Shown one piece after another: positions 1 through 47,413 of a DNA stretch of 47,413 bases (positions are counted from its first letter, which is position 1; each line of letters begins with the position of its first letter). A program made the translations under genes and the position numbers. The stretch is from NCBI GenBank assembly GCA_024644385.1, contig JAHELB010000008.1, positions 1 through 47,413 on the forward strand. The letters run 5' to 3'. The DNA comes from Nitrosopumilaceae archaeon (GTDB lineage Archaea; Thermoproteota; Nitrososphaeria; Nitrososphaerales; Nitrosopumilaceae). The notes beneath the pieces were generated by a model. It saw nothing but the letters and a program-made list of their open reading frames with translations. It had not been told where the DNA came from and made no database searches.

Positions 1-91
1 CACCCGCATTTTCCATCATGAATTTTTTTAAAAACCCCATAGCATGCCCATTATTTTCAATTCGATACATTTGATCCACGGATATTTCCAT
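1..91 (-). CDS. NAD(P)H-hydrate epimerase (YjeF_N) N-terminus, partial
   Basis: Partial gene running off the left edge; only the first 30 codons are present, starting at an ATG at 91. The peptide (MEISVDQMYRIE... ending ...KKFMMENAG) matches the opening of YjeF N-terminal domains, where a 'mRxiE' helix precedes the conserved MENAG motif. In that family the enzyme epimerises damaged NAD(P)HX for repair by the NnrD dehydratase, often fused in archaea; whether a fusion exists cannot be seen here. On the minus strand an AT-rich TATA-like stretch (CTTATTTTAC) lies about 25 bases upstream, fitting a short-leader transcript. The call rests on one short motif block. Confidence 0.6.
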   Translation of the reverse strand, partial: MEISVDQMYRIENNGHAMGFLKKFMMENAG

Positions 92-180
92 AATTAGAAG
101 GAAAGTTGATGTAAAATAAGAGCTTTGAGATTATGTTTTAAGTATAAAGGAGACTTGATAGTCTAAAAATAATTCTTTTA

Positions 181-1071
181 TCAGTATGTTAGTTCTTGAA
201 TTTTTTTGACTGTATCATTCAGAGAATCAACCAGAAATTTTTTCTCTGCAAGATTATCAGATTTTAAAAATGCCTGTCTGTAATTAGATAATTTCTCTTG
301 AAGTAATCTAAGTTCTCCTTTTGGATCGATGTTTACATTACTTATTGAAGTACTTTGGTTTTCACCGTTTGAATTAGATTTAGAATTTTTTTCAGACTTT
401 TGGTTTTCACAGCCATAACAAGGGGCATCATTGTCATCTTCGAATCTAGGAAGTTTTCCATTTACATCAAAATTTGATTGAATATCCTCGTCTGCAAATC
501 CGTATTTAATATTAAGTTCCTGGATATAGCTAATCATTTCTATTCTTGGCATAGAGGCATATTTGAAATATTCACGTTGTGCATCATAAAATGATCCCCC
601 ATTTTCTAAGACTAGATTTTTGGCCGCAATCGCAAGTTGTACTTTTGCATTTAAATAATCAAATTGGTCTCTAAAGATTCCATGGTATGTTTCATTTAGT
701 TTTGTGATAAAATTTTCAAATGCATTCTCAGGAGTAAAATCGATGTATTTTTTTTCCATTGATTTAAGATCTTCTTGTAACATTTCTTTTGAGATTTTTC
801 TGTTCTCTTCTATTTCGATTTGCTGTTTGGTTGGTAGAAACTTGGGGGTTTCTTTTTCAGAAAGTTGTTTGTATTTTAGTTTTTGTGCTTCCATTTCTGC
901 AATGATTTTCATTGCAAAAGGATCTTTTTTCAATTTATCGGAAACCAAAATATCAGGTGCACCAGATTCTGCAAAGGCCATTAGTTCACTATTTGCTGCA
1001 GGTATAACGAGTAACCCAGCCACTATTACTAAAATTACTGGCAATAGTTTTTGAGCCTTGACCTTTTTCAT
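181..1071 (-). CDS. Secreted coiled-coil protein, unknown function
   Basis: A 296-residue protein with an N-terminal signal peptide: KK/K-rich start, hydrophobic stretch about residues 9-28 (LLPVILVIVAGLLVIPA), likely processed near AES/ANS. The mature part is charged and helical, with Lys/Glu-rich coiled-coil segments around 50-110 and 250-290. A low-complexity Ser/Asn/Lys linker follows a CYGC motif near residue 220 that could be a disulfide or metal pair. No catalytic motif is recognised. It is divergent from the translin gene, with about 200 bases between. Probably an exported envelope-associated protein of archaeal ammonia oxidisers; function unknown. Confidence 0.75.
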   Translation of the reverse strand: MKKVKAQKLLPVILVIVAGLLVIPAANSELMAFAESGAPDILVSDKLKKDPFAMKIIAEMEAQKLKYKQLSEKETPKFLPTKQQIEIEENRKISKEMLQEDLKSMEKKYIDFTPENAFENFITKLNETYHGIFRDQFDYLNAKVQLAIAAKNLVLENGGSFYDAQREYFKYASMPRIEMISYIQELNIKYGFADEDIQSNFDVNGKLPRFEDDNDAPCYGCENQKSEKNSKSNSNGENQSTSISNVNIDPKGELRLLQEKLSNYRQAFLKSDNLAEKKFLVDSLNDTVKKIQELTY

Positions 1072-1170
1072 GATTTGTTTTTGAATTTTTTATTAATAAA
1101 AGAAAGGAAGGATTTGTTCTAATCTATAATAAGTATGAATTTTGAGTAATAGTTATAAAAAATGAACATT

Positions 1171-1200
1171 CGAAGAAATTTCCAAATTTTAAATTCTTCG
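1171..1200. repeat. Inverted repeat in divergent intergenic region
   Basis: The sequence CGAAGAAATTT is followed, after a short AT spacer, by AAATTCTTCG, so the arms pair except for one bulged A. It lies between two divergent genes (about 100 bases from one start, about 80 from the other). It could be an operator or a hairpin in a leader; no regulator is identified. Confidence 0.35.
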
Positions 1201-1278
1201 TTGTAACAAGCGCTAGTAGGAAATTTAAAACATGTATTTTGCAAAAGACTTTATCCTAGTTTCTATTCATATTCAAGA

Positions 1279-1893
1279 TTGACATTAAAAAATGTAAAGT
1301 ACTCCTTGAATAAAATTTCAAAATCATTAGAAGGGGTTCAAGAGAATAGAGAGTTTTTGCTAAAAAATACAAGAGAAATAATAATCCTATGTAGTCGTTC
1401 AATTATTTCTGTTCATAAAGGAGATTACAAAACAGGGCAAAAAAATCTTGCAAAGGCAAACGTGTTGTTAAAAAAATATAAAAAAAAGGCCACATCAGAT
1501 TTAAAACGTTATTTAATTACGGCAGAGCAGGAATATGTTGAAGCTATATGTTTACTGGCTGTAGTTAAAGGAATACAGATTCCTTCTCGTGAGAAATTAA
1601 AAGTTATGGAGGAATCCTATGTTTTAGGATTATTAGACTGTGTTGGGGAATTGAAGAGAATGATCTTGGATAAAATACGAATCGGTGATATTGATAAAGC
1701 GATACAGGTTTTTGATATAATGGAAAACTTGTATCTGAATTTGTATCCATTTTCTATGTATGACAAGGTCGTAAAGGAAGCTAGAAGAAAGGTCGACGTA
1801 AATCGCATTTTGGTTGAAGATGTACGAGGATCGATTACTGAAGAGAAAAGACGATCTGAACTAATTAAGGAATTAAGTCAAATAAAAAAATAA
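1279..1893 (+). CDS. Translin family protein
   Basis: A 204-residue, almost entirely alpha-helical protein. The C-terminal half carries the translin signature: EESYVLGLLDCVGELKR, then helix RIGDIDKAIQVFDIMENLY, then KVDVNRILVEDVRGSI, corresponding to the family's 'Y..G..D..GEL.R' and 'R.KlD..R...EDvrg' blocks. Eukaryotic translin/TRAX bind RNA and act in tRNA and siRNA passenger-strand processing; archaeal members form octameric RNA-binding or nuclease shells. The TTG start at 1279 is about 25 bases below a TATA-like CTTTATCC near 1250, fitting leaderless initiation. The next feature is a tRNA on the opposite strand, only 25 bases away. A role in tRNA processing is inference. Confidence 0.8.
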   Translation: MTLKNVKYSLNKISKSLEGVQENREFLLKNTREIIILCSRSIISVHKGDYKTGQKNLAKANVLLKKYKKKATSDLKRYLITAEQEYVEAICLLAVVKGIQIPSREKLKVMEESYVLGLLDCVGELKRMILDKIRIGDIDKAIQVFDIMENLYLNLYPFSMYDKVVKEARRKVDVNRILVEDVRGSITEEKRRSELIKELSQIKK

Positions 1894-1918
1894 GCAATTT
1901 TTGCTGCAAAAACCTGAA

Positions 1919-2003
1919 TGCGGGTGATGGGATTTGAACCCACGAACTCCTAAGAGACTAGCCCCTCAAGCTAGCGCCTTTGGCCAGGCTGGGCGACACC
2001 CGC
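1919..2003 (-). tRNA. tRNA-Leu (anticodon GAG)
   Basis: A complete 85-base class II tRNA. Acceptor arms GCGGGTG/CACCCGC pair perfectly (1997-2003 with 1920-1926) and base 1919 gives discriminator A. The anticodon stem CTAGC/GCTAG encloses loop TTGAGGG, anticodon GAG (Leu CUC/CUU). A long variable arm (about TCTCTTAGGAGTT) and T-arm GTGGGTTCAAATCCCAT are typical of leucine tRNAs. No intron is seen and CCA is not encoded. Confidence 0.97.
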
Positions 2004-2055
2004 AGCAAAAATTCCTTGCATGGTTTTTATAATCCTTGATTACTTTTTCGTTCGT

Positions 2056-2292
2056 ATGTTAGTTCCTGTAAGATGTTTTACTTGTGGAAATCTTATCGCC
2101 GATAAATTTGAAGATTATCAAACTAAGGTAAAATCTGGAGAGAGTCCAGACAAGGTTTTAGACTCTCTTGGGGTCAGTAGATATTGTTGTAGAAGAATGC
2201 TATTAACTACAGTTGAAACCATTCAACAAGTTGTTCCATTCTATGAAGCTATCCAGAGAAGGCATCAAGAAGTCCAATCTGAGCTAGAGTAG
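2056..2292 (+). CDS. rpoN: DNA-directed RNA polymerase subunit N (Rpb10)
   Basis: A 78-residue subunit of archaeal RNA polymerase that zips the D and L platform together. It has the Rpb10 zinc site: MLVPVRCFTCG with CxxC near the N-terminus and RYCCRRM for the second Cys pair. An in-frame ATG lies 36 bases upstream at 2020, but the conserved family N-terminus is MLxPVRCFTCG, so 2056 is chosen. It ends one base before the enolase TTG, so the two are co-transcribed. First gene of the conserved archaeal rpoN-eno-rpsB block. Confidence 0.95.
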   Translation: MLVPVRCFTCGNLIADKFEDYQTKVKSGESPDKVLDSLGVSRYCCRRMLLTTVETIQQVVPFYEAIQRRHQEVQSELE

Positions 2293-2293
2293 C

Positions 2294-3532
2294 TTGTCAA
2301 AGATTACATCTATTGAAGGACGTCTTCTCTACAATAGTAGAGGGAGTAAAACAATTGAAATAGATATTATTTCAGATAACAAATTTCTTGGAAGAGTATG
2401 CGCCCCGTCAGGGGCTAGCGTTGGAAAATACGAGGCAGTGAGTTTTCCAAATGGAAATCCCGAAGAAAGTTTAAGAATTTTAAAAGAATATTCTCAAAAA
2501 TTTATTGGTTTAGAAGCATCGGATCTAAAATCAATTCATGACACTTTAAGAAGTTTGGACGATTCATCCAATTACTCAAATATTGGAGGAGCTCTTGCCT
2601 TTTCGGTTACCATCGCATCCATGGAATCGGCTTCCAGGGCATTGAATCAACCGCTGTACCAGACACTATCCTCAAGATCCTCTTTCACATGTCCCTTTCC
2701 ATTAGGGAATATTTTAGGTGGTGGTGCTCATGCCGGACCAGGTACACCCGACATCCAGGAAATATTGATTTGTGCAATAGGGTCAAAAACAATTAGAGAG
2801 GCAGTAGAAACTAATCTCTCAGTACACAAAGAATTGCGTAATGTACTTGAAAAGGAAGATCCAAATTTTACAAATGGGCGAGGAGATGAAGGTGGGTGGG
2901 CTCCAAAATTAAACAACGAGAAAGCTTTGGAAGTTTCCGCTATAGCTATTGAAAATTTAGGATTCACTTTGGGAAAGGAAGTTTCTCTAGGAGTAGACTT
3001 TGCATCATCAACCCAATGGGACGAAAAAAAACAAAAGTACCTTTACGAACGAGCTGGATTTGAAAATTCTCCTGATAAGCAAATTGAATTTGCAGCAAAG
3101 ATTATCGAAAAATACAAGTTAGTTTATGCCGAAGATGCGGTTCATGAGGAAGCCTTTGAAGATATGGCAGAATTGACAAAAAAATTTCCAAAAACTATGG
3201 TAACAGGGGATGATCTAACGGTAACAAACAAGAATATTCTAAAAAAAGCCATAGAATCCAAATCATGTAATGCTTCTATTCTCAAAGTTAATCAAGCTGG
3301 GAGTCTTTACGATGCTCTGGAATTTGCCGAAGTTGCCAATAAGAATAACATTAAACTCATCACATCACATAGATCAGGGGAATCAGTTGATTCGCATATA
3401 GCGCATATTGGCCTGGCAACTCAATCAAAAATGCTCAAGGTGGGCATAGTAGGAGGTGAAAGAGTAGCAAAACTAAATGAGTTATTGAGGCTATCAGAGC
3501 ATGGTTTAATATGCGGTATGGCTGAGATTTAA
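2294..3532 (+). CDS. eno: Enolase
   Basis: Phosphopyruvate hydratase interconverting 2-phosphoglycerate and phosphoenolpyruvate, a cytosolic Mg2+ enzyme. At 412 residues it is near the family's usual length. Visible motifs are GASVGKYEAV, the metal/active-site region GDDLTVTN, catalytic Lys in SILKVNQAGS, and the signature SHRSGESVDSHIAHI near the C-terminus. The TTG start at 2294 sits directly after the rpoN stop with the coupling order kept in many archaea. In ammonia oxidisers it would act mainly in the gluconeogenic direction, which is inference. Confidence 0.96.
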   Translation: MSKITSIEGRLLYNSRGSKTIEIDIISDNKFLGRVCAPSGASVGKYEAVSFPNGNPEESLRILKEYSQKFIGLEASDLKSIHDTLRSLDDSSNYSNIGGALAFSVTIASMESASRALNQPLYQTLSSRSSFTCPFPLGNILGGGAHAGPGTPDIQEILICAIGSKTIREAVETNLSVHKELRNVLEKEDPNFTNGRGDEGGWAPKLNNEKALEVSAIAIENLGFTLGKEVSLGVDFASSTQWDEKKQKYLYERAGFENSPDKQIEFAAKIIEKYKLVYAEDAVHEEAFEDMAELTKKFPKTMVTGDDLTVTNKNILKKAIESKSCNASILKVNQAGSLYDALEFAEVANKNNIKLITSHRSGESVDSHIAHIGLATQSKMLKVGIVGGERVAKLNELLRLSEHGLICGMAEI

Positions 3533-3539
3533 AATCGTT

Positions 3540-4163
3540 ATGAGTCAACAAGCAGAGTCCACGGACATCAAGAAGAAGGTTCTTTCAACAGGAATTAGAG
3601 TTGGAACCCAAGTAAAAACGAAATTCATGAAACCATTCATTACCAAAGCGAGTCCTGAAGGCCTTTACATGCTTGATCTCGATATTACCCTTGAAAAAAT
3701 TAAAACGGCTGCAAAATTCATCAATCGTATTGGCACTGATAAACTCATAGTTTGTTCTGGAAGACAATATGCAAATACACCTATTGAGAAATTTTGTGAA
3801 ATGCTAGGTACTAAAAAATTACTGGGAAGATTTCTTCCAGGGACCCTTACAAATCCCTCTTTGCCCTACTATATTGAGCCAAAATTGGTTTTAATCTCTG
3901 ATCCACAGGTAGACGATCAAGCCATAGTAGAGGCAACAAATGCAGGTATACCTATCATTGGAATTTCAAATACAGATAACATTACATCAAAATTAGATGT
4001 TGTAATACCCGCCAACAATAGAGGGAGAAAAGCCCTTGCTACTGTTTATTGGTTATTGGTTCGTCAAATTCTCATTGAACGAGGAGAATTAAAAGAAAAT
4101 GAATCAATGAAATATGAAATAGATGATTTTGAAACAAAAATCACGGAAGAGGAAATCGAGTAA
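3540..4163 (+). CDS. rpsB: Ribosomal protein uS2 (30S S2)
   Basis: Small-subunit ribosomal protein of 207 residues. It shows the archaeal/eukaryotic S2/SA pattern: GTQVKTKFMKPF, MLDLDITLEKIKTAAKFI, RFLPGTLTNPSL, PIIGISNTDNITSKLDVVIPANNRG, then ALATVYWLLVRQIL. A basic/acidic tail follows. Seven bases separate it from enolase, and its TAA overlaps the ATG of the next gene (TAATG at 4161-4165), showing tight translational coupling. Confidence 0.97.
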   Translation: MSQQAESTDIKKKVLSTGIRVGTQVKTKFMKPFITKASPEGLYMLDLDITLEKIKTAAKFINRIGTDKLIVCSGRQYANTPIEKFCEMLGTKKLLGRFLPGTLTNPSLPYYIEPKLVLISDPQVDDQAIVEATNAGIPIIGISNTDNITSKLDVVIPANNRGRKALATVYWLLVRQILIERGELKENESMKYEIDDFETKITEEEIE

Positions 4164-4996
4164 TGCAAATTAGAACACCGGCTGTAGCCGGAATGTTCTA
4201 TCCCGGTGAAAAAAACAAATTATCAAAACTTATCGATGATTGTTTTTTACATTCTTTTGGACCAGGAGAGAAACCTCCCAAAAAAAATGGAAAAAAAATA
4301 TTGGGAGTTATTTGTCCACATGCAGGTTATGTTTACTCTGGACCAATCGCGTGTAATTCGTTTTATTCAATTTCCTCAGAATTGTTAGAATTGTTCATCA
4401 TTATTGGCCCTAACCACTGGGGAATAGGAAAAAGTGTTGCAACTATGAAAGATTGTAAGTGGGAAACACCCCTTGGAACGGTTGAAGTAGATTCTGAATC
4501 TGCAGAAGAAATATCAAGATTATCACAAAAAATAGAACCAGATTTTTTCTCTCATACTCGAGAACATAGTTTGGAGGTACAAATTCCAATATTACAAAAG
4601 ACGTTTTCTAATTTCAAAATTTTGCCTATATCGTTAATTAATCAAAGTAAGGAGGTTGCAAAGGATGTTGGGTTGGCAATATCAAAAATTGCAAAGAAAA
4701 AAAATGCAATGATAATAGGATCTTCAGATTTCACACATTATGAGTCCAACGAGTTTGCTCATGAACAGGATCTGGCTTTAATTGATCCAATTTTAGAAAT
4801 GGATGTTGATAGATTTTATGATGTTTTACACAAAAGAAAGGTTACTTCTTGTGGATATGGAGCAATAGCATCAACTATCGTTGCATGCAAAGAACTTGGT
4901 GCAACGAAGGGAGAATTGCTCAAATATGCCACTAGTGGTGATGTGACTGGGGATACGAGTTCTGTTGTGGGATATGGATCAATAGTGTTCACTTGA
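4163..4996 (+). CDS. MEMO family protein (AmmeMemoRadiSam system B)
   Basis: A 277-residue MEMO1-family protein. It begins with the family hallmark IRTPAVAGMFYPG and keeps CPHAGYVYSGP, IIGPNHWG, REHSLEVQIPIL, IGSSDFTHYE and a late TSGDVTGD. Structurally the family resembles class III extradiol dioxygenases with a conserved His/Asp/Cys pocket; its precise archaeal role is not settled. It sits between uS2 and mevalonate kinase, overlapping both, in the order seen widely in archaea, so it is a good co-expression candidate for lipid or translation functions. Confidence 0.93.
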   Translation: MQIRTPAVAGMFYPGEKNKLSKLIDDCFLHSFGPGEKPPKKNGKKILGVICPHAGYVYSGPIACNSFYSISSELLELFIIIGPNHWGIGKSVATMKDCKWETPLGTVEVDSESAEEISRLSQKIEPDFFSHTREHSLEVQIPILQKTFSNFKILPISLINQSKEVAKDVGLAISKIAKKKNAMIIGSSDFTHYESNEFAHEQDLALIDPILEMDVDRFYDVLHKRKVTSCGYGAIASTIVACKELGATKGELLKYATSGDVTGDTSSVVGYGSIVFT

Positions 4997-5940
4997 AATC
5001 CAAAGCTTCTGCACCTGGAAAGATAATTCTTTTTGGTGAACATTTCGTAGTGTATGGTGTCAAAGCAATTCTTTGTGCAATTGACAAAAGAGTGACTGTT
5101 TCTGCGGAAAAAATTCCGCAAAATAAAATTTCTATTAAATCCTCTTTTGGAAATATAGTGGAATCACCAGACAGGCCAATTAAAGAAATTGAAAGTCAAT
5201 TTAGACCCTTTTATTATTTGGCAGATAAAATGATTCAGAAATATAAGGAGAAATTTGGAATTGAAATAACAATAACATCTGAAATTCCATCTGGAGTGGG
5301 GCTCGGTTCCTCTTCGGCATGTTGTGTTGCCAGTGCAGCAGCTATTTCTGGCCTTTTTACAAAAAATTCAAAGGAAGAAATTCTTCAAATGGCAATAGAG
5401 GCAGAAAAAACAATTTTCCCAAATAATTCAGGGGCAGATTCTACAGTATGTACTTATGGTGGTCTTATTCAATATGATAAAAAAGGAGGGTTTTCAAAAA
5501 TAGACACTGAAATTAATTTTGATCTAATTATTGCAAATTCAAAAATCAAACATTCGACAAAAGAAGTGGTGTCATATGTAAAGAACTTCAAAGAGAACAA
5601 TGAGGAAAGATTCGCCATCATATGTAATGAAGTAAATAGATTGGTAGAAGACGTTCTAATTTGTATTAAAAATAATGATTTGGAAGGTATCGGTAGAAAC
5701 ATGACAAAAAATCAGAAATATCTTGAATCAATTGGAGTATCAAATGAAAAATTAAGAGAAATGATTGCGCTTTCAAATAAATCCTCTTTTGGTGCCAAGT
5801 TAACAGGAGCTGGTGATGGAGGTTGTATTTTTTCTCTAGCTGATAAAAACAACCTTCAAAAAACTGTTAATAATTTGGAGGAAAAAAATTATGAATGTTT
5901 TACTGGAAAAATAGATTTTACAGGATTGGATACTTTTTAA
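4993..5940 (+). CDS. mvk: Mevalonate kinase
   Basis: GHMP-superfamily kinase of 315 residues phosphorylating mevalonate, in the archaeal isoprenoid pathway. Motifs: SAPGKIILFGEHFVVYG (motif 1, residues about 5-21), PSGVGLGSSSACCVA (ATP-binding motif 2, about 96-110), and GAKLTGAGDGGCIFSL (motif 3, about 258-273). The TTG start at 4993 overlaps the preceding stop (TTGA). Its neighbours IPK, IDI and GGPPS make the pathway assignment very secure. Confidence 0.96.
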   Translation: MKSKASAPGKIILFGEHFVVYGVKAILCAIDKRVTVSAEKIPQNKISIKSSFGNIVESPDRPIKEIESQFRPFYYLADKMIQKYKEKFGIEITITSEIPSGVGLGSSSACCVASAAAISGLFTKNSKEEILQMAIEAEKTIFPNNSGADSTVCTYGGLIQYDKKGGFSKIDTEINFDLIIANSKIKHSTKEVVSYVKNFKENNEERFAIICNEVNRLVEDVLICIKNNDLEGIGRNMTKNQKYLESIGVSNEKLREMIALSNKSSFGAKLTGAGDGGCIFSLADKNNLQKTVNNLEEKNYECFTGKIDFTGLDTF

Positions 5941-5963
5941 TGGACTAGTTATTTTTTGACAAC

Positions 5964-6716
5964 ATGATTCTAATCAAATTAGGAGGTTCCATAATTACCA
6001 ATAAGGAAAAACCTCTATCGTCTAGGAAAAAGACCATAGAAAACATTGTGAGGGATTTAAAGAAAATTGATGAACCAATAATCATTGTTCATGGGGGTGG
6101 GTCGTATGGCCATTACTGGTCCGTAAAATATGGAATGCATACACAGCCTGGAAAATATGACCTCAGAGGTGTATCAATAGTTAAAAATTCAATGATAGAA
6201 CTAAATAAAATAATTTTGGATGTTTTTTTAAAAAATCGATTAAATCCTTATTGTTTACCTCCAACTGATTTTATGGATGGAAATAAACCCATATCAAAAA
6301 AAGTTAAAGAGATGGAAAAAATTGCAAAATCAGGTTTAATCCCTATCACTTTTGGTGATGCCCTTTGGTATGGTAAAAATAAAACATACATTTTATCTGG
6401 AGATAAAATAATGACATTGCTTTCAAAGATTTTAAAACCAAGATTAAATATTTTTGCTCTAAATGAGGATGGATTATACTTTGATCTAAAAACAAAAAAA
6501 TTGATTTATGAATTAAAAGGGCAAAAGCCCTCAATTTCGGGAAACAAAATGGATGTTACTGGAGGAATGTCCAGAAAAGTAGAGGAAGCTTATAAAATTT
6601 CAAAGAATGGAATGGATGTATTTTTTGTAAACGGAAACAAACCAGAGAGAATTGTTAAGGCTATTAAAAATAAGAAATATGAGGGGACGTTGGTTAGAGG
6701 AAAAAGAAATGTCTGA
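5964..6716 (+). CDS. ipk: Isopentenyl phosphate kinase
   Basis: Amino-acid-kinase-fold enzyme of 250 residues converting isopentenyl phosphate to IPP, the hallmark of the archaeal alternative mevalonate pathway. It shows ILIKLGGSIITNK (N-terminal Gly/Lys loop), IVHGGGSYGHY with the His that binds the substrate phosphate, PITFGDALWY, LSGDKIMTLLSKIL and DVTGGMSRKVEEA. It starts with ATG 23 bases after mvk and its last 8 bases overlap the start of the isomerase gene. Confidence 0.95.
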   Translation: MILIKLGGSIITNKEKPLSSRKKTIENIVRDLKKIDEPIIIVHGGGSYGHYWSVKYGMHTQPGKYDLRGVSIVKNSMIELNKIILDVFLKNRLNPYCLPPTDFMDGNKPISKKVKEMEKIAKSGLIPITFGDALWYGKNKTYILSGDKIMTLLSKILKPRLNIFALNEDGLYFDLKTKKLIYELKGQKPSISGNKMDVTGGMSRKVEEAYKISKNGMDVFFVNGNKPERIVKAIKNKKYEGTLVRGKRNV

Positions 6717-7350
6717 AGAATATCTAGTGTTAGTTGATGAAAATGATAATCCAATTGGCAAAGAAGAAAAGGTAAAATGCCATTTGCCAAATGGCATACT
6801 TCACCGAGCATTTACTGCATTACTTTTTGATAAAAATGGAAGATTGGTTTTAACCAGGAGAGCAAAAGAGAAGATGTTATGGCCAGGGGATTGGGATGGA
6901 ACTGTTGCTAGTCACCCTAGAGAATCTGAAACGTATGTTTCCTCAGGGGAAAGAAGAATGCCAGAAGAGTTAGGAATCCGATGCAATCTAGATTATCTCT
7001 TCAAATTTGAATATCATGTTCCTTACAAAGATGTAGGTTCTGAGAACGAGATTTGTGGTACTTTAATTGGAATTGTGGAAGACTCTACTCAATTTACAAA
7101 AATTGAAGGAGAAATAGATGAGATTAAATGGATTTCCGCTAAAGAGTTTCTAGTGGATTTGAAGGCAAATCCCAAAATCTACTGCCCTTGGATGATAATA
7201 GCCCTTGAATTACTTGAAAAATCAGATGAATTAATGCTAAAAAAATATGAAAGTATTTTTTCACGTTGGATAACCACAGAAATGCATGAAGTATTTCAAC
7301 AAGCAATTAAGGTTCATCTTCCAAAAGAAGATTGGAGGTTAGTCCAATGA
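6709..7350 (+). CDS. idi: Isopentenyl-diphosphate delta-isomerase, type I (Nudix)
   Basis: Nudix-fold isomerase of 213 residues interconverting IPP and DMAPP. Start ATG 6709 is chosen because the conserved domain begins at MSEEYLVLVDENDNP and the preceding codons overlap IPK. Metal ligands match type I enzymes: H25 and H32 (CHLPNGILHRAF), H69 (ASHPRES), E112/E114 (SENEIC); the helix ERRMPEELG is the Nudix-like motif. The usual catalytic Cys (C67 of E. coli, in VCGHP) is Ala in TVASHP. Its TGA overlaps the GGPPS start. Substrate and reaction are inferred from family and neighbours. Confidence 0.9.
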   Translation: MSEEYLVLVDENDNPIGKEEKVKCHLPNGILHRAFTALLFDKNGRLVLTRRAKEKMLWPGDWDGTVASHPRESETYVSSGERRMPEELGIRCNLDYLFKFEYHVPYKDVGSENEICGTLIGIVEDSTQFTKIEGEIDEIKWISAKEFLVDLKANPKIYCPWMIIALELLEKSDELMLKKYESIFSRWITTEMHEVFQQAIKVHLPKEDWRLVQ

Positions 7351-8327
7351 AAAAAAACCACACGATTGAAAAAAATGCAAAATTTGTAAACAATTACCTA
7401 AAAACAAAACTAAAAGGAAATCCTAAAATTCTCTATGATGCTGCTGGGCATCTCATAGTAAATGGAGGGAAACGACTAAGGCCCTACATGGTGATTAAAA
7501 GCTGTCAGATTTTAGGGGGTAAAATTTCAAACGCTATGCCAGCTGCAAGTGCAATTGAAATGGTTCATAATTTTACTTTGGTTCATGACGATATTATGGA
7601 CAACGATGAAATGCGTCACGGCGTGCCAACAGTTCATAATAAATTTGGAATGCCGGTGGCAATACTAGCTGGCGATGTATTATTTTCTAAGGCTTTTCAA
7701 ATAATATCAAATTCGAAATTATCACCTAATGCAACAAACCAATTAATCTCAAGACTTGCTAAAGCCTGTGTAGATGTTTGTGAAGGTCAATTATTTGATA
7801 TAAAAATGGCAGAGTCTAGAAAGATTCCTTCTCAATCGGAGTATATTGAAATGATTGGTAAAAAAACTGCAGCATTATTTGATGTATCTTGCGCGATGGG
7901 GGCAATTTGCGCTACCAACAATTTAAGGGATATTAGAAATTTATCCTCGTTTGGAAGAAATTTAGGAATTGCTTTTCAGATAACCGACGATCTTATAGGA
8001 GTTATGGGCGACTCAAAGATTACTAAAAAGCCTGTTGGGAATGACCTCAGAGAAGGAAAAAAATCTCTTCCCATTCTAATGGCAATTAAAGCTGCAAAAG
8101 ATAAAAATAAAAAAATAATTTTAAAAGCTTTTGGAAATAAAAAAGCCTCAAAAGATGATCTAAAGAAAGCAGTAGAAGTAATACGGGCACAAGGAATTGA
8201 AGATACTGTAAGAAATCAAGCTGAAAAATATGCTGAACTGGCAGAAAAGTCACTAACGAAATATCAAGGTTCAGCTAAAAAGGAATTAGTAGAGTTGCTG
8301 GATTTTGTAGTCAAACGAAGTCGCTGA
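7347..8327 (+). CDS. Geranylgeranyl diphosphate synthase (prenyl transferase)
   Basis: Trans-isoprenyl diphosphate synthase of 326 residues; condenses IPP and allylic diphosphates to make the C20 chains of archaeal ether lipids. Aspartate-rich motifs: VHDDIMDNDEMRHG (first) and DDLIGVMGD (second), plus GGKRLRP for diphosphate binding. A Phe lies five residues before the first motif (NFTLVHDD), the chain-length-setting position of archaeal GGPP synthases, suggesting a C20 product. ATG 7347 overlaps the idi stop (ATGA). It closes the isoprenoid operon. Confidence 0.93.
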   Translation: MKKNHTIEKNAKFVNNYLKTKLKGNPKILYDAAGHLIVNGGKRLRPYMVIKSCQILGGKISNAMPAASAIEMVHNFTLVHDDIMDNDEMRHGVPTVHNKFGMPVAILAGDVLFSKAFQIISNSKLSPNATNQLISRLAKACVDVCEGQLFDIKMAESRKIPSQSEYIEMIGKKTAALFDVSCAMGAICATNNLRDIRNLSSFGRNLGIAFQITDDLIGVMGDSKITKKPVGNDLREGKKSLPILMAIKAAKDKNKKIILKAFGNKKASKDDLKKAVEVIRAQGIEDTVRNQAEKYAELAEKSLTKYQGSAKKELVELLDFVVKRSR

Positions 8328-8455
8328 TCACCAAAAACTTGAATTGATTTTGAAATTTTAATTTTAAAATAGTAAAGTTTATTTCGATATTCCAAAAAAA
8401 TCTTCGAATATAATTTGTCCAAAATGGTTTGGTTAGGCACAGATTTGTCCATTAG

Positions 8456-8463
8456 TATAAAAA
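8456..8463 (+). promoter_or_regulatory. TATA box for glutamyl-tRNA synthetase gene
   Basis: TATAAAAA ends about 19 bases before the TTG at 8482, placing the expected archaeal transcription start at or next to that codon. It supports TTG 8482 as a leaderless start. Two copies of TTTGTCCA (near 8414 and 8444) lie just upstream. Confidence 0.55.
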
Positions 8464-8481
8464 AGCGATGAAAAATAACAT

Positions 8482-10209
8482 TTGCAAAGAGGTTTTAATT
8501 TGGATGATAATTTGAGAAAGGAAATCAGAAAATTTGCTTTACAGAATGCATTTGAGCATGGTGGTAAAACTCAGGATAAAATTGTGTTATCAAAAATTCT
8601 TGGTACCAAACCGGAATTTCGTACTAAAGTAAAAGAAATTATTGGAGACATTTCTGAAATAGTTTCTTCTATTAATCAAATTTCCTTTGACGAACAAAAA
8701 AAAGAAATTGAAGAAAATTACCCAGATATACTAAAACCAAAAGAGAAAATAATCGAAAGAGAAGGATTACCTCCACTAGAGAATGCAATACAGGGAAATG
8801 TAGTAACAAGATTTCCACCCGAACCAAATGGTTACCCGCACATTGGACACGCCAAAGCTGCAATTATCAATTCAGAATATGCAAAGATGTACGGAGGAAA
8901 GTGTATCCTAAGAATGGATGATACCAACCCTGAGGCAGAAAGGATGGAATATCATGCCGCAATCAAAGTCGGATTAGATTGGTTAGGAATAGATTTTGAC
9001 CTTATAAAAAATACGTCAGATGATATGGAATTATTTTATGAAAAGGGAACTGAATTAATTAATGCAGGAAAAGCGTACGTTTGCACCTGTAAACGAGACG
9101 ACATAAGCAAGAACCGAAGAGAGCGTAAAGAATGCAAATGTAGTTTTAGAGATATAACCCAAAATAATCAAGACTGGAAAAAAATGTTTGAAAAATTCAA
9201 ACCAGGGGAAGCAATTGTTAGATTTCGCGGTGACATGAAATCCGACAATGCGGTAATGCGAGATCCTGTGTTGTTTAGAATAATCGATGAGAAACACTAC
9301 ACAAAAGGGAACAAATATCGGGTTTGGCCTAGTTATGATTTTTCAGTTGCTATTGAGGATAGTAATGATGGAATAACTCATGCATTTCGCTCAAAAGAAT
9401 TTGAATTACGAGAAGATCTTATTAATGCAATTTTGGATTCGTTAGGATTAAGAAAGCCATGCCAGGGATTTTTTTCTAGGCTCGAATTTAAGGGAATGCC
9501 TATTTCAAAACGGGTTTTAAAACCTTTGATAGAAGAAGGGAAGGTTTCATGGTATGATGATCCACGGCTGCCCACTCTTGAGGCCCTTAGAAGGCGAGGA
9601 ATAAAAGCAGAGGCAATAAAGAAATTCATCCTATCATTGGGATTAACAAAGGCAAACACCTTAGCTCCATTTGATGCATTAGAGTCGTTTAACCGAAAAT
9701 TTGTAGATGCAAATAGTATCAGACTGTTTATGGTAAAAAATCCCAAAAAGCTTAGGATTACTGGACTTCCATTTTCATTCGTTGATATTCCTAATCATCC
9801 AATAAAAGATATGGGAAAAAGGAGAGTTGAGATTGATGAAAATGTTTTGATTGATGGTGAGGATGCTAAAAATATTCAAAATGGTTCTCAGATAAGGTTA
9901 CTTGGGTTGGGAAATGTAAGGATTACTAGCGTAAATGAAGTGCTTGAAGGAGATTTTGTAAAAAATGGAGATTCTGAAAATATTTCCAAAATTCAATGGG
10001 TGACACAAAAAAATTCATGTGAAATTAAACTTCTCATTCCTAATCAATTGTTCATAGATGATAAGTTTAATGAAGATAGTTTAGAAGAGTTAGTGGTGAA
10101 TACGGAGCCACAATATCTAAAATTAAAAGAAGGAGACGAAATTCAATTTGTTAGATTTGGTTATTGTAGAAAAGATTCACAAACCCAAGCCATATTTACC
10201 CACAAATAA
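8482..10209 (+). CDS. gltX: Glutamyl-tRNA synthetase (archaeal, GluRS/GlnRS type)
   Basis: Class I aminoacyl-tRNA synthetase of 575 residues, the archaeal form with a GlnRS-like beta-barrel anticodon-binding C-terminus. An archaeal N-terminal helical extension (about 1-100) is followed by the signature PPEPNGYPHIGHAK (HIGH), then LRMDDTNPE, YDFSVAIED, and the KMSKS-equivalent PISKRVLKPL. Archaeal members usually charge tRNA-Glu and also tRNA-Gln, which GatDE then amidates; that is family knowledge. The start is TTG at 8482 with a TATA box 26 bases above; a second TTG at 8500, behind AGAGGT, is the alternative. Confidence 0.96.
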   Translation: MQRGFNLDDNLRKEIRKFALQNAFEHGGKTQDKIVLSKILGTKPEFRTKVKEIIGDISEIVSSINQISFDEQKKEIEENYPDILKPKEKIIEREGLPPLENAIQGNVVTRFPPEPNGYPHIGHAKAAIINSEYAKMYGGKCILRMDDTNPEAERMEYHAAIKVGLDWLGIDFDLIKNTSDDMELFYEKGTELINAGKAYVCTCKRDDISKNRRERKECKCSFRDITQNNQDWKKMFEKFKPGEAIVRFRGDMKSDNAVMRDPVLFRIIDEKHYTKGNKYRVWPSYDFSVAIEDSNDGITHAFRSKEFELREDLINAILDSLGLRKPCQGFFSRLEFKGMPISKRVLKPLIEEGKVSWYDDPRLPTLEALRRRGIKAEAIKKFILSLGLTKANTLAPFDALESFNRKFVDANSIRLFMVKNPKKLRITGLPFSFVDIPNHPIKDMGKRRVEIDENVLIDGEDAKNIQNGSQIRLLGLGNVRITSVNEVLEGDFVKNGDSENISKIQWVTQKNSCEIKLLIPNQLFIDDKFNEDSLEELVVNTEPQYLKLKEGDEIQFVRFGYCRKDSQTQAIFTHK

Positions 10210-10220
10210 GGGAAAGAATA

Positions 10221-11111
10221 ATGAAGATTGCAAGACTATCATATGATAAAAGTGAAACATATGGATTTGTTAACGGCGATAAAGTTGCCACTAAAGATGA
10301 GATTACCTATCATACGGGAGTTCCGATTCCCCTAAGTATCAAAGATTTTCTTTTTGATGGATGGTATGACGAGATTAAAGACAAGATAGAGGATCTCAAC
10401 TATAGCCAAAAACTTGCAAATTTTAAATTATTAACTCCGATACCAAATCCCAACAAGATAATTTGTCTTGCATTTAATTACACTGACCACGCAGAGGAGC
10501 AAGGGCTCCAAGCTCCGGAAGATCCAGTAATTGTCCTAAAACCCAGAAGTGCGCTTAATAGTACAGATTCAGAAATTGAGTGCCCAGAGTTTGTGACCAA
10601 ATTAGATTATGAAATAGAGTTGGCCATAATAATTGGTAAAAACTGTAAAAACATTAGCCAAGAGCAAGCTAATGAGGTAATTTTTGGCTATATGGTCTTC
10701 AATGATGTGTCTGCAAGAGACATTCAATTCAAAGACAAACAGTTCACTAGGGGAAAAGGGTTTGATACGTTTGCTCCATGTGGGCCCTGGATAACTACAA
10801 AAGACGAGATTAAGAATCCCCAAGACCTTAGACTAACCACTAAAATCAATGGGGAAATTAGGCAAAATTCTTCGACAAAAAATATGTTCATAAAAATTCC
10901 TGAAATTGTCTCTAAAATAAGTAGAGGAATTATCCTTGAGAAAGGAGATATTATTTCAACTGGAACGCCCGCAGGAGTAATGCTAAACAATCCTAATGCA
11001 ATTTTTCTAAAAAATGGTGATCAGGTGGAGATGGAAATAGAGGGTCTTGGAATTTTAAGAAATTCTATAAAAACTGTCAGAAGTCAGGATAGAAGTTTTT
11101 GCATTAAATGA
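10221..11111 (+). CDS. Fumarylacetoacetate hydrolase (FAH) family protein
   Basis: A 296-residue FAH-fold enzyme. The catalytic domain, about residue 75 onwards, has ICLAFNYTDHAEE (catalytic His), LDYEIELAIIIGK (Glu metal ligands), GYMVFNDVSARD (Asp ligand), FDTFAPCGPW and ISTGTPAGV. The family cleaves C-C bonds or decarboxylates beta-keto acids using Mg2+/Mn2+; common annotations include acylpyruvate hydrolase, oxaloacetate decarboxylase and 2-hydroxyhepta-diene-dioate isomerase, and the substrate cannot be picked here. It starts 11 bases after gltX, with GGGAAAG before the ATG. Its 3' end overlaps the convergent GNAT gene by 28 bases. Confidence 0.88.
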   Translation: MKIARLSYDKSETYGFVNGDKVATKDEITYHTGVPIPLSIKDFLFDGWYDEIKDKIEDLNYSQKLANFKLLTPIPNPNKIICLAFNYTDHAEEQGLQAPEDPVIVLKPRSALNSTDSEIECPEFVTKLDYEIELAIIIGKNCKNISQEQANEVIFGYMVFNDVSARDIQFKDKQFTRGKGFDTFAPCGPWITTKDEIKNPQDLRLTTKINGEIRQNSSTKNMFIKIPEIVSKISRGIILEKGDIISTGTPAGVMLNNPNAIFLKNGDQVEMEIEGLGILRNSIKTVRSQDRSFCIK

Positions 11112-11863
11112 AAGGAAATCTTGTGTTCTAAACTTGTAAATTCAGGTAAAATTTCTTTGGTTAAAATTTGTATTCTTTTGTATTTTTTTTCAAATCCAAG
11201 ATTTTGTAAGAACAAAATAATATTTATGGTATCTTTTTTTGAACCAGAAAATAATGTCACTATCAAAGTTTTTTCAAAGTGTTCAGAATCTCCTAAAATA
11301 GCAATTGATTTATTTTTAGATTTTTTAGAATAAACTATACGATTCTTAGAATTGAGTGAATTTAATTTTTGTTTGTTTAAAGGTAGCCACCTCCAGGATT
11401 TAACATAGTGTGAAAACTCACCAACTTTAATCACGTTTCCAAAAGAAATGTCAGAAAAATTGTTTTTTTGTGGTAACAGAGAATAAAATTTCCAAGTTTG
11501 ATATATTTTGTAACCGAGATTTTGTGTCATTAAAAGAGAGGCATAATTTTCAGTATCAATTAACATAAAGACCTTTGAAATCTTTTTTTTGCTGGCCAAG
11601 GATTCAAATCGTTTTATTAAATTTGAGGCCAAGCCTTGCCTCCGAAAATCAGAATTTATGCGAATACCTTCAATCCATAATTGATTTTTTGAAAATACCC
11701 CATGACAAACCCCAATTGGGATTTTTTTCTCAATGACAAGCAAGTCTCCATCAGATAACCAAGAATCCCAAACATCTGGAATATAGTCTCCCCAAGAAAA
11801 GGTATTTTGGCAAAATTTTACAATGTGTTTTTTATCTGAGGCCCTAGCGTCTCTGATAATCAT
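11084..11863 (-). CDS. GNAT family N-acetyltransferase
   Basis: A 259-residue protein with an N-terminal GNAT domain (about 1-150): MIIRDARASDKKHI, then the acetyl-CoA motif A region IRINSDFRRQGLASNLI (R-R-x-G-x-A at about 74-79) and VFMLIDTENYASLLMTQNLGYK. The C-terminal 100 residues are not recognised and may be a second, degenerate GNAT-like half. Substrate unknown: protein N-termini, Lys or a small molecule are all possible. Convergent and overlapping with the FAH gene by 28 bases. Confidence 0.82.
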   Translation of the reverse strand: MIIRDARASDKKHIVKFCQNTFSWGDYIPDVWDSWLSDGDLLVIEKKIPIGVCHGVFSKNQLWIEGIRINSDFRRQGLASNLIKRFESLASKKKISKVFMLIDTENYASLLMTQNLGYKIYQTWKFYSLLPQKNNFSDISFGNVIKVGEFSHYVKSWRWLPLNKQKLNSLNSKNRIVYSKKSKNKSIAILGDSEHFEKTLIVTLFSGSKKDTINIILFLQNLGFEKKYKRIQILTKEILPEFTSLEHKISFHLMQKLLS

Positions 11864-11905
11864 ATCATACGAAAAAATATTAAGAATAATAAATTAAGAG
11901 CAATA

Positions 11906-12214
11906 ATGGGGAAAATTATCGCTGGAAAAATTTCTGACATACCACCTGGTAAAATGATTAAAATTTCTGCCGATGGAAAGGAGATATTGATTGCCAATAT
12001 CGATGGCGATTATTGTGCCATGGATGATTCTTGTACTCATTCTGGATCTAGCCTCTCAGAAGGAAGTTTAGAAGGCTGTATTGTCACCTGTGGATGGCAC
12101 GGGGCAGAATTTGATTGTAAAACAGGAAAATTAGTTAAATTTCCAGCAAAAATTAATGATTTAGCATCATACAAAGTTACTAAAGAATCTGATAGCGTAT
12201 TTGTTGAGGTGTAA
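11906..12214 (+). CDS. Rieske [2Fe-2S] ferredoxin
   Basis: A 102-residue soluble Rieske domain protein. Cluster ligands are C43-T-H45 (SCTHSGSSL) and C62-G-W-H65 (TCGWHGAEFD), with typical spacing. There is no signal peptide or membrane helix, so it is a cytosolic electron carrier like dioxygenase ferredoxins, not a bc1 subunit. No oxygenase gene is adjacent. It is followed 36 bases later by UPF0147. Confidence 0.93.
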   Translation: MGKIIAGKISDIPPGKMIKISADGKEILIANIDGDYCAMDDSCTHSGSSLSEGSLEGCIVTCGWHGAEFDCKTGKLVKFPAKINDLASYKVTKESDSVFVEV

Positions 12215-12250
12215 CTATATACTGCGAATCTCCCAGTAAAGAAGTAAAAA

Positions 12251-12520
12251 ATGGCTGATGATAAGGAAAACAAAGAATCGATGAAGGAAGCAATAGAGAC
12301 ACTTAATCAAATTGTATCAAGTTCCTCAACCCCAAAGATAATAAAAAAATCTATTTCAGATTTGATTACTGATTTAAAAAATGATGAATACGCCCTTTCA
12401 GTAAGGGCAGCAAACACTATTAGTTTGTTAGATGACGTTACACAAGATCCCAATCTTCCATCCTATGTTAGGACGCAATTATGGCAAGCTGTCTCCAAAC
12501 TTGAGAGCATAAGGGAATAA
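12251..12520 (+). CDS. UPF0147 family protein
   Basis: An 89-residue all-helical archaeal protein with the UPF0147 pattern: IETLNQIVSSSSTPKIIKKSI, YALSVRAANTISLLDDV, DPNLPSYVRTQLWQAVSKLE. Function unknown; the family is widespread in archaea and often near ribosomal or polymerase genes. An AACTATATACT element about 30 bases upstream may be its TATA box. Confidence 0.88.
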   Translation: MADDKENKESMKEAIETLNQIVSSSSTPKIIKKSISDLITDLKNDEYALSVRAANTISLLDDVTQDPNLPSYVRTQLWQAVSKLESIRE

Positions 12521-12545
12521 ATTCTCGATTGGTTTAATTTTACTA

Positions 12546-13286
12546 ATGAAAATTGAAGACTATTTAGAGTCTCTTCCTCAAAATTTGATAATCGGAGATG
12601 ATGTTCAGCTTTCTGACAAATCATTTAGGGAAATTTTTAATTTTGTAAAATTAGGACCTGATGATATTTTTTATCATTTAGGATGTGGGGATGGAAAGGG
12701 AGTAAAAATAGCGATAGAAGAATTCAATGTCAAAAAAGGAGTGGGAATTGATAAGAATAGTCAAAAAATTAACTTGGCAAAAAAAAATCCAGGTGAATTC
12801 TTTTGTAACGATATAAAAAATTTAGAATTTCTGGATGCTACTGTAATTTTATTTTGGTTTACAAATGAAGAAATAATAAATCACATTATGGAAAAATTTG
12901 AATTGTTAAAATCTGGAACTAGAATAATAACAATTTGGGGACCATTACCTGATTGCCTCCCAGACAAAGTAAATTTTCCCTACATTATCAATACTGTCCC
13001 CTTCAAAAAAACATCCTCCTTGCAGGAGCAACTATTGGCAATTTTTGGAGTAAAATGCGTTGATTTTGTCACTGCTTGGGAATATGCTGAACGATATACA
13101 AAAGCGATTGGTGACCCTGCTGTGAAAAATGATAGGTTTCTCACAATTATTCAAACACTAGTTATTTGGATTAACGCAAAGAATTTGGGAGTGGCTTGTA
13201 GAGAAGAGATTCCAGAATCTATCAAAACCTATCTAAATATAATGAAAATGCATTTTGATATAGAATTTGAACATCTCTTGAAATAA
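12546..13286 (+). CDS. DOT1-like SAM-dependent methyltransferase
   Basis: A 246-residue protein with a Rossmann methyltransferase core in its first 140 residues. FYHLGCGDGKGVKIA (about 43-57) is motif I, GVGIDKNSQKINLAK motif II with the ribose-binding Asp, and FFCNDIKNLEFLDATVILFWF covers motifs III-IV. The layout (N-terminal helices, then 'D.FyDLGcGdGk') resembles archaeal DOT1-like lysine methyltransferases such as aKMT. The C-terminal 100 residues are unlike that family and unrecognised. Lysine methylation of chromatin or other proteins is possible but not shown. Confidence 0.72.
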   Translation: MKIEDYLESLPQNLIIGDDVQLSDKSFREIFNFVKLGPDDIFYHLGCGDGKGVKIAIEEFNVKKGVGIDKNSQKINLAKKNPGEFFCNDIKNLEFLDATVILFWFTNEEIINHIMEKFELLKSGTRIITIWGPLPDCLPDKVNFPYIINTVPFKKTSSLQEQLLAIFGVKCVDFVTAWEYAERYTKAIGDPAVKNDRFLTIIQTLVIWINAKNLGVACREEIPESIKTYLNIMKMHFDIEFEHLLK

Positions 13287-13327
13287 TTATTATTAATCTT
13301 TTTATTTTGTTTATTCTAAGATTTTAC

Positions 13328-13675
13328 ATGGATGATAGAATAAACATCAATGTATCTGCTGTAAATTATGATAAAACTAGCAAAGCTATTACTCAAAAAT
13401 TATCTCTTTTAGAGGAAATGGTTCATAGTAAAAATGACTTTGTAATGACAGATTCTGAATTTGCCTTTGGGTGGCATTTTTTTGTCGTTAGCGTCAATAA
13501 ATCCCTTGTAGAAAAATTAGCAGAACAAATGGGCCCAGATTTTGATAGACTAAAAGGAAAGGGAACAGCGAAAAAGTTTCTAACTTGGATCAGTAACAAT
13601 ATGGAAAGTAAAGACCATCGTTTCAAGCTTGCAATAAAAGAAGAAATGGAATCTAGCAAATACGGAATTTTTTAA
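13328..13675 (+). CDS. Hypothetical protein, small cytosolic
   Basis: A 115-residue protein starting at ATG 13328 (MDDRININVSAV); an in-frame TTG at 13307 would add seven hydrophobic residues and is less likely. No membrane segment or cofactor motif. It has alternating strand/helix character: KAITQKLSLLEEMVHSK, FGWHFFVVSVNKSLVEKLAEQ, then a Lys-rich helix. Not recognised. Its 42-base gap from the methyltransferase makes co-transcription possible. Confidence 0.7.
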   Translation: MDDRININVSAVNYDKTSKAITQKLSLLEEMVHSKNDFVMTDSEFAFGWHFFVVSVNKSLVEKLAEQMGPDFDRLKGKGTAKKFLTWISNNMESKDHRFKLAIKEEMESSKYGIF

Positions 13676-13708
13676 TTATTGGGCAGAAAAGACCTAATTC
13701 AAAAAAAC

Positions 13709-13903
13709 TTATGCTTTATTGTTGATTAAGCCTACAAAATTTAATTGATTTTGATTAGTGTTGCATTGAGGACATTTACTATACTCTTTAGGGAAAATGG
13801 CATGACAGACAATACAATTTAGAGTCAAATTTGAATCCAGTAGACCTACTTTTTTGGCTTGCTCAATTAATTCCATAGTGTATGATTGTGCTGTACTGTT
13901 CAT
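13709..13903 (-). CDS. Small zinc-ribbon protein
   Basis: A 64-residue protein with two CxxC pairs, CIVC at about 30-33 and CPQC at about 44-47, forming a rubredoxin-like zinc ribbon after a short helical N-terminus (AQSYTMELIEQAKKVGLL). It starts two bases after the stop of a tiny upstream ORF (TAGAATG), with AGGAGA about ten bases before the ATG as ribosome binding site. Likely a nucleic-acid- or protein-binding accessory factor; function unknown. Confidence 0.72.
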   Translation of the reverse strand: MNSTAQSYTMELIEQAKKVGLLDSNLTLNCIVCHAIFPKEYSKCPQCNTNQNQLNFVGLINNKA

Positions 13904-13904
13904 T

Positions 13905-14036
13905 CTAATAATCTCCTAATTTGTCATTGTCAGACCATGGTTTGGGACTATTTTTAATTAAACCTGAACTTTTCATAATTTGTAATATTTCTTGAAATTC
14001 AGAAAAATTGTGTGTTCCCAATTTATCGAGATTCAT
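13905..14036 (-). CDS. Tiny ORF (43 aa) coupled to zinc-ribbon gene
   Basis: An ATG-initiated 43-codon frame ending in TAG one base before the ATG of the zinc-ribbon gene. The product begins MNLDKLGTHNFSEFQEIL and ends KPWSDNDKLGDY: a helix followed by a polar tail. Its last codons carry the AGGAG that would serve the downstream gene, typical of translational coupling. Codon use resembles neighbours. No homologue recognised. Confidence 0.55.
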   Translation of the reverse strand: MNLDKLGTHNFSEFQEILQIMKSSGLIKNSPKPWSDNDKLGDY

Positions 14037-14059
14037 AATTATTCATAATATGTTAAATT

Positions 14060-14076
14060 GATACTTAAGCAGTATC
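14060..14076. repeat. Hairpin/operator-like inverted repeat
   Basis: Perfect six-base arms GATACT and AGTATC separated by TAAGC. It lies 24-40 bases before the ATG of the 43-aa minus-strand ORF, over the expected TATA/BRE position, so it may be a repressor site. Read on the plus strand it is followed by TTTT and could instead act as a weak terminator. Confidence 0.35.
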
Positions 14077-14173
14077 TTTTGTAATACAAAAATTTTACTT
14101 GTAATTTAAAAATCAAGCACAATATTTTTTGGTGTAAATTGGACATGTTACAAGGTAGGACTTTAAATTCCGA

Positions 14174-14266
14174 TTATTCGTATTGATCATGCTTTTTGCA
14201 TGGGCATCCTGGGTCTCGTATTTTGGGGGAAACACAAGTGCATTCTTTGCAACATCCGTATTTCAT
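14174..14266 (-). CDS. Tiny Cys-rich protein (30 aa)
   Basis: An ATG-initiated frame whose product contains six cysteines and one His: GCCKECTCVSPK, then GCPCKKHDQYE. The paired Cys suggests metal (Zn/Cu) binding or a knuckle. The frame ends at TAA 14174-14176. It stands alone between Hsp20 and the tiny ORF pair. Short length keeps confidence moderate, but Cys density is far above chance in an AT-rich genome. Confidence 0.5.
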   Translation of the reverse strand: MKYGCCKECTCVSPKIRDPGCPCKKHDQYE

Positions 14267-14348
14267 ATCCAAATATTACACTCATACTTGTATTATTATA
14301 ATTGTTGTTCATTTTTAAATACAAATTTTAATAAAAAAGAAAAGAATG

Positions 14349-14828
14349 TTATTTGACTGGGATAGATCGTTTCTTTGAGAGAGTAGTTGGTTTTGATTTT
14401 GGAAGGGTAATATCCAAAACACCATCAGTTAGTTTTGCCTTGACCTTACCTGAAATAACTTTCTCAGATAGTGGTAATGTCCTGTAAAAGGATACATGGC
14501 TACGTTCTTTTTTTAAATAATTTTTTTTCTTTTCCTCAGATTCTTCTTTATGCTCTGCTGAAACTTCTAGAGAGTTATCTGTGACTTTTAGGTTAATTTC
14601 GTTCTTTTTTACACCAGGTGCATCCATCTTTACTCGAAATTGCGAGCCTTCATCAATAACATCACATGAGCTCTGAGGCATCTTGGACATTAAAGGGATT
14701 TGAAGCGATGGGAACGAGGAAAATGCCTTATCCATTTCTCTTCGAAAATTTTCAAATGATTTATCCAAATCCAACCAACTCGATGACCTAGGAGTAATTC
14801 CGGAACTAGTCTTTTTAGGTTTTGCCAT
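14349..14828 (-). CDS. hsp20: Hsp20/alpha-crystallin small heat-shock protein
   Basis: A 159-residue ATP-independent chaperone that holds unfolding proteins. The alpha-crystallin domain spans about 55-145: FRVKMDAPGVKKNEINLKV, SLEVSAEHKEE, SFYRTLPLSEKVISGKVKA, and the strand GVLDITLPKSKP. The C-terminal IPV-type anchor is present as SIPVK. The ATG at 14828 (MAKPKK) is preferred; a TTG two codons earlier is possible. Single gene with its own promoter region. Confidence 0.94.
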   Translation of the reverse strand: MAKPKKTSSGITPRSSSWLDLDKSFENFRREMDKAFSSFPSLQIPLMSKMPQSSCDVIDEGSQFRVKMDAPGVKKNEINLKVTDNSLEVSAEHKEESEEKKKNYLKKERSHVSFYRTLPLSEKVISGKVKAKLTDGVLDITLPKSKPTTLSKKRSIPVK

Positions 14829-15014
14829 ATGCAAAGTTTCTAAAAATCGTACTTAAACTAATAGTATGTTTTTCATTGTTGAGTTCAAATGATTTTCAAA
14901 AACTAATTAAAAAAATTACGCCAAACTGCTATCCCTTTAATTCCAGTGGAATTCAAATTTATAAAAGTCTAAACTATGATAAACACCTAATTTGGTTTTG
15001 GAGTCTATCTAAAT

Positions 15015-15617
15015 TTAGTTGGAATTCGGGTTTTTTAAATTCTTTTTTGGGCCATACTTGATAATTGATTTACCGTTTTTGAATTCTAATGATAAAGATT
15101 CAAACGGAGACGTGTATTTGGTAATTTTCTTTTTTGTAGCTGGTGAAATAATATAGCCAGAATCTACAAGTAATCCTGCTTCCTTCATCTTGTCAATTTT
15201 TCTATAGGCTGTTGTTTGAGAAACTTTGGAATCTCGGATTATTTCTTTAATTATTTTGGCGTTTTTTAAAACCTGATTTAGCATTGCCGATATTTCGGGA
15301 TCTCCAATTAATTTAATCTGGGTAGTTTTAAGTTCTGGATTGGGTTTTTCATGGGGTTTCAGGCTCAATCTTGCCATTTCCTTCAAAAGTTTACTGCTTA
15401 TTCGAATAGAGCCCTCTCCAAAATTTTCTCTAAGGATGTCTTCGATTTGCTCCCATTTTTGAACGGATTGTCTTATTGTTGTACCATACTTTTCTAATAA
15501 TCTATCCTGAACAAGCCTTACTCCGGATTTACCAATTTCTTTTGTCACTACCGAAATTAATGCGGTTTCCCAAAGTTCTGATGATTCTAAGTCCACTTGC
15601 TTATCTTTAAAATTCAC
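15015..15617 (-). CDS. Winged-helix transcriptional regulator, copy 1
   Basis: A 200-residue predicted DNA-binding protein starting with GTG. The N-terminal part (about 15-75) is helical with RLLEKYGTTIRQSVQKWEQIEDIL. The C-terminal winged helix (about 115-170) reads AKIIKEIIRDSKVSQTTAYRKIDKMKEAGLL, a clear helix-turn-helix, followed by a wing and KKKITKYTSPFES. It is paralogous to the protein at 19143-19763, sharing KYG..I.Q, ID.IL, YRK and K.I..YT..F. It is divergent from an eight-helix membrane protein; their shared intergenic region holds a copy of the TTCCCA element. Confidence 0.75.
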   Translation of the reverse strand: MNFKDKQVDLESSELWETALISVVTKEIGKSGVRLVQDRLLEKYGTTIRQSVQKWEQIEDILRENFGEGSIRISSKLLKEMARLSLKPHEKPNPELKTTQIKLIGDPEISAMLNQVLKNAKIIKEIIRDSKVSQTTAYRKIDKMKEAGLLVDSGYIISPATKKKITKYTSPFESLSLEFKNGKSIIKYGPKKNLKNPNSN

Positions 15618-15663
15618 ATGTTAATATTTTTTTCATCTTTAATGTCTAATTTCTATATAGATA

Positions 15664-15679
15664 TTCCCATTTTTGAAAA
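15664..15679 (+). promoter_or_regulatory. TTCCCA-type operator candidate 1
   Basis: TTCCCATTTTTGAAAA lies between the divergent regulator at 15617 and membrane protein at 15710. It matches the half-conserved element found upstream of three other transcription units at 16563, 18284 and 19053. Consensus about TTCCCACNNTTGGNA; this copy is the weakest of the four. Confidence 0.4.
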
Positions 15680-15709
15680 TGAACTATACTTTAATCATTG
15701 TAAACCTCA

Positions 15710-16492
15710 ATGAGGAGTATGGAGAACGTTGTATCCCCCAATAGGAAAGCCAGAATTAATGTTAAAATTCTGATCGGAATTTTAGCTGGGGTAATTTTGT
15801 TTCAAATTTACTTAAATTCTTTGGAAAACGAAGATCAGGCAGAAATATCTATAATTACATTATCGTTATCCAGTCAAATAATTACAGGTATTGCAGCTCT
15901 TATTGTTGCTAGAAAGTACCGAGGAACCAGAGTATTTGGAAGAGCATACCTTTCATTAGCAATTGCATTTTTTTCGGTAGCACTGGGGGAAATTATTTAC
16001 AATGTCTATTTATTCGTCTTTGAGATAGATCCCTTTCCTTCAGTAGCTGATATTTTCTTTTTTTTGTTGTACCCATTTTCTTTGCTCCATCTTTTAATTA
16101 ACATTAATTTCTTTAAGGTAAAAACCACTATCAAAAACATTTCTTGGATAATTGTTCTTACAAGTTTGTTCCTGTTGATTTACGCTTATTTTGCTTTTGA
16201 CGCCATTGAAGAATTTAATTTTGATTTTTTTTATGGTTTAATTTTCATTACTGGAGCTTCAATAATTACATCTACAGGAATTTATGGCGCAATCACAGTA
16301 AGAAAAATTCCTCTTGGAAGATCTTGGATTTTATTGGTAGGTGGTATTTTACTGGGAACTATTGGAGATATGTGGTATCAATATCTCGAGATTTTAGGAG
16401 GATATGATACAAATCACATAGTCAATCTATTTTGGTATTCGAGCTATTTTGTAATAATTTATTCTCTTTACAAACATTACAAAATAATCTAG
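15710..16492 (+). CDS. Eight-helix membrane protein, sensor-like
   Basis: A 260-residue integral membrane protein. Hydrophobic helices lie at about 18-38, 50-70, 82-108, 112-135, 144-162, 170-195, 204-228 and 235-256. The segment FEIDPFPSVADIFFFLLYPF resembles the 'P.PS.aD..yl.fYp' turn of membrane sensor modules attached to bacterial diguanylate cyclases and kinases, but no output domain follows. It may be the detached sensor of a signalling pathway in this island. Start is ATG 15710, or ATG 15719 just behind GAGGAG. Function otherwise unknown. Confidence 0.75.
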   Translation: MRSMENVVSPNRKARINVKILIGILAGVILFQIYLNSLENEDQAEISIITLSLSSQIITGIAALIVARKYRGTRVFGRAYLSLAIAFFSVALGEIIYNVYLFVFEIDPFPSVADIFFFLLYPFSLLHLLININFFKVKTTIKNISWIIVLTSLFLLIYAYFAFDAIEEFNFDFFYGLIFITGASIITSTGIYGAITVRKIPLGRSWILLVGGILLGTIGDMWYQYLEILGGYDTNHIVNLFWYSSYFVIIYSLYKHYKII

Positions 16493-16562
16493 TCTGGAAT
16501 TTGGGAATAAAAAAAATTGCCTTTTTAGTAAATTAAACACAATTTACGGTCTTATGTTTAAT

Positions 16563-16577
16563 TTCCAAAAGTGGGAA
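16563..16577 (-). promoter_or_regulatory. TTCCCA-type operator candidate 2
   Basis: Minus-strand reading TTCCCACTTTTGGAA, six bases before the ATG of the HEAT-like gene at 16584. It matches 14 of 15 bases of the element at 18284-18298 in opposite orientation, and its outer TTCC/GGAA ends form a dyad. Its position over or just past the expected transcription start suits a repressor. Confidence 0.5.
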
Positions 16578-16583
16578 TAGCTG

Positions 16584-17159
16584 ATGACCCAAGAGTTAAG
16601 CCTAAATGCAAGATCACTAGATGATTTAATTAATTCTAACCTAACTGAAAATAAGTTAAATGACCTATATCCCAAAATTAGGCTTGCTGTTTGCGTTGAG
16701 AAAATTAAAAATGGAAAAAATTCAGAATCCCAACGATGGGATTGTTTAATAATTATTTCTGAATTGTACGTAAAGTTAAAAGAAAAACAATTTCCCGAAA
16801 TTTCTTCTGAAGAATTTAAAGAAATGCTTGCTGAAATTGAATCAACTTTAAAGTGGATGATTTACCACGAGAAAAATTGCGTAGTTCACCATGAAGTAGC
16901 CTACCAAATAGCAGCTAGAAACATGGTAAATCTAATTCCAGATATGGTGTATGCAGCTTTGAAAAGTGAAAGCATAGTATCTCGTCATGAATTTACAGAA
17001 TGTTTAGGAGTAATGAAAGCATTTGAAGAACTCCAAGAAATTATTCCGTTGATAATTCAAGATGCTGATCCAGATGTACGCCAAACTGCCGAGTTTGCCA
17101 AAGATAGAATGAAAAGATATGTAAATGAAAAAACTTGGTCTGCCTTGGATATTGTGTAA
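16584..17159 (+). CDS. HEAT-repeat-like helical protein
   Basis: A 191-residue all-helical cytosolic protein. The C-terminal half has two HEAT-like repeats: VVHHEVAYQIAARNMVNLIP and IVSRHEFTECLGVMKAFEEL, then DADPDVRQTAEFAKDRM. The 'HE.a..l' signature resembles deoxyhypusine hydroxylase/PBS-lyase HEAT repeats, where His-Glu pairs bind metal. With only about two pairs and a distinct N-terminal half, an enzyme role is unproven. It has an operator-like element right at its start and is followed after one base by a transporter gene, probably the same transcript. Confidence 0.7.
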   Translation: MTQELSLNARSLDDLINSNLTENKLNDLYPKIRLAVCVEKIKNGKNSESQRWDCLIIISELYVKLKEKQFPEISSEEFKEMLAEIESTLKWMIYHEKNCVVHHEVAYQIAARNMVNLIPDMVYAALKSESIVSRHEFTECLGVMKAFEELQEIIPLIIQDADPDVRQTAEFAKDRMKRYVNEKTWSALDIV

Positions 17160-18134
17160 TTGTCTCTGTTTGCTGCCTATTCAAGTAAAATAAAAAATAC
17201 TTTACAACCTAAATCAAAAAAGAGTACATTTTGGCTAGGATTAATAATTGCACTACTTGCTGCTATTTTTGCAAGTACTATTAATGTTGTAGGAAAAGCA
17301 CTAGTTGATCCTAGCTATGGTTACGTCGAGGATGCAGTACATCCACTAAATCTTGCTATATTACTTGGATTAATTTCTGGCCTATTTTTTACTCCCTTTG
17401 CAAGGGGGAAAAAGTCACCCAAAAAATTTGGAAAAAAAACTCTGTTTTTTGTTTTAATGTTAGGTGTCTTAGATGTTTCAGCAATAACTACAAACTTTTT
17501 TGGACTAAATCATACAACTGCAATTAATGCAACCATTCTCATTAACACCGAATTGTTATTTACTGTAATTATTGCCTTCACTATTTTTCGAGAGCGTATC
17601 CAAAAAAAAGAAACCTTTCCTCTAGGTCTTATTGCTGCGGGCTCTTTAGTACTTCCTATCCTTATAGATATTTCAAATAATGGTACGTTTGTATCTGGGT
17701 TTGTTTTTGGTGATGTCCTAATTATTATTGCTGCTTTGTTTTTTGCCCTGGATATTAGCCTCGCAAGGTATGTGTCTAATATTGTCCCTGCTACTAGAAT
17801 TTCTCAAATCTCTGCTTTTGCCGGTGTCCCATTTGCAATGTTATTGATGTTGATTTTTCAGATTCCTTTTGATTTTCCCCTAGAGCAAATGCCAGCTATA
17901 ATGTATATGGGAATCTTTGTTTCTGGTTTATCATATTTCTTTTTTGTAATTGCTTTAAGGCTAATTGGTGCTATCAGAACTGTACTAATTTATTCTACTA
18001 CAACTGTATTTGGGATCGTATTTTCAGGGCTATTCTTGGGAGAACAGATTACGGAATTGAACATTTTTTCAGTCATCGTAATTTTGGCTGGCATATACCT
18101 TTTAAGAAAAAAATTTGCAAAATTGGAAACTTGA
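17160..18134 (+). CDS. DMT superfamily (EamA) transporter
   Basis: A 324-residue membrane protein with ten predicted helices in two EamA repeats: repeat 1 about 22-165 (LGLIIALLAAIFASTINVVG, then FGLNHTTAINATILINTELL), repeat 2 about 180-318 (VLIIIAALFFALDISLARYV, then LGEQITELNIFSVIVILAGI). The family exports amino acids, nucleosides or other metabolites; the substrate cannot be predicted. The TTG start at 17160 directly follows the HEAT-like gene's stop, so co-expression is likely. Confidence 0.88.
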   Translation: MSLFAAYSSKIKNTLQPKSKKSTFWLGLIIALLAAIFASTINVVGKALVDPSYGYVEDAVHPLNLAILLGLISGLFFTPFARGKKSPKKFGKKTLFFVLMLGVLDVSAITTNFFGLNHTTAINATILINTELLFTVIIAFTIFRERIQKKETFPLGLIAAGSLVLPILIDISNNGTFVSGFVFGDVLIIIAALFFALDISLARYVSNIVPATRISQISAFAGVPFAMLLMLIFQIPFDFPLEQMPAIMYMGIFVSGLSYFFFVIALRLIGAIRTVLIYSTTTVFGIVFSGLFLGEQITELNIFSVIVILAGIYLLRKKFAKLET

Positions 18135-18283
18135 TGGTAGAGTTGTCTCCTAATATGTATGGGAAGAATTAAAATTCTCGACCAAAAACCGCTTATTACC
18201 AATCAAAGGTAAAAAATCTTTGATCGGTCCTAGAAAAAATTGATCCCTAAGGCAAAAATTAATTGTAAAAAAATTAAATATCA

Positions 18284-18298
18284 TTCCCACTTTTGGTA
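18284..18298 (+). promoter_or_regulatory. TTCCCA-type operator candidate 3
   Basis: TTCCCACTTTTGGTA directly below a TATA-like AAATTAAATA (18271-18280) and eight bases before the GTG at 18306. The position covers the expected transcription start of the receiver gene, where a bound protein would block polymerase. Near-identical to the 16563 copy. Confidence 0.5.
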
Positions 18299-18305
18299 AT
18301 GTGAG

Positions 18306-18692
18306 GTGGCATTTCCAACAGCAATTATTATTGATGATGAACCAGGATTAGCGGAATTATTTTCAGATTTACTAGAATTACAGAGACTAAAAATTGTTGG
18401 AATAGGTCATACAGGAATAGATGCCATTCGTCTTGTAAAGGCAAAAAATCCTAACATCATATTCCTTGATATTACCATGCCAAAAATGGATGGAATTGAA
18501 GCGCTAAAAGAAATTAGGAAAATTGATCAGGAAATAAAGATTGTTATGGTAACTGCCAACAAATATGTTGATGAAGAAAAATTGTTACAACTTGGAGCTA
18601 CTGCTTTAATTTTCAAACCGTTTAAAATGGAACAAATTTTGGAAGTGTTAGAAAACATTGAAAGATCAATGATCCCAATGGGTTCTAAATGA
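18306..18692 (+). CDS. Stand-alone response regulator receiver (CheY-like) 1
   Basis: A 128-residue single receiver domain. Acidic pocket IIIDDEPG, phospho-acceptor Asp in IIFLDITMPKMDG (about residue 57), switch Thr in IVMVTANKYV, and conserved Lys in IFKPFKMEQ. No output domain, so it must act through a partner protein or as a phosphate shuttle. GTG start at 18306. The likely kinase in this window is the one at 20188-21939, which is inference. Confidence 0.92.
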   Translation: MAFPTAIIIDDEPGLAELFSDLLELQRLKIVGIGHTGIDAIRLVKAKNPNIIFLDITMPKMDGIEALKEIRKIDQEIKIVMVTANKYVDEEKLLQLGATALIFKPFKMEQILEVLENIERSMIPMGSK

Positions 18693-18754
18693 ATAATTGT
18701 TTTAAAAAAATATTGGTTTTTTTTGGTTTAGATAAAAAATATGAGTGAAATTTG

Positions 18755-18862
18755 CTAGTAAGATGAGTCACATAGAGCACACATTAAACCCTTGTCCTTT
18801 TCAGATAAGGGAACTGTCAGTCCTTCTTTGGCACAATGGGGACATTTAATATAATTGCCCAT
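18755..18862 (-). CDS. Tiny zinc-ribbon protein (35 aa)
   Basis: A 35-codon frame with MGNYIKCPHCAKEG, then LMCALCDSSY: two CxxC pairs about 19 residues apart, a minimal zinc ribbon. It starts three bases after the stop of the RHH-like gene (TAAAAAATG), so the two form an operon. Function unknown. Confidence 0.6.
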   Translation of the reverse strand: MGNYIKCPHCAKEGLTVPLSEKDKGLMCALCDSSY

Positions 18863-18865
18863 TTT

Positions 18866-19009
18866 TTACTTCAATTTTCCATTCAATACATAATTGATTG
18901 CTTTAGAATAACTGCAGGAGGTCTGATTTTTTTTAATTAATTTTGATTGTACTAATCGAATTTTTTTATCAATATCTTTGTCTATCATTAAACAAATTCT
19001 TTTTTCCAT
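18866..19009 (-). CDS. Small ribbon-helix-helix-like protein (47 aa)
   Basis: A 47-residue basic protein: RICLMIDKDIDKKIRLVQ (beta strand plus helix 1), then SCSYSKAINYVLNGKLK (helix 2). This beta-alpha-alpha pattern is that of MetJ/Arc-type DNA-binding proteins, in which 'S.s..i..vl' forms the second helix. It lies immediately before a zinc-ribbon gene. An operator-like element and TATA-like TTTAAATTTATA lie just upstream. Confidence 0.6.
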   Translation of the reverse strand: MEKRICLMIDKDIDKKIRLVQSKLIKKNQTSCSYSKAINYVLNGKLK

Positions 19010-19052
19010 AAAATAAAAAAAAAAAAATATAAATTTAAACAATATGGAAAAG

Positions 19053-19067
19053 TCCCAATTGTGGGAA
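19053..19067 (-). promoter_or_regulatory. TTCCCA-type operator candidate 4
   Basis: Minus-strand reading TTCCCACAATTGGGA: a dyad with perfect TCCCA/TGGGA arms around CAAT. It lies about 45 bases upstream of the RHH-like ATG and above the TATA-like stretch, unlike copies 2 and 3. It is the most symmetric copy. Confidence 0.45.
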
Positions 19068-19142
19068 ATTCAACAAATTTTTATTTGTAATTATTTGAAC
19101 AAACAATATTCTAAATACTTACAAAAATAGAATCTTTAGACT

Positions 19143-19763
19143 TTATTTAATTTTCCAAAATGGGTTTATTGTTTGAATTACAGTACTCTGATTTATCACT
19201 TCTAGCGGTAATTCTAAACTTATCTTGGTTTGTTTTTCATTAATTTCAAAAATAAATTTTTTGAAAATAGGAGTATATCGTTCAATTTTCCTTCTCTTTG
19301 CAGTAAATTCTCTTTGGTGTGATTTTAAAATTCCATTTCGTATCAGATAACTTGTTTTTCTATACCCAGAAGTTTTAGGTAACTCACATTGGGATATAAT
19401 TTCTGAAATTAAAAGAGGGTTTGCCAAAGTTTTTTTTATAATATTTCTATATTCTTCATCTCCAAAAATTTCAATCAAAAAATTTAAAAAATTTTTATTT
19501 TTAATAGTTATCAAAGCAGATTTTTTCAGTGTTTTTATTGTAATAATTTCCATTAGACAATTTTTTTCAAAACTAGCCGCATTTTCTTTAAACTCCTTTT
19601 TTAAAATCTCATCTATTTTTGAGAAATTTTTAATCCCTTGTTTGATCGATAAGCCGTATTTTAAAAACAGATCTAATTTTATTTTTTTTTCCATTTTAGA
19701 ATTTAAATTGCTTTTAATTACTTCACTTAATGATTTTGAAATAAAATCGTCAAACTCTGACAT
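19143..19763 (-). CDS. Winged-helix transcriptional regulator, copy 2
   Basis: A 206-residue paralogue of the regulator at 15015-15617. The N-terminal part (FLKYGLSIKQGIKNFSKIDEIL) is the same helical module. The C-terminal HTH LLISEIISQCELPKTSGYRKTSYL is followed by a basic wing (FTAKRRKIERYTPIFKKF). ATG 19763 is used; a TTG four codons earlier is possible. It is very Lys/Ile-rich and diverged. It is transcribed divergently from receiver 2, mirroring the layout of copy 1. The N-terminal module may sense a ligand or a partner receiver; inference. Confidence 0.72.
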   Translation of the reverse strand: MSEFDDFISKSLSEVIKSNLNSKMEKKIKLDLFLKYGLSIKQGIKNFSKIDEILKKEFKENAASFEKNCLMEIITIKTLKKSALITIKNKNFLNFLIEIFGDEEYRNIIKKTLANPLLISEIISQCELPKTSGYRKTSYLIRNGILKSHQREFTAKRRKIERYTPIFKKFIFEINEKQTKISLELPLEVINQSTVIQTINPFWKIK

Positions 19764-19775
19764 GTTTGAACCCAA

Positions 19776-19785
19776 CCAAAAGTCC
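19776..19785 (-). promoter_or_regulatory. Half-site resembling the TTCCCA element
   Basis: Minus-strand GGACTTTTGG between divergent regulator copy 2 and receiver 2. It keeps the ACTTTTGG core of the 16563 and 18284 elements but lacks TTCCC. Listed as a weak candidate because of its position. Confidence 0.25.
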
Positions 19786-19814
19786 TTTATAAAATTAGAA
19801 TTTATTTCTAAAAT

Positions 19815-20168
19815 ATGAAACTAACAGCAATTGTAATTGATGATGATTTTGATTCGGTAGAAATTTTTTGCTCCCTTTTAGAAGAAAATAACGTATCCGT
19901 CGTGGGCAAAGGACATAGCGGAAAAGAAGCCATTGCCCTTTATCAACAACTAAAACCAAATTTTATTTTTTTAGATTTGACGATGCCTGAGGGGACAGGA
20001 TTTCATGCCATACGAAATATTAAAAAATTAGACGGCTCCGCAAAAATCATTGCTGTTACAGCCAATGATGATTTTTCCACTAAAAGAAAATTAAAAGAAT
20101 TAAACGTTTATGGAGTTATTTTCAAACCTGTTGAGATGGATAAAGTGATAAATTTAGTTAATAATTAA
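19815..20168 (+). CDS. Stand-alone response regulator receiver (CheY-like) 2
   Basis: A 117-residue receiver: acidic pocket IVIDDDFDS, phospho-Asp in FIFLDLTMPEGTG, Thr in IIAVTANDDF, and Lys in IFKPVEMDKV. No output domain. It is convergent with the histidine kinase gene (20 bases between stops), placing the pair side by side. Similar overall to receiver 1. Confidence 0.92.
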   Translation: MKLTAIVIDDDFDSVEIFCSLLEENNVSVVGKGHSGKEAIALYQQLKPNFIFLDLTMPEGTGFHAIRNIKKLDGSAKIIAVTANDDFSTKRKLKELNVYGVIFKPVEMDKVINLVNN

Positions 20169-20187
20169 TCCTAGAAAATAGAAAAAA

Positions 20188-21939
20188 CTAATCACCAGGA
20201 TTTTTTGGTAAGGTTATTCTAAAAGTGGTGGGATTGTTAAACGCTTCTAATTTTCCCTTATGAGATTCAATTATAGATTTACAGCTAGCAAGACCTAACC
20301 CCGTTCCCTTAATTTTGGTGGTAAACAAAGGATCAAATATTTTTGAAATCATATCTTCAGGAATTCCTTTTCCTGTATCTTGAATTAAAATCACCAAATC
20401 CTCCATTTCTTCGTAGCAACTGACAGTAATACTTCCTAAATTATCACCAATTGCTTGAATTGAATTTGTAATAATATTTTCAAAAACGATTTCAATTTGA
20501 TTGGGATCACAGATTAATTTTATTTCATTAGAGGGAATAAAAATTTTAATATTTTTTGGTTCATGAATTGAATTCCTAGCGTTTTCCAAAATTTCTTGTA
20601 ATGAAACCATTTCATATTTGGGATCTTGTGAACGGACAAAGTCAAGAACATTTTCTACTAAATATTTTATTTTAGAGGCGGCATTATCAATCATATCTAA
20701 TTTCTTCAATTCTTTTTCATCTAGAATTTTGCTTGTTTGTCTCATCACATTTACTGCAGTTTTGATTACTGATAGTGGATTTCTGATGTCGTGAGCCAGA
20801 CGAGATGATAGCTCACCTATTGCAGAAAATCTTTCATTTTTTACAAGATTTTTTTGTGCCTCGGCCAGATTTTTTTGCATTTCATTCACGTCTAAAGCAA
20901 GAGTCCTGATCTCATTACTCCCAGAAATTTCAATTTTTTCTTTTAGTTTCCCTTTTGAAATTTCTTTTGTAGAAAATTGCAATTTTTTAATTGGTTTAGA
21001 AATAGAGTTTGAAACTATCCAAGAACCAAGAACTGCCACAGAAACAGCAATTATAACAGAAATGAAAATGACTAGTTGTATGTAGTTTAATGGTTCCAAG
21101 ACCTCATTTTTGTGTAAATGTATAGTTAATCCCCAGCCTGTTTCTTCGATGAATTTTGTTGCAGCGAAAATCTTTTCTCCATGGTAATCAATTGAATCTG
21201 GAAATAACCCTTGATGTTGCATTACTGAATGAACTATTGGAAGATGTAAATTTTCTTTAGGAATTACCAATGTAGAGGAATCATCATAACGAAGAGGAGT
21301 GATGACTATGATATCCCCATGTTCATTTTTTTTAGCTAAGATTATTTCTCCTTCAGGGGCTGAAGTAAAATCAAGTTGTGAAAATTGATGTAACAAGTCA
21401 CCCTTAGTTTCCATTACCATTACCCCAAGAAAATCATCATTTAATCTCAATGGACCAGATAACTGTAAATTCAATTCCCTGTTAAGATCATAATTTACAT
21501 TTACTTTATTCTCATAATGAGAATTTCTAAATATGGGAGAATTCACAAAACTTTTTCCAAGAATTTTTTCATTTGTAGAAAATAATACCAACCCATTTGA
21601 ATCAATAATATATAATTCGGAAATATCTGGAATTGAAAATTTTGCATCCTCTAAAATTTGTTTAATCTTATCCTGATCTTGAAGATTTGGAGACTCTACA
21701 TAGCTTTCAAGACTCAATCTAAGTTGTGTCCTACTTGTTATTCCATCTAATCTTTCATGATTCCTAGATATGATTTCCGAAATCATTTCTTTTTTTAGAT
21801 TTGTAATAATTGCAAGTTCTTCCAAAATTTCTTTAGTTATCTCTCTTTCTGCAATCCAGAAAGAAAATCCGCCTGAAATTATTAAAATTGGCACGATAAT
21901 TACAATAATTGTTAAGAATATTGAATATTGAATTTTCAA
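20188..21939 (-). CDS. Membrane sensor histidine kinase with Cache-type sensor
   Basis: A 583-residue kinase. Domains in order: TM1 about 8-29; extracellular double-Cache-like sensor about 30-285 (LYIIDSNGLVLFST; FIEETGWGLTIHLHK); TM2 about 286-309; HAMP about 310-362; HisKA with phospho-His H383 in SSRLAHDIRNPLSVIK; HATPase_c with N-box ENIITNSIQAI, G1 DTGKGIPEDM, G2 GTGLGLASCKSI. TTG start directly after the binding-protein stop (TAATTG), so both are made together. It probably phosphorylates the receiver at 19815 or 18306, or both. Confidence 0.93.
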   Translation of the reverse strand: MKIQYSIFLTIIVIIVPILIISGGFSFWIAEREITKEILEELAIITNLKKEMISEIISRNHERLDGITSRTQLRLSLESYVESPNLQDQDKIKQILEDAKFSIPDISELYIIDSNGLVLFSTNEKILGKSFVNSPIFRNSHYENKVNVNYDLNRELNLQLSGPLRLNDDFLGVMVMETKGDLLHQFSQLDFTSAPEGEIILAKKNEHGDIIVITPLRYDDSSTLVIPKENLHLPIVHSVMQHQGLFPDSIDYHGEKIFAATKFIEETGWGLTIHLHKNEVLEPLNYIQLVIFISVIIAVSVAVLGSWIVSNSISKPIKKLQFSTKEISKGKLKEKIEISGSNEIRTLALDVNEMQKNLAEAQKNLVKNERFSAIGELSSRLAHDIRNPLSVIKTAVNVMRQTSKILDEKELKKLDMIDNAASKIKYLVENVLDFVRSQDPKYEMVSLQEILENARNSIHEPKNIKIFIPSNEIKLICDPNQIEIVFENIITNSIQAIGDNLGSITVSCYEEMEDLVILIQDTGKGIPEDMISKIFDPLFTTKIKGTGLGLASCKSIIESHKGKLEAFNNPTTFRITLPKNPGD

Positions 21940-22929
21940 TTATCCAAACCTCTGAAATATTATATTTTCAACATGTTTAGGTATTGTAATTTCAAGTATT
22001 TTGATGGATTCGTTGTTCAATAAAATATGGTCATCCCTTTGGAATTCTGAGCGAATATCAGATGGGTTTCCTCCGTGTAGTATTATTACTGCCTTAATCC
22101 CAGACAAACCTCCTAATAATTTAAAATCAGTAACATTTCCTGCTAGGGCACCAGATTCAATTCCTTCCTTATTACAACTAAATACAGGAGTTTTGGTTTC
22201 TAGTCCAATCTTGATCGAAATTTCTTCTCCTCCGTTTTGAATTAAACTATCACATGCATTGTACAGTACATCAATTTCATTTAGACTTTGTTTAATTTTA
22301 GTTTCAATTTCATCTAAATTTGTCACGGAAATTTTTAATAAATTGATTCCTTTTGATTGAGAATATTTTCTCATTTGATCAAATTGAATTTCCGAGTTAA
22401 TTTCTCCTTGACGATGTAGAAATCCAATTTGTCTGGTTTTGGTAATATCAAAAATTAAGCCTATTTGTTTTTCTACGGAAACAAAATTAGAAGTTCCAAC
22501 TAAATTGTTCCCTGAAGATTCATAGCTTTCAATAATATTTGCTTTGACAGGATAAGAAACTACAGAAAAGACTATTGGAATTTCTTGTGTCATTTCTTTA
22601 GCTATCAAGGTACCAGTAGTGGTTTGAGAATAGATTAAGTTTACATCATTATCAATAAATTCTTGAATTATTTCGCGATATTTGGTTTTTTCACCATTAG
22701 CGGTTTTTTCAAAATATTTAACATTTAATCCCTCTTTGAATCCATATTCTTCCAGTGTTTCTTTGAATCCTTCAGTGTTTTCTTGGAAACTTTTACTATC
22801 TATCCATTTAGCAATTCCAATTTTTATTAATTCATTCTGATTCCCAATTTCCGTTTGAGCAGTGGTAAGGTTATCATTTAATCCTAAAAGTAGGGTAAAT
22901 CCAAATATCAATGCAATTTTTAATTTCAC
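21940..22929 (-). CDS. Periplasmic (ABC_sub_bind family) substrate-binding protein
   Basis: A 329-residue exported protein. A signal peptide spans residues 1-25 (KIALIFGFTLLLGL, then TTAQ), followed by a type I periplasmic-binding fold: IKIGIAKWIDSKSFQENTEGF, ANGEKTKYREIIQEFI, IPIVFSVVSYPVKANII and NVTDFKLLGGL match the ABC_sub_bind pattern. No permease or ATPase lies nearby; it is stop-to-start adjacent to a histidine kinase. It most likely presents a ligand to the kinase's Cache sensor rather than feeding a transporter. GTG start. Confidence 0.85.
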   Translation of the reverse strand: MKLKIALIFGFTLLLGLNDNLTTAQTEIGNQNELIKIGIAKWIDSKSFQENTEGFKETLEEYGFKEGLNVKYFEKTANGEKTKYREIIQEFIDNDVNLIYSQTTTGTLIAKEMTQEIPIVFSVVSYPVKANIIESYESSGNNLVGTSNFVSVEKQIGLIFDITKTRQIGFLHRQGEINSEIQFDQMRKYSQSKGINLLKISVTNLDEIETKIKQSLNEIDVLYNACDSLIQNGGEEISIKIGLETKTPVFSCNKEGIESGALAGNVTDFKLLGGLSGIKAVIILHGGNPSDIRSEFQRDDHILLNNESIKILEITIPKHVENIIFQRFG

Positions 22930-22975
22930 AACTAATTTGAGCCTGTTTACATATTATTCAAGAATGAGTAATCCA

Positions 22976-22989
22976 AGAGTACATACTCT
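22976..22989. promoter_or_regulatory. Palindrome upstream of binding-protein/kinase operon
   Basis: AGAGTACATACTCT: six-base arms AGAGTA/TACTCT around a CA centre. It is about 47 bases upstream of the GTG at 22929, near the expected promoter. It is an operator candidate for the operon; the binding factor is unknown. Confidence 0.4.
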
Positions 22990-23083
22990 ATAGTAAAAAT
23001 TTTCATTCAAAAAATACTATAAAGTTGAGATTTTGGTTTTTTTAAACATTATTCCGATGGTTTTTCCGCAAAGCACTATTTTT

Positions 23084-23476
23084 TTAAATTGAGGTAATGG
23101 TTATTGCATCAAATAGCTCTTCTGCTTTTTTTATAATTTTTTTATCATCCGCATTTGGTTCTGCTGATATAAGAACAAGATTCTCGTCAATAGGAACAGT
23201 TATGATTAATTGGTTTTTTCTCCTAGAGGCAATGTAATCTATAGGACCTAAAATTTCGTCAAGATCTTGCCTCATATGAAGATCCAATTGCATCTGCATG
23301 TACACCATCCGAACCTTATCATCTGTTAACAAGGATGGAATACCCTTTTTGAAACCTCCTGCAATAAGATGGCCTAAGGTGTTTATCACCCCCACGTGGC
23401 GAATTTTTTCTTCTTCCATGAGGGCCGTACAGGCAACATTTAGTTTTTCTATATCCTTGGCTGAAAGAATTGTCAT
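23084..23476 (-). CDS. DUF6659-like / roadblock-like small protein
   Basis: A 130-residue cytosolic protein: KLNVACTALMEEEKIRHVGV, INTLGHLIAGGFKKGI, YMQMQLDLHMRQDLDEILG, ITVPIDENLVLISAEP. The strand 'GVINTLGHLIAGGF' and the later 'LVLISAE' recall Roadblock/LC7 or profilin-like folds, and the length agrees. I believe similar proteins recur in ammonia-oxidising archaea under a DUF name, which needs checking. Minus-strand TTAAAAATAT about 25 bases above the ATG fits a TATA box. Confidence 0.6.
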   Translation of the reverse strand: MTILSAKDIEKLNVACTALMEEEKIRHVGVINTLGHLIAGGFKKGIPSLLTDDKVRMVYMQMQLDLHMRQDLDEILGPIDYIASRRKNQLIITVPIDENLVLISAEPNADDKKIIKKAEELFDAITITSI

Positions 23477-23549
23477 AAATTTTAGAAGTTTTAGAATATT
23501 TTTAATTGTTGGGATTCTTAATATATGTGAATAAAGAGTTAGTGAAGAT

Positions 23550-23556
23550 AATATAA
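23550..23556 (+). promoter_or_regulatory. TATA box candidate for aminotransferase gene
   Basis: AATATAA lies 43 bases before the TTG at 23599. The predicted start site is near 23576, giving a short leader to the TTG and leaving the ATG at 23570 outside the transcript. Confidence 0.35.
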
Positions 23557-23598
23557 CCGGTTGATTTTAATGACAAGTACAAAAAAGAGACCCAAGAT

Positions 23599-24966
23599 TT
23601 GAAGAAATTTGTCATTGATCAACAGGTAGAAGACATTGAGATGCCAGAGAATCTCAAGTTAAACACATTTCTGCAAGAATTTCACTCAGATTGTCTTCAT
23701 CCGGAATGCAGATTTGGTTTTTATGGGTTTGCTTTTGGGCAATCTCCATTCCCAGTTCCTGAGCCGGTAAAAAATGCCCTTATTGAGAATGCTGGAAAAG
23801 GAACTTATGCAAGTGTTCCAGGAATTCAAGAACTCAGAGATGCGATATCAGAGTATTCCAAAAGAAATTACAAATTTGATGCTGATCCTAAACGAATTTA
23901 CGTGGGGCCTGGGACAAAGGAGCTAATTTTCAATCTGTTGGAAATATTACATGGTACGGTAATTTTACCTACCCCGGCATGGCTTGGGTACCTTCCCCAG
24001 ATTAGATATTTGAAGAAAAACTTTCACATGCTGCATGTCCGCGCAAATGGTAAAATCGCACCAAACGATCTTGAACATTTAATTCTTAGACTCCACGATA
24101 GGCAAAAAATTCTCATCTTAAACAACCCAAATAATCCAACTGGACTTGTATATTCTCAATTAGAATTGGAAGAAATTACAGATGTTTGTAGGAAACACGA
24201 GGTTCTTGTAATTTCAGATGAAATTTACGCTCAAACCACTTATGAAATAAATAAATTTGTAAGCATGGGGAAAATATATCCTGAAGGCACATTCGTCACA
24301 AATGGGTTATCAAAATCCCATGCTGCAGGAGGCTACCGGTTGGGATATGTTATTTTCCCACAAAATACTTTTGAACTAAGACGTCAGTTCAAAAAAATAC
24401 TTGCTACTGAATACACTGCAACCTCGACTCCCATTCAATATGCTGCGATTGCAGGTTTTAAAGAAAGTAGAGAAATGGAAGAATATTTTGAGATAACTAG
24501 GAATATTCATAAAATAATGGGAGATTATACTTATCAAACCTTAAACCAAATTGAAGGAGTAAAAACTACAAAACCAGAGTCAACGTTTTATTTGCTTGCA
24601 AACTTTAATGCGTACTCTGATTATTTCTTGGCAAATAAAATATCAAACTCCCAAAAATTTTCTGAATCTCTTATCCAGCACCCATATCATACTGCATTGG
24701 TAGGTGGCGATAGCCTTGTACTAGAGAGAACTGATTTTAGTGCTAGAATAGCCTTTGTAGACTATGATGGTAAAAAGGCAATGGAAAATTATATAGAAAG
24801 TACTCCAACCACGGGTTCAGATAAGATTGAATTTATAAAAAACAACGCCCCCAAAATAGTTGATGGTTTGGAAATGATCAAAAGGTACTTCAAGGACCTA
24901 AAAAGAAATGCAGATTCAAAGTTGACAATCCGCGAGTTAGATGCAGGAAAAGCTCTATCGAAATAA
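23599..24966 (+). CDS. Class I/II PLP-dependent aminotransferase
   Basis: A 455-residue fold-type I aminotransferase. Visible: FAFGQSPFPVPEPVKNAL, TYASVPGIQELRDAI, ILNNPNNPTGLVYS (Asn contact), VISDEIYAQT (PLP-pairing Asp), and the Schiff-base Lys in NGLSKSHAAGGYRLG. The C-terminal Arg region is FSARIAFVDYDG. The C-terminal end (about 415-455) extends past the usual domain with a Lys-rich helix. Amino acid specificity cannot be told. TTG start, no ATG in frame nearby. Convergent with the Kv-like channel gene. Confidence 0.92.
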   Translation: MKKFVIDQQVEDIEMPENLKLNTFLQEFHSDCLHPECRFGFYGFAFGQSPFPVPEPVKNALIENAGKGTYASVPGIQELRDAISEYSKRNYKFDADPKRIYVGPGTKELIFNLLEILHGTVILPTPAWLGYLPQIRYLKKNFHMLHVRANGKIAPNDLEHLILRLHDRQKILILNNPNNPTGLVYSQLELEEITDVCRKHEVLVISDEIYAQTTYEINKFVSMGKIYPEGTFVTNGLSKSHAAGGYRLGYVIFPQNTFELRRQFKKILATEYTATSTPIQYAAIAGFKESREMEEYFEITRNIHKIMGDYTYQTLNQIEGVKTTKPESTFYLLANFNAYSDYFLANKISNSQKFSESLIQHPYHTALVGGDSLVLERTDFSARIAFVDYDGKKAMENYIESTPTTGSDKIEFIKNNAPKIVDGLEMIKRYFKDLKRNADSKLTIRELDAGKALSK

Positions 24967-25072
24967 TTTTTAAAAATTTTATTAAAAAACAATTTTAAAT
25001 CCTGAAATTTGATATGCTAAATTAGTTAATTTTTTCAGTGAAATGTGTTCATGTGACACAAAGGGATCTCTA

Positions 25073-25864
25073 TTAGATTTCCTTCCCACAGTGAGGACAA
25101 TGCCTTGTTTCTTGTCTTTTTTTACGTAACTCTTCGGTAAATGCGGAGGCCATGATTCCTGTTGGAATTGCATAAACTGCAATTCCTATAACTGCTACAC
25201 CTGCAGCAATTAATTTTCCTGGGATAGTGATGGGATAAACGTCGCCATAACCAATAGTTGTCAATGTGACAATTCCCCACCACATTGCTGCAGGAATACT
25301 AGAAAACACCAGTGGTTGTGCTTCATGTTCTGCATGAAACATCAAACTGGATGCAAAAATTAACACTATAAAGAGGATAAAAAAAGCAACAGCCAAATCA
25401 CCAGCTTTTGCTTTAAAAACCACACCTAATGTTTGCATGGGTTCTGAATATCTAGCAAGTTTGAATAATCTAAATAATCTCAAAAGTCGAATTATTCTTA
25501 CGAATCTTACATCAGTTACCACAAAGGGTAAAAAGAACGGTAAGATGGCAGCTAAATCTACCAACATCATAGGGGCAAACAAAACTCTAATTCTAGGGTA
25601 TTTGGAATTTTGATATTTTGGGTTTAATTTAGAAACTATTATTCTTCCTGCATACTCTATAGTAAAAATAATGATTGAAAAGATTTCAAAGGGGGTAAAT
25701 AAATAACCATATTCATCCAAGACGGTTTCTTCGGTTTCGATTATCACAACAAGAACATTTATTGCAATTAAAGTAATGATGAAAATTTGAAATGTTTTTG
25801 TAATTTTGTCATTAGTTACTCCCTCTAGAATTTCATATGTTCGTTGTAGAGCATGGTTTGCCAT
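25073..25864 (-). CDS. Voltage-gated-like potassium channel
   Basis: A 263-residue six-helix channel subunit. S1-S3 lie at about 23-45, 56-78 and 94-115. S4 has Arg every third residue (R120, R123, R126, R129, R132, K135 in VRFVRIIRLLRLFRLFK). The pore helix MWWGIVTLTTIGYGD carries the K+ filter TIGYGD (203-208); S6 follows with the flexible AIPTGIM. The short cytosolic tail ends in CPHCGKEI, one CxxC that may join Zn across subunits. Last gene of a three-gene cation operon, nine bases after the CorA-like stop. Controls K+ flux or membrane potential; inference. Confidence 0.93.
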   Translation of the reverse strand: MANHALQRTYEILEGVTNDKITKTFQIFIITLIAINVLVVIIETEETVLDEYGYLFTPFEIFSIIIFTIEYAGRIIVSKLNPKYQNSKYPRIRVLFAPMMLVDLAAILPFFLPFVVTDVRFVRIIRLLRLFRLFKLARYSEPMQTLGVVFKAKAGDLAVAFFILFIVLIFASSLMFHAEHEAQPLVFSSIPAAMWWGIVTLTTIGYGDVYPITIPGKLIAAGVAVIGIAVYAIPTGIMASAFTEELRKKRQETRHCPHCGKEI

Positions 25865-25873
25865 AAATACTTC

Positions 25874-27520
25874 TTACATCCACTGTTTTTTTCGGAACCA
25901 CATTATCATAAAAATCACAATAATTATCATGACAATGATCATGACAAAGTAGCTTCCTTCCCATGCCAACTCTGGAATGTATTCAAAATTTGTCCCGTAA
26001 ACTCCAGCTATGAATGTAATTGGAATAAATATACTGGCAATTATAGTAAGAGTCTTCATGATCTCATTCATTCTATTGCTAACACTAGAAAGGTAGGTAT
26101 CCTTCATACCTCCAACCAAATCCCGTAAACCTTCGATGGTATCAATTATTTGGACAATGTGATTATAGGTATCTCTAAGGTAGGTTTTTGTATCATCAGC
26201 AACCAATGCAGAATGACTGCGTTGTAAACTGTCAATTACCTCTCGAGCTGGCCACATGGATTTTCTCAACAAGATCATTTGATGTTTCAATGCTTGAAGG
26301 GTTTGTAAGGTATTTGGACCAGGATTTACCATTAACTCCTCTTCTAAATTTTCTGTTATTTCCCCAATTTGTTCAAGAACCAAAAAATAGCTATCAATAA
26401 TAGCATCTAGTAATGTGTATGCAAGATAATCCGTTTTCCTTTTCCTAATACTACCCACGTTTTCCCTTAGCCTTATACGAATTTTATCGAAAAAATCTTC
26501 TTTTATTTCCTGAAACGTTACTAGATGATTTTCCGCAATAATGAAGGATATTTGTTCTAACTCAATTTTTCCCTTTTCGTGATTAAAATGAGGCATTTTT
26601 AACATTAGGTGGATATAGTCTTCAGAAATTTCTATCAAAGGCCTCAATTCGGTATTCATTATATTTGCTTGATGTAAGCTGTGTAAACCAAATTCTGTAC
26701 CAAATTGTTCAATAATATTTGCATCATGAATTCCTACAACATTAATCCAAGAAACATTAGGTTTGTTTTTAGATTCTAAACAAGCCTCTATGGATGCATC
26801 CTTAGTTTCACAAATATTTTTTTCGTCATATTCAAACAGATCTATTTGAATTTTATCTACCTTCTTTTCTCCAACGTGCACTAATTCGCCTGGTCTAAGG
26901 CCAATAGTATCGGCAATGGTTGTGCCTTTTGGTTTGGTTTTTTTTATTATTTTAGAAAACCGTGAAAAATCGTGCAACCCAATTTCTTGGGTAAATTCCG
27001 AAACTTTGGAAGTTTTGCCAACCACTCCAATTATAACAAATCCTGCAATAATAGAAAATATTAGGCTGATTGTCAATGGACCGAAATCTCCAATTGCTGC
27101 CGCTTGATAGATTGCCAGAACATCAGCAGGAGTGTTAACTTTAACGATAGACCCAATAACCAAATCGATTAAAAAGAATAGAAACGAAATAACTGCTCCG
27201 GTAACAATTGCAGTTACTGCTGTAATTTTTTGAGGTATGTTAATGTCTTTTTCCTGTTTGTAGGGATAAAGATATTTTTTATTTTTTATAATTACTAAAG
27301 CAATGACTGTAATAATTATAGTTGAAATTATCCACCAAGCAATAAACCATATCCCATTAGCAGAATCAATCTGCTCAATTCCGGAAATTAAATCTTGTAT
27401 ATTTCCTGTCAAGGGTAATGATAAAAGTGAAGTGGCCACAACAACAAAAATCTGATAAACAAAGGCAAACAAAAATCCTAAAACCAGTCGATTTGCAAGA
27501 ATTCCAATTTGTTCTTTCAC
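25874..27520 (-). CDS. CorA-like divalent cation transporter with N-terminal membrane domain
   Basis: A 548-residue protein. The C-terminal about 330 residues are CorA-like: cytosolic alpha/beta funnel (HDANIIEQFGTEFGLHSLHQANIMN, HLMLKMPHF), long stalk helix, TM (LTIIASIFIPITFIAGVYG), signature region 508-512, then a last TM and Lys-rich tail. The family signature GMN reads GTN here (YGTNFEYIPE). The N-terminal 190 residues have four hydrophobic helices (about 9-35, 55-78, 98-122, 147-167) not found in ordinary CorA. GTG start. Spacing to the neighbours is 17 and 9 bases, so operonic. Confidence 0.88.
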   Translation of the reverse strand: MKEQIGILANRLVLGFLFAFVYQIFVVVATSLLSLPLTGNIQDLISGIEQIDSANGIWFIAWWIISTIIITVIALVIIKNKKYLYPYKQEKDINIPQKITAVTAIVTGAVISFLFFLIDLVIGSIVKVNTPADVLAIYQAAAIGDFGPLTISLIFSIIAGFVIIGVVGKTSKVSEFTQEIGLHDFSRFSKIIKKTKPKGTTIADTIGLRPGELVHVGEKKVDKIQIDLFEYDEKNICETKDASIEACLESKNKPNVSWINVVGIHDANIIEQFGTEFGLHSLHQANIMNTELRPLIEISEDYIHLMLKMPHFNHEKGKIELEQISFIIAENHLVTFQEIKEDFFDKIRIRLRENVGSIRKRKTDYLAYTLLDAIIDSYFLVLEQIGEITENLEEELMVNPGPNTLQTLQALKHQMILLRKSMWPAREVIDSLQRSHSALVADDTKTYLRDTYNHIVQIIDTIEGLRDLVGGMKDTYLSSVSNRMNEIMKTLTIIASIFIPITFIAGVYGTNFEYIPELAWEGSYFVMIIVMIIIVIFMIMWFRKKQWM

Positions 27521-27537
27521 TATGTCACCCCTTCTGA

Positions 27538-28785
27538 CTATACTATTTTTTGGATTCTTATTTGTGTAGGCCTGTTTTTTTCTACCTGCTCAACAGTAAT
27601 TTTCAAAGAATTCAAGGTTATTACATCAGATGGTTTGGGGATATCTTGTAGTTTTTCATGTAAAAGACCACTTAAAGTTGAATAATCATCACCATATGCA
27701 ATTTCTGTCTTAAAATAATCGTTAATTAGATCAATTTCTATATCACCATCAGTAATTATGGTATTCGAGTCTACTTGGGTAAAGGGTGATTTTTTGGGAT
27801 CCGTTTCATCATAAATTTCTCCGACAATTTCTTCAATGAGATCCTCAAGGGTTACTAACCCTTCTACCCCTCCAAATTCATCTACTACGATAGCCATGTG
27901 CATATTTTTTGTTTGCATTTGCCTTAGAAGACTACTCATTTGTTTCTCCTGAGAAACATAGATTGGTTCTCTTACCAATTCGCCTACCATTTTTTGCTGT
28001 AAATTTGTGTCTTTGAGATGTTTTAGTATATCTCGAACATGCAAAACTCCAACGATATCATCCAGGTCTTTGCCATAAATTGGTATTCTAGAATGTCCAC
28101 TTTGATGAATTTTATCAGCAGCTTTTTCAAGAGAAAGATCCTTTTGTAAACTAAACATCTTGGTCCTTGGAACCATAACAGCACGAATTACACTATCATT
28201 GAACTCCAATGCACCACGTAACAAATCCCGTTCGTGCTTTTCAAGGGCTTGATCTCGGTGGCCTTGATCAATAATTCCACCAATTTCTTCTCCTGTTAAG
28301 GCAGGAGGGAAATAAGAACTTCCAGTTACCTTGATAATTCCACGAGAAATTTTTTCTAATACCCATACTGCTGGGTAGAACACATAGCTGAATGTTAGCA
28401 AAACTCTGCTAAACCTAAGGGCAACTTTTGAAGCATTTGCATTACAGTAGGTTTTTGGGGTAACCTCTCCAAAAATTATTATTAAAAAAGTCATAATCCC
28501 TACTGCGATTCCTAAACCATTTTCTCCAAAAATTGCAATTGAGACAACAGTTGCCAATGATGCAGAACCAATGTTTACAAGATTGTTTCCAAGGTTTACA
28601 CTTGACATCATCCATCCAGGATTTGATTTTAGTTTTTGTAGAGATTTTGAACCTTTTACCTTGTCTTTTACTAACCGTTCAACTGTTGCTTGGCTTGTTC
28701 CCACCAAGGCAACCTCAAGACCGCTAAAAAACCCGGATAAACCGATTAAAGCAGCAAGAGCAGCTAATTCATATTCTAGCGCCAT
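27538..28785 (-). CDS. CNNM/CorC-like cation transporter (DUF21-CBS-CorC_HlyC), copy 1
   Basis: A 415-residue membrane protein. The N-terminal DUF21 domain (about 5-185) has three or four helices and FFSGLEVALVGTS, VNLGNNLVNIGSA, IIFGEVTPKTYCN. A CBS pair (about 205-330) shows GHSRIPIYGKDLDDIVGVLHVRD and MAIVVDEFGGVEGLVTLEDLIEEIVGEI. The CorC_HlyC domain (about 340-415) has DGDIEIDLINDYF. The family mediates Mg2+/Na+ transport or efflux. First gene of the operon with CorA-like and K+ channel genes. A second, shorter copy lies at 39908. Confidence 0.92.
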   Translation of the reverse strand: MALEYELAALAALIGLSGFFSGLEVALVGTSQATVERLVKDKVKGSKSLQKLKSNPGWMMSSVNLGNNLVNIGSASLATVVSIAIFGENGLGIAVGIMTFLIIIFGEVTPKTYCNANASKVALRFSRVLLTFSYVFYPAVWVLEKISRGIIKVTGSSYFPPALTGEEIGGIIDQGHRDQALEKHERDLLRGALEFNDSVIRAVMVPRTKMFSLQKDLSLEKAADKIHQSGHSRIPIYGKDLDDIVGVLHVRDILKHLKDTNLQQKMVGELVREPIYVSQEKQMSSLLRQMQTKNMHMAIVVDEFGGVEGLVTLEDLIEEIVGEIYDETDPKKSPFTQVDSNTIITDGDIEIDLINDYFKTEIAYGDDYSTLSGLLHEKLQDIPKPSDVITLNSLKITVEQVEKNRPTQIRIQKIV

Positions 28786-28929
28786 TTTTTTCAGAATCCC
28801 CCTGAATATTTTATGCCAGTAATGGTCCTTAGTGGAACTATCGAGAATAAATTGAAATTCATATTTTCATTGAAAATAATATTAACTTTCACCAGTTTAA
28901 CACCATTTGAAGTTTCAATGATTTATAGT

Positions 28930-29103
28930 TTAGGGGGTTTTTTCCTCTTGGCTCTTTTTTTGTGTCCAAATTTGCTCATTTAGAGTATGGCATTTACAAT
29001 CTTCCGATTTGCCCTTGCAGTTTTTTTGGTGCAGTGGTTCATCACATTTGTTACAAGTTGGGTCTCTCCAACTAGCTTGGTTTCCACAATTAGTACATCT
29101 CAA
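28930..29103 (-). CDS. Small zinc-finger protein (57 aa), leaderless TTG start
   Basis: A 57-codon frame whose product has LRCTNCGNQASWRD, then TCNKCDEPLHQKN, then CKGKSEDCKCHT: two CxxC ribbons plus a third Cys/His cluster. There is no ATG in frame. The TTG at 29101-29103 is about 25 bases below a minus-strand TTTAAAAATA TATA box (29128-29137), fitting leaderless TTG initiation. Residues that would precede it (...ITKESGK) belong to the untranslated AT-rich region. Probably a nucleic-acid-binding ribbon; function unknown. Confidence 0.6.
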   Translation of the reverse strand: MRCTNCGNQASWRDPTCNKCDEPLHQKNCKGKSEDCKCHTLNEQIWTQKKSQEEKTP

Positions 29104-29127
29104 TTTTCCACTTTCTTTTGTTATACT

Positions 29128-29137
29128 TATTTTTAAA
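29128..29137 (-). promoter_or_regulatory. TATA box for small zinc-finger gene
   Basis: Minus-strand TTTAAAAATA ends 25 bases before TTG 29103. It supports initiation at that TTG. Confidence 0.4.
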
Positions 29138-29274
29138 GTTAATTTAAAAAATTTGATTTTTTAAAAAAAGTTTTTGATTAGCGTAGCACTGCTTGAATTT
29201 TTAAAAGAAGACTAAAATTTCTTAATTTAAATTTTCCATAAAATATGAAGTACAAAATAAATTAATTGTTAGAT

Positions 29275-29820
29275 TTAAACAATGGAAAGAAAGATTGGTT
29301 CTGACTCAAATGCTCGGTCTGCTACATACAATTCTCTTACTGATTCCACCTTTGAGGGAACCTCAAAACCAACATTTTGAATTATTTTAAACCCGGGAGG
29401 GATCCGTATGCTGAAAATATTTTCATTTTTTTCAGGTACTGCATTGAATGTTTTTGGAGTATAAACTCTATTTTCTTGATCTTTTAATAACCAATTTTTT
29501 CCATATACTATAACCTCATAGTTTCCTAGATTTTCGATTTCTACTTTTGTTACAAGAAAAATTCCTCCCTCTAAGGGTTTTTCACCGTTTATTCCAAAAT
29601 CGGTTTTTTTTACTTCGATGAGTTTGTACTGTAATTCATTTGTAAGAATGCTTTTGGGTAAGTTGTGACTTTTTACATCGGTTGGGTTTTCTTTATTTGT
29701 TGAAGGAATGGATAATTCATCGAGTCCAATTTGATTTAGAGCATAATTAGAAAAATAGGTACCAATTGAGCCTAAAACAATTCCAATAATTATTGCAGCA
29801 GCCACATACTTTTTTGCCAA
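29275..29820 (-). CDS. Membrane-anchored DUF4352-like protein
   Basis: A 181-residue protein. N-terminal TM/signal anchor about 5-27 (YVAAAIIIGIVLGSIGTYF), Asn/Pro-rich linker, then a beta-sandwich-like domain about 60-181: FLVTKVEIENLGNYEVIV, WLLKDQENRVYTPKTFNAV, IPPGFKIIQNVGFEVP, LYVADRAFESEPIFL. This strand order matches the DUF4352/telomeric-repeat-binding-factor-like immunoglobulin-fold domain of exported bacterial and archaeal proteins. TTG start. Divergent from the SHOCT gene. Function unknown. Confidence 0.75.
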   Translation of the reverse strand: MAKKYVAAAIIIGIVLGSIGTYFSNYALNQIGLDELSIPSTNKENPTDVKSHNLPKSILTNELQYKLIEVKKTDFGINGEKPLEGGIFLVTKVEIENLGNYEVIVYGKNWLLKDQENRVYTPKTFNAVPEKNENIFSIRIPPGFKIIQNVGFEVPSKVESVRELYVADRAFESEPIFLSIV

Positions 29821-29890
29821 TTACATGCAATAATTTCTAGACCTGTTGTTAAAGTTTTCAGCATTCAAACAGGTTAAAATAGAATCTAAA

Positions 29891-30424
29891 ATGACTAATA
29901 TTCTACCGAAATTGGAATCTAAAAAAGTGAATGGAGAAAAATTCTCTCATAAAGAGGAAAATGCAAGCACAGACGAATCATCAAATCCTGTATCCAGACC
30001 AAGGAGAGAGATCTCAGAAGATACTTTTCTAAAAATAAAACAAAAAGCAAATGATGCGATGAAAAATTCTATGGAATTTGCTTCAAACACAACTCAAAAA
30101 ATTGACAAAAATATCAAGGAGGGGATTCAAAAAACAAAGGAGAGTATGATATTTCAGAAAGTACAAACCAAAACATCTCAACTAAAATCAATTGATCAGA
30201 AAGATAAAAACAAATACAAACGAAAAATCATCCGTGGACTAGTAAAAATAAGAAATTCAATTTTTGAATTGTTTGAAAAATTTGTGGGTAGAATAAGAAT
30301 TGGTACTCAGTATGGGAAATCGAGTATCGAATTGTTAAGTGAATTGGCCAAATTAAAGGAGTTAGGAATTATTACCGAAAAAGAATTTGAAGACAAGAAA
30401 AAAGAAATACTAACACGAATTTGA
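29891..30424 (+). CDS. SHOCT-domain coiled-coil protein
   Basis: A 177-residue cytosolic, charged protein. It is disordered and Ser/Lys-rich over 1-50, helical with SMEFASNTTQKIDKNIK-type heptads over 50-120, and ends in a SHOCT (short C-terminal) motif: LSELAKLKELGIITEKEFED. SHOCT domains mediate oligomerisation or binding. An in-frame TTG at 29846 would add 15 residues; ATG 29891 is preferred. It is followed two bases on by a small membrane protein, likely its partner. Confidence 0.68.
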   Translation: MTNILPKLESKKVNGEKFSHKEENASTDESSNPVSRPRREISEDTFLKIKQKANDAMKNSMEFASNTTQKIDKNIKEGIQKTKESMIFQKVQTKTSQLKSIDQKDKNKYKRKIIRGLVKIRNSIFELFEKFVGRIRIGTQYGKSSIELLSELAKLKELGIITEKEFEDKKKEILTRI

Positions 30425-30425
30425 G

Positions 30426-30599
30426 ATGAATAAGAATATCATTATAGGTTATCTTGGGATTGTAATTGCACTTTTAGTTGGTTTTATTATTATCACAAAT
30501 ACAAAGTTATTTTCAGAGGAATGGTTGGTAGGTCTAGGTATTGTTGTAGTAGGAATAGCGATAGGGGCAGTTTTAACTTATGTTAAAATGGTGAGATAA
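30426..30599 (+). CDS. Small two-helix membrane protein (57 aa)
   Basis: An ATG one base after the SHOCT gene's stop (TGAGATG). The product has two hydrophobic helices, IIIGYLGIVIALLVGFIII and LVGLGIVVVGIAIGAVL, joined by TNTKLFSEEW, and ends VKMVR. The tight coupling with the SHOCT gene suggests a membrane tether for it; inference. Confidence 0.65.
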   Translation: MNKNIIIGYLGIVIALLVGFIIITNTKLFSEEWLVGLGIVVVGIAIGAVLTYVKMVR

Positions 30600-30658
30600 A
30601 AAATAAACCCACTTAATCTGGTCAAAAAAAAATTTCATGAAATATACTTTAGGTTGAC

Positions 30659-30666
30659 TTTAAATA
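30659..30666 (+). promoter_or_regulatory. TATA box for beta-helix protein 1
   Basis: TTTAAATA begins 28 bases before the ATG at 30687, consistent with a leaderless transcript. It also supports that ATG over an upstream in-frame start. Confidence 0.5.
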
Positions 30667-30683
30667 GATATAATTTGATTAAA

Positions 30684-30747
30684 TGTATGGCCGATGTAGA
30701 CCCAAGCGCAGTAATTGGTACTGGAGTTAAGATGGAAGATAGTACTG
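30684..30747. repeat. 64-bp direct repeat, copy A
   Basis: Identical over 64 bases to 31156-31219, starting three bases before the ATG. After one mismatch another seven bases match. It includes the first 20 codons of the paralogous beta-helix genes. Confidence 0.95.
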
Positions 30748-31049
30748 AGATAGAAAAAGAGGTCAAGGTAGGTAATGATTGTGTTTTTGGTAAGGATGTA
30801 ACCATTGAGAAAAAGTCTGTAATAGGAACTAACGTGACAGTTGGTGAGGGATCTGTAATTGGGAAGAAAGGTAATGTTGGTAATGATAGCACCCTAGGCA
30901 AAAAAGTGAAAATAGAGAAAAAGGTTGTAGTAGGCAGTAAAGTTACTATTGAAGATGGTGTAGTAATAGAAAAAAACGCTACAGTGTTAGATGGTGCAAC
31001 CGTCCCTTCTGGTTCTATAATTAAAGCAGAACATACGTTTCCAGAATAA
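30687..31049 (+). CDS. Left-handed beta-helix (hexapeptide-repeat) protein 1
   Basis: A 120-residue protein built almost only from hexapeptide repeats (SAVIGTGVKMEDSTEI, VKVGNDCVFGKDVTIE, VIGTNVTVGEGSVIG), so about five to six coils of a left-handed beta-helix. It has no extra domain for a transferase and lacks the His triad of gamma carbonic anhydrases. It may form a trimeric binding or scaffold protein. It ends KAEHTFPE, about 13 residues shorter than its neighbour. Starting at ATG 30687, with the TATA box at -28. Confidence 0.8.
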   Translation: MADVDPSAVIGTGVKMEDSTEIEKEVKVGNDCVFGKDVTIEKKSVIGTNVTVGEGSVIGKKGNVGNDSTLGKKVKIEKKVVVGSKVTIEDGVVIEKNATVLDGATVPSGSIIKAEHTFPE

Positions 31050-31131
31050 ATGTATAAGAATCGACAAAATTAAATTTAATAATTCCGTACAAAATTTGGA
31101 TATAAAATAAAGTGGTCTCTTTACATCATCC

Positions 31132-31140
31132 TTAAATATA
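31132..31140 (+). promoter_or_regulatory. TATA box for beta-helix protein 2
   Basis: TTAAATATA begins 27 bases before the ATG at 31159, so copy 2 has its own promoter and is not only read through from copy 1. Confidence 0.45.
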
Positions 31141-31155
31141 CACAATTCAATTTAT

Positions 31156-31219
31156 TGTATGGCCGATGTAGACCCAAGCGCAGTAATTGGTACTGGAGTT
31201 AAGATGGAAGATAGTACTG
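31156..31219. repeat. 64-bp direct repeat, copy B
   Basis: Identical to 30684-30747. The identity covers the N-terminal coding region only; upstream promoter sequence and the rest of the genes differ. Confidence 0.95.
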
Positions 31220-31560
31220 TGATAGAAGGAGGAGCACAAATTGGTAATGATTGTGTTTTAGGTAAAAGAGTGGTAATTGAGAAACATGCCATTATAGGCA
31301 ACAAGGTTACCATGGGTGAACACTGTGTGATCGAAAGAAAAGTCAATGTAGGTAATGATTGTGTCTTTGGAAAAGAGGTTGTAATAGAGGGACACGCAGT
31401 CGTAGGTAATGGAGTCAAAATAGGAGATGATGTGGTACTAGAAAAAGACACAAAGGTACCAGATGGAGCAGATATACCAACTGGCACTGTGCTTTCAGAC
31501 GGACATACTTATCCAGATGGAACTACACTAAAGGCAAAATATTACAAGCACGATAAGTAA
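31159..31560 (+). CDS. Left-handed beta-helix (hexapeptide-repeat) protein 2
   Basis: A 133-residue tandem paralogue of the preceding gene. Repeats read IEGGAQIGNDCVLGKRVVIE, AIIGNKVTMGEHCVIE, VNVGNDCVFGKEVVIE, VVGNGVKIGDDVVLE. Three His lie within turns (KHAIIG, GEHCVI, GHAVVG) and might bind metal, but not in the carbonic anhydrase arrangement. C-terminal DGHTYPDGT and a Lys/Tyr-rich tail follow. Long open frames on the opposite strand are a by-product of the repeats. Confidence 0.82.
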   Translation: MADVDPSAVIGTGVKMEDSTVIEGGAQIGNDCVLGKRVVIEKHAIIGNKVTMGEHCVIERKVNVGNDCVFGKEVVIEGHAVVGNGVKIGDDVVLEKDTKVPDGADIPTGTVLSDGHTYPDGTTLKAKYYKHDK

Positions 31561-31729
31561 AAAGAATTATTACAAATTTATTTTTCAGTGTATTTATTTT
31601 AAAGAAAACATTAATTTCACCACAAAAGAATTTAATCTATTCTCCTTTTTATAAAACGAAAAATTAAAAGAAAATTATAAGTTGCTGTTAGATTCATTCT
31701 AAGTCATAGAAAAATGAAAAAAAATATGG

Positions 31730-33367
31730 GTGATTAGAGTAGACCTAGAAAAAATTGAATCTTCATTTATCCCTAGAATAGATAAAAAATGTTCAGTAGC
31801 TAAACATGGAATGGTTTCAACTGCCTTTCCTGATGCAACAAAGGCTGGAGTTGAAATGCTAAAAAAGGGCGGAAATGCAATTGACGCGGCATGTGCGGCA
31901 GCTATTGCCCTTGGTGTATGTGAACCCCAGTCATCTGGTCTTGGAGGTCAATCCCTAGCACTACTACACATTAATGGAAAGACAATTGCTCTGGACGGTT
32001 CTAGTCGTGCCCCATCACTTGCGCACGCCTCATTTTTTGAAAAAAAATCCACTCGATTTGTAGGTTACAAAGCTTCAACTGTTCCAAGCACTCCTGCAAC
32101 AATTGGATATCTTAATGAGCATTATGGAAGATTGGATTGGCCAACCATAATTGAACCTGCCATCAGAATTGCAAAAGGAGGTTATAGAATTACAGAATTA
32201 CAACATAAAATACAGAAACAAAATTTGAACAAATTTCTTCGAGTAAAATCAAGATCAGGTGCTAAATATTTTCTCAAAGATGGGTTGGTACCTTATGACG
32301 TAGGTGATTTGTTTGTACAAGACGATTTGGCTGAACTGCTAAAACACATTAGTTCGTATGGTTATAGAACCTTTTATCATGGAATGATTGCAAAAAAAAT
32401 TAATGACGATATGAGAATAAACGAAGGTTATCTTCATTCAGATGATCTTGCACTAATTCCTGAGCCCATAGAAAGAAAACCACTAACCAGGTCATATCGT
32501 GGTATTCAAATCGTTACTATGCCCCCTCCAACTGCAGGCAGAACCCTACTTCTTGTTTTAATGATATTAAACAATGTTTCTTCGGAATTTATTCAAAGCA
32601 AAAAACCAGACTCTTATCATTTTGTCGCAGAAACTTTTCGAAAAGCTCTTTCTCATAGATCGCAAAGACCATACGATCCAAACACCTATCATCAAACACG
32701 AGATAACACACATCTTAGTACAAATTTTGCAAGGACTCTTGCAGGTTCTGTAAGGAACATAGTTGATCCTTCTCTTCCCTTAGAAGAACCATACAAGGAC
32801 CCCGATGAGACTACACATCTCTCAGTAATGGATGATGAAGGAAATGCAATTGGCATTACTCAATCAATAGAACTTTCTTATGGTTCCAAGGCAGCAGCTG
32901 AAGGTCTAGGATTTTTGTATAATAACTATATGTCCTGCTATGAATTGAAAAATGCCAATCACCCTTTCTATTTACGACCAAATGCAGTCCCTTGGACATC
33001 CGTTTGTCCAACATTGGTAAATTATCAAGACAAACCATTAATGATAGTTGGAAGTCCAGGAAGTTCCAGGATATTTTCAGTAGTTAGTCATTTTCTTTCA
33101 AGAATTATAGATGGAAATAACTCCATTGATATGGCAATGCTGAAGCCCAGGATTCATTGTTCCTTAGATGGGACTATTAGTATAGAGGAGGGTTTTGCAA
33201 ATAACGAAATACCTGCACATTTAGAAAAACTTGGTTATCAAATTGACATAAGGGAAAGATATTCCTTCTTTCTAGGTGCAATCCATGCTGTGCTCAAATC
33301 CCAAACAAGAGAGGGTTTTCAAGGAGTTGCCGAAATAAGGCGTGATGGAAGTGCCGAAGGACTTTAA
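31730..33367 (+). CDS. Gamma-glutamyltransferase-like Ntn hydrolase 1
   Basis: A 545-residue protein with the full GGT fold: KHGMVSTAFPDATKAGVEML, GNAIDAACAAAIALGV, LGGQSLALLH, and the autoprocessing site TTHLSVMDDEGNAIGITQS with predicted nucleophile T361. The oxyanion loop is GSPGSSRIFS. No signal peptide, so cytosolic. Typical GGTs transfer or hydrolyse gamma-glutamyl groups; here the usual glutamate-binding 'REMAP' and 'NNQMDDF' blocks read GSSRAP and NNYMSCY, so the substrate may differ. GTG start. First of three paralogues in 8 kb. Confidence 0.9.
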   Translation: MIRVDLEKIESSFIPRIDKKCSVAKHGMVSTAFPDATKAGVEMLKKGGNAIDAACAAAIALGVCEPQSSGLGGQSLALLHINGKTIALDGSSRAPSLAHASFFEKKSTRFVGYKASTVPSTPATIGYLNEHYGRLDWPTIIEPAIRIAKGGYRITELQHKIQKQNLNKFLRVKSRSGAKYFLKDGLVPYDVGDLFVQDDLAELLKHISSYGYRTFYHGMIAKKINDDMRINEGYLHSDDLALIPEPIERKPLTRSYRGIQIVTMPPPTAGRTLLLVLMILNNVSSEFIQSKKPDSYHFVAETFRKALSHRSQRPYDPNTYHQTRDNTHLSTNFARTLAGSVRNIVDPSLPLEEPYKDPDETTHLSVMDDEGNAIGITQSIELSYGSKAAAEGLGFLYNNYMSCYELKNANHPFYLRPNAVPWTSVCPTLVNYQDKPLMIVGSPGSSRIFSVVSHFLSRIIDGNNSIDMAMLKPRIHCSLDGTISIEEGFANNEIPAHLEKLGYQIDIRERYSFFLGAIHAVLKSQTREGFQGVAEIRRDGSAEGL

Positions 33368-33413
33368 CAGAGGAGCTTGAAATTCACATTAAATATTTTA
33401 TCAGAAATACCAC

Positions 33414-35582
33414 TTATTTTTCTGCACATTTGAACATGACAGATGCCAATAAAGCAGCACGCTCTACAATACTATCATGAATAATGTGTTCCTTGGCAGA
33501 TCTATAGTTGCCTCCTAGGGGACCAAACCCATCTAGAGCGGGTAGTTCTGTTGGAACATTGCTAATATCAGAAGATGTAATTTGGCAGTGTTTTTTAATT
33601 TTTATGTCATGTTTTTTAGCAAGATCTTCAACAAGCGTATAGAATTTGGAATCCGATGGTTCTTCTAAAACTGGAGGTCTAGTTTGAATGTTGTTTATTG
33701 CAACCTCGAGTTTTTTAAAACCTTTTTCTCTTTTTTTCATTATAGTTTGAATTTTAGATTCCAATAATTCTCCTAGTTTTTCTGTTTTGTAGCTACATGT
33801 CAAAGATAAGGTGGCATAGTTTGGTGAATGACCATGTGATCCTTGGGCAATAACAGATGTTGTACTTAACCGATAATCTTTTTCGTCTCTCGAAATTTTT
33901 TCAATTGCGGATAATTTTTTTCCTAATACAGGTATTATTCCATGTATATCTGATGTAGATTGACCATTTTGAGTTGTAAACCTTATTGCATAATCCCTGC
34001 GTCCATAACAAGTAGTAATTATTCCACCATCTATATTCCCTGATTTTAAACCAATTATGTAACGTGATTTTTTAGAATAAAATTCAACAAATTTCTTGCT
34101 AAACCTCCCCCCTAAACTGTCATCCGAGGTAAGGAGAATGCCACATTTAATTTTCCTTAGCTTTTTTGCAAATCGCAGTGAATGGACTGCACCTAACATA
34201 ACTGTCAACCCACCTTTACTTTCAGCTATTCCTGTACCAATAATTTGATCGCCATTTTCATAAAAATTTATCATATCATGTGGTCCATAGTGGGTATCCA
34301 TATGAGAAATTATCAATACATCGTTTTCTTGGTCTGAGTGATTTTGAAAGTAATGGAAATCACCCACGTCCAATTGTTTATGAATATTATCATTAAATCC
34401 TAGATATTTCAATCGTTTAGCAATTTGTGAACCTAACTGGTTTACATTATCAATGTTGTATACATGTGTATTTAGATTTACAAAACCCTTCAAAGTTTCT
34501 TTTAGACTTTGGAGGTGGCCTCTAAGATATGTTCTACTTACAACACGCAATGGTTGGGTCAGGTCAACTTCATCTTCTTTATGTTGGACAGCAGAACCAA
34601 AATATCTAATCACAGCAACATCTAGAATTTTATTGATTAAAGAATCATAGGTATGTCCAGCAGTTTGTGCAGCATAATAAAATGAGCCACCAGTTCCAAG
34701 ACTAGCCATAGAGTTTAATTCAAGAATGTAAAGATTCTCATCTTTATCCATTCGAAAATCAACTCTAGTATAATCATTTAGTCCTAAAGCAGAAAATGCC
34801 TGCATACACATTTGTTTCATTTCTTCTGTTTTTTCTTTTGATAATTTTGCTGGACATGTTTTATCAACACCACCTTTTTTCTTTTTGTCAGAGATAGTTT
34901 GTATTTGATCTGGATTATCTAAATTAATTTCGACAATAGGAAGAACCTCTATGTTAGGACTATTTCCAATTACCCCTACAGCAAATTCACGTCCTGAAAT
35001 GAACTGTTCTACTAAAATGTCTTGTTGGAATTTTTCAATTTGAACTTTAACTGCAGCCCTGAGATCATCCCAATTATCAACAACTTCCATTCCCATGGAG
35101 GTTGATTCTAGTTTTGGTTTTACAATTACAGGAAATATTAAATCATCATATTTGTCCTCAGGGGTTCGGAAGACCCAAAATCCAGGCGTCGGTATTTTAT
35201 TTTTCTGTAAAATAATCTTGGTCATTACCTTATCTTGAACTATTGCATGTCCGGCAGGACCTGAACCTATGTAAGGAATTCCAAGCATTTCCATCATTGC
35301 AGGAACATGTGTGTATCTATTTTGACCCTGTATCCCATATGCCATGTTGAATACCATGCCAGGGTTCTCACCAGCAACTACTTTTGGCATGAATTCTTTC
35401 AATTCATCAGCAAGGTGAATGTCTCCTTCAACAACCTTTACGGTATGACCTCCCTTTTCTAGTGCTCTTGCAACCCTCTCTACAGCTCTTGAACTATAAT
35501 GTTCTTTTGTCGTCATTCCAAATACGTTGATTACATCATTTGGATCTATTGAGGTTTCGTTGTAAATTAAAGCAATTTTCAA
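33414..35582 (-). CDS. ATP-grasp ligase (Ddl-like) fused to M20-like peptidase domain
   Basis: A 722-residue cytosolic two-domain protein. Residues 1-330 are a D-Ala-D-Ala-ligase-like ATP-grasp: MAYGIQGQNRYTHVPAMMEM, IPYIGSGPAGHAIVQDK, VIVKPKLESTSMGME, VEQFISGREFAVGV, and the Mg2+ block YILELNSMASLGTGG (285-299). Residues about 340-722 are M20/ArgE-CPG2-like: SHMDTHYG (H427, D429), GIAESKGG, LLTSDDSLGG, IGLKSGN, KEHIIHDS. Several M20 ligand positions are changed. It is flanked by GGT-like genes on the opposite strand. It likely joins an amino acid to an amine or acid; archaea of this type lack peptidoglycan, so the substrate is not D-Ala-D-Ala for a wall. Confidence 0.85.
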   Translation of the reverse strand: MKIALIYNETSIDPNDVINVFGMTTKEHYSSRAVERVARALEKGGHTVKVVEGDIHLADELKEFMPKVVAGENPGMVFNMAYGIQGQNRYTHVPAMMEMLGIPYIGSGPAGHAIVQDKVMTKIILQKNKIPTPGFWVFRTPEDKYDDLIFPVIVKPKLESTSMGMEVVDNWDDLRAAVKVQIEKFQQDILVEQFISGREFAVGVIGNSPNIEVLPIVEINLDNPDQIQTISDKKKKGGVDKTCPAKLSKEKTEEMKQMCMQAFSALGLNDYTRVDFRMDKDENLYILELNSMASLGTGGSFYYAAQTAGHTYDSLINKILDVAVIRYFGSAVQHKEDEVDLTQPLRVVSRTYLRGHLQSLKETLKGFVNLNTHVYNIDNVNQLGSQIAKRLKYLGFNDNIHKQLDVGDFHYFQNHSDQENDVLIISHMDTHYGPHDMINFYENGDQIIGTGIAESKGGLTVMLGAVHSLRFAKKLRKIKCGILLTSDDSLGGRFSKKFVEFYSKKSRYIIGLKSGNIDGGIITTCYGRRDYAIRFTTQNGQSTSDIHGIIPVLGKKLSAIEKISRDEKDYRLSTTSVIAQGSHGHSPNYATLSLTCSYKTEKLGELLESKIQTIMKKREKGFKKLEVAINNIQTRPPVLEEPSDSKFYTLVEDLAKKHDIKIKKHCQITSSDISNVPTELPALDGFGPLGGNYRSAKEHIIHDSIVERAALLASVMFKCAEK

Positions 35583-35683
35583 AACTTTGATTATTAAAAC
35601 ACGGTCAGATTATTAAACATATTTAATTTGGTTGATTTTTTTGTTCCTGCTGTTCTCAAAGACTGCATGAAAGTTAATTATTT

Positions 35684-37372
35684 TTGTTTGATAAAATTTA
35701 CTTATTATATAGAGATTCTCTAAAACCCACAGGTGAGGTTATTTTAAACATTAGTTCAATAGAAAAAACATTCAAACCAACTTCAGATCACAAAGGTGCC
35801 GTTGCAAAACATGGGATGGTTGCATCTGCGTTTCCCGATGCCACAAAGGCTGGATTAGAGATGCTAAAAAAAGATGGAAACGCAGTTGATGCTGCATGTG
35901 CTACGGCTCTTGCACTGGGTGTTTGTGAACCACAAGCATCAGGGATTGGAGGACAATCATATGCAATTCTAAATTTTGAAGGAAAAGTTTTTTGTGTGGA
36001 TGGTTCAAGTCGTGCACCATCAAAGGCTAATTCTAATACAATGAGGAAAAAGCAGGATAGAGTTTTGGGTTATCGTGCCTCAACAGTTCCAAGTACGCTG
36101 GCACTCATTGGCTTTCTGAACAAACGTTATGGGAGATTAGATTGGTCAACTATAGTAAAGCCTTCTATTAGAATTGCAAAAAGAGGCTACAAGATCACAA
36201 AACTACAACATGATTCCCAAGTTAACAAGTTAGAAGATTTTTTGAAAATTAAATCTCAATCGGGTGCAAAATACTTTCTAAAGGACGGGGAGGTTCCATA
36301 TGATATTGGAGATCGTTTTATCCAAGAAGACTTAGCTCATACTCTTTCTCATATATCTAAAAATGGTTGGAATTCGTTTTACCGTGGTATGATAGCAAAT
36401 CAAATTGATAAAGATATGACAAACAACAATGGACTTTTACGTGCTGAAGACTTGTCACTAATTCCTGAACCAATCGTAAGAAAACCTTTACACAGAAATT
36501 ACAGAGGAGTTAGCGTTTTTGTACCTCCGCCACCTACTGCAGGTGCAACATTGTTGCTAGTCCTTATGATGATGAGTCATTTTCCTTCAAAGTTTTTAAC
36601 GGGGACAAATTTGGAGTCATTTCATTTTATGTCAGAAATATATAGAAAAGCTTTTTTGCACAGAACACAAAGACCATTTGATCCAGATACTTATCATCAA
36701 ACCACAGATGAAAATCATTTGTCTAGACATTTTGCATATTCACTTGCAAAATCGATAAGAAATACAGTTGATCCCACCTTACCACTAAAAAATCCAGAAC
36801 AAATTGAAGATACAACTCATCTTTCTGTAATGGATGATGAGGGAAATGCAGTGGGAATTACACAATCTATTGAATTAGTATATGGTTCCAAAGTAGCAGC
36901 TGATGATCTTGGATTTTTGTATAATAATTACATGGCAGCATATGAATATGAAAACGTAAATCATCCTTATTTTATGAGACCCAACACGGTACCATGGACC
37001 TCTGTGTCTCCAGCTATTTTGTTTAATAATAATAAACTGTGGATGGTGGTTGGCAGTCCTGGAAGTGAAAGAATATTTTCCACCGTAGGTGGGTTTCTTT
37101 CTGCAGTTATCGATAACGACATGGATATTAGAAAAGCAATGCTAAAACCTAGATTTCATTGTTCTATAGGGGGAACAATCAGTCTTGAGGCAGAACGTTT
37201 TGATCCAAAAATTATAGAGTATTTGGATAAACTAACTTACAAGGTACAACATAAGGAGCCGTTTGCATTTTACCATGGAGCGATTCATGCTGTAATGAAA
37301 TGCCAGAGTATGGATGGATTTCAGGGAGTGGCCGAAGCAAGACGCGATGGAACTGCAGGAGGAGTGAATTGA
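35684..37372 (+). CDS. Gamma-glutamyltransferase-like Ntn hydrolase 2
   Basis: Up to 562 residues from the TTG at 35684. The paralogues begin MLNLEKIEKSF or VDLEKIESSF, aligning with ILNISSIEKTF that starts at codon ATT 35741, 19 codons downstream and behind AGGTGAGG. The true start may therefore be a non-canonical ATT. Conserved GGT features: KHGMVASAFPDATKAGLEML, GIGGQSYAILN, DGSSRAPS, autoprocessing TTHLSVMDDEGNAVGITQS, oxyanion loop GSPGSERIFS, lid NNYMAAYE without the Asp pair. Cytosolic. Its TGA overlaps the next gene's TTG, so it is co-translated with the FGase-like enzyme. Confidence 0.88.
   Translation: MFDKIYLLYRDSLKPTGEVILNISSIEKTFKPTSDHKGAVAKHGMVASAFPDATKAGLEMLKKDGNAVDAACATALALGVCEPQASGIGGQSYAILNFEGKVFCVDGSSRAPSKANSNTMRKKQDRVLGYRASTVPSTLALIGFLNKRYGRLDWSTIVKPSIRIAKRGYKITKLQHDSQVNKLEDFLKIKSQSGAKYFLKDGEVPYDIGDRFIQEDLAHTLSHISKNGWNSFYRGMIANQIDKDMTNNNGLLRAEDLSLIPEPIVRKPLHRNYRGVSVFVPPPPTAGATLLLVLMMMSHFPSKFLTGTNLESFHFMSEIYRKAFLHRTQRPFDPDTYHQTTDENHLSRHFAYSLAKSIRNTVDPTLPLKNPEQIEDTTHLSVMDDEGNAVGITQSIELVYGSKVAADDLGFLYNNYMAAYEYENVNHPYFMRPNTVPWTSVSPAILFNNNKLWMVVGSPGSERIFSTVGGFLSAVIDNDMDIRKAMLKPRFHCSIGGTISLEAERFDPKIIEYLDKLTYKVQHKEPFAFYHGAIHAVMKCQSMDGFQGVAEARRDGTAGGVN
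35702..35711 (+). promoter_or_regulatory. TATA box candidate inside GGT-like 2 5' region
   Basis: TTATTATATA lies 30-39 bases before codon ATT 35741. If used, the transcript begins near 35732, after the apparent upstream TTG start, making the annotated N-terminal extension untranslated. Confidence 0.35.
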
Positions 37373-38139
37373 CAAAATTACCTGTTTTGTTATCTATTCC
37401 TCATGGTGGAACTCAGAGACCTCCTGAACTTGATAGCCATTTGTCTATAACTGATAAAGATTTGTTTGATGACTCTGATCCTTTTGTAATGGAATTATAC
37501 GATTTAGGCCAAAAGGTAGAAGGCGTAGTTAAAACAAACATTGCCAGATCTTTTGTTGATCTTAATAGATCATTGCAAGACCTCCCCCCACAAAATCCAG
37601 ATGGTCTGATAAAAAGTTCCACATGCTATCAAAAACCTATCTACAAAAAAGGACATGAACCTGATGAATCTTTGACAAATGTTCTAATTGAGATGTATTA
37701 CAAACCATATCACCGATCAATTCAAAAGAGTATTCACGATCTAGATTTACAACTTTGTTTGGATTGTCATTCTATGGCTTCTGTAGCTCCAAACATTTCC
37801 CCTGATGGAGGAAAAAAGAAACGACCACAGTTTTGTTTGTCAAACCAAGATGGCAAAACTTGTTCACAAGAAATGTTAGAACTTTTAACGTCATGCATCT
37901 CGGAATCATTTGAGATTGACAAAAAAGATATTTTCCAAAACAACCCCTTTCATGGAGGATATATTACCAAAACTTATGGAAACAATCCGATTCCTTGGAT
38001 TCAAATTGAGATGAATCGAGACATGTATCTATCCAAATCATGGTTTGATGATGTCACTTTATCAATAGATTCCTCTCGTCTTAGGCAGTTGAACAAACAA
38101 TTCGAGGATTCCCTAAATCTATTTTTTTCAAATTTATAA
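37369..38139 (+). CDS. N-formylglutamate amidohydrolase-like (FGase family)
   Basis: A 256-residue enzyme of the HutG-type FGase family (zinc amidohydrolase). Motifs: LLSIPHGGTQRPPEL (IPHGG, about 8-14), NIARSFVDLNRS, LCLDCHSMAS (metal/active His), NPFHGGYITKTYGNNP, IPWIQIEMNRDMYL. Family members release formate from N-formylglutamate or cleave similar acylated amino acids. The TTG at 37369 overlaps the GGT-like 2 stop (TTGA), so the two share a messenger. No histidine-degradation genes are near, arguing against a Hut role. Its 3' end overlaps GGT-like 3 by 6 bases. Confidence 0.87.
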   Translation: MTKLPVLLSIPHGGTQRPPELDSHLSITDKDLFDDSDPFVMELYDLGQKVEGVVKTNIARSFVDLNRSLQDLPPQNPDGLIKSSTCYQKPIYKKGHEPDESLTNVLIEMYYKPYHRSIQKSIHDLDLQLCLDCHSMASVAPNISPDGGKKKRPQFCLSNQDGKTCSQEMLELLTSCISESFEIDKKDIFQNNPFHGGYITKTYGNNPIPWIQIEMNRDMYLSKSWFDDVTLSIDSSRLRQLNKQFEDSLNLFFSNL

Positions 38140-39762
38140 TCCCACCGCTATTCCATCGCGTCTAATTTCTGCCATTCCTTGAAATCCTTTGGAACTTTGT
38201 TTTTTAATTACAGCATGAATAGCTCCATGGAAATACGAGTATGGTTCCTTTAGTTCAATTTTGTATCCCAACTCAGCCAAATATGGGACTATATTACCAT
38301 CGAATCGATCCCTTTCAAGAGAAACTATTCCATCCACGGAACAATGTATTCGAGGTTTATCCATCGCTTCATTTGGACTAGAGCCAGAATCTACAATAGA
38401 GGATATGAATTGGGCAATAACAGTAGGAATTCGGTCACTTCCAGGCGTACCAAGAGTCATCCACGGGTTTTTTTTATTAAAAATTATTGCAGGAGCAACT
38501 GATGTCCAAGGAGTGGTATTTGGTCGTAAATAATGTGGGTAGTTGATATTTTCAAATTCAAATGAGGACATGTAGCTATTGAATAAAAACCCCAAACCTT
38601 CAGCTGCTACTTTGGAACCATATACTAATTCAATAGATTGTGTAATTCCCACTGCATTTCCCTCATCATCCATTACAGAAAGATGAGTTGTATCTTCGTC
38701 GTGGAATTTTATTTTATTCGTAGGATTGAGTTTAATACCATCGATTATAGACTCGGATAAATGTTTGAGAAAAGTTTTGTCATGCAGTAACTTGTCATCA
38801 AATTGTTTGTATGTAGATACATCATAGGGGCGCTGGGTTCTAAAAGCAAGTGATCTCTTGAATGTTTCAACCAAATAATGATAAAATTCTTCTTTTTTAT
38901 TTTTAATAATACTTAATGGAAGTTGGTTTAACAGCATCAAAATCAACAACAATATTCTTCCAACTGCAGGAGGAGGAAATGTTTTAACAATTAAGTTTCT
39001 ATATCTTCCGACCAATGGTTCACGTTCAATTATTTTTGGAATCATTACCAAGTCGTCCTCGCGGAGTAGACCCTTATTTGTTCTCATATCGGCATCAATA
39101 ATTTTGGGAATTTTCCCATGATAGAATGATTTGTATCCATTGTCAGCTAGGTATAACAGCATTTCTGCTAAATCCTCTTGGACAAAAAGATCTTTTGGCT
39201 CGTAAGGAATAATTCCCTCTTTAAGAAAATATTTTGCTCCAGATTTTGATTCGATTTTTGTAAAATTATCTAGTTCACGTTGTTGAAGATCATGTTGTAG
39301 TTGTGTAATCCGGTATCCTTTTTTAGCAATTTTTATTGCGGGTTTGATAATATCAGCCCATTCAAGATTTCCATATTTCTCATTCAAAAATCCCATTACT
39401 GCGACCGTGCTTGGGACTGTTGTGGCTTTGTAACCCAACGACCTGTGCATTTCTATTTTAAATCTACTAGGAACTGCCAAAGAGGGGGATCTAGTAGAAC
39501 CATCTATGCAAATTGTTTTCCCATCAACATGAATAATTCCCATGGATTGTCCTCCAATACCAGAGGCTTGGGGCTCACATACTCCTAATGCCAAGGCAGT
39601 TGCACAGGCAGCATCAACTGCATTTCCGCCTTTTTTTAGCATTTCAACTCCAGCCTTTGAGGCGTTTGGGAATGCTGATGATACCATTCCTTTTTTTGAT
39701 TCTGAAAATTTTTGGTCTTTACTGGCTTGAAAAGATTTTTCGATCTTTTCTAAATTTAGCAT
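38134..39762 (-). CDS. Gamma-glutamyltransferase-like Ntn hydrolase 3
   Basis: A 542-residue paralogue, ATG start (MLNLEKIEKSF). Key sites: SKKGMVSSAFPNASKAGVEM, GIGGQSMGIIHV, DGSTRSPS, autoprocessing TTHLSVMDDEGNAVGITQS, oxyanion GTPGSDRIPT, lid NSYMSSFE. It lacks a signal peptide. It is convergent with the FGase-like gene and shares a 6-base tail overlap. Likely maturation is self-cleavage before the first Thr of TTH into large and small chains. Substrate unknown. Confidence 0.9.
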   Translation of the reverse strand: MLNLEKIEKSFQASKDQKFSESKKGMVSSAFPNASKAGVEMLKKGGNAVDAACATALALGVCEPQASGIGGQSMGIIHVDGKTICIDGSTRSPSLAVPSRFKIEMHRSLGYKATTVPSTVAVMGFLNEKYGNLEWADIIKPAIKIAKKGYRITQLQHDLQQRELDNFTKIESKSGAKYFLKEGIIPYEPKDLFVQEDLAEMLLYLADNGYKSFYHGKIPKIIDADMRTNKGLLREDDLVMIPKIIEREPLVGRYRNLIVKTFPPPAVGRILLLILMLLNQLPLSIIKNKKEEFYHYLVETFKRSLAFRTQRPYDVSTYKQFDDKLLHDKTFLKHLSESIIDGIKLNPTNKIKFHDEDTTHLSVMDDEGNAVGITQSIELVYGSKVAAEGLGFLFNSYMSSFEFENINYPHYLRPNTTPWTSVAPAIIFNKKNPWMTLGTPGSDRIPTVIAQFISSIVDSGSSPNEAMDKPRIHCSVDGIVSLERDRFDGNIVPYLAELGYKIELKEPYSYFHGAIHAVIKKQSSKGFQGMAEIRRDGIAVGL

Positions 39763-39907
39763 CTCATTTTTCTCTAAATTATCAATTAATAAAAGTGATA
39801 TTGCAATGAAAAAATCAGAAATTTTCCAAAAAGGTTGACCCTTTAACTAAATTTTAAAGGGGTGTAATTGCAGTAAATCCTTTATCAATTAATTTTTGGA
39901 AAAAACA

Positions 39908-40900
39908 TCACCGTTCTACCTCACCGACGATATCTCCTACAATTTCTTCCAACAGATCCTCGATTGTGATAAGCCCTTCTAATTTCTCATCTTTATTTTG
40001 GACAATCGCCATATGTGTAACATTTTTTTTAAGTTCAATGAGCAAATCACTAACCTTTTCGTCGGAGTAAACAAAAAAAGGTTTCCTGGCAAGCTTACTG
40101 ATTCTAGTTTTTGAATATTGTTTTTCAGGCAATCTTGCAATATCCCAAATATGTAAAATCCCAATTATGTTTTCAGTAGATTGTAAATAAACAGGTATTC
40201 TAGAAAATCCTTTTTCTTTTATTTGTGAAAACACATTAGAAAGTAAACTGTTGCCATCTAGAGAAAAAATATCTTTTTTTAGAGTCATTAGGTCTAAAAT
40301 TGGTTTATCGTTAAATTCAAGCACGTTGTGCACTAGTTTGTGTTCTTCTTGTTCAATAGCCTTTTCGGATAATCCTAAATCGATTACTTCTTTGATATCT
40401 TCTTCAGTGATGGGTTTGGGATATGAATATCCTCCCACAAACTTTAAAAATAATTTTGTAATATGTTCTAAAAATAATACAAACGGATACATTACATAAG
40501 TAAATACCAACAGAAAATTGCTTAAGCGTAGGGCTACTTTTTCAGATTGAATATTGGAATAAGTCTTTGGTAATATTTCTCCAAAAATCAAAATTACGAA
40601 AGTCATTACTCCAATAGCAATTCCAACTCCTTGATTTCCTAATAATTTGATAGCAACATCTGCTGCCAAAACAGAGGACGCTACATTAACCAAAGTATTT
40701 CCTAGGTTTACACTGGAGGTCATTCTACTTGGGTTTGATTTTAATTTGTAAAGGGAAGTAGAACCACGTATCTTTTTGCGATAAAGTCTCATTACCCTTG
40801 ATCTTCTTATACCTACTATTGCAATTTCAAGTCCGCTAAAAAGTGCATAAAATCCAATAAGTACCACTATGGCTATAATTTCGATTTCAACGAATTGCAA
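39908..40900 (-). CDS. CNNM-like membrane protein (DUF21-CBS), copy 2, no CorC domain
   Basis: A 330-residue protein resembling 27538-28785: DUF21 (ALFSGLEIAIVGIR, VNLGNTLVNVASS, LIFGEILPKTYSN), then a CBS pair (GFSRIPVYLQSTENIIGILHIWD, MAIVQNKDEKLEGLITIEDLLEE). It stops at VGDIVGEVER, lacking the about 75-residue CorC_HlyC domain of copy 1. The CBS region is more diverged. TTG start. Probably transport or regulation of divalent cations; a regulator role for the truncated form is possible. Confidence 0.88.
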   Translation of the reverse strand: MQFVEIEIIAIVVLIGFYALFSGLEIAIVGIRRSRVMRLYRKKIRGSTSLYKLKSNPSRMTSSVNLGNTLVNVASSVLAADVAIKLLGNQGVGIAIGVMTFVILIFGEILPKTYSNIQSEKVALRLSNFLLVFTYVMYPFVLFLEHITKLFLKFVGGYSYPKPITEEDIKEVIDLGLSEKAIEQEEHKLVHNVLEFNDKPILDLMTLKKDIFSLDGNSLLSNVFSQIKEKGFSRIPVYLQSTENIIGILHIWDIARLPEKQYSKTRISKLARKPFFVYSDEKVSDLLIELKKNVTHMAIVQNKDEKLEGLITIEDLLEEIVGDIVGEVER

Positions 40901-41062
40901 CTAAAATTTTATAATTTTAAAGGCAGTTAAATGATTTTTAGAATATCATAAATGAAAATAAACTGAGATTTGAAATTATTTTTTTAAAAATTATCTAGCT
41001 TGCTTGTTTTGATTTTTCTAATAGAATACTTGCTTCATAATATTTAGAATTTTAAAAGTTTT

Positions 41063-41515
41063 TTACTTAATAACTAAAACGGGTATTTTTGCTCGGTGTA
41101 CAACATAGTACGATACACTACCGAGGATTAATTCATCTGCTCGTCCCCTTCCTGTCATTCCAATCACAATAATATCAAAATCTTTGTTTTCAGCAAACTT
41201 TACTATTTTATATCCAGGAGTTCCTTGTGCTACAATTCCCTCAAAGACGATATTGTGTTGTTGACATTCCATATTTGCCTCCCCCATCATTACATTGGCT
41301 TCTGCTAATTGTTTTACCTCAAATCCCTTTTCTTCTAAGGAGGAAAGTGGTTTTAGTATATCAAAAAAAGAATCATTTTCTGGTTCTGAGTGTATTACAT
41401 AGATTCCGGTAATGGGGGAGTTTGTTAATTTTGCCAAAAAAATGGCATCAGCTAAGGCTCTTTTGGAATTAGGAGATCCATCAAGTGGTACAAGAATTTT
41501 CTTTATTTTATTCAT
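41063..41515 (-). CDS. Universal stress protein (UspA family) 1
   Basis: A 150-residue single Usp domain. N-terminal KILVPLDGSPNSKRALADAI with the D at the nucleotide pocket; C-terminal IVIGMTGRGRADELILGSVS matches G-2x-G-9x-G-S, the ATP-binding form. Cytosolic. Not adjacent to the second Usp gene at 43361. Confidence 0.93.
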   Translation of the reverse strand: MNKIKKILVPLDGSPNSKRALADAIFLAKLTNSPITGIYVIHSEPENDSFFDILKPLSSLEEKGFEVKQLAEANVMMGEANMECQQHNIVFEGIVAQGTPGYKIVKFAENKDFDIIVIGMTGRGRADELILGSVSYYVVHRAKIPVLVIK

Positions 41516-41643
41516 TTTGTACTTCCGTTATTTTATCGATACTTTGTTTAAACTTCAGGATTATTATCATTTATGAAATTACCTTAAAATCAACCGTGAA
41601 AACCGTAAATACAATTTATCTAGAAAAAAATATCCTCTAATTT

Positions 41644-41814
41644 ATGAGAAAAGATACTCTTTCTTTAGTAGAGGATGTTAAGACGTACTCAAAAGGTCTG
41701 ATATTGTCTATCGAAGAGGGAAAAATTCAAGAATCTATGAATTACGTAAAAAAAATGAGAGATCACTTGACAAAGGTACAAGAGTACCTTGAAATGAAAA
41801 AATCCATATCTTAG
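41644..41814 (+). CDS. Small helical protein (56 aa)
   Basis: ATG-initiated 56-codon frame. The product is one long amphipathic helix or hairpin: LSLVEDVKTYSKGLILSIEE and QESMNYVKKMRDHLTKVQEY. TATA-like AATACAATTTAT lies about 30 bases upstream. No homologue recognised; codon use fits the genome. Confidence 0.6.
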   Translation: MRKDTLSLVEDVKTYSKGLILSIEEGKIQESMNYVKKMRDHLTKVQEYLEMKKSIS

Positions 41815-41983
41815 ATGAGGTTTTTCAAAAAGAACCTTATGTAATAAAGTAATTTCTCCAATTGAATTTTATAACTTGAAATAAATTTAAAACAAAAATG
41901 ATTTATCCCAAATCGATTAATTCAGAAATCATTATTGATAATTGATTTTGGGGTTTAACTATATGAAAAATTAAGAAAATTAA

Positions 41984-42814
41984 ATGGATGTTAGATTATC
42001 AGGTGCAATTTTATTTTTCTTATTAGCGTCAAGTATTGCAGTCCCCGTGTATGCACAATCCATTTATCGTGTCAACATGCCCACTGGGTCTGCTGATCCT
42101 GCTGCTCCATTTCATTGGCAAACTGTAAAAGGTGGAGACACTAGCGGGAAAATACAGATTATTGTAAATGACTCTATTGAATGGAAAAATGGTGACACTG
42201 TTCCACATACTGTAACATCTGGAGCACCAGATACCAAATCCGATGGAAAATTTGATAGCGGTCCCCTTGATCCTGGTCAATCTTTTACTTTTCAATTTTC
42301 TAAAATTGGAGATTATCCATTTTATTGTACAATTCATCCTTGGAGAATAGGTTTGGTGACGGTAACATCAGGATTATCTGTGTTGCCTAAAGTTGGTGCT
42401 AATTTTGGAGATGGAAAAACTACATTTGATTTAGAATACAAATTTAATAGAATTATAAATACTGCAAGTATTGATGAAAGTACCAAATCGATTTTACTTG
42501 AATTAAAGGGAAACACAAAAAATGAGGATAACACATTAACTTTGTTACTTCCTTATCCTTTGATAAGTGGAATTTCTTCAGTTTCTATTGATGGATCCAT
42601 AACCGAAAATTATACTCAAAAGTTTGAAGATGAAATTACAACGCTGACTATAAAGGAAATTCCTCCTTATGCAGAATCCATCAAGTTAACTGGAACTACC
42701 ATAATTCCAGAATTTGCAGAATTTGTTTTTGTGATATTAGGGACATCTTTTATCGGAATTATAATTACCACAAGAGGAAAAATATATTCAAAAAGAAATC
42801 TGTTTAATCATTGA
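41984..42814 (+). CDS. Exported cupredoxin (plastocyanin-like) with PEF-type anchor
   Basis: A 276-residue secreted protein. Signal peptide about 1-25 (cleavage near AQS). The cupredoxin domain (about 30-130) has copper ligands H75 (VPHTVTSG), C115 and H118 (FYCTIHPW). The position two residues after the PW is R121 where most plastocyanin-like proteins have the axial Met. A second beta-rich region (about 135-235) follows. The C-terminal IPEFAEFVF, hydrophobic helix and RGKIYSKR tail resemble PEF(G)-CTERM sorting signals of this phylum. Electron transfer outside the cell is probable. Confidence 0.88.
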   Translation: MDVRLSGAILFFLLASSIAVPVYAQSIYRVNMPTGSADPAAPFHWQTVKGGDTSGKIQIIVNDSIEWKNGDTVPHTVTSGAPDTKSDGKFDSGPLDPGQSFTFQFSKIGDYPFYCTIHPWRIGLVTVTSGLSVLPKVGANFGDGKTTFDLEYKFNRIINTASIDESTKSILLELKGNTKNEDNTLTLLLPYPLISGISSVSIDGSITENYTQKFEDEITTLTIKEIPPYAESIKLTGTTIIPEFAEFVFVILGTSFIGIIITTRGKIYSKRNLFNH

Positions 42815-42915
42815 TTAAGTTATAAAAAAACAAGCATTTTCTTTTGGAATTTGACTTTTGTATTGGGAGACATCAACAAAACTTTTTACTTTGATCAGTT
42901 TTTTGGGATTATCTC

Positions 42916-43296
42916 TTGAAACACCGCTTTTCATCAAATGACATGGAATGGCATCAAACCCTATTGAATGCATTTGAAAATATTTTAAAGATGAAAATAA
43001 AACCGGTTCTTGTATATGATAGAAAACAGTTTTCTAAATACATTTACAAAGGAAAAGTGGGTCCAAGCCAAGTTTGGGCTGAATGCATCAAAGAATGTGG
43101 TTTAATTTGGTTAAATCCTCATTTGTCCTCAGAGCCGAAAGTCGAAAGTGTAAATACGCTTTACCACGAGTGTTTACACATTAAATACCCTCATCTATCG
43201 GAAAAACAAGTAAGAATTTTGGCTGATAAGGTAATTCCTGTTGGTCCTGCAATGGCCACAAAAAAGACCAAATTTGATATTACACATAAAAAATAG
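42916..43296 (+). CDS. Small zincin-like metallopeptidase (HExxH)
   Basis: A 126-residue protein with NTLYHECLHIKYPHLSE: HECLH is the HExxH zinc motif (about residues 84-88), with a further His nine residues on. It is preceded by strands with WAECIKECGLIWLNP. The size and layout resemble SprT/WLM-type or ImmA-like mini zincins. TTG start at 42916; an ATG at 42943 is an alternative. Cytosolic, target unknown. Confidence 0.65.
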   Translation: MKHRFSSNDMEWHQTLLNAFENILKMKIKPVLVYDRKQFSKYIYKGKVGPSQVWAECIKECGLIWLNPHLSSEPKVESVNTLYHECLHIKYPHLSEKQVRILADKVIPVGPAMATKKTKFDITHKK

Positions 43297-43360
43297 TTTT
43301 CTGAACAACCTTTGGGTTTTTAAACAGGGATTAAATATTTGAAAATATTCTACATTAACC

Positions 43361-43807
43361 ATGACCAAAAATATTCTTGTTCCCTATGATTTTACGAATT
43401 TTGGAGATATTGCCTTTAAAAAGGCAATGGAGATCGGGGAAAAATTTGATTCCCAAATAACACTTTTGACAGTTATTGGAAGTGATGTTGATACCTCTGG
43501 AATGAATTATTCTAGTGCTCAAGAAGCTCAAGATGAGGCAGAAAACAAAGCCAAGAACGAATTGACCCAGATAAAAGATTCCAATCAGTACGACAATGTG
43601 GATATTTCTGTGAAAATCGTTCACAATTCATCGGTTATAGATGGAATTTGCGCTTTTGCTGAAAGTAACAATATTGATTTGATTGTGATGGGATCTCATG
43701 GTAGATCTGGATTTAAAAAAGTGGTTTTAGGCAGCGTAGCATCTGGAATTGCTGCAAAAGCTAATTGTCCAGTATTAATAGCTAAACCCCCAAAATTAAA
43801 AATTTAA
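43361..43807 (+). CDS. Universal stress protein (UspA family) 2
   Basis: A 148-residue Usp domain: KNILVPYDFTNFGDIAFKKA, then IVMGSHGRSGFKKVVLGSVA, the ATP-binding G-2x-G-9x-G-S motif. Insert DEAENKAKNELTQ is a charged helix. Single gene. Confidence 0.94.
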   Translation: MTKNILVPYDFTNFGDIAFKKAMEIGEKFDSQITLLTVIGSDVDTSGMNYSSAQEAQDEAENKAKNELTQIKDSNQYDNVDISVKIVHNSSVIDGICAFAESNNIDLIVMGSHGRSGFKKVVLGSVASGIAAKANCPVLIAKPPKLKI

Positions 43808-43896
43808 AATAATTTCTAAACGGAAATAGTATGAAAAATATCTTACTTACAAGAAATTATATTAGTTGAACCAAAAACAAATTGGTGAGACAATTT

Positions 43897-43992
43897 ATGA
43901 AATGCCCTAGCTGCGTAGAAAAGTTAGTCGTAGTCACCTTGAAAGTAGAAGGAACTTCCTTGGTTTGTCCGTTCTGCGAATCCGTTTATTGA
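43897..43992 (+). CDS. Tiny zinc-ribbon protein (31 aa)
   Basis: ATG-initiated frame: MKCPSCVEKLVVVTLKVEG, then LVCPFCESVY. Two CxxC pairs joined by a beta hairpin make a minimal ribbon, similar in size to the one at 18755-18862. Function unknown. Confidence 0.6.
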   Translation: MKCPSCVEKLVVVTLKVEGTSLVCPFCESVY

Positions 43993-44062
43993 TCAATTCT
44001 TCTCAAGATATAATTTCAGAAAGTAGAGGTCTACAATACCCTTATCTCCATAATTTGAGTAA

Positions 44063-44069
44063 CAGGAGG
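44063..44069 (+). promoter_or_regulatory. Shine-Dalgarno site deciding TTG start
   Basis: AGGAGGG a few bases before TTG 44074, one of the strongest SD sequences in the window. It fixes the start of the following small membrane protein although no ATG is in frame. Confidence 0.6.
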
Positions 44070-44073
44070 GTAA

Positions 44074-44298
44074 TTGAACTTGATTATTTTGATATCTTCT
44101 ATTGGCATAATCGTGTTTTTTTCAATATTTAATGAAACGATTTACGCGCAGGAACAAACTATTGATGAATTTTTAGAATGGCCAGATGAAACTAATTATA
44201 ATTCTGTATTTATTAGCATAATAATCATAATTGCCTTTGCAATTATGGCAAATTATCTTTGGAGTAAAAGAAAAGGAAGATCTTACTCTGAAGAATGA
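44074..44298 (+). CDS. Small exported/membrane protein (74 aa)
   Basis: A 74-residue protein with an N-terminal signal-like helix (LIILISSIGIIVFFSIF, possible cleavage after IYAQ), an acidic loop (EQTIDEFLEWPDE), a second helix (VFISIIIIIAFAIMANYLW) and a basic tail (SKRKGRSYSEE). Type I membrane topology is likely. The start is set by AGGAGGG. Unknown function. Confidence 0.7.
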   Translation: MNLIILISSIGIIVFFSIFNETIYAQEQTIDEFLEWPDETNYNSVFISIIIIIAFAIMANYLWSKRKGRSYSEE

Positions 44299-44454
44299 TT
44301 TCAATATTTCTCTAATTTTTTATGAAATCCTTCCCAAAAAATAATTTTAATGTCGCAAATGGGTTTTGAAATTATTTTTTTTATTTGGAAATATTCTTGA
44401 ATACCTTCTTTACTCAAAAGTTTTTTACAGGAGTAATTATGAATAAAGGAATCT

Positions 44455-45267
44455 GTGAAACTCCAAAATATTGCAAAAAAAGGTCTTGAAAATATTCTTT
44501 CACAAGAAACTCCCAATATAGTAGATGTACTTTTTGGAAGAAATGTTGAGAAAATAGTTGATACAGACACACTTATTGATGAAGTACAAAAAAGAGTTAC
44601 AGTATCCATCCAAGTAGGATTTCAATATGAGGGAGTGGCTGAGGATTCTGAAAATTTTTTAAGAAATCACATTCTAAGCAGAATAAAATTAGTTGTCCTT
44701 TATGTGGACCTAGTAGGTTCGACTTCAATAATTTTGAAACTACCAAAGGAAAAACTTTCTCAGGTAATAATCACTTTTGCCCAAGAAATGGGTTATGTTA
44801 TAAAACGGCACGAAGGTTTTGTATTAAAATTTGTAGGTGATGCTGTAATTGGATATTTTATTGATCATGACTCTAAACCTTCAGCTGACAGAGCTGTAAG
44901 TTGTGCTGAATCAATGATTAAAGTTATGAAATTAGGTGTAAATCCAATTTTAAAAAAATATGGTCTTCCAGAATTAAAAATTAAAATTGGGATGGATTAT
45001 GGTGAGGCAACGGTAGTCCTATATGGTGATGATGTAAAAAATTCACATGTTGATTTAATTGGACCCTCTCTTAATATTGGAGCAAAAATTCAAAATTTAG
45101 CAAGTCCTGATCAAATCCTAATTGGGGATAATGTATACACTAGATTGCATGATTCCCTAAAACAATATTTTATAAAATTGGAATTAGACAAACAAACTTG
45201 GAACTACACCTACGGAAACTCTAAAAAAATTTATCCAGTTTATGCCTATGTAGGCAAACAAAATTAA
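44455..45267 (+). CDS. Class III adenylate/guanylate cyclase
   Basis: A 270-residue cytosolic protein. An N-terminal helical segment (1-75) is followed by a class III cyclase domain about 78-265. Metal ligands: D85 in LVVLYVDLVGSTS and D129 in KFVGDAVIGYF. Purine-selecting positions: K125 (LKFVGDA) and D200 (VDLIGPS), the ATP-selective combination. N207 (SLNIGAK) is kept; the transition-state Arg four residues on is K211. GTG 44455 follows an in-frame stop (TGA 44440), so it or a later codon is the start; AAGGA lies just upstream. Makes cAMP if active. Confidence 0.88.
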   Translation: MKLQNIAKKGLENILSQETPNIVDVLFGRNVEKIVDTDTLIDEVQKRVTVSIQVGFQYEGVAEDSENFLRNHILSRIKLVVLYVDLVGSTSIILKLPKEKLSQVIITFAQEMGYVIKRHEGFVLKFVGDAVIGYFIDHDSKPSADRAVSCAESMIKVMKLGVNPILKKYGLPELKIKIGMDYGEATVVLYGDDVKNSHVDLIGPSLNIGAKIQNLASPDQILIGDNVYTRLHDSLKQYFIKLELDKQTWNYTYGNSKKIYPVYAYVGKQN

Positions 45268-45272
45268 TTTTA

Positions 45273-45368
45273 ATGAAAATACTTCAATTACCTAGCAATC
45301 AAAGAAAATTTAGGGATGATTTCAAAGCTGTCAAAGGTTCTACAAATTTTGGTGGGCCCTTGAGGTGA
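45273..45368 (+). CDS. Possible tiny ORF (31 aa)
   Basis: ATG-initiated frame MKILQLPSNQRKFRDDF... ending GGPLR. It overlaps the hairpin at 45359-45377. Basic, no motif. It could be a real microprotein or chance; the region may instead encode an RNA. Confidence 0.25.
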   Translation: MKILQLPSNQRKFRDDFKAVKGSTNFGGPLR

Positions 45369-45377
45369 CTTCTCAAG
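45359..45377 (+). other. Hairpin in intergenic region, possible structured RNA
   Basis: Arms CTTGAG and CTCAAG pair around GTGACTT. Flanking GTGGG (45352) and CCCTCAC (45390) could extend the stem with a bulge. The following CTCAAGTTGGTTAAAGA resembles a tRNA D-arm but no T-arm exists. Could be a small RNA, a terminator relic or chance. Confidence 0.25.
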
Positions 45378-45444
45378 TTGGTTAAAGACCCTCACAAAGT
45401 TAGACATAAAAAAATAAGAAAGAATTACTCAATTAATAAAAGAT

Positions 45445-45603
45445 ATGGGCAAAAAGAAAGCAACAAAAGAAAAATGTTGTATGTGCTGTAAATCAAAAGA
45501 TAACCTACAAGCTAGCATTAATCTCCTCAGTGATCCTGCTTATCTTTGTAGTAAATGTATTTCAAATTATGATAGTTGGAATAAGAAAAAGAATCAAGTC
45601 TAG
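45445..45603 (+). CDS. Small zinc-ribbon protein (52 aa)
   Basis: ATG-initiated 52-codon frame. Basic start MGKKKATKEK, then CCMCCKSKDNLQASINL and YLCSKCISNYDSW: CxxCC and CxxC knuckles about 20 residues apart, a treble-clef or ribbon. Basic tail KKKNQV. Possibly nucleic-acid binding; not recognised by name. Confidence 0.62.
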   Translation: MGKKKATKEKCCMCCKSKDNLQASINLLSDPAYLCSKCISNYDSWNKKKNQV

Positions 45604-45729
45604 TCATGATTGATTTACAAATTAAAAGAAAAAATGATTCACTCAATGACTAAACACATTGAAAAAATGGAGGAGTTGTTGTCTTCAGAATATTGATATT
45701 ATGTTTTTTCTTAAAATAATTGGATTTTA

Positions 45730-47413
45730 ATGACTTCTAATGAATCTATTTCTAAATTAAATCAAGATAAATTATGGAAGTTAAGGATTCTCACTTTTAC
45801 GTCTGGAGCTATTGTAATGGGTCTTGAAATAGTTACAAGCAGAATTCTAACCCCAATTTTTGGGAGTACCATTTACACTTGGGGAAGTCTTATTGGAGTG
45901 ATTTTAAGCGGTTTAAGTTTGGGATATTTGTTGGGAGGGAAAATAGCTGATGACCATCCAAGTTTTGAAAAGATTTGTGGAACTGTTTTTTCAGTTGGTC
46001 TGTTTATTGTTGGGATCCCCTTTTTTGCATCCTACGTTATAGATTTTAGCATTACAGTATTGCCTGTTACCCAATTCACTCCATTGCTTGCAACATTTTT
46101 GTTGTTGATGCTTCCATCTGTCTTGCTGGGATTTGTATCACCATATGTAATCAAGCTAGGAACTAGTACTTTGAAAAGGGTTGGAAACGTATCAGGCAAT
46201 CTTTATTCTGTTGCGACTATAGGAAGTATTTTTGGAACTTTTCTAACAGTGTTTGTTTTAATTCCAAATTTTTCAGTTAACCAAATAATTTTTGGGTTAG
46301 GAATTGTATTAATTGGAAGTTCATTAATCGGACTCAAAAATCTGCCCAAATTAATAGCTGTGGCAGTCTTGATTATTTTGCTTGTTCCATGGACTTCATT
46401 GTCCCTTCATTCATTCCCACATTACGGAACATTGCTATACGAAAAAGAGACTCTCTTTAGCCATCTTGATGTTACCGAATTTGGCGATAAGCGTAGTTTG
46501 TATCTAGACGGTATGCAACACAGTTCAATGAACATCAATGATCCTCTTGATTTGGTGATAGACTATACAGAGTACTTTCATCTTGGAATGATGTTTAATC
46601 CTGATGCGACCAATGTGCTATTTGTTGGTGGAGGGGGGTTTACTGGTCCAAAAAACTTTCTTGCATTATACCCTGATACAAAAATCGATGTAATTGAGAT
46701 TGATTCTGATGTTATCGATGTTGCCAAAAACTACTTTGACCTAAATGAGGACACTAGACTCAACGTATTCAATGATGATGCACGAAAGCATCTTTCTTTA
46801 TTTGAGAAAAAATATGATTTAATTATTCTAGATGCTTATGCATCAACCTATGTTCCCTATCATTTAATGACCCATGAATTCTTCCAAATACTTGAGAAAC
46901 GGCTAGAGCCTGATGGTGTAATAGTTTCTAATCTCTTAGGCTCAATTGAAGGAAGCCGTTCTCAAATAGTCAAATCAGTTTACAAAACCATGAAAGAAAC
47001 CTTTCCTGTAGCATACGTTTTTCCCACAGAATCGCCCCCAACAAATTTTCAAAACATCATGGTTGTTTCATCAAACCAACCGTATGAATTTGACAGACTG
47101 AAACTTTTTGAAATTGCTAAAAACAACCCATCAAACTATCTTGTCGATGAGCTAAGTGTGGAGGATCATTTTTATCAAAAACCAGTTGACGTCTCAACTA
47201 TTCCCATAATTACAGACCAACGAAATCCGCTAGAAGTCATGATAAACCCACTGACTAGTCAGCCATACGTTCAGGAATTACAAGATAAAACCAGAGCGGA
47301 AAATGAAGATCGTGGTGGATTAGTTAATTTTTCGATAGGGTTGTCTCTGGCTTTTTTTGCAGCAATTTGGTTGCTTTATTTCAGAAAAGGAATTTGGCAA
47401 AAACAAAATATAG
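45730..47413 (+). CDS. Spermidine synthase-like protein with N-terminal membrane domain, partial
   Basis: Starts at ATG 45730 and runs open to the window end (561 codons plus one base), so incomplete. The N-terminal about 210 residues have six or seven helices (SGAIVMGLEIVTSRILTPIFG, VILSGLSLGYLLGG, LLMLPSVLLGFVSPYVI). The aminopropyltransferase-like Rossmann domain follows: LYLDGMQHSS, VLFVGGGGFTGPK, VIEIDSDVIDVAKNYF, NDDARKHL, LIILDAYAS. A further helix (SIGLSLAFFAAIWLLYF) is near the visible end. Such 'fused MFS/spermidine synthase' proteins are common, and true polyamine synthesis is uncertain. Confidence 0.85.
   Translation, partial: MTSNESISKLNQDKLWKLRILTFTSGAIVMGLEIVTSRILTPIFGSTIYTWGSLIGVILSGLSLGYLLGGKIADDHPSFEKICGTVFSVGLFIVGIPFFASYVIDFSITVLPVTQFTPLLATFLLLMLPSVLLGFVSPYVIKLGTSTLKRVGNVSGNLYSVATIGSIFGTFLTVFVLIPNFSVNQIIFGLGIVLIGSSLIGLKNLPKLIAVAVLIILLVPWTSLSLHSFPHYGTLLYEKETLFSHLDVTEFGDKRSLYLDGMQHSSMNINDPLDLVIDYTEYFHLGMMFNPDATNVLFVGGGGFTGPKNFLALYPDTKIDVIEIDSDVIDVAKNYFDLNEDTRLNVFNDDARKHLSLFEKKYDLIILDAYASTYVPYHLMTHEFFQILEKRLEPDGVIVSNLLGSIEGSRSQIVKSVYKTMKETFPVAYVFPTESPPTNFQNIMVVSSNQPYEFDRLKLFEIAKNNPSNYLVDELSVEDHFYQKPVDVSTIPIITDQRNPLEVMINPLTSQPYVQELQDKTRAENEDRGGLVNFSIGLSLAFFAAIWLLYFRKGIWQKQNI

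Follow-up and report, generated by a model that had tools for sequence, protein, structure and literature searches.

A conserved Nitrosopumilaceae operon joining an ATP-grasp ligase to amide hydrolases, with a possible role in beta-amino-acid amide osmolytes

Metabolite gene clusters that combine amidoligases with hydrolases were reportedly described by Iyer et al. in 2009. The Nitrosopumilaceae cluster studied here likewise brings amide hydrolases together with an ATP-grasp ligase in a conserved operon; its set of partners, its pseudo-M20 fusion and its link to ion transport may set it apart from those clusters. A second point of comparison is the ablA-ablB pathway of methanogens, in which a KamA-family product yields a beta-amino-acid osmolyte, N-epsilon-acetyl-beta-lysine. 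Distant relatives of our ligase lie next to ablA-type genes within the phylum, whereas our cluster lacks a lysine-type 2,3-aminomutase and an acetyltransferase and instead has an ATP-grasp ligase, a GGT-fold hydrolase and an FGase-family enzyme.

Ammonia-oxidizing archaea count among the most numerous marine cells. In methanogens, NMR evidence has counted against an aminomutase route to beta-glutamate. As salt rises, glutamates balanced by K+ give way in these organisms to zwitterionic beta-amino solutes (PMC1224877). Beta-glutamate has been reported as the main solute of Nitrosopumilus maritimus, at 730 mM (PMC8269262). In our literature search, we found no paper that assigns genes to the handling of this pool, and none that names the cluster, the operon or its Nmar locus tags.

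We analyzed a window of 47,413 nucleotides from a contig of a Nitrosopumilaceae archaeon. The five open reading frames singled out in a preliminary description were all present where it had placed them, and Pfam agrees with its assignments: three GGT-family proteins (E = 4e-104, 1e-109 and 5e-106), one protein with Dala_Dala_lig_C and Peptidase_M20 domains, and one FGase. The fusion protein, here called FUS (33414..35582, minus strand), was assigned from Pfam/NCBIfam, residue conservation and AF2/Foldseek; it consists of a Ddl-type ATP-grasp ligase (about residues 1-335) and an M20-fold, carboxypeptidase G2 (CPG2)-like putative pseudo-hydrolase domain (about residues 345-722). GGT2 (35684..37372, plus strand), a GGT-fold Ntn hydrolase recognized from Pfam and its active-site residues, is the copy coupled to the FGase-family (PF05013) amidohydrolase (37369..38139, plus strand). 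The reported TTGA overlap is there: the FGase TTG start begins at 37369, on the GGT2 stop codon TGA (37370-37372), with AGGAGG just upstream. An ATG at 37300 had been listed as the FGase start, but this is an artifact, because relatives begin at the position equivalent to 37369. Two further GGT-fold paralogs, both identified by Pfam, flank these genes: GGT1 (31730..33367, plus strand), 87% identical to a copy in G146, and the divergent GGT3 (38134..39762, minus strand), which is 54% identical to GGT2 and convergent with FGase. None of the five proteins has an N-terminal hydrophobic stretch, in agreement with the earlier view that they lack signal peptides.

The preliminary description had taken these genes to be a cytosolic, linked system and had made a genomic-neighborhood search its key check. 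The neighborhood proved to be strongly conserved, which supports such a system, and its core is well supported as FUS, a GGT-fold hydrolase and FGase. Gene maps show two arrangements, FUS-GGT-FGase and FUS-(CNNM)-CorA-K+channel-GGT-FGase; in many Nitrosopumilus genomes, the CNNM, CorA and K+-channel genes are inserted between FUS and GGT-FGase. The window carries the same trio, recognized by Pfam, at 25073-28785, apart from the FUS-GGT-FGase genes: an Ion_trans (voltage-gated-type) cation channel (25073..25864), a CorA-like Mg2+ transporter whose N terminus has an additional membrane region (25874..27520) and a CNNM/CorC-type transporter with CBS and CorC_HlyC domains (27538..28785), all on the minus strand. 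Thus, the linkage proposed earlier stands, but the gene set was incomplete, since ion-transport genes are also partners. The core nevertheless occurs without the K+ channel in several genomes.

FUS was found in 51 of 250 genomes of the family, and in 38 of the 131 good ones (∼29%). It accompanies GGT in all 35 good genomes with GGT, FGase in 34 of 35 and the channel in 23 of 25. Fisher tests of FUS/GGT/FGase co-occurrence, which ignore shared ancestry, gave 1e-28 and 8e-26; moreover, the three genes stay adjacent in many rearranged contexts, and the overlap between GGT and FGase, usually 4 nt, is conserved among relatives. The association is well beyond chance. It is also well supported that the operon is common to marine and estuarine ammonia-oxidizing archaea and is a system at the genomic level.

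The ligase half of FUS shares with D-alanine--D-alanine ligase (Ddl) the ATP-grasp fold and all of the ATP, Mg and phosphate residues (Ddl K97, K144, E180, K215, R255, D257, E270 and N272). In contrast, the Ddl triad Ser150-Glu187-Tyr216 is incomplete: FUS has Thr161 and Glu199, and the omega-loop Tyr216 gives way to Lys, Ile, Leu, Met or Val. FUS also differs in its fused domain and in its score against TIGR01205, 158.1 bits, below the cut-off of 245.65. For the fused domain, Pfam and an AF2 model (pLDDT mostly 75-95 in the domain) bear out the M20 fold, and CPG2 is the best Foldseek structural match. The ATP-grasp half of the model is poor because the alignment is shallow, and we therefore drew conclusions from the M20 half alone. 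FUS differs from CPG2 in that the catalytic Glu and the majority of metal ligands are replaced. In the alignment, the His is kept, while Asp141 is replaced by Glu, Glu176 by Ser and Glu175 by Asp; by motif position in the family alignment, Glu200 becomes Lys and His385 becomes Arg. The metal ligands are mostly lost in every copy of FUS, including the deepest branches, which rules out an active ligase-peptidase fusion. Thus, the fusion and the M20 fold noted earlier hold, but the working peptidase does not, and the domain, judged by these replacements, probably binds rather than cuts.

The GGT-fold proteins share with E. coli Ggt the fold, the processing-site region and the catalytic threonine. 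PF01019 is matched with Thr at the processing site in GGT1, GGT2 and GGT3, and so, on sequence, none is an obvious pseudoenzyme, an outcome that the preliminary description had said would weaken the idea of a system. However, the similarity does not extend to substrate recognition. In E. coli Ggt, Arg114, Asn411, Gln430 and Asp433 bind the alpha-amino and alpha-carboxyl groups of the gamma-glutamyl substrate; in all Nitrosopumilaceae copies these are Ser, Glu, Tyr and Ala/Cys/Ser, respectively. The window proteins also differ in lacking a signal peptide and in scoring 339.7, 355.5 and 336.6 bits against TIGR00066, all under the equivalog cut-off of 357.85. These replacements count against the ordinary gamma-glutamyl chemistry considered earlier and weaken the case for a canonical gamma-glutamyl cycle. 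Nor are three GGTs a design feature, as had been thought: most genomes carry one, some extra copies are broken, and the set of three is a local expansion in this genome.

FGase has the PF05013 fold and the conserved HGG, CHSM and E-N-R motifs of N-formylglutamate deformylase (HutG), and profile matches place that enzyme within its family. In contrast to HutG, it scores 118 bits against TIGR02017, below the equivalog cut-off of 278.75, and no hut gene is among the recurring partners in the fetched loci. A role in histidine degradation fails on both score and gene context.

If the substrate is not gamma-glutamyl, what might it be? Gene context hints at beta-amino acids. Elsewhere in the phylum, in other families, ligases distantly related to that of FUS adjoin lysine 2,3-aminomutase (LAM) in 15 of 16 loci. 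On the Bradyrhizobium plasmid pBb323S2b, an operon of the form KamA-GGT-7TM-ATP-grasp encodes the closest GGT that we found (37% identical) and a closely related ATP-grasp protein (43%). This GGT shares changed residues with the Nitrosopumilaceae GGTs, and trees group both bacterial proteins with the archaeal ones, on long branches and with few bacterial rows. The operon differs from ours in lacking the M20 domain and FGase and in having KamA and a 7TM protein, which is RloB-like and not an FGase. The rlo operon of Pseudomonas influences hypo-osmotic tolerance and likewise contains a gene of the ATP-grasp type (PMC12239564).

The Bradyrhizobium KamA is of a non-lysine type, with Arg at the position of LAM Asp293, as in Nitrosopumilaceae KamA. 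This R-type KamA is near-universal in Nitrosopumilaceae and lies outside the cluster; in the source genome, it is on a different contig. We do not call it a glutamate 2,3-aminomutase, because it scores 80 bits against that family, for which the cut-off is 650. The rhizobial plasmids do not represent one conserved system, as most ligase copies have neither KamA nor GGT alongside. In Mesorhizobium AR10, the ligase has a KamA neighbor, and among the rhizobial plasmids examined the combination of GGT, KamA and ligase is confined to Bradyrhizobium. No bacterial plasmid with all three core genes was seen, and the FGase matches were ordinary hutG.

It is tempting to attribute to the cluster an accessory role in Nitrosopumilaceae, as a module for a beta-amino-acid (perhaps beta-glutamate) amide osmolyte; we hold this reading tentatively, at somewhat below an even chance. 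We infer substrates, product, direction of flow and osmotic role from gene content, context and residues. FUS would use ATP to link two amino-acid-like molecules through an amide bond; one of the two is most likely a beta-amino acid, plausibly beta-glutamate. Its CPG2-like domain, having lost the di-metal site, would more likely hold or sense a carboxylate ligand than cut. The GGT-fold enzyme would cleave off the product's acyl group or transfer it, with no canonical gamma-glutamyl recognition; FGase would take an acyl group off an acidic amino acid, and jointly the two would convert the pool back to amino acids. In the operon, the genes for the K+ channel, CorA and CNNM suggest that the product takes part in osmotic and counter-ion balance, for example through replacement of K+/beta-glutamate by a less charged solute. 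Of the compounds guessed at earlier, the osmolyte has thus gained evidence, from the ion partners, the KamA links and the 730 mM beta-glutamate pool, while a thiol or cofactor tail has gained none. The salt-driven solute change of methanogens also favors the osmolyte, as does an enrichment of ectoine synthase with FUS (7/9, p=0.002; shared ancestry ignored). Weighing against it are the place of the R-type KamA outside the cluster and its low family score, the methanogen NMR evidence, the many rhizobial ligases away from KamA and GGT, and the cores that lack the K+ channel. A broader claim is more doubtful: that FUS, with its dead CPG2-like domain, founds a new family of beta-amino-acid amide ligases making a beta-glutamate dipeptide-like osmolyte, with breakdown by GGT/FGase and with the operon also encoding a K+ channel and transporters of Mg2+, and that relatives in the phylum do likewise with beta-lysine.

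The same genes could instead serve salvage. In that case, the GGT-fold enzyme and FGase would obtain nitrogen by hydrolyzing scavenged or damaged acyl- or gamma-glutamyl-amino acids, and the ligase would only store or detoxify the amino acid set free. Hydrolases outnumber the ligase 2:1, the source genome has extra GGT copies and the FGase family takes in N-formylglutamate deformylase, all of which fit. Even so, we consider salvage unlikely: no gene for peptide or amino-acid import recurs around the mapped loci, whereas ion-transport genes do; the GGT lacks gamma-glutamyl recognition residues; and catabolism would leave unexplained why an ATP-spending FUS is almost always kept.

Might the product instead chelate Mg2+ or another cation, as a dipeptide-like ligand handled together with CorA and CNNM? 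These two are direct operon neighbors, with 4-nt overlaps, in locus L084. However, the core lacks adjoining ion genes in L097, L098, L101 and L102, the K+ channel fits osmotic balance as much as metals, and no exporter was seen among operon neighbors, making this quite unlikely. It is more improbable that an amino acid is attached by the ligase as a tag on a protein or peptide and taken off again by the hydrolases, as with RimK and RimB. The RloB-like protein in Bradyrhizobium and the ATP-grasp gene of the Pseudomonas rlo operon speak for it, but the FUS ATP-grasp domain is of the Ddl small-molecule type rather than RimK-like, GGT-fold enzymes usually have small-molecule substrates and the vicinity of the cluster showed no conserved gene for a small peptide. 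A gamma-glutamyl thiol or cofactor-tail pathway (e.g., F420), suggested by the GGT family assignment and the presence of an amide ligase, is very improbable given a GGT pocket unlike the gamma-glutamyl type, no cofactor gene recurring nearby in the mapped loci, and FUS in only ∼29% of good family genomes, which is unexpected for a core cofactor.

If the osmolyte reading is right, the operon would tie a dominant solute to salt adaptation and to estuarine versus open-ocean niches, a link that can be tested directly, and would show Ddl-type ligases and GGT-fold hydrolases put to a new use. Should the chemistry prove different, this three-to-six-gene operon would still be a clearly delimited target in an archaeon cultured as a model.

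The cluster seen in the preliminary description holds up, and more strongly than first thought, from the reading frames in the window, their Pfam assignments and a conserved neighborhood. The window is contig C9 of a 1.56-Mb Nitrosopumilaceae genome, and all five reading frames are present as described. Pfam places a G_glu_transpept domain in three proteins (GGT1, GGT2, and GGT3), Dala_Dala_lig_C (residues 145-320) plus Peptidase_M20 (residues 424-716) in the ligase-M20 fusion protein FUS (33414..35582, minus strand), and FGase in the fifth. GGT2 and FGase overlap by TTGA at 37369-37372 behind an AGGAGG, as the proposed coupling at 37369 had it, and the five proteins have no signal-like hydrophobic N-terminal stretch, in line with the reported lack of signal peptides. 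None of the window proteins scored reached the curated NCBIfam cut-off for a named enzyme: the GGTs scored 340, 356, and 337 (TIGR00066, 357.85), FUS 158 (TIGR01205, 245.65), and FGase 118 (TIGR02017, 278.75).

Conservation of the neighborhood was the key check, and the family shows two operon arrangements. Among 27 Nitrosopumilaceae genomes picked for carrying GGT or the fusion, FUS occurs in all 27 and an FGase match in 26, directly 3' of a GGT wherever contigs permit. In the compact arrangement (gene maps; L097, L098, L101, and L102), FUS, GGT, and FGase follow one another at spacings of -4 to +23; L081 has these genes with CNNM and CorA downstream. The extended arrangement is FUS-(CNNM)-CorA-K+ channel-GGT-FGase (L082, L084, L085, L086, L088, L089, L091, L094, and L107); Pfam identified its ion-transport genes from the copies in the window, at 25073-28785. 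The joins in L084 are -4, -4, 3, 13, and -4; we take its source genome, G121, to be N. maritimus SCM1. In other genomes, the GGT-FGase pair and FUS lie ~4-13 kb apart or on separate contigs. Small hexapeptide-repeat (left-handed beta-helix) proteins stand in tandem at 30654-31560 of the window and recur near the GGT/FUS region in L086, L088, L090, and L104; at 20188-22929, a histidine kinase gene adjoins one for an ABC-type substrate-binding protein.

FUS is present in 38 of the 131 family genomes with a completeness of 90% or more, and it accompanies GGT in 35/35 (Fisher 1e-28), FGase in 34/35 (8e-26), and the K+ channel in 23/25 (1.4e-13). These p-values take no account of shared ancestry; the better argument comes from the rearranged order of the genes. 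Three or four FUS-positive genomes are missing a neighbor, at least partly from short contigs. Of 349 genomes sampled across the phylum, those with the complete fusion are all Nitrosopumilaceae. Ectoine synthase is enriched with FUS (7/9 good genomes, p=0.002, uncorrected); on contig C51 of G204 it lies ~10 kb from FUS.

Residue roles are those of the reference enzymes DdlB and carboxypeptidase G2 (CPG2). The FUS ligase half retains the DdlB ATP/Mg/phosphate residues (K97, K144, E180, K215, R255, D257, E270, and N272), with the specificity triad Ser150/Tyr216 changed. The M20 half, modeled by AF2 with pLDDT mostly 75-95, is alignable to CPG2, its top Foldseek match (TM about 0.7 by target length). 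It keeps His112 and Asp114, replaces Asp141 with Glu, catalytic Glu175 with Asp, and Glu176 with Ser, and by motif position has an invariant Lys for Glu200 and Arg for His385. This pattern recurs in divergent copies (G348, G340, and G416), and we infer that this half is probably a conserved non-hydrolytic binding domain. The FUS frame of G348, a higher-GC relative (L138:4405-7188), runs to 927 codons and includes low-complexity inserts and a long extension at the N terminus. A Ddl-type ATP-grasp from a different family of the order is fused to a methyltransferase (L113:4941-6905).

All Nitrosopumilaceae GGT copies keep the catalytic Thr (TTH), and E. coli Arg114, Asn411, Gln430, and Asp433 become Ser, Glu, Tyr, and Ala/Cys/Ser (His, Gln, Tyr, and Thr in a Bradyrhizobium GGT). 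Canonical GGTs of other Nitrososphaerota retain the Arg and Asp. Because these recognition residues are replaced, gamma-glutamyl recognition as in E. coli is unlikely. GGT1 is orthologous to a G146 copy (87% identical), and G146, G256, and G357 have broken extra copies; the trio is thus a local expansion. Broken copies adjoin intact systems (L090, L099; G357:C21), paralogues decaying in Nitrosopumilus. A Cetobacterium plasmid (L124) carries two GGT genes with succinylglutamate desuccinylase and pgsB/C/W poly-gamma-glutamate genes.

A single Bradyrhizobium operon, KamA-GGT-7TM-ATP-grasp, gives the best plasmid match for both the FUS ligase half (43%) and GGT (36-37%). Trees place its GGT as sister group of the Nitrosopumilaceae GGTs (support 100/99) and the rhizobial ligases as sister group of FUS (97/96); both trees carry long-branch warnings and contain few bacterial sequences. 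The KamA of this operon has Arg at the position of Asp293 in lysine 2,3-aminomutase and lacks the Asp330 motif. Nitrosopumilaceae also have a KamA, located outside the cluster and present in 27/29 family genomes tested, whether or not they carry FUS; the copies read share the Arg change. Outside the family, the ligase relative adjoins an ablA-type gene in 15/16 cases (13/14 fetched loci, G056, and G039); gene maps show no ablA-type gene adjoining the ligase relatives in G017, G058, and G041. Together, the operon, the Arg-type KamA, and the ablA-type neighbors suggest that the FUS-type ligase group may use beta-amino acids. Against this, most rhizobial ligases have no KamA or GGT alongside. Rhizobial KamA copies may act on a substrate other than glutamate, since they are grouped with aspartate-pathway, EctB, and ectoine synthase genes.

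Beta-glutamate is the most abundant identified metabolite of N. maritimus SCM1, at 730 mM (PMC8269262). Methanogens use it with K+, then zwitterionic beta-amino solutes when salt rises, and NMR there spoke against an aminomutase origin of beta-glutamate (PMC1224877). The Pseudomonas rlo operon, which affects hypo-osmotic tolerance (PMC12239564), combines an ATP-grasp gene with a 7TM protein of the same type as that of the Bradyrhizobium operon. For the FUS-GGT-FGase operon, the most likely function, tentatively, is a module for a beta-amino-acid amide solute that is linked to ion balance; its specific beta-glutamate version, with a new ligase family, seems less likely. The preliminary interpretation, an undescribed cytosolic system making and recycling a gamma-glutamyl- or acyl-amino-acid compound, was right in part. 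The operon is a variant of a known ligase-plus-hydrolase metabolite operon, and the variant itself is new; our literature search found no paper on it.

Rhizobial symbiotic plasmids (L134, L135, and L137) combine Arg-type KamA and L-amino-acid-ligase-like ATP-grasp genes with aspartate-semialdehyde dehydrogenase, EctB, or ectoine synthase, an uncharacterized pathway. Loci from other families of Nitrososphaerota (L156-L159, L161-L169, L109, and L110) have an ablA-type lysine 2,3-aminomutase directly adjoining a Ddl-like ATP-grasp. Many of them also have a second, divergent ATP-grasp, and two have a GNAT, possibly a beta-lysine peptide pathway.
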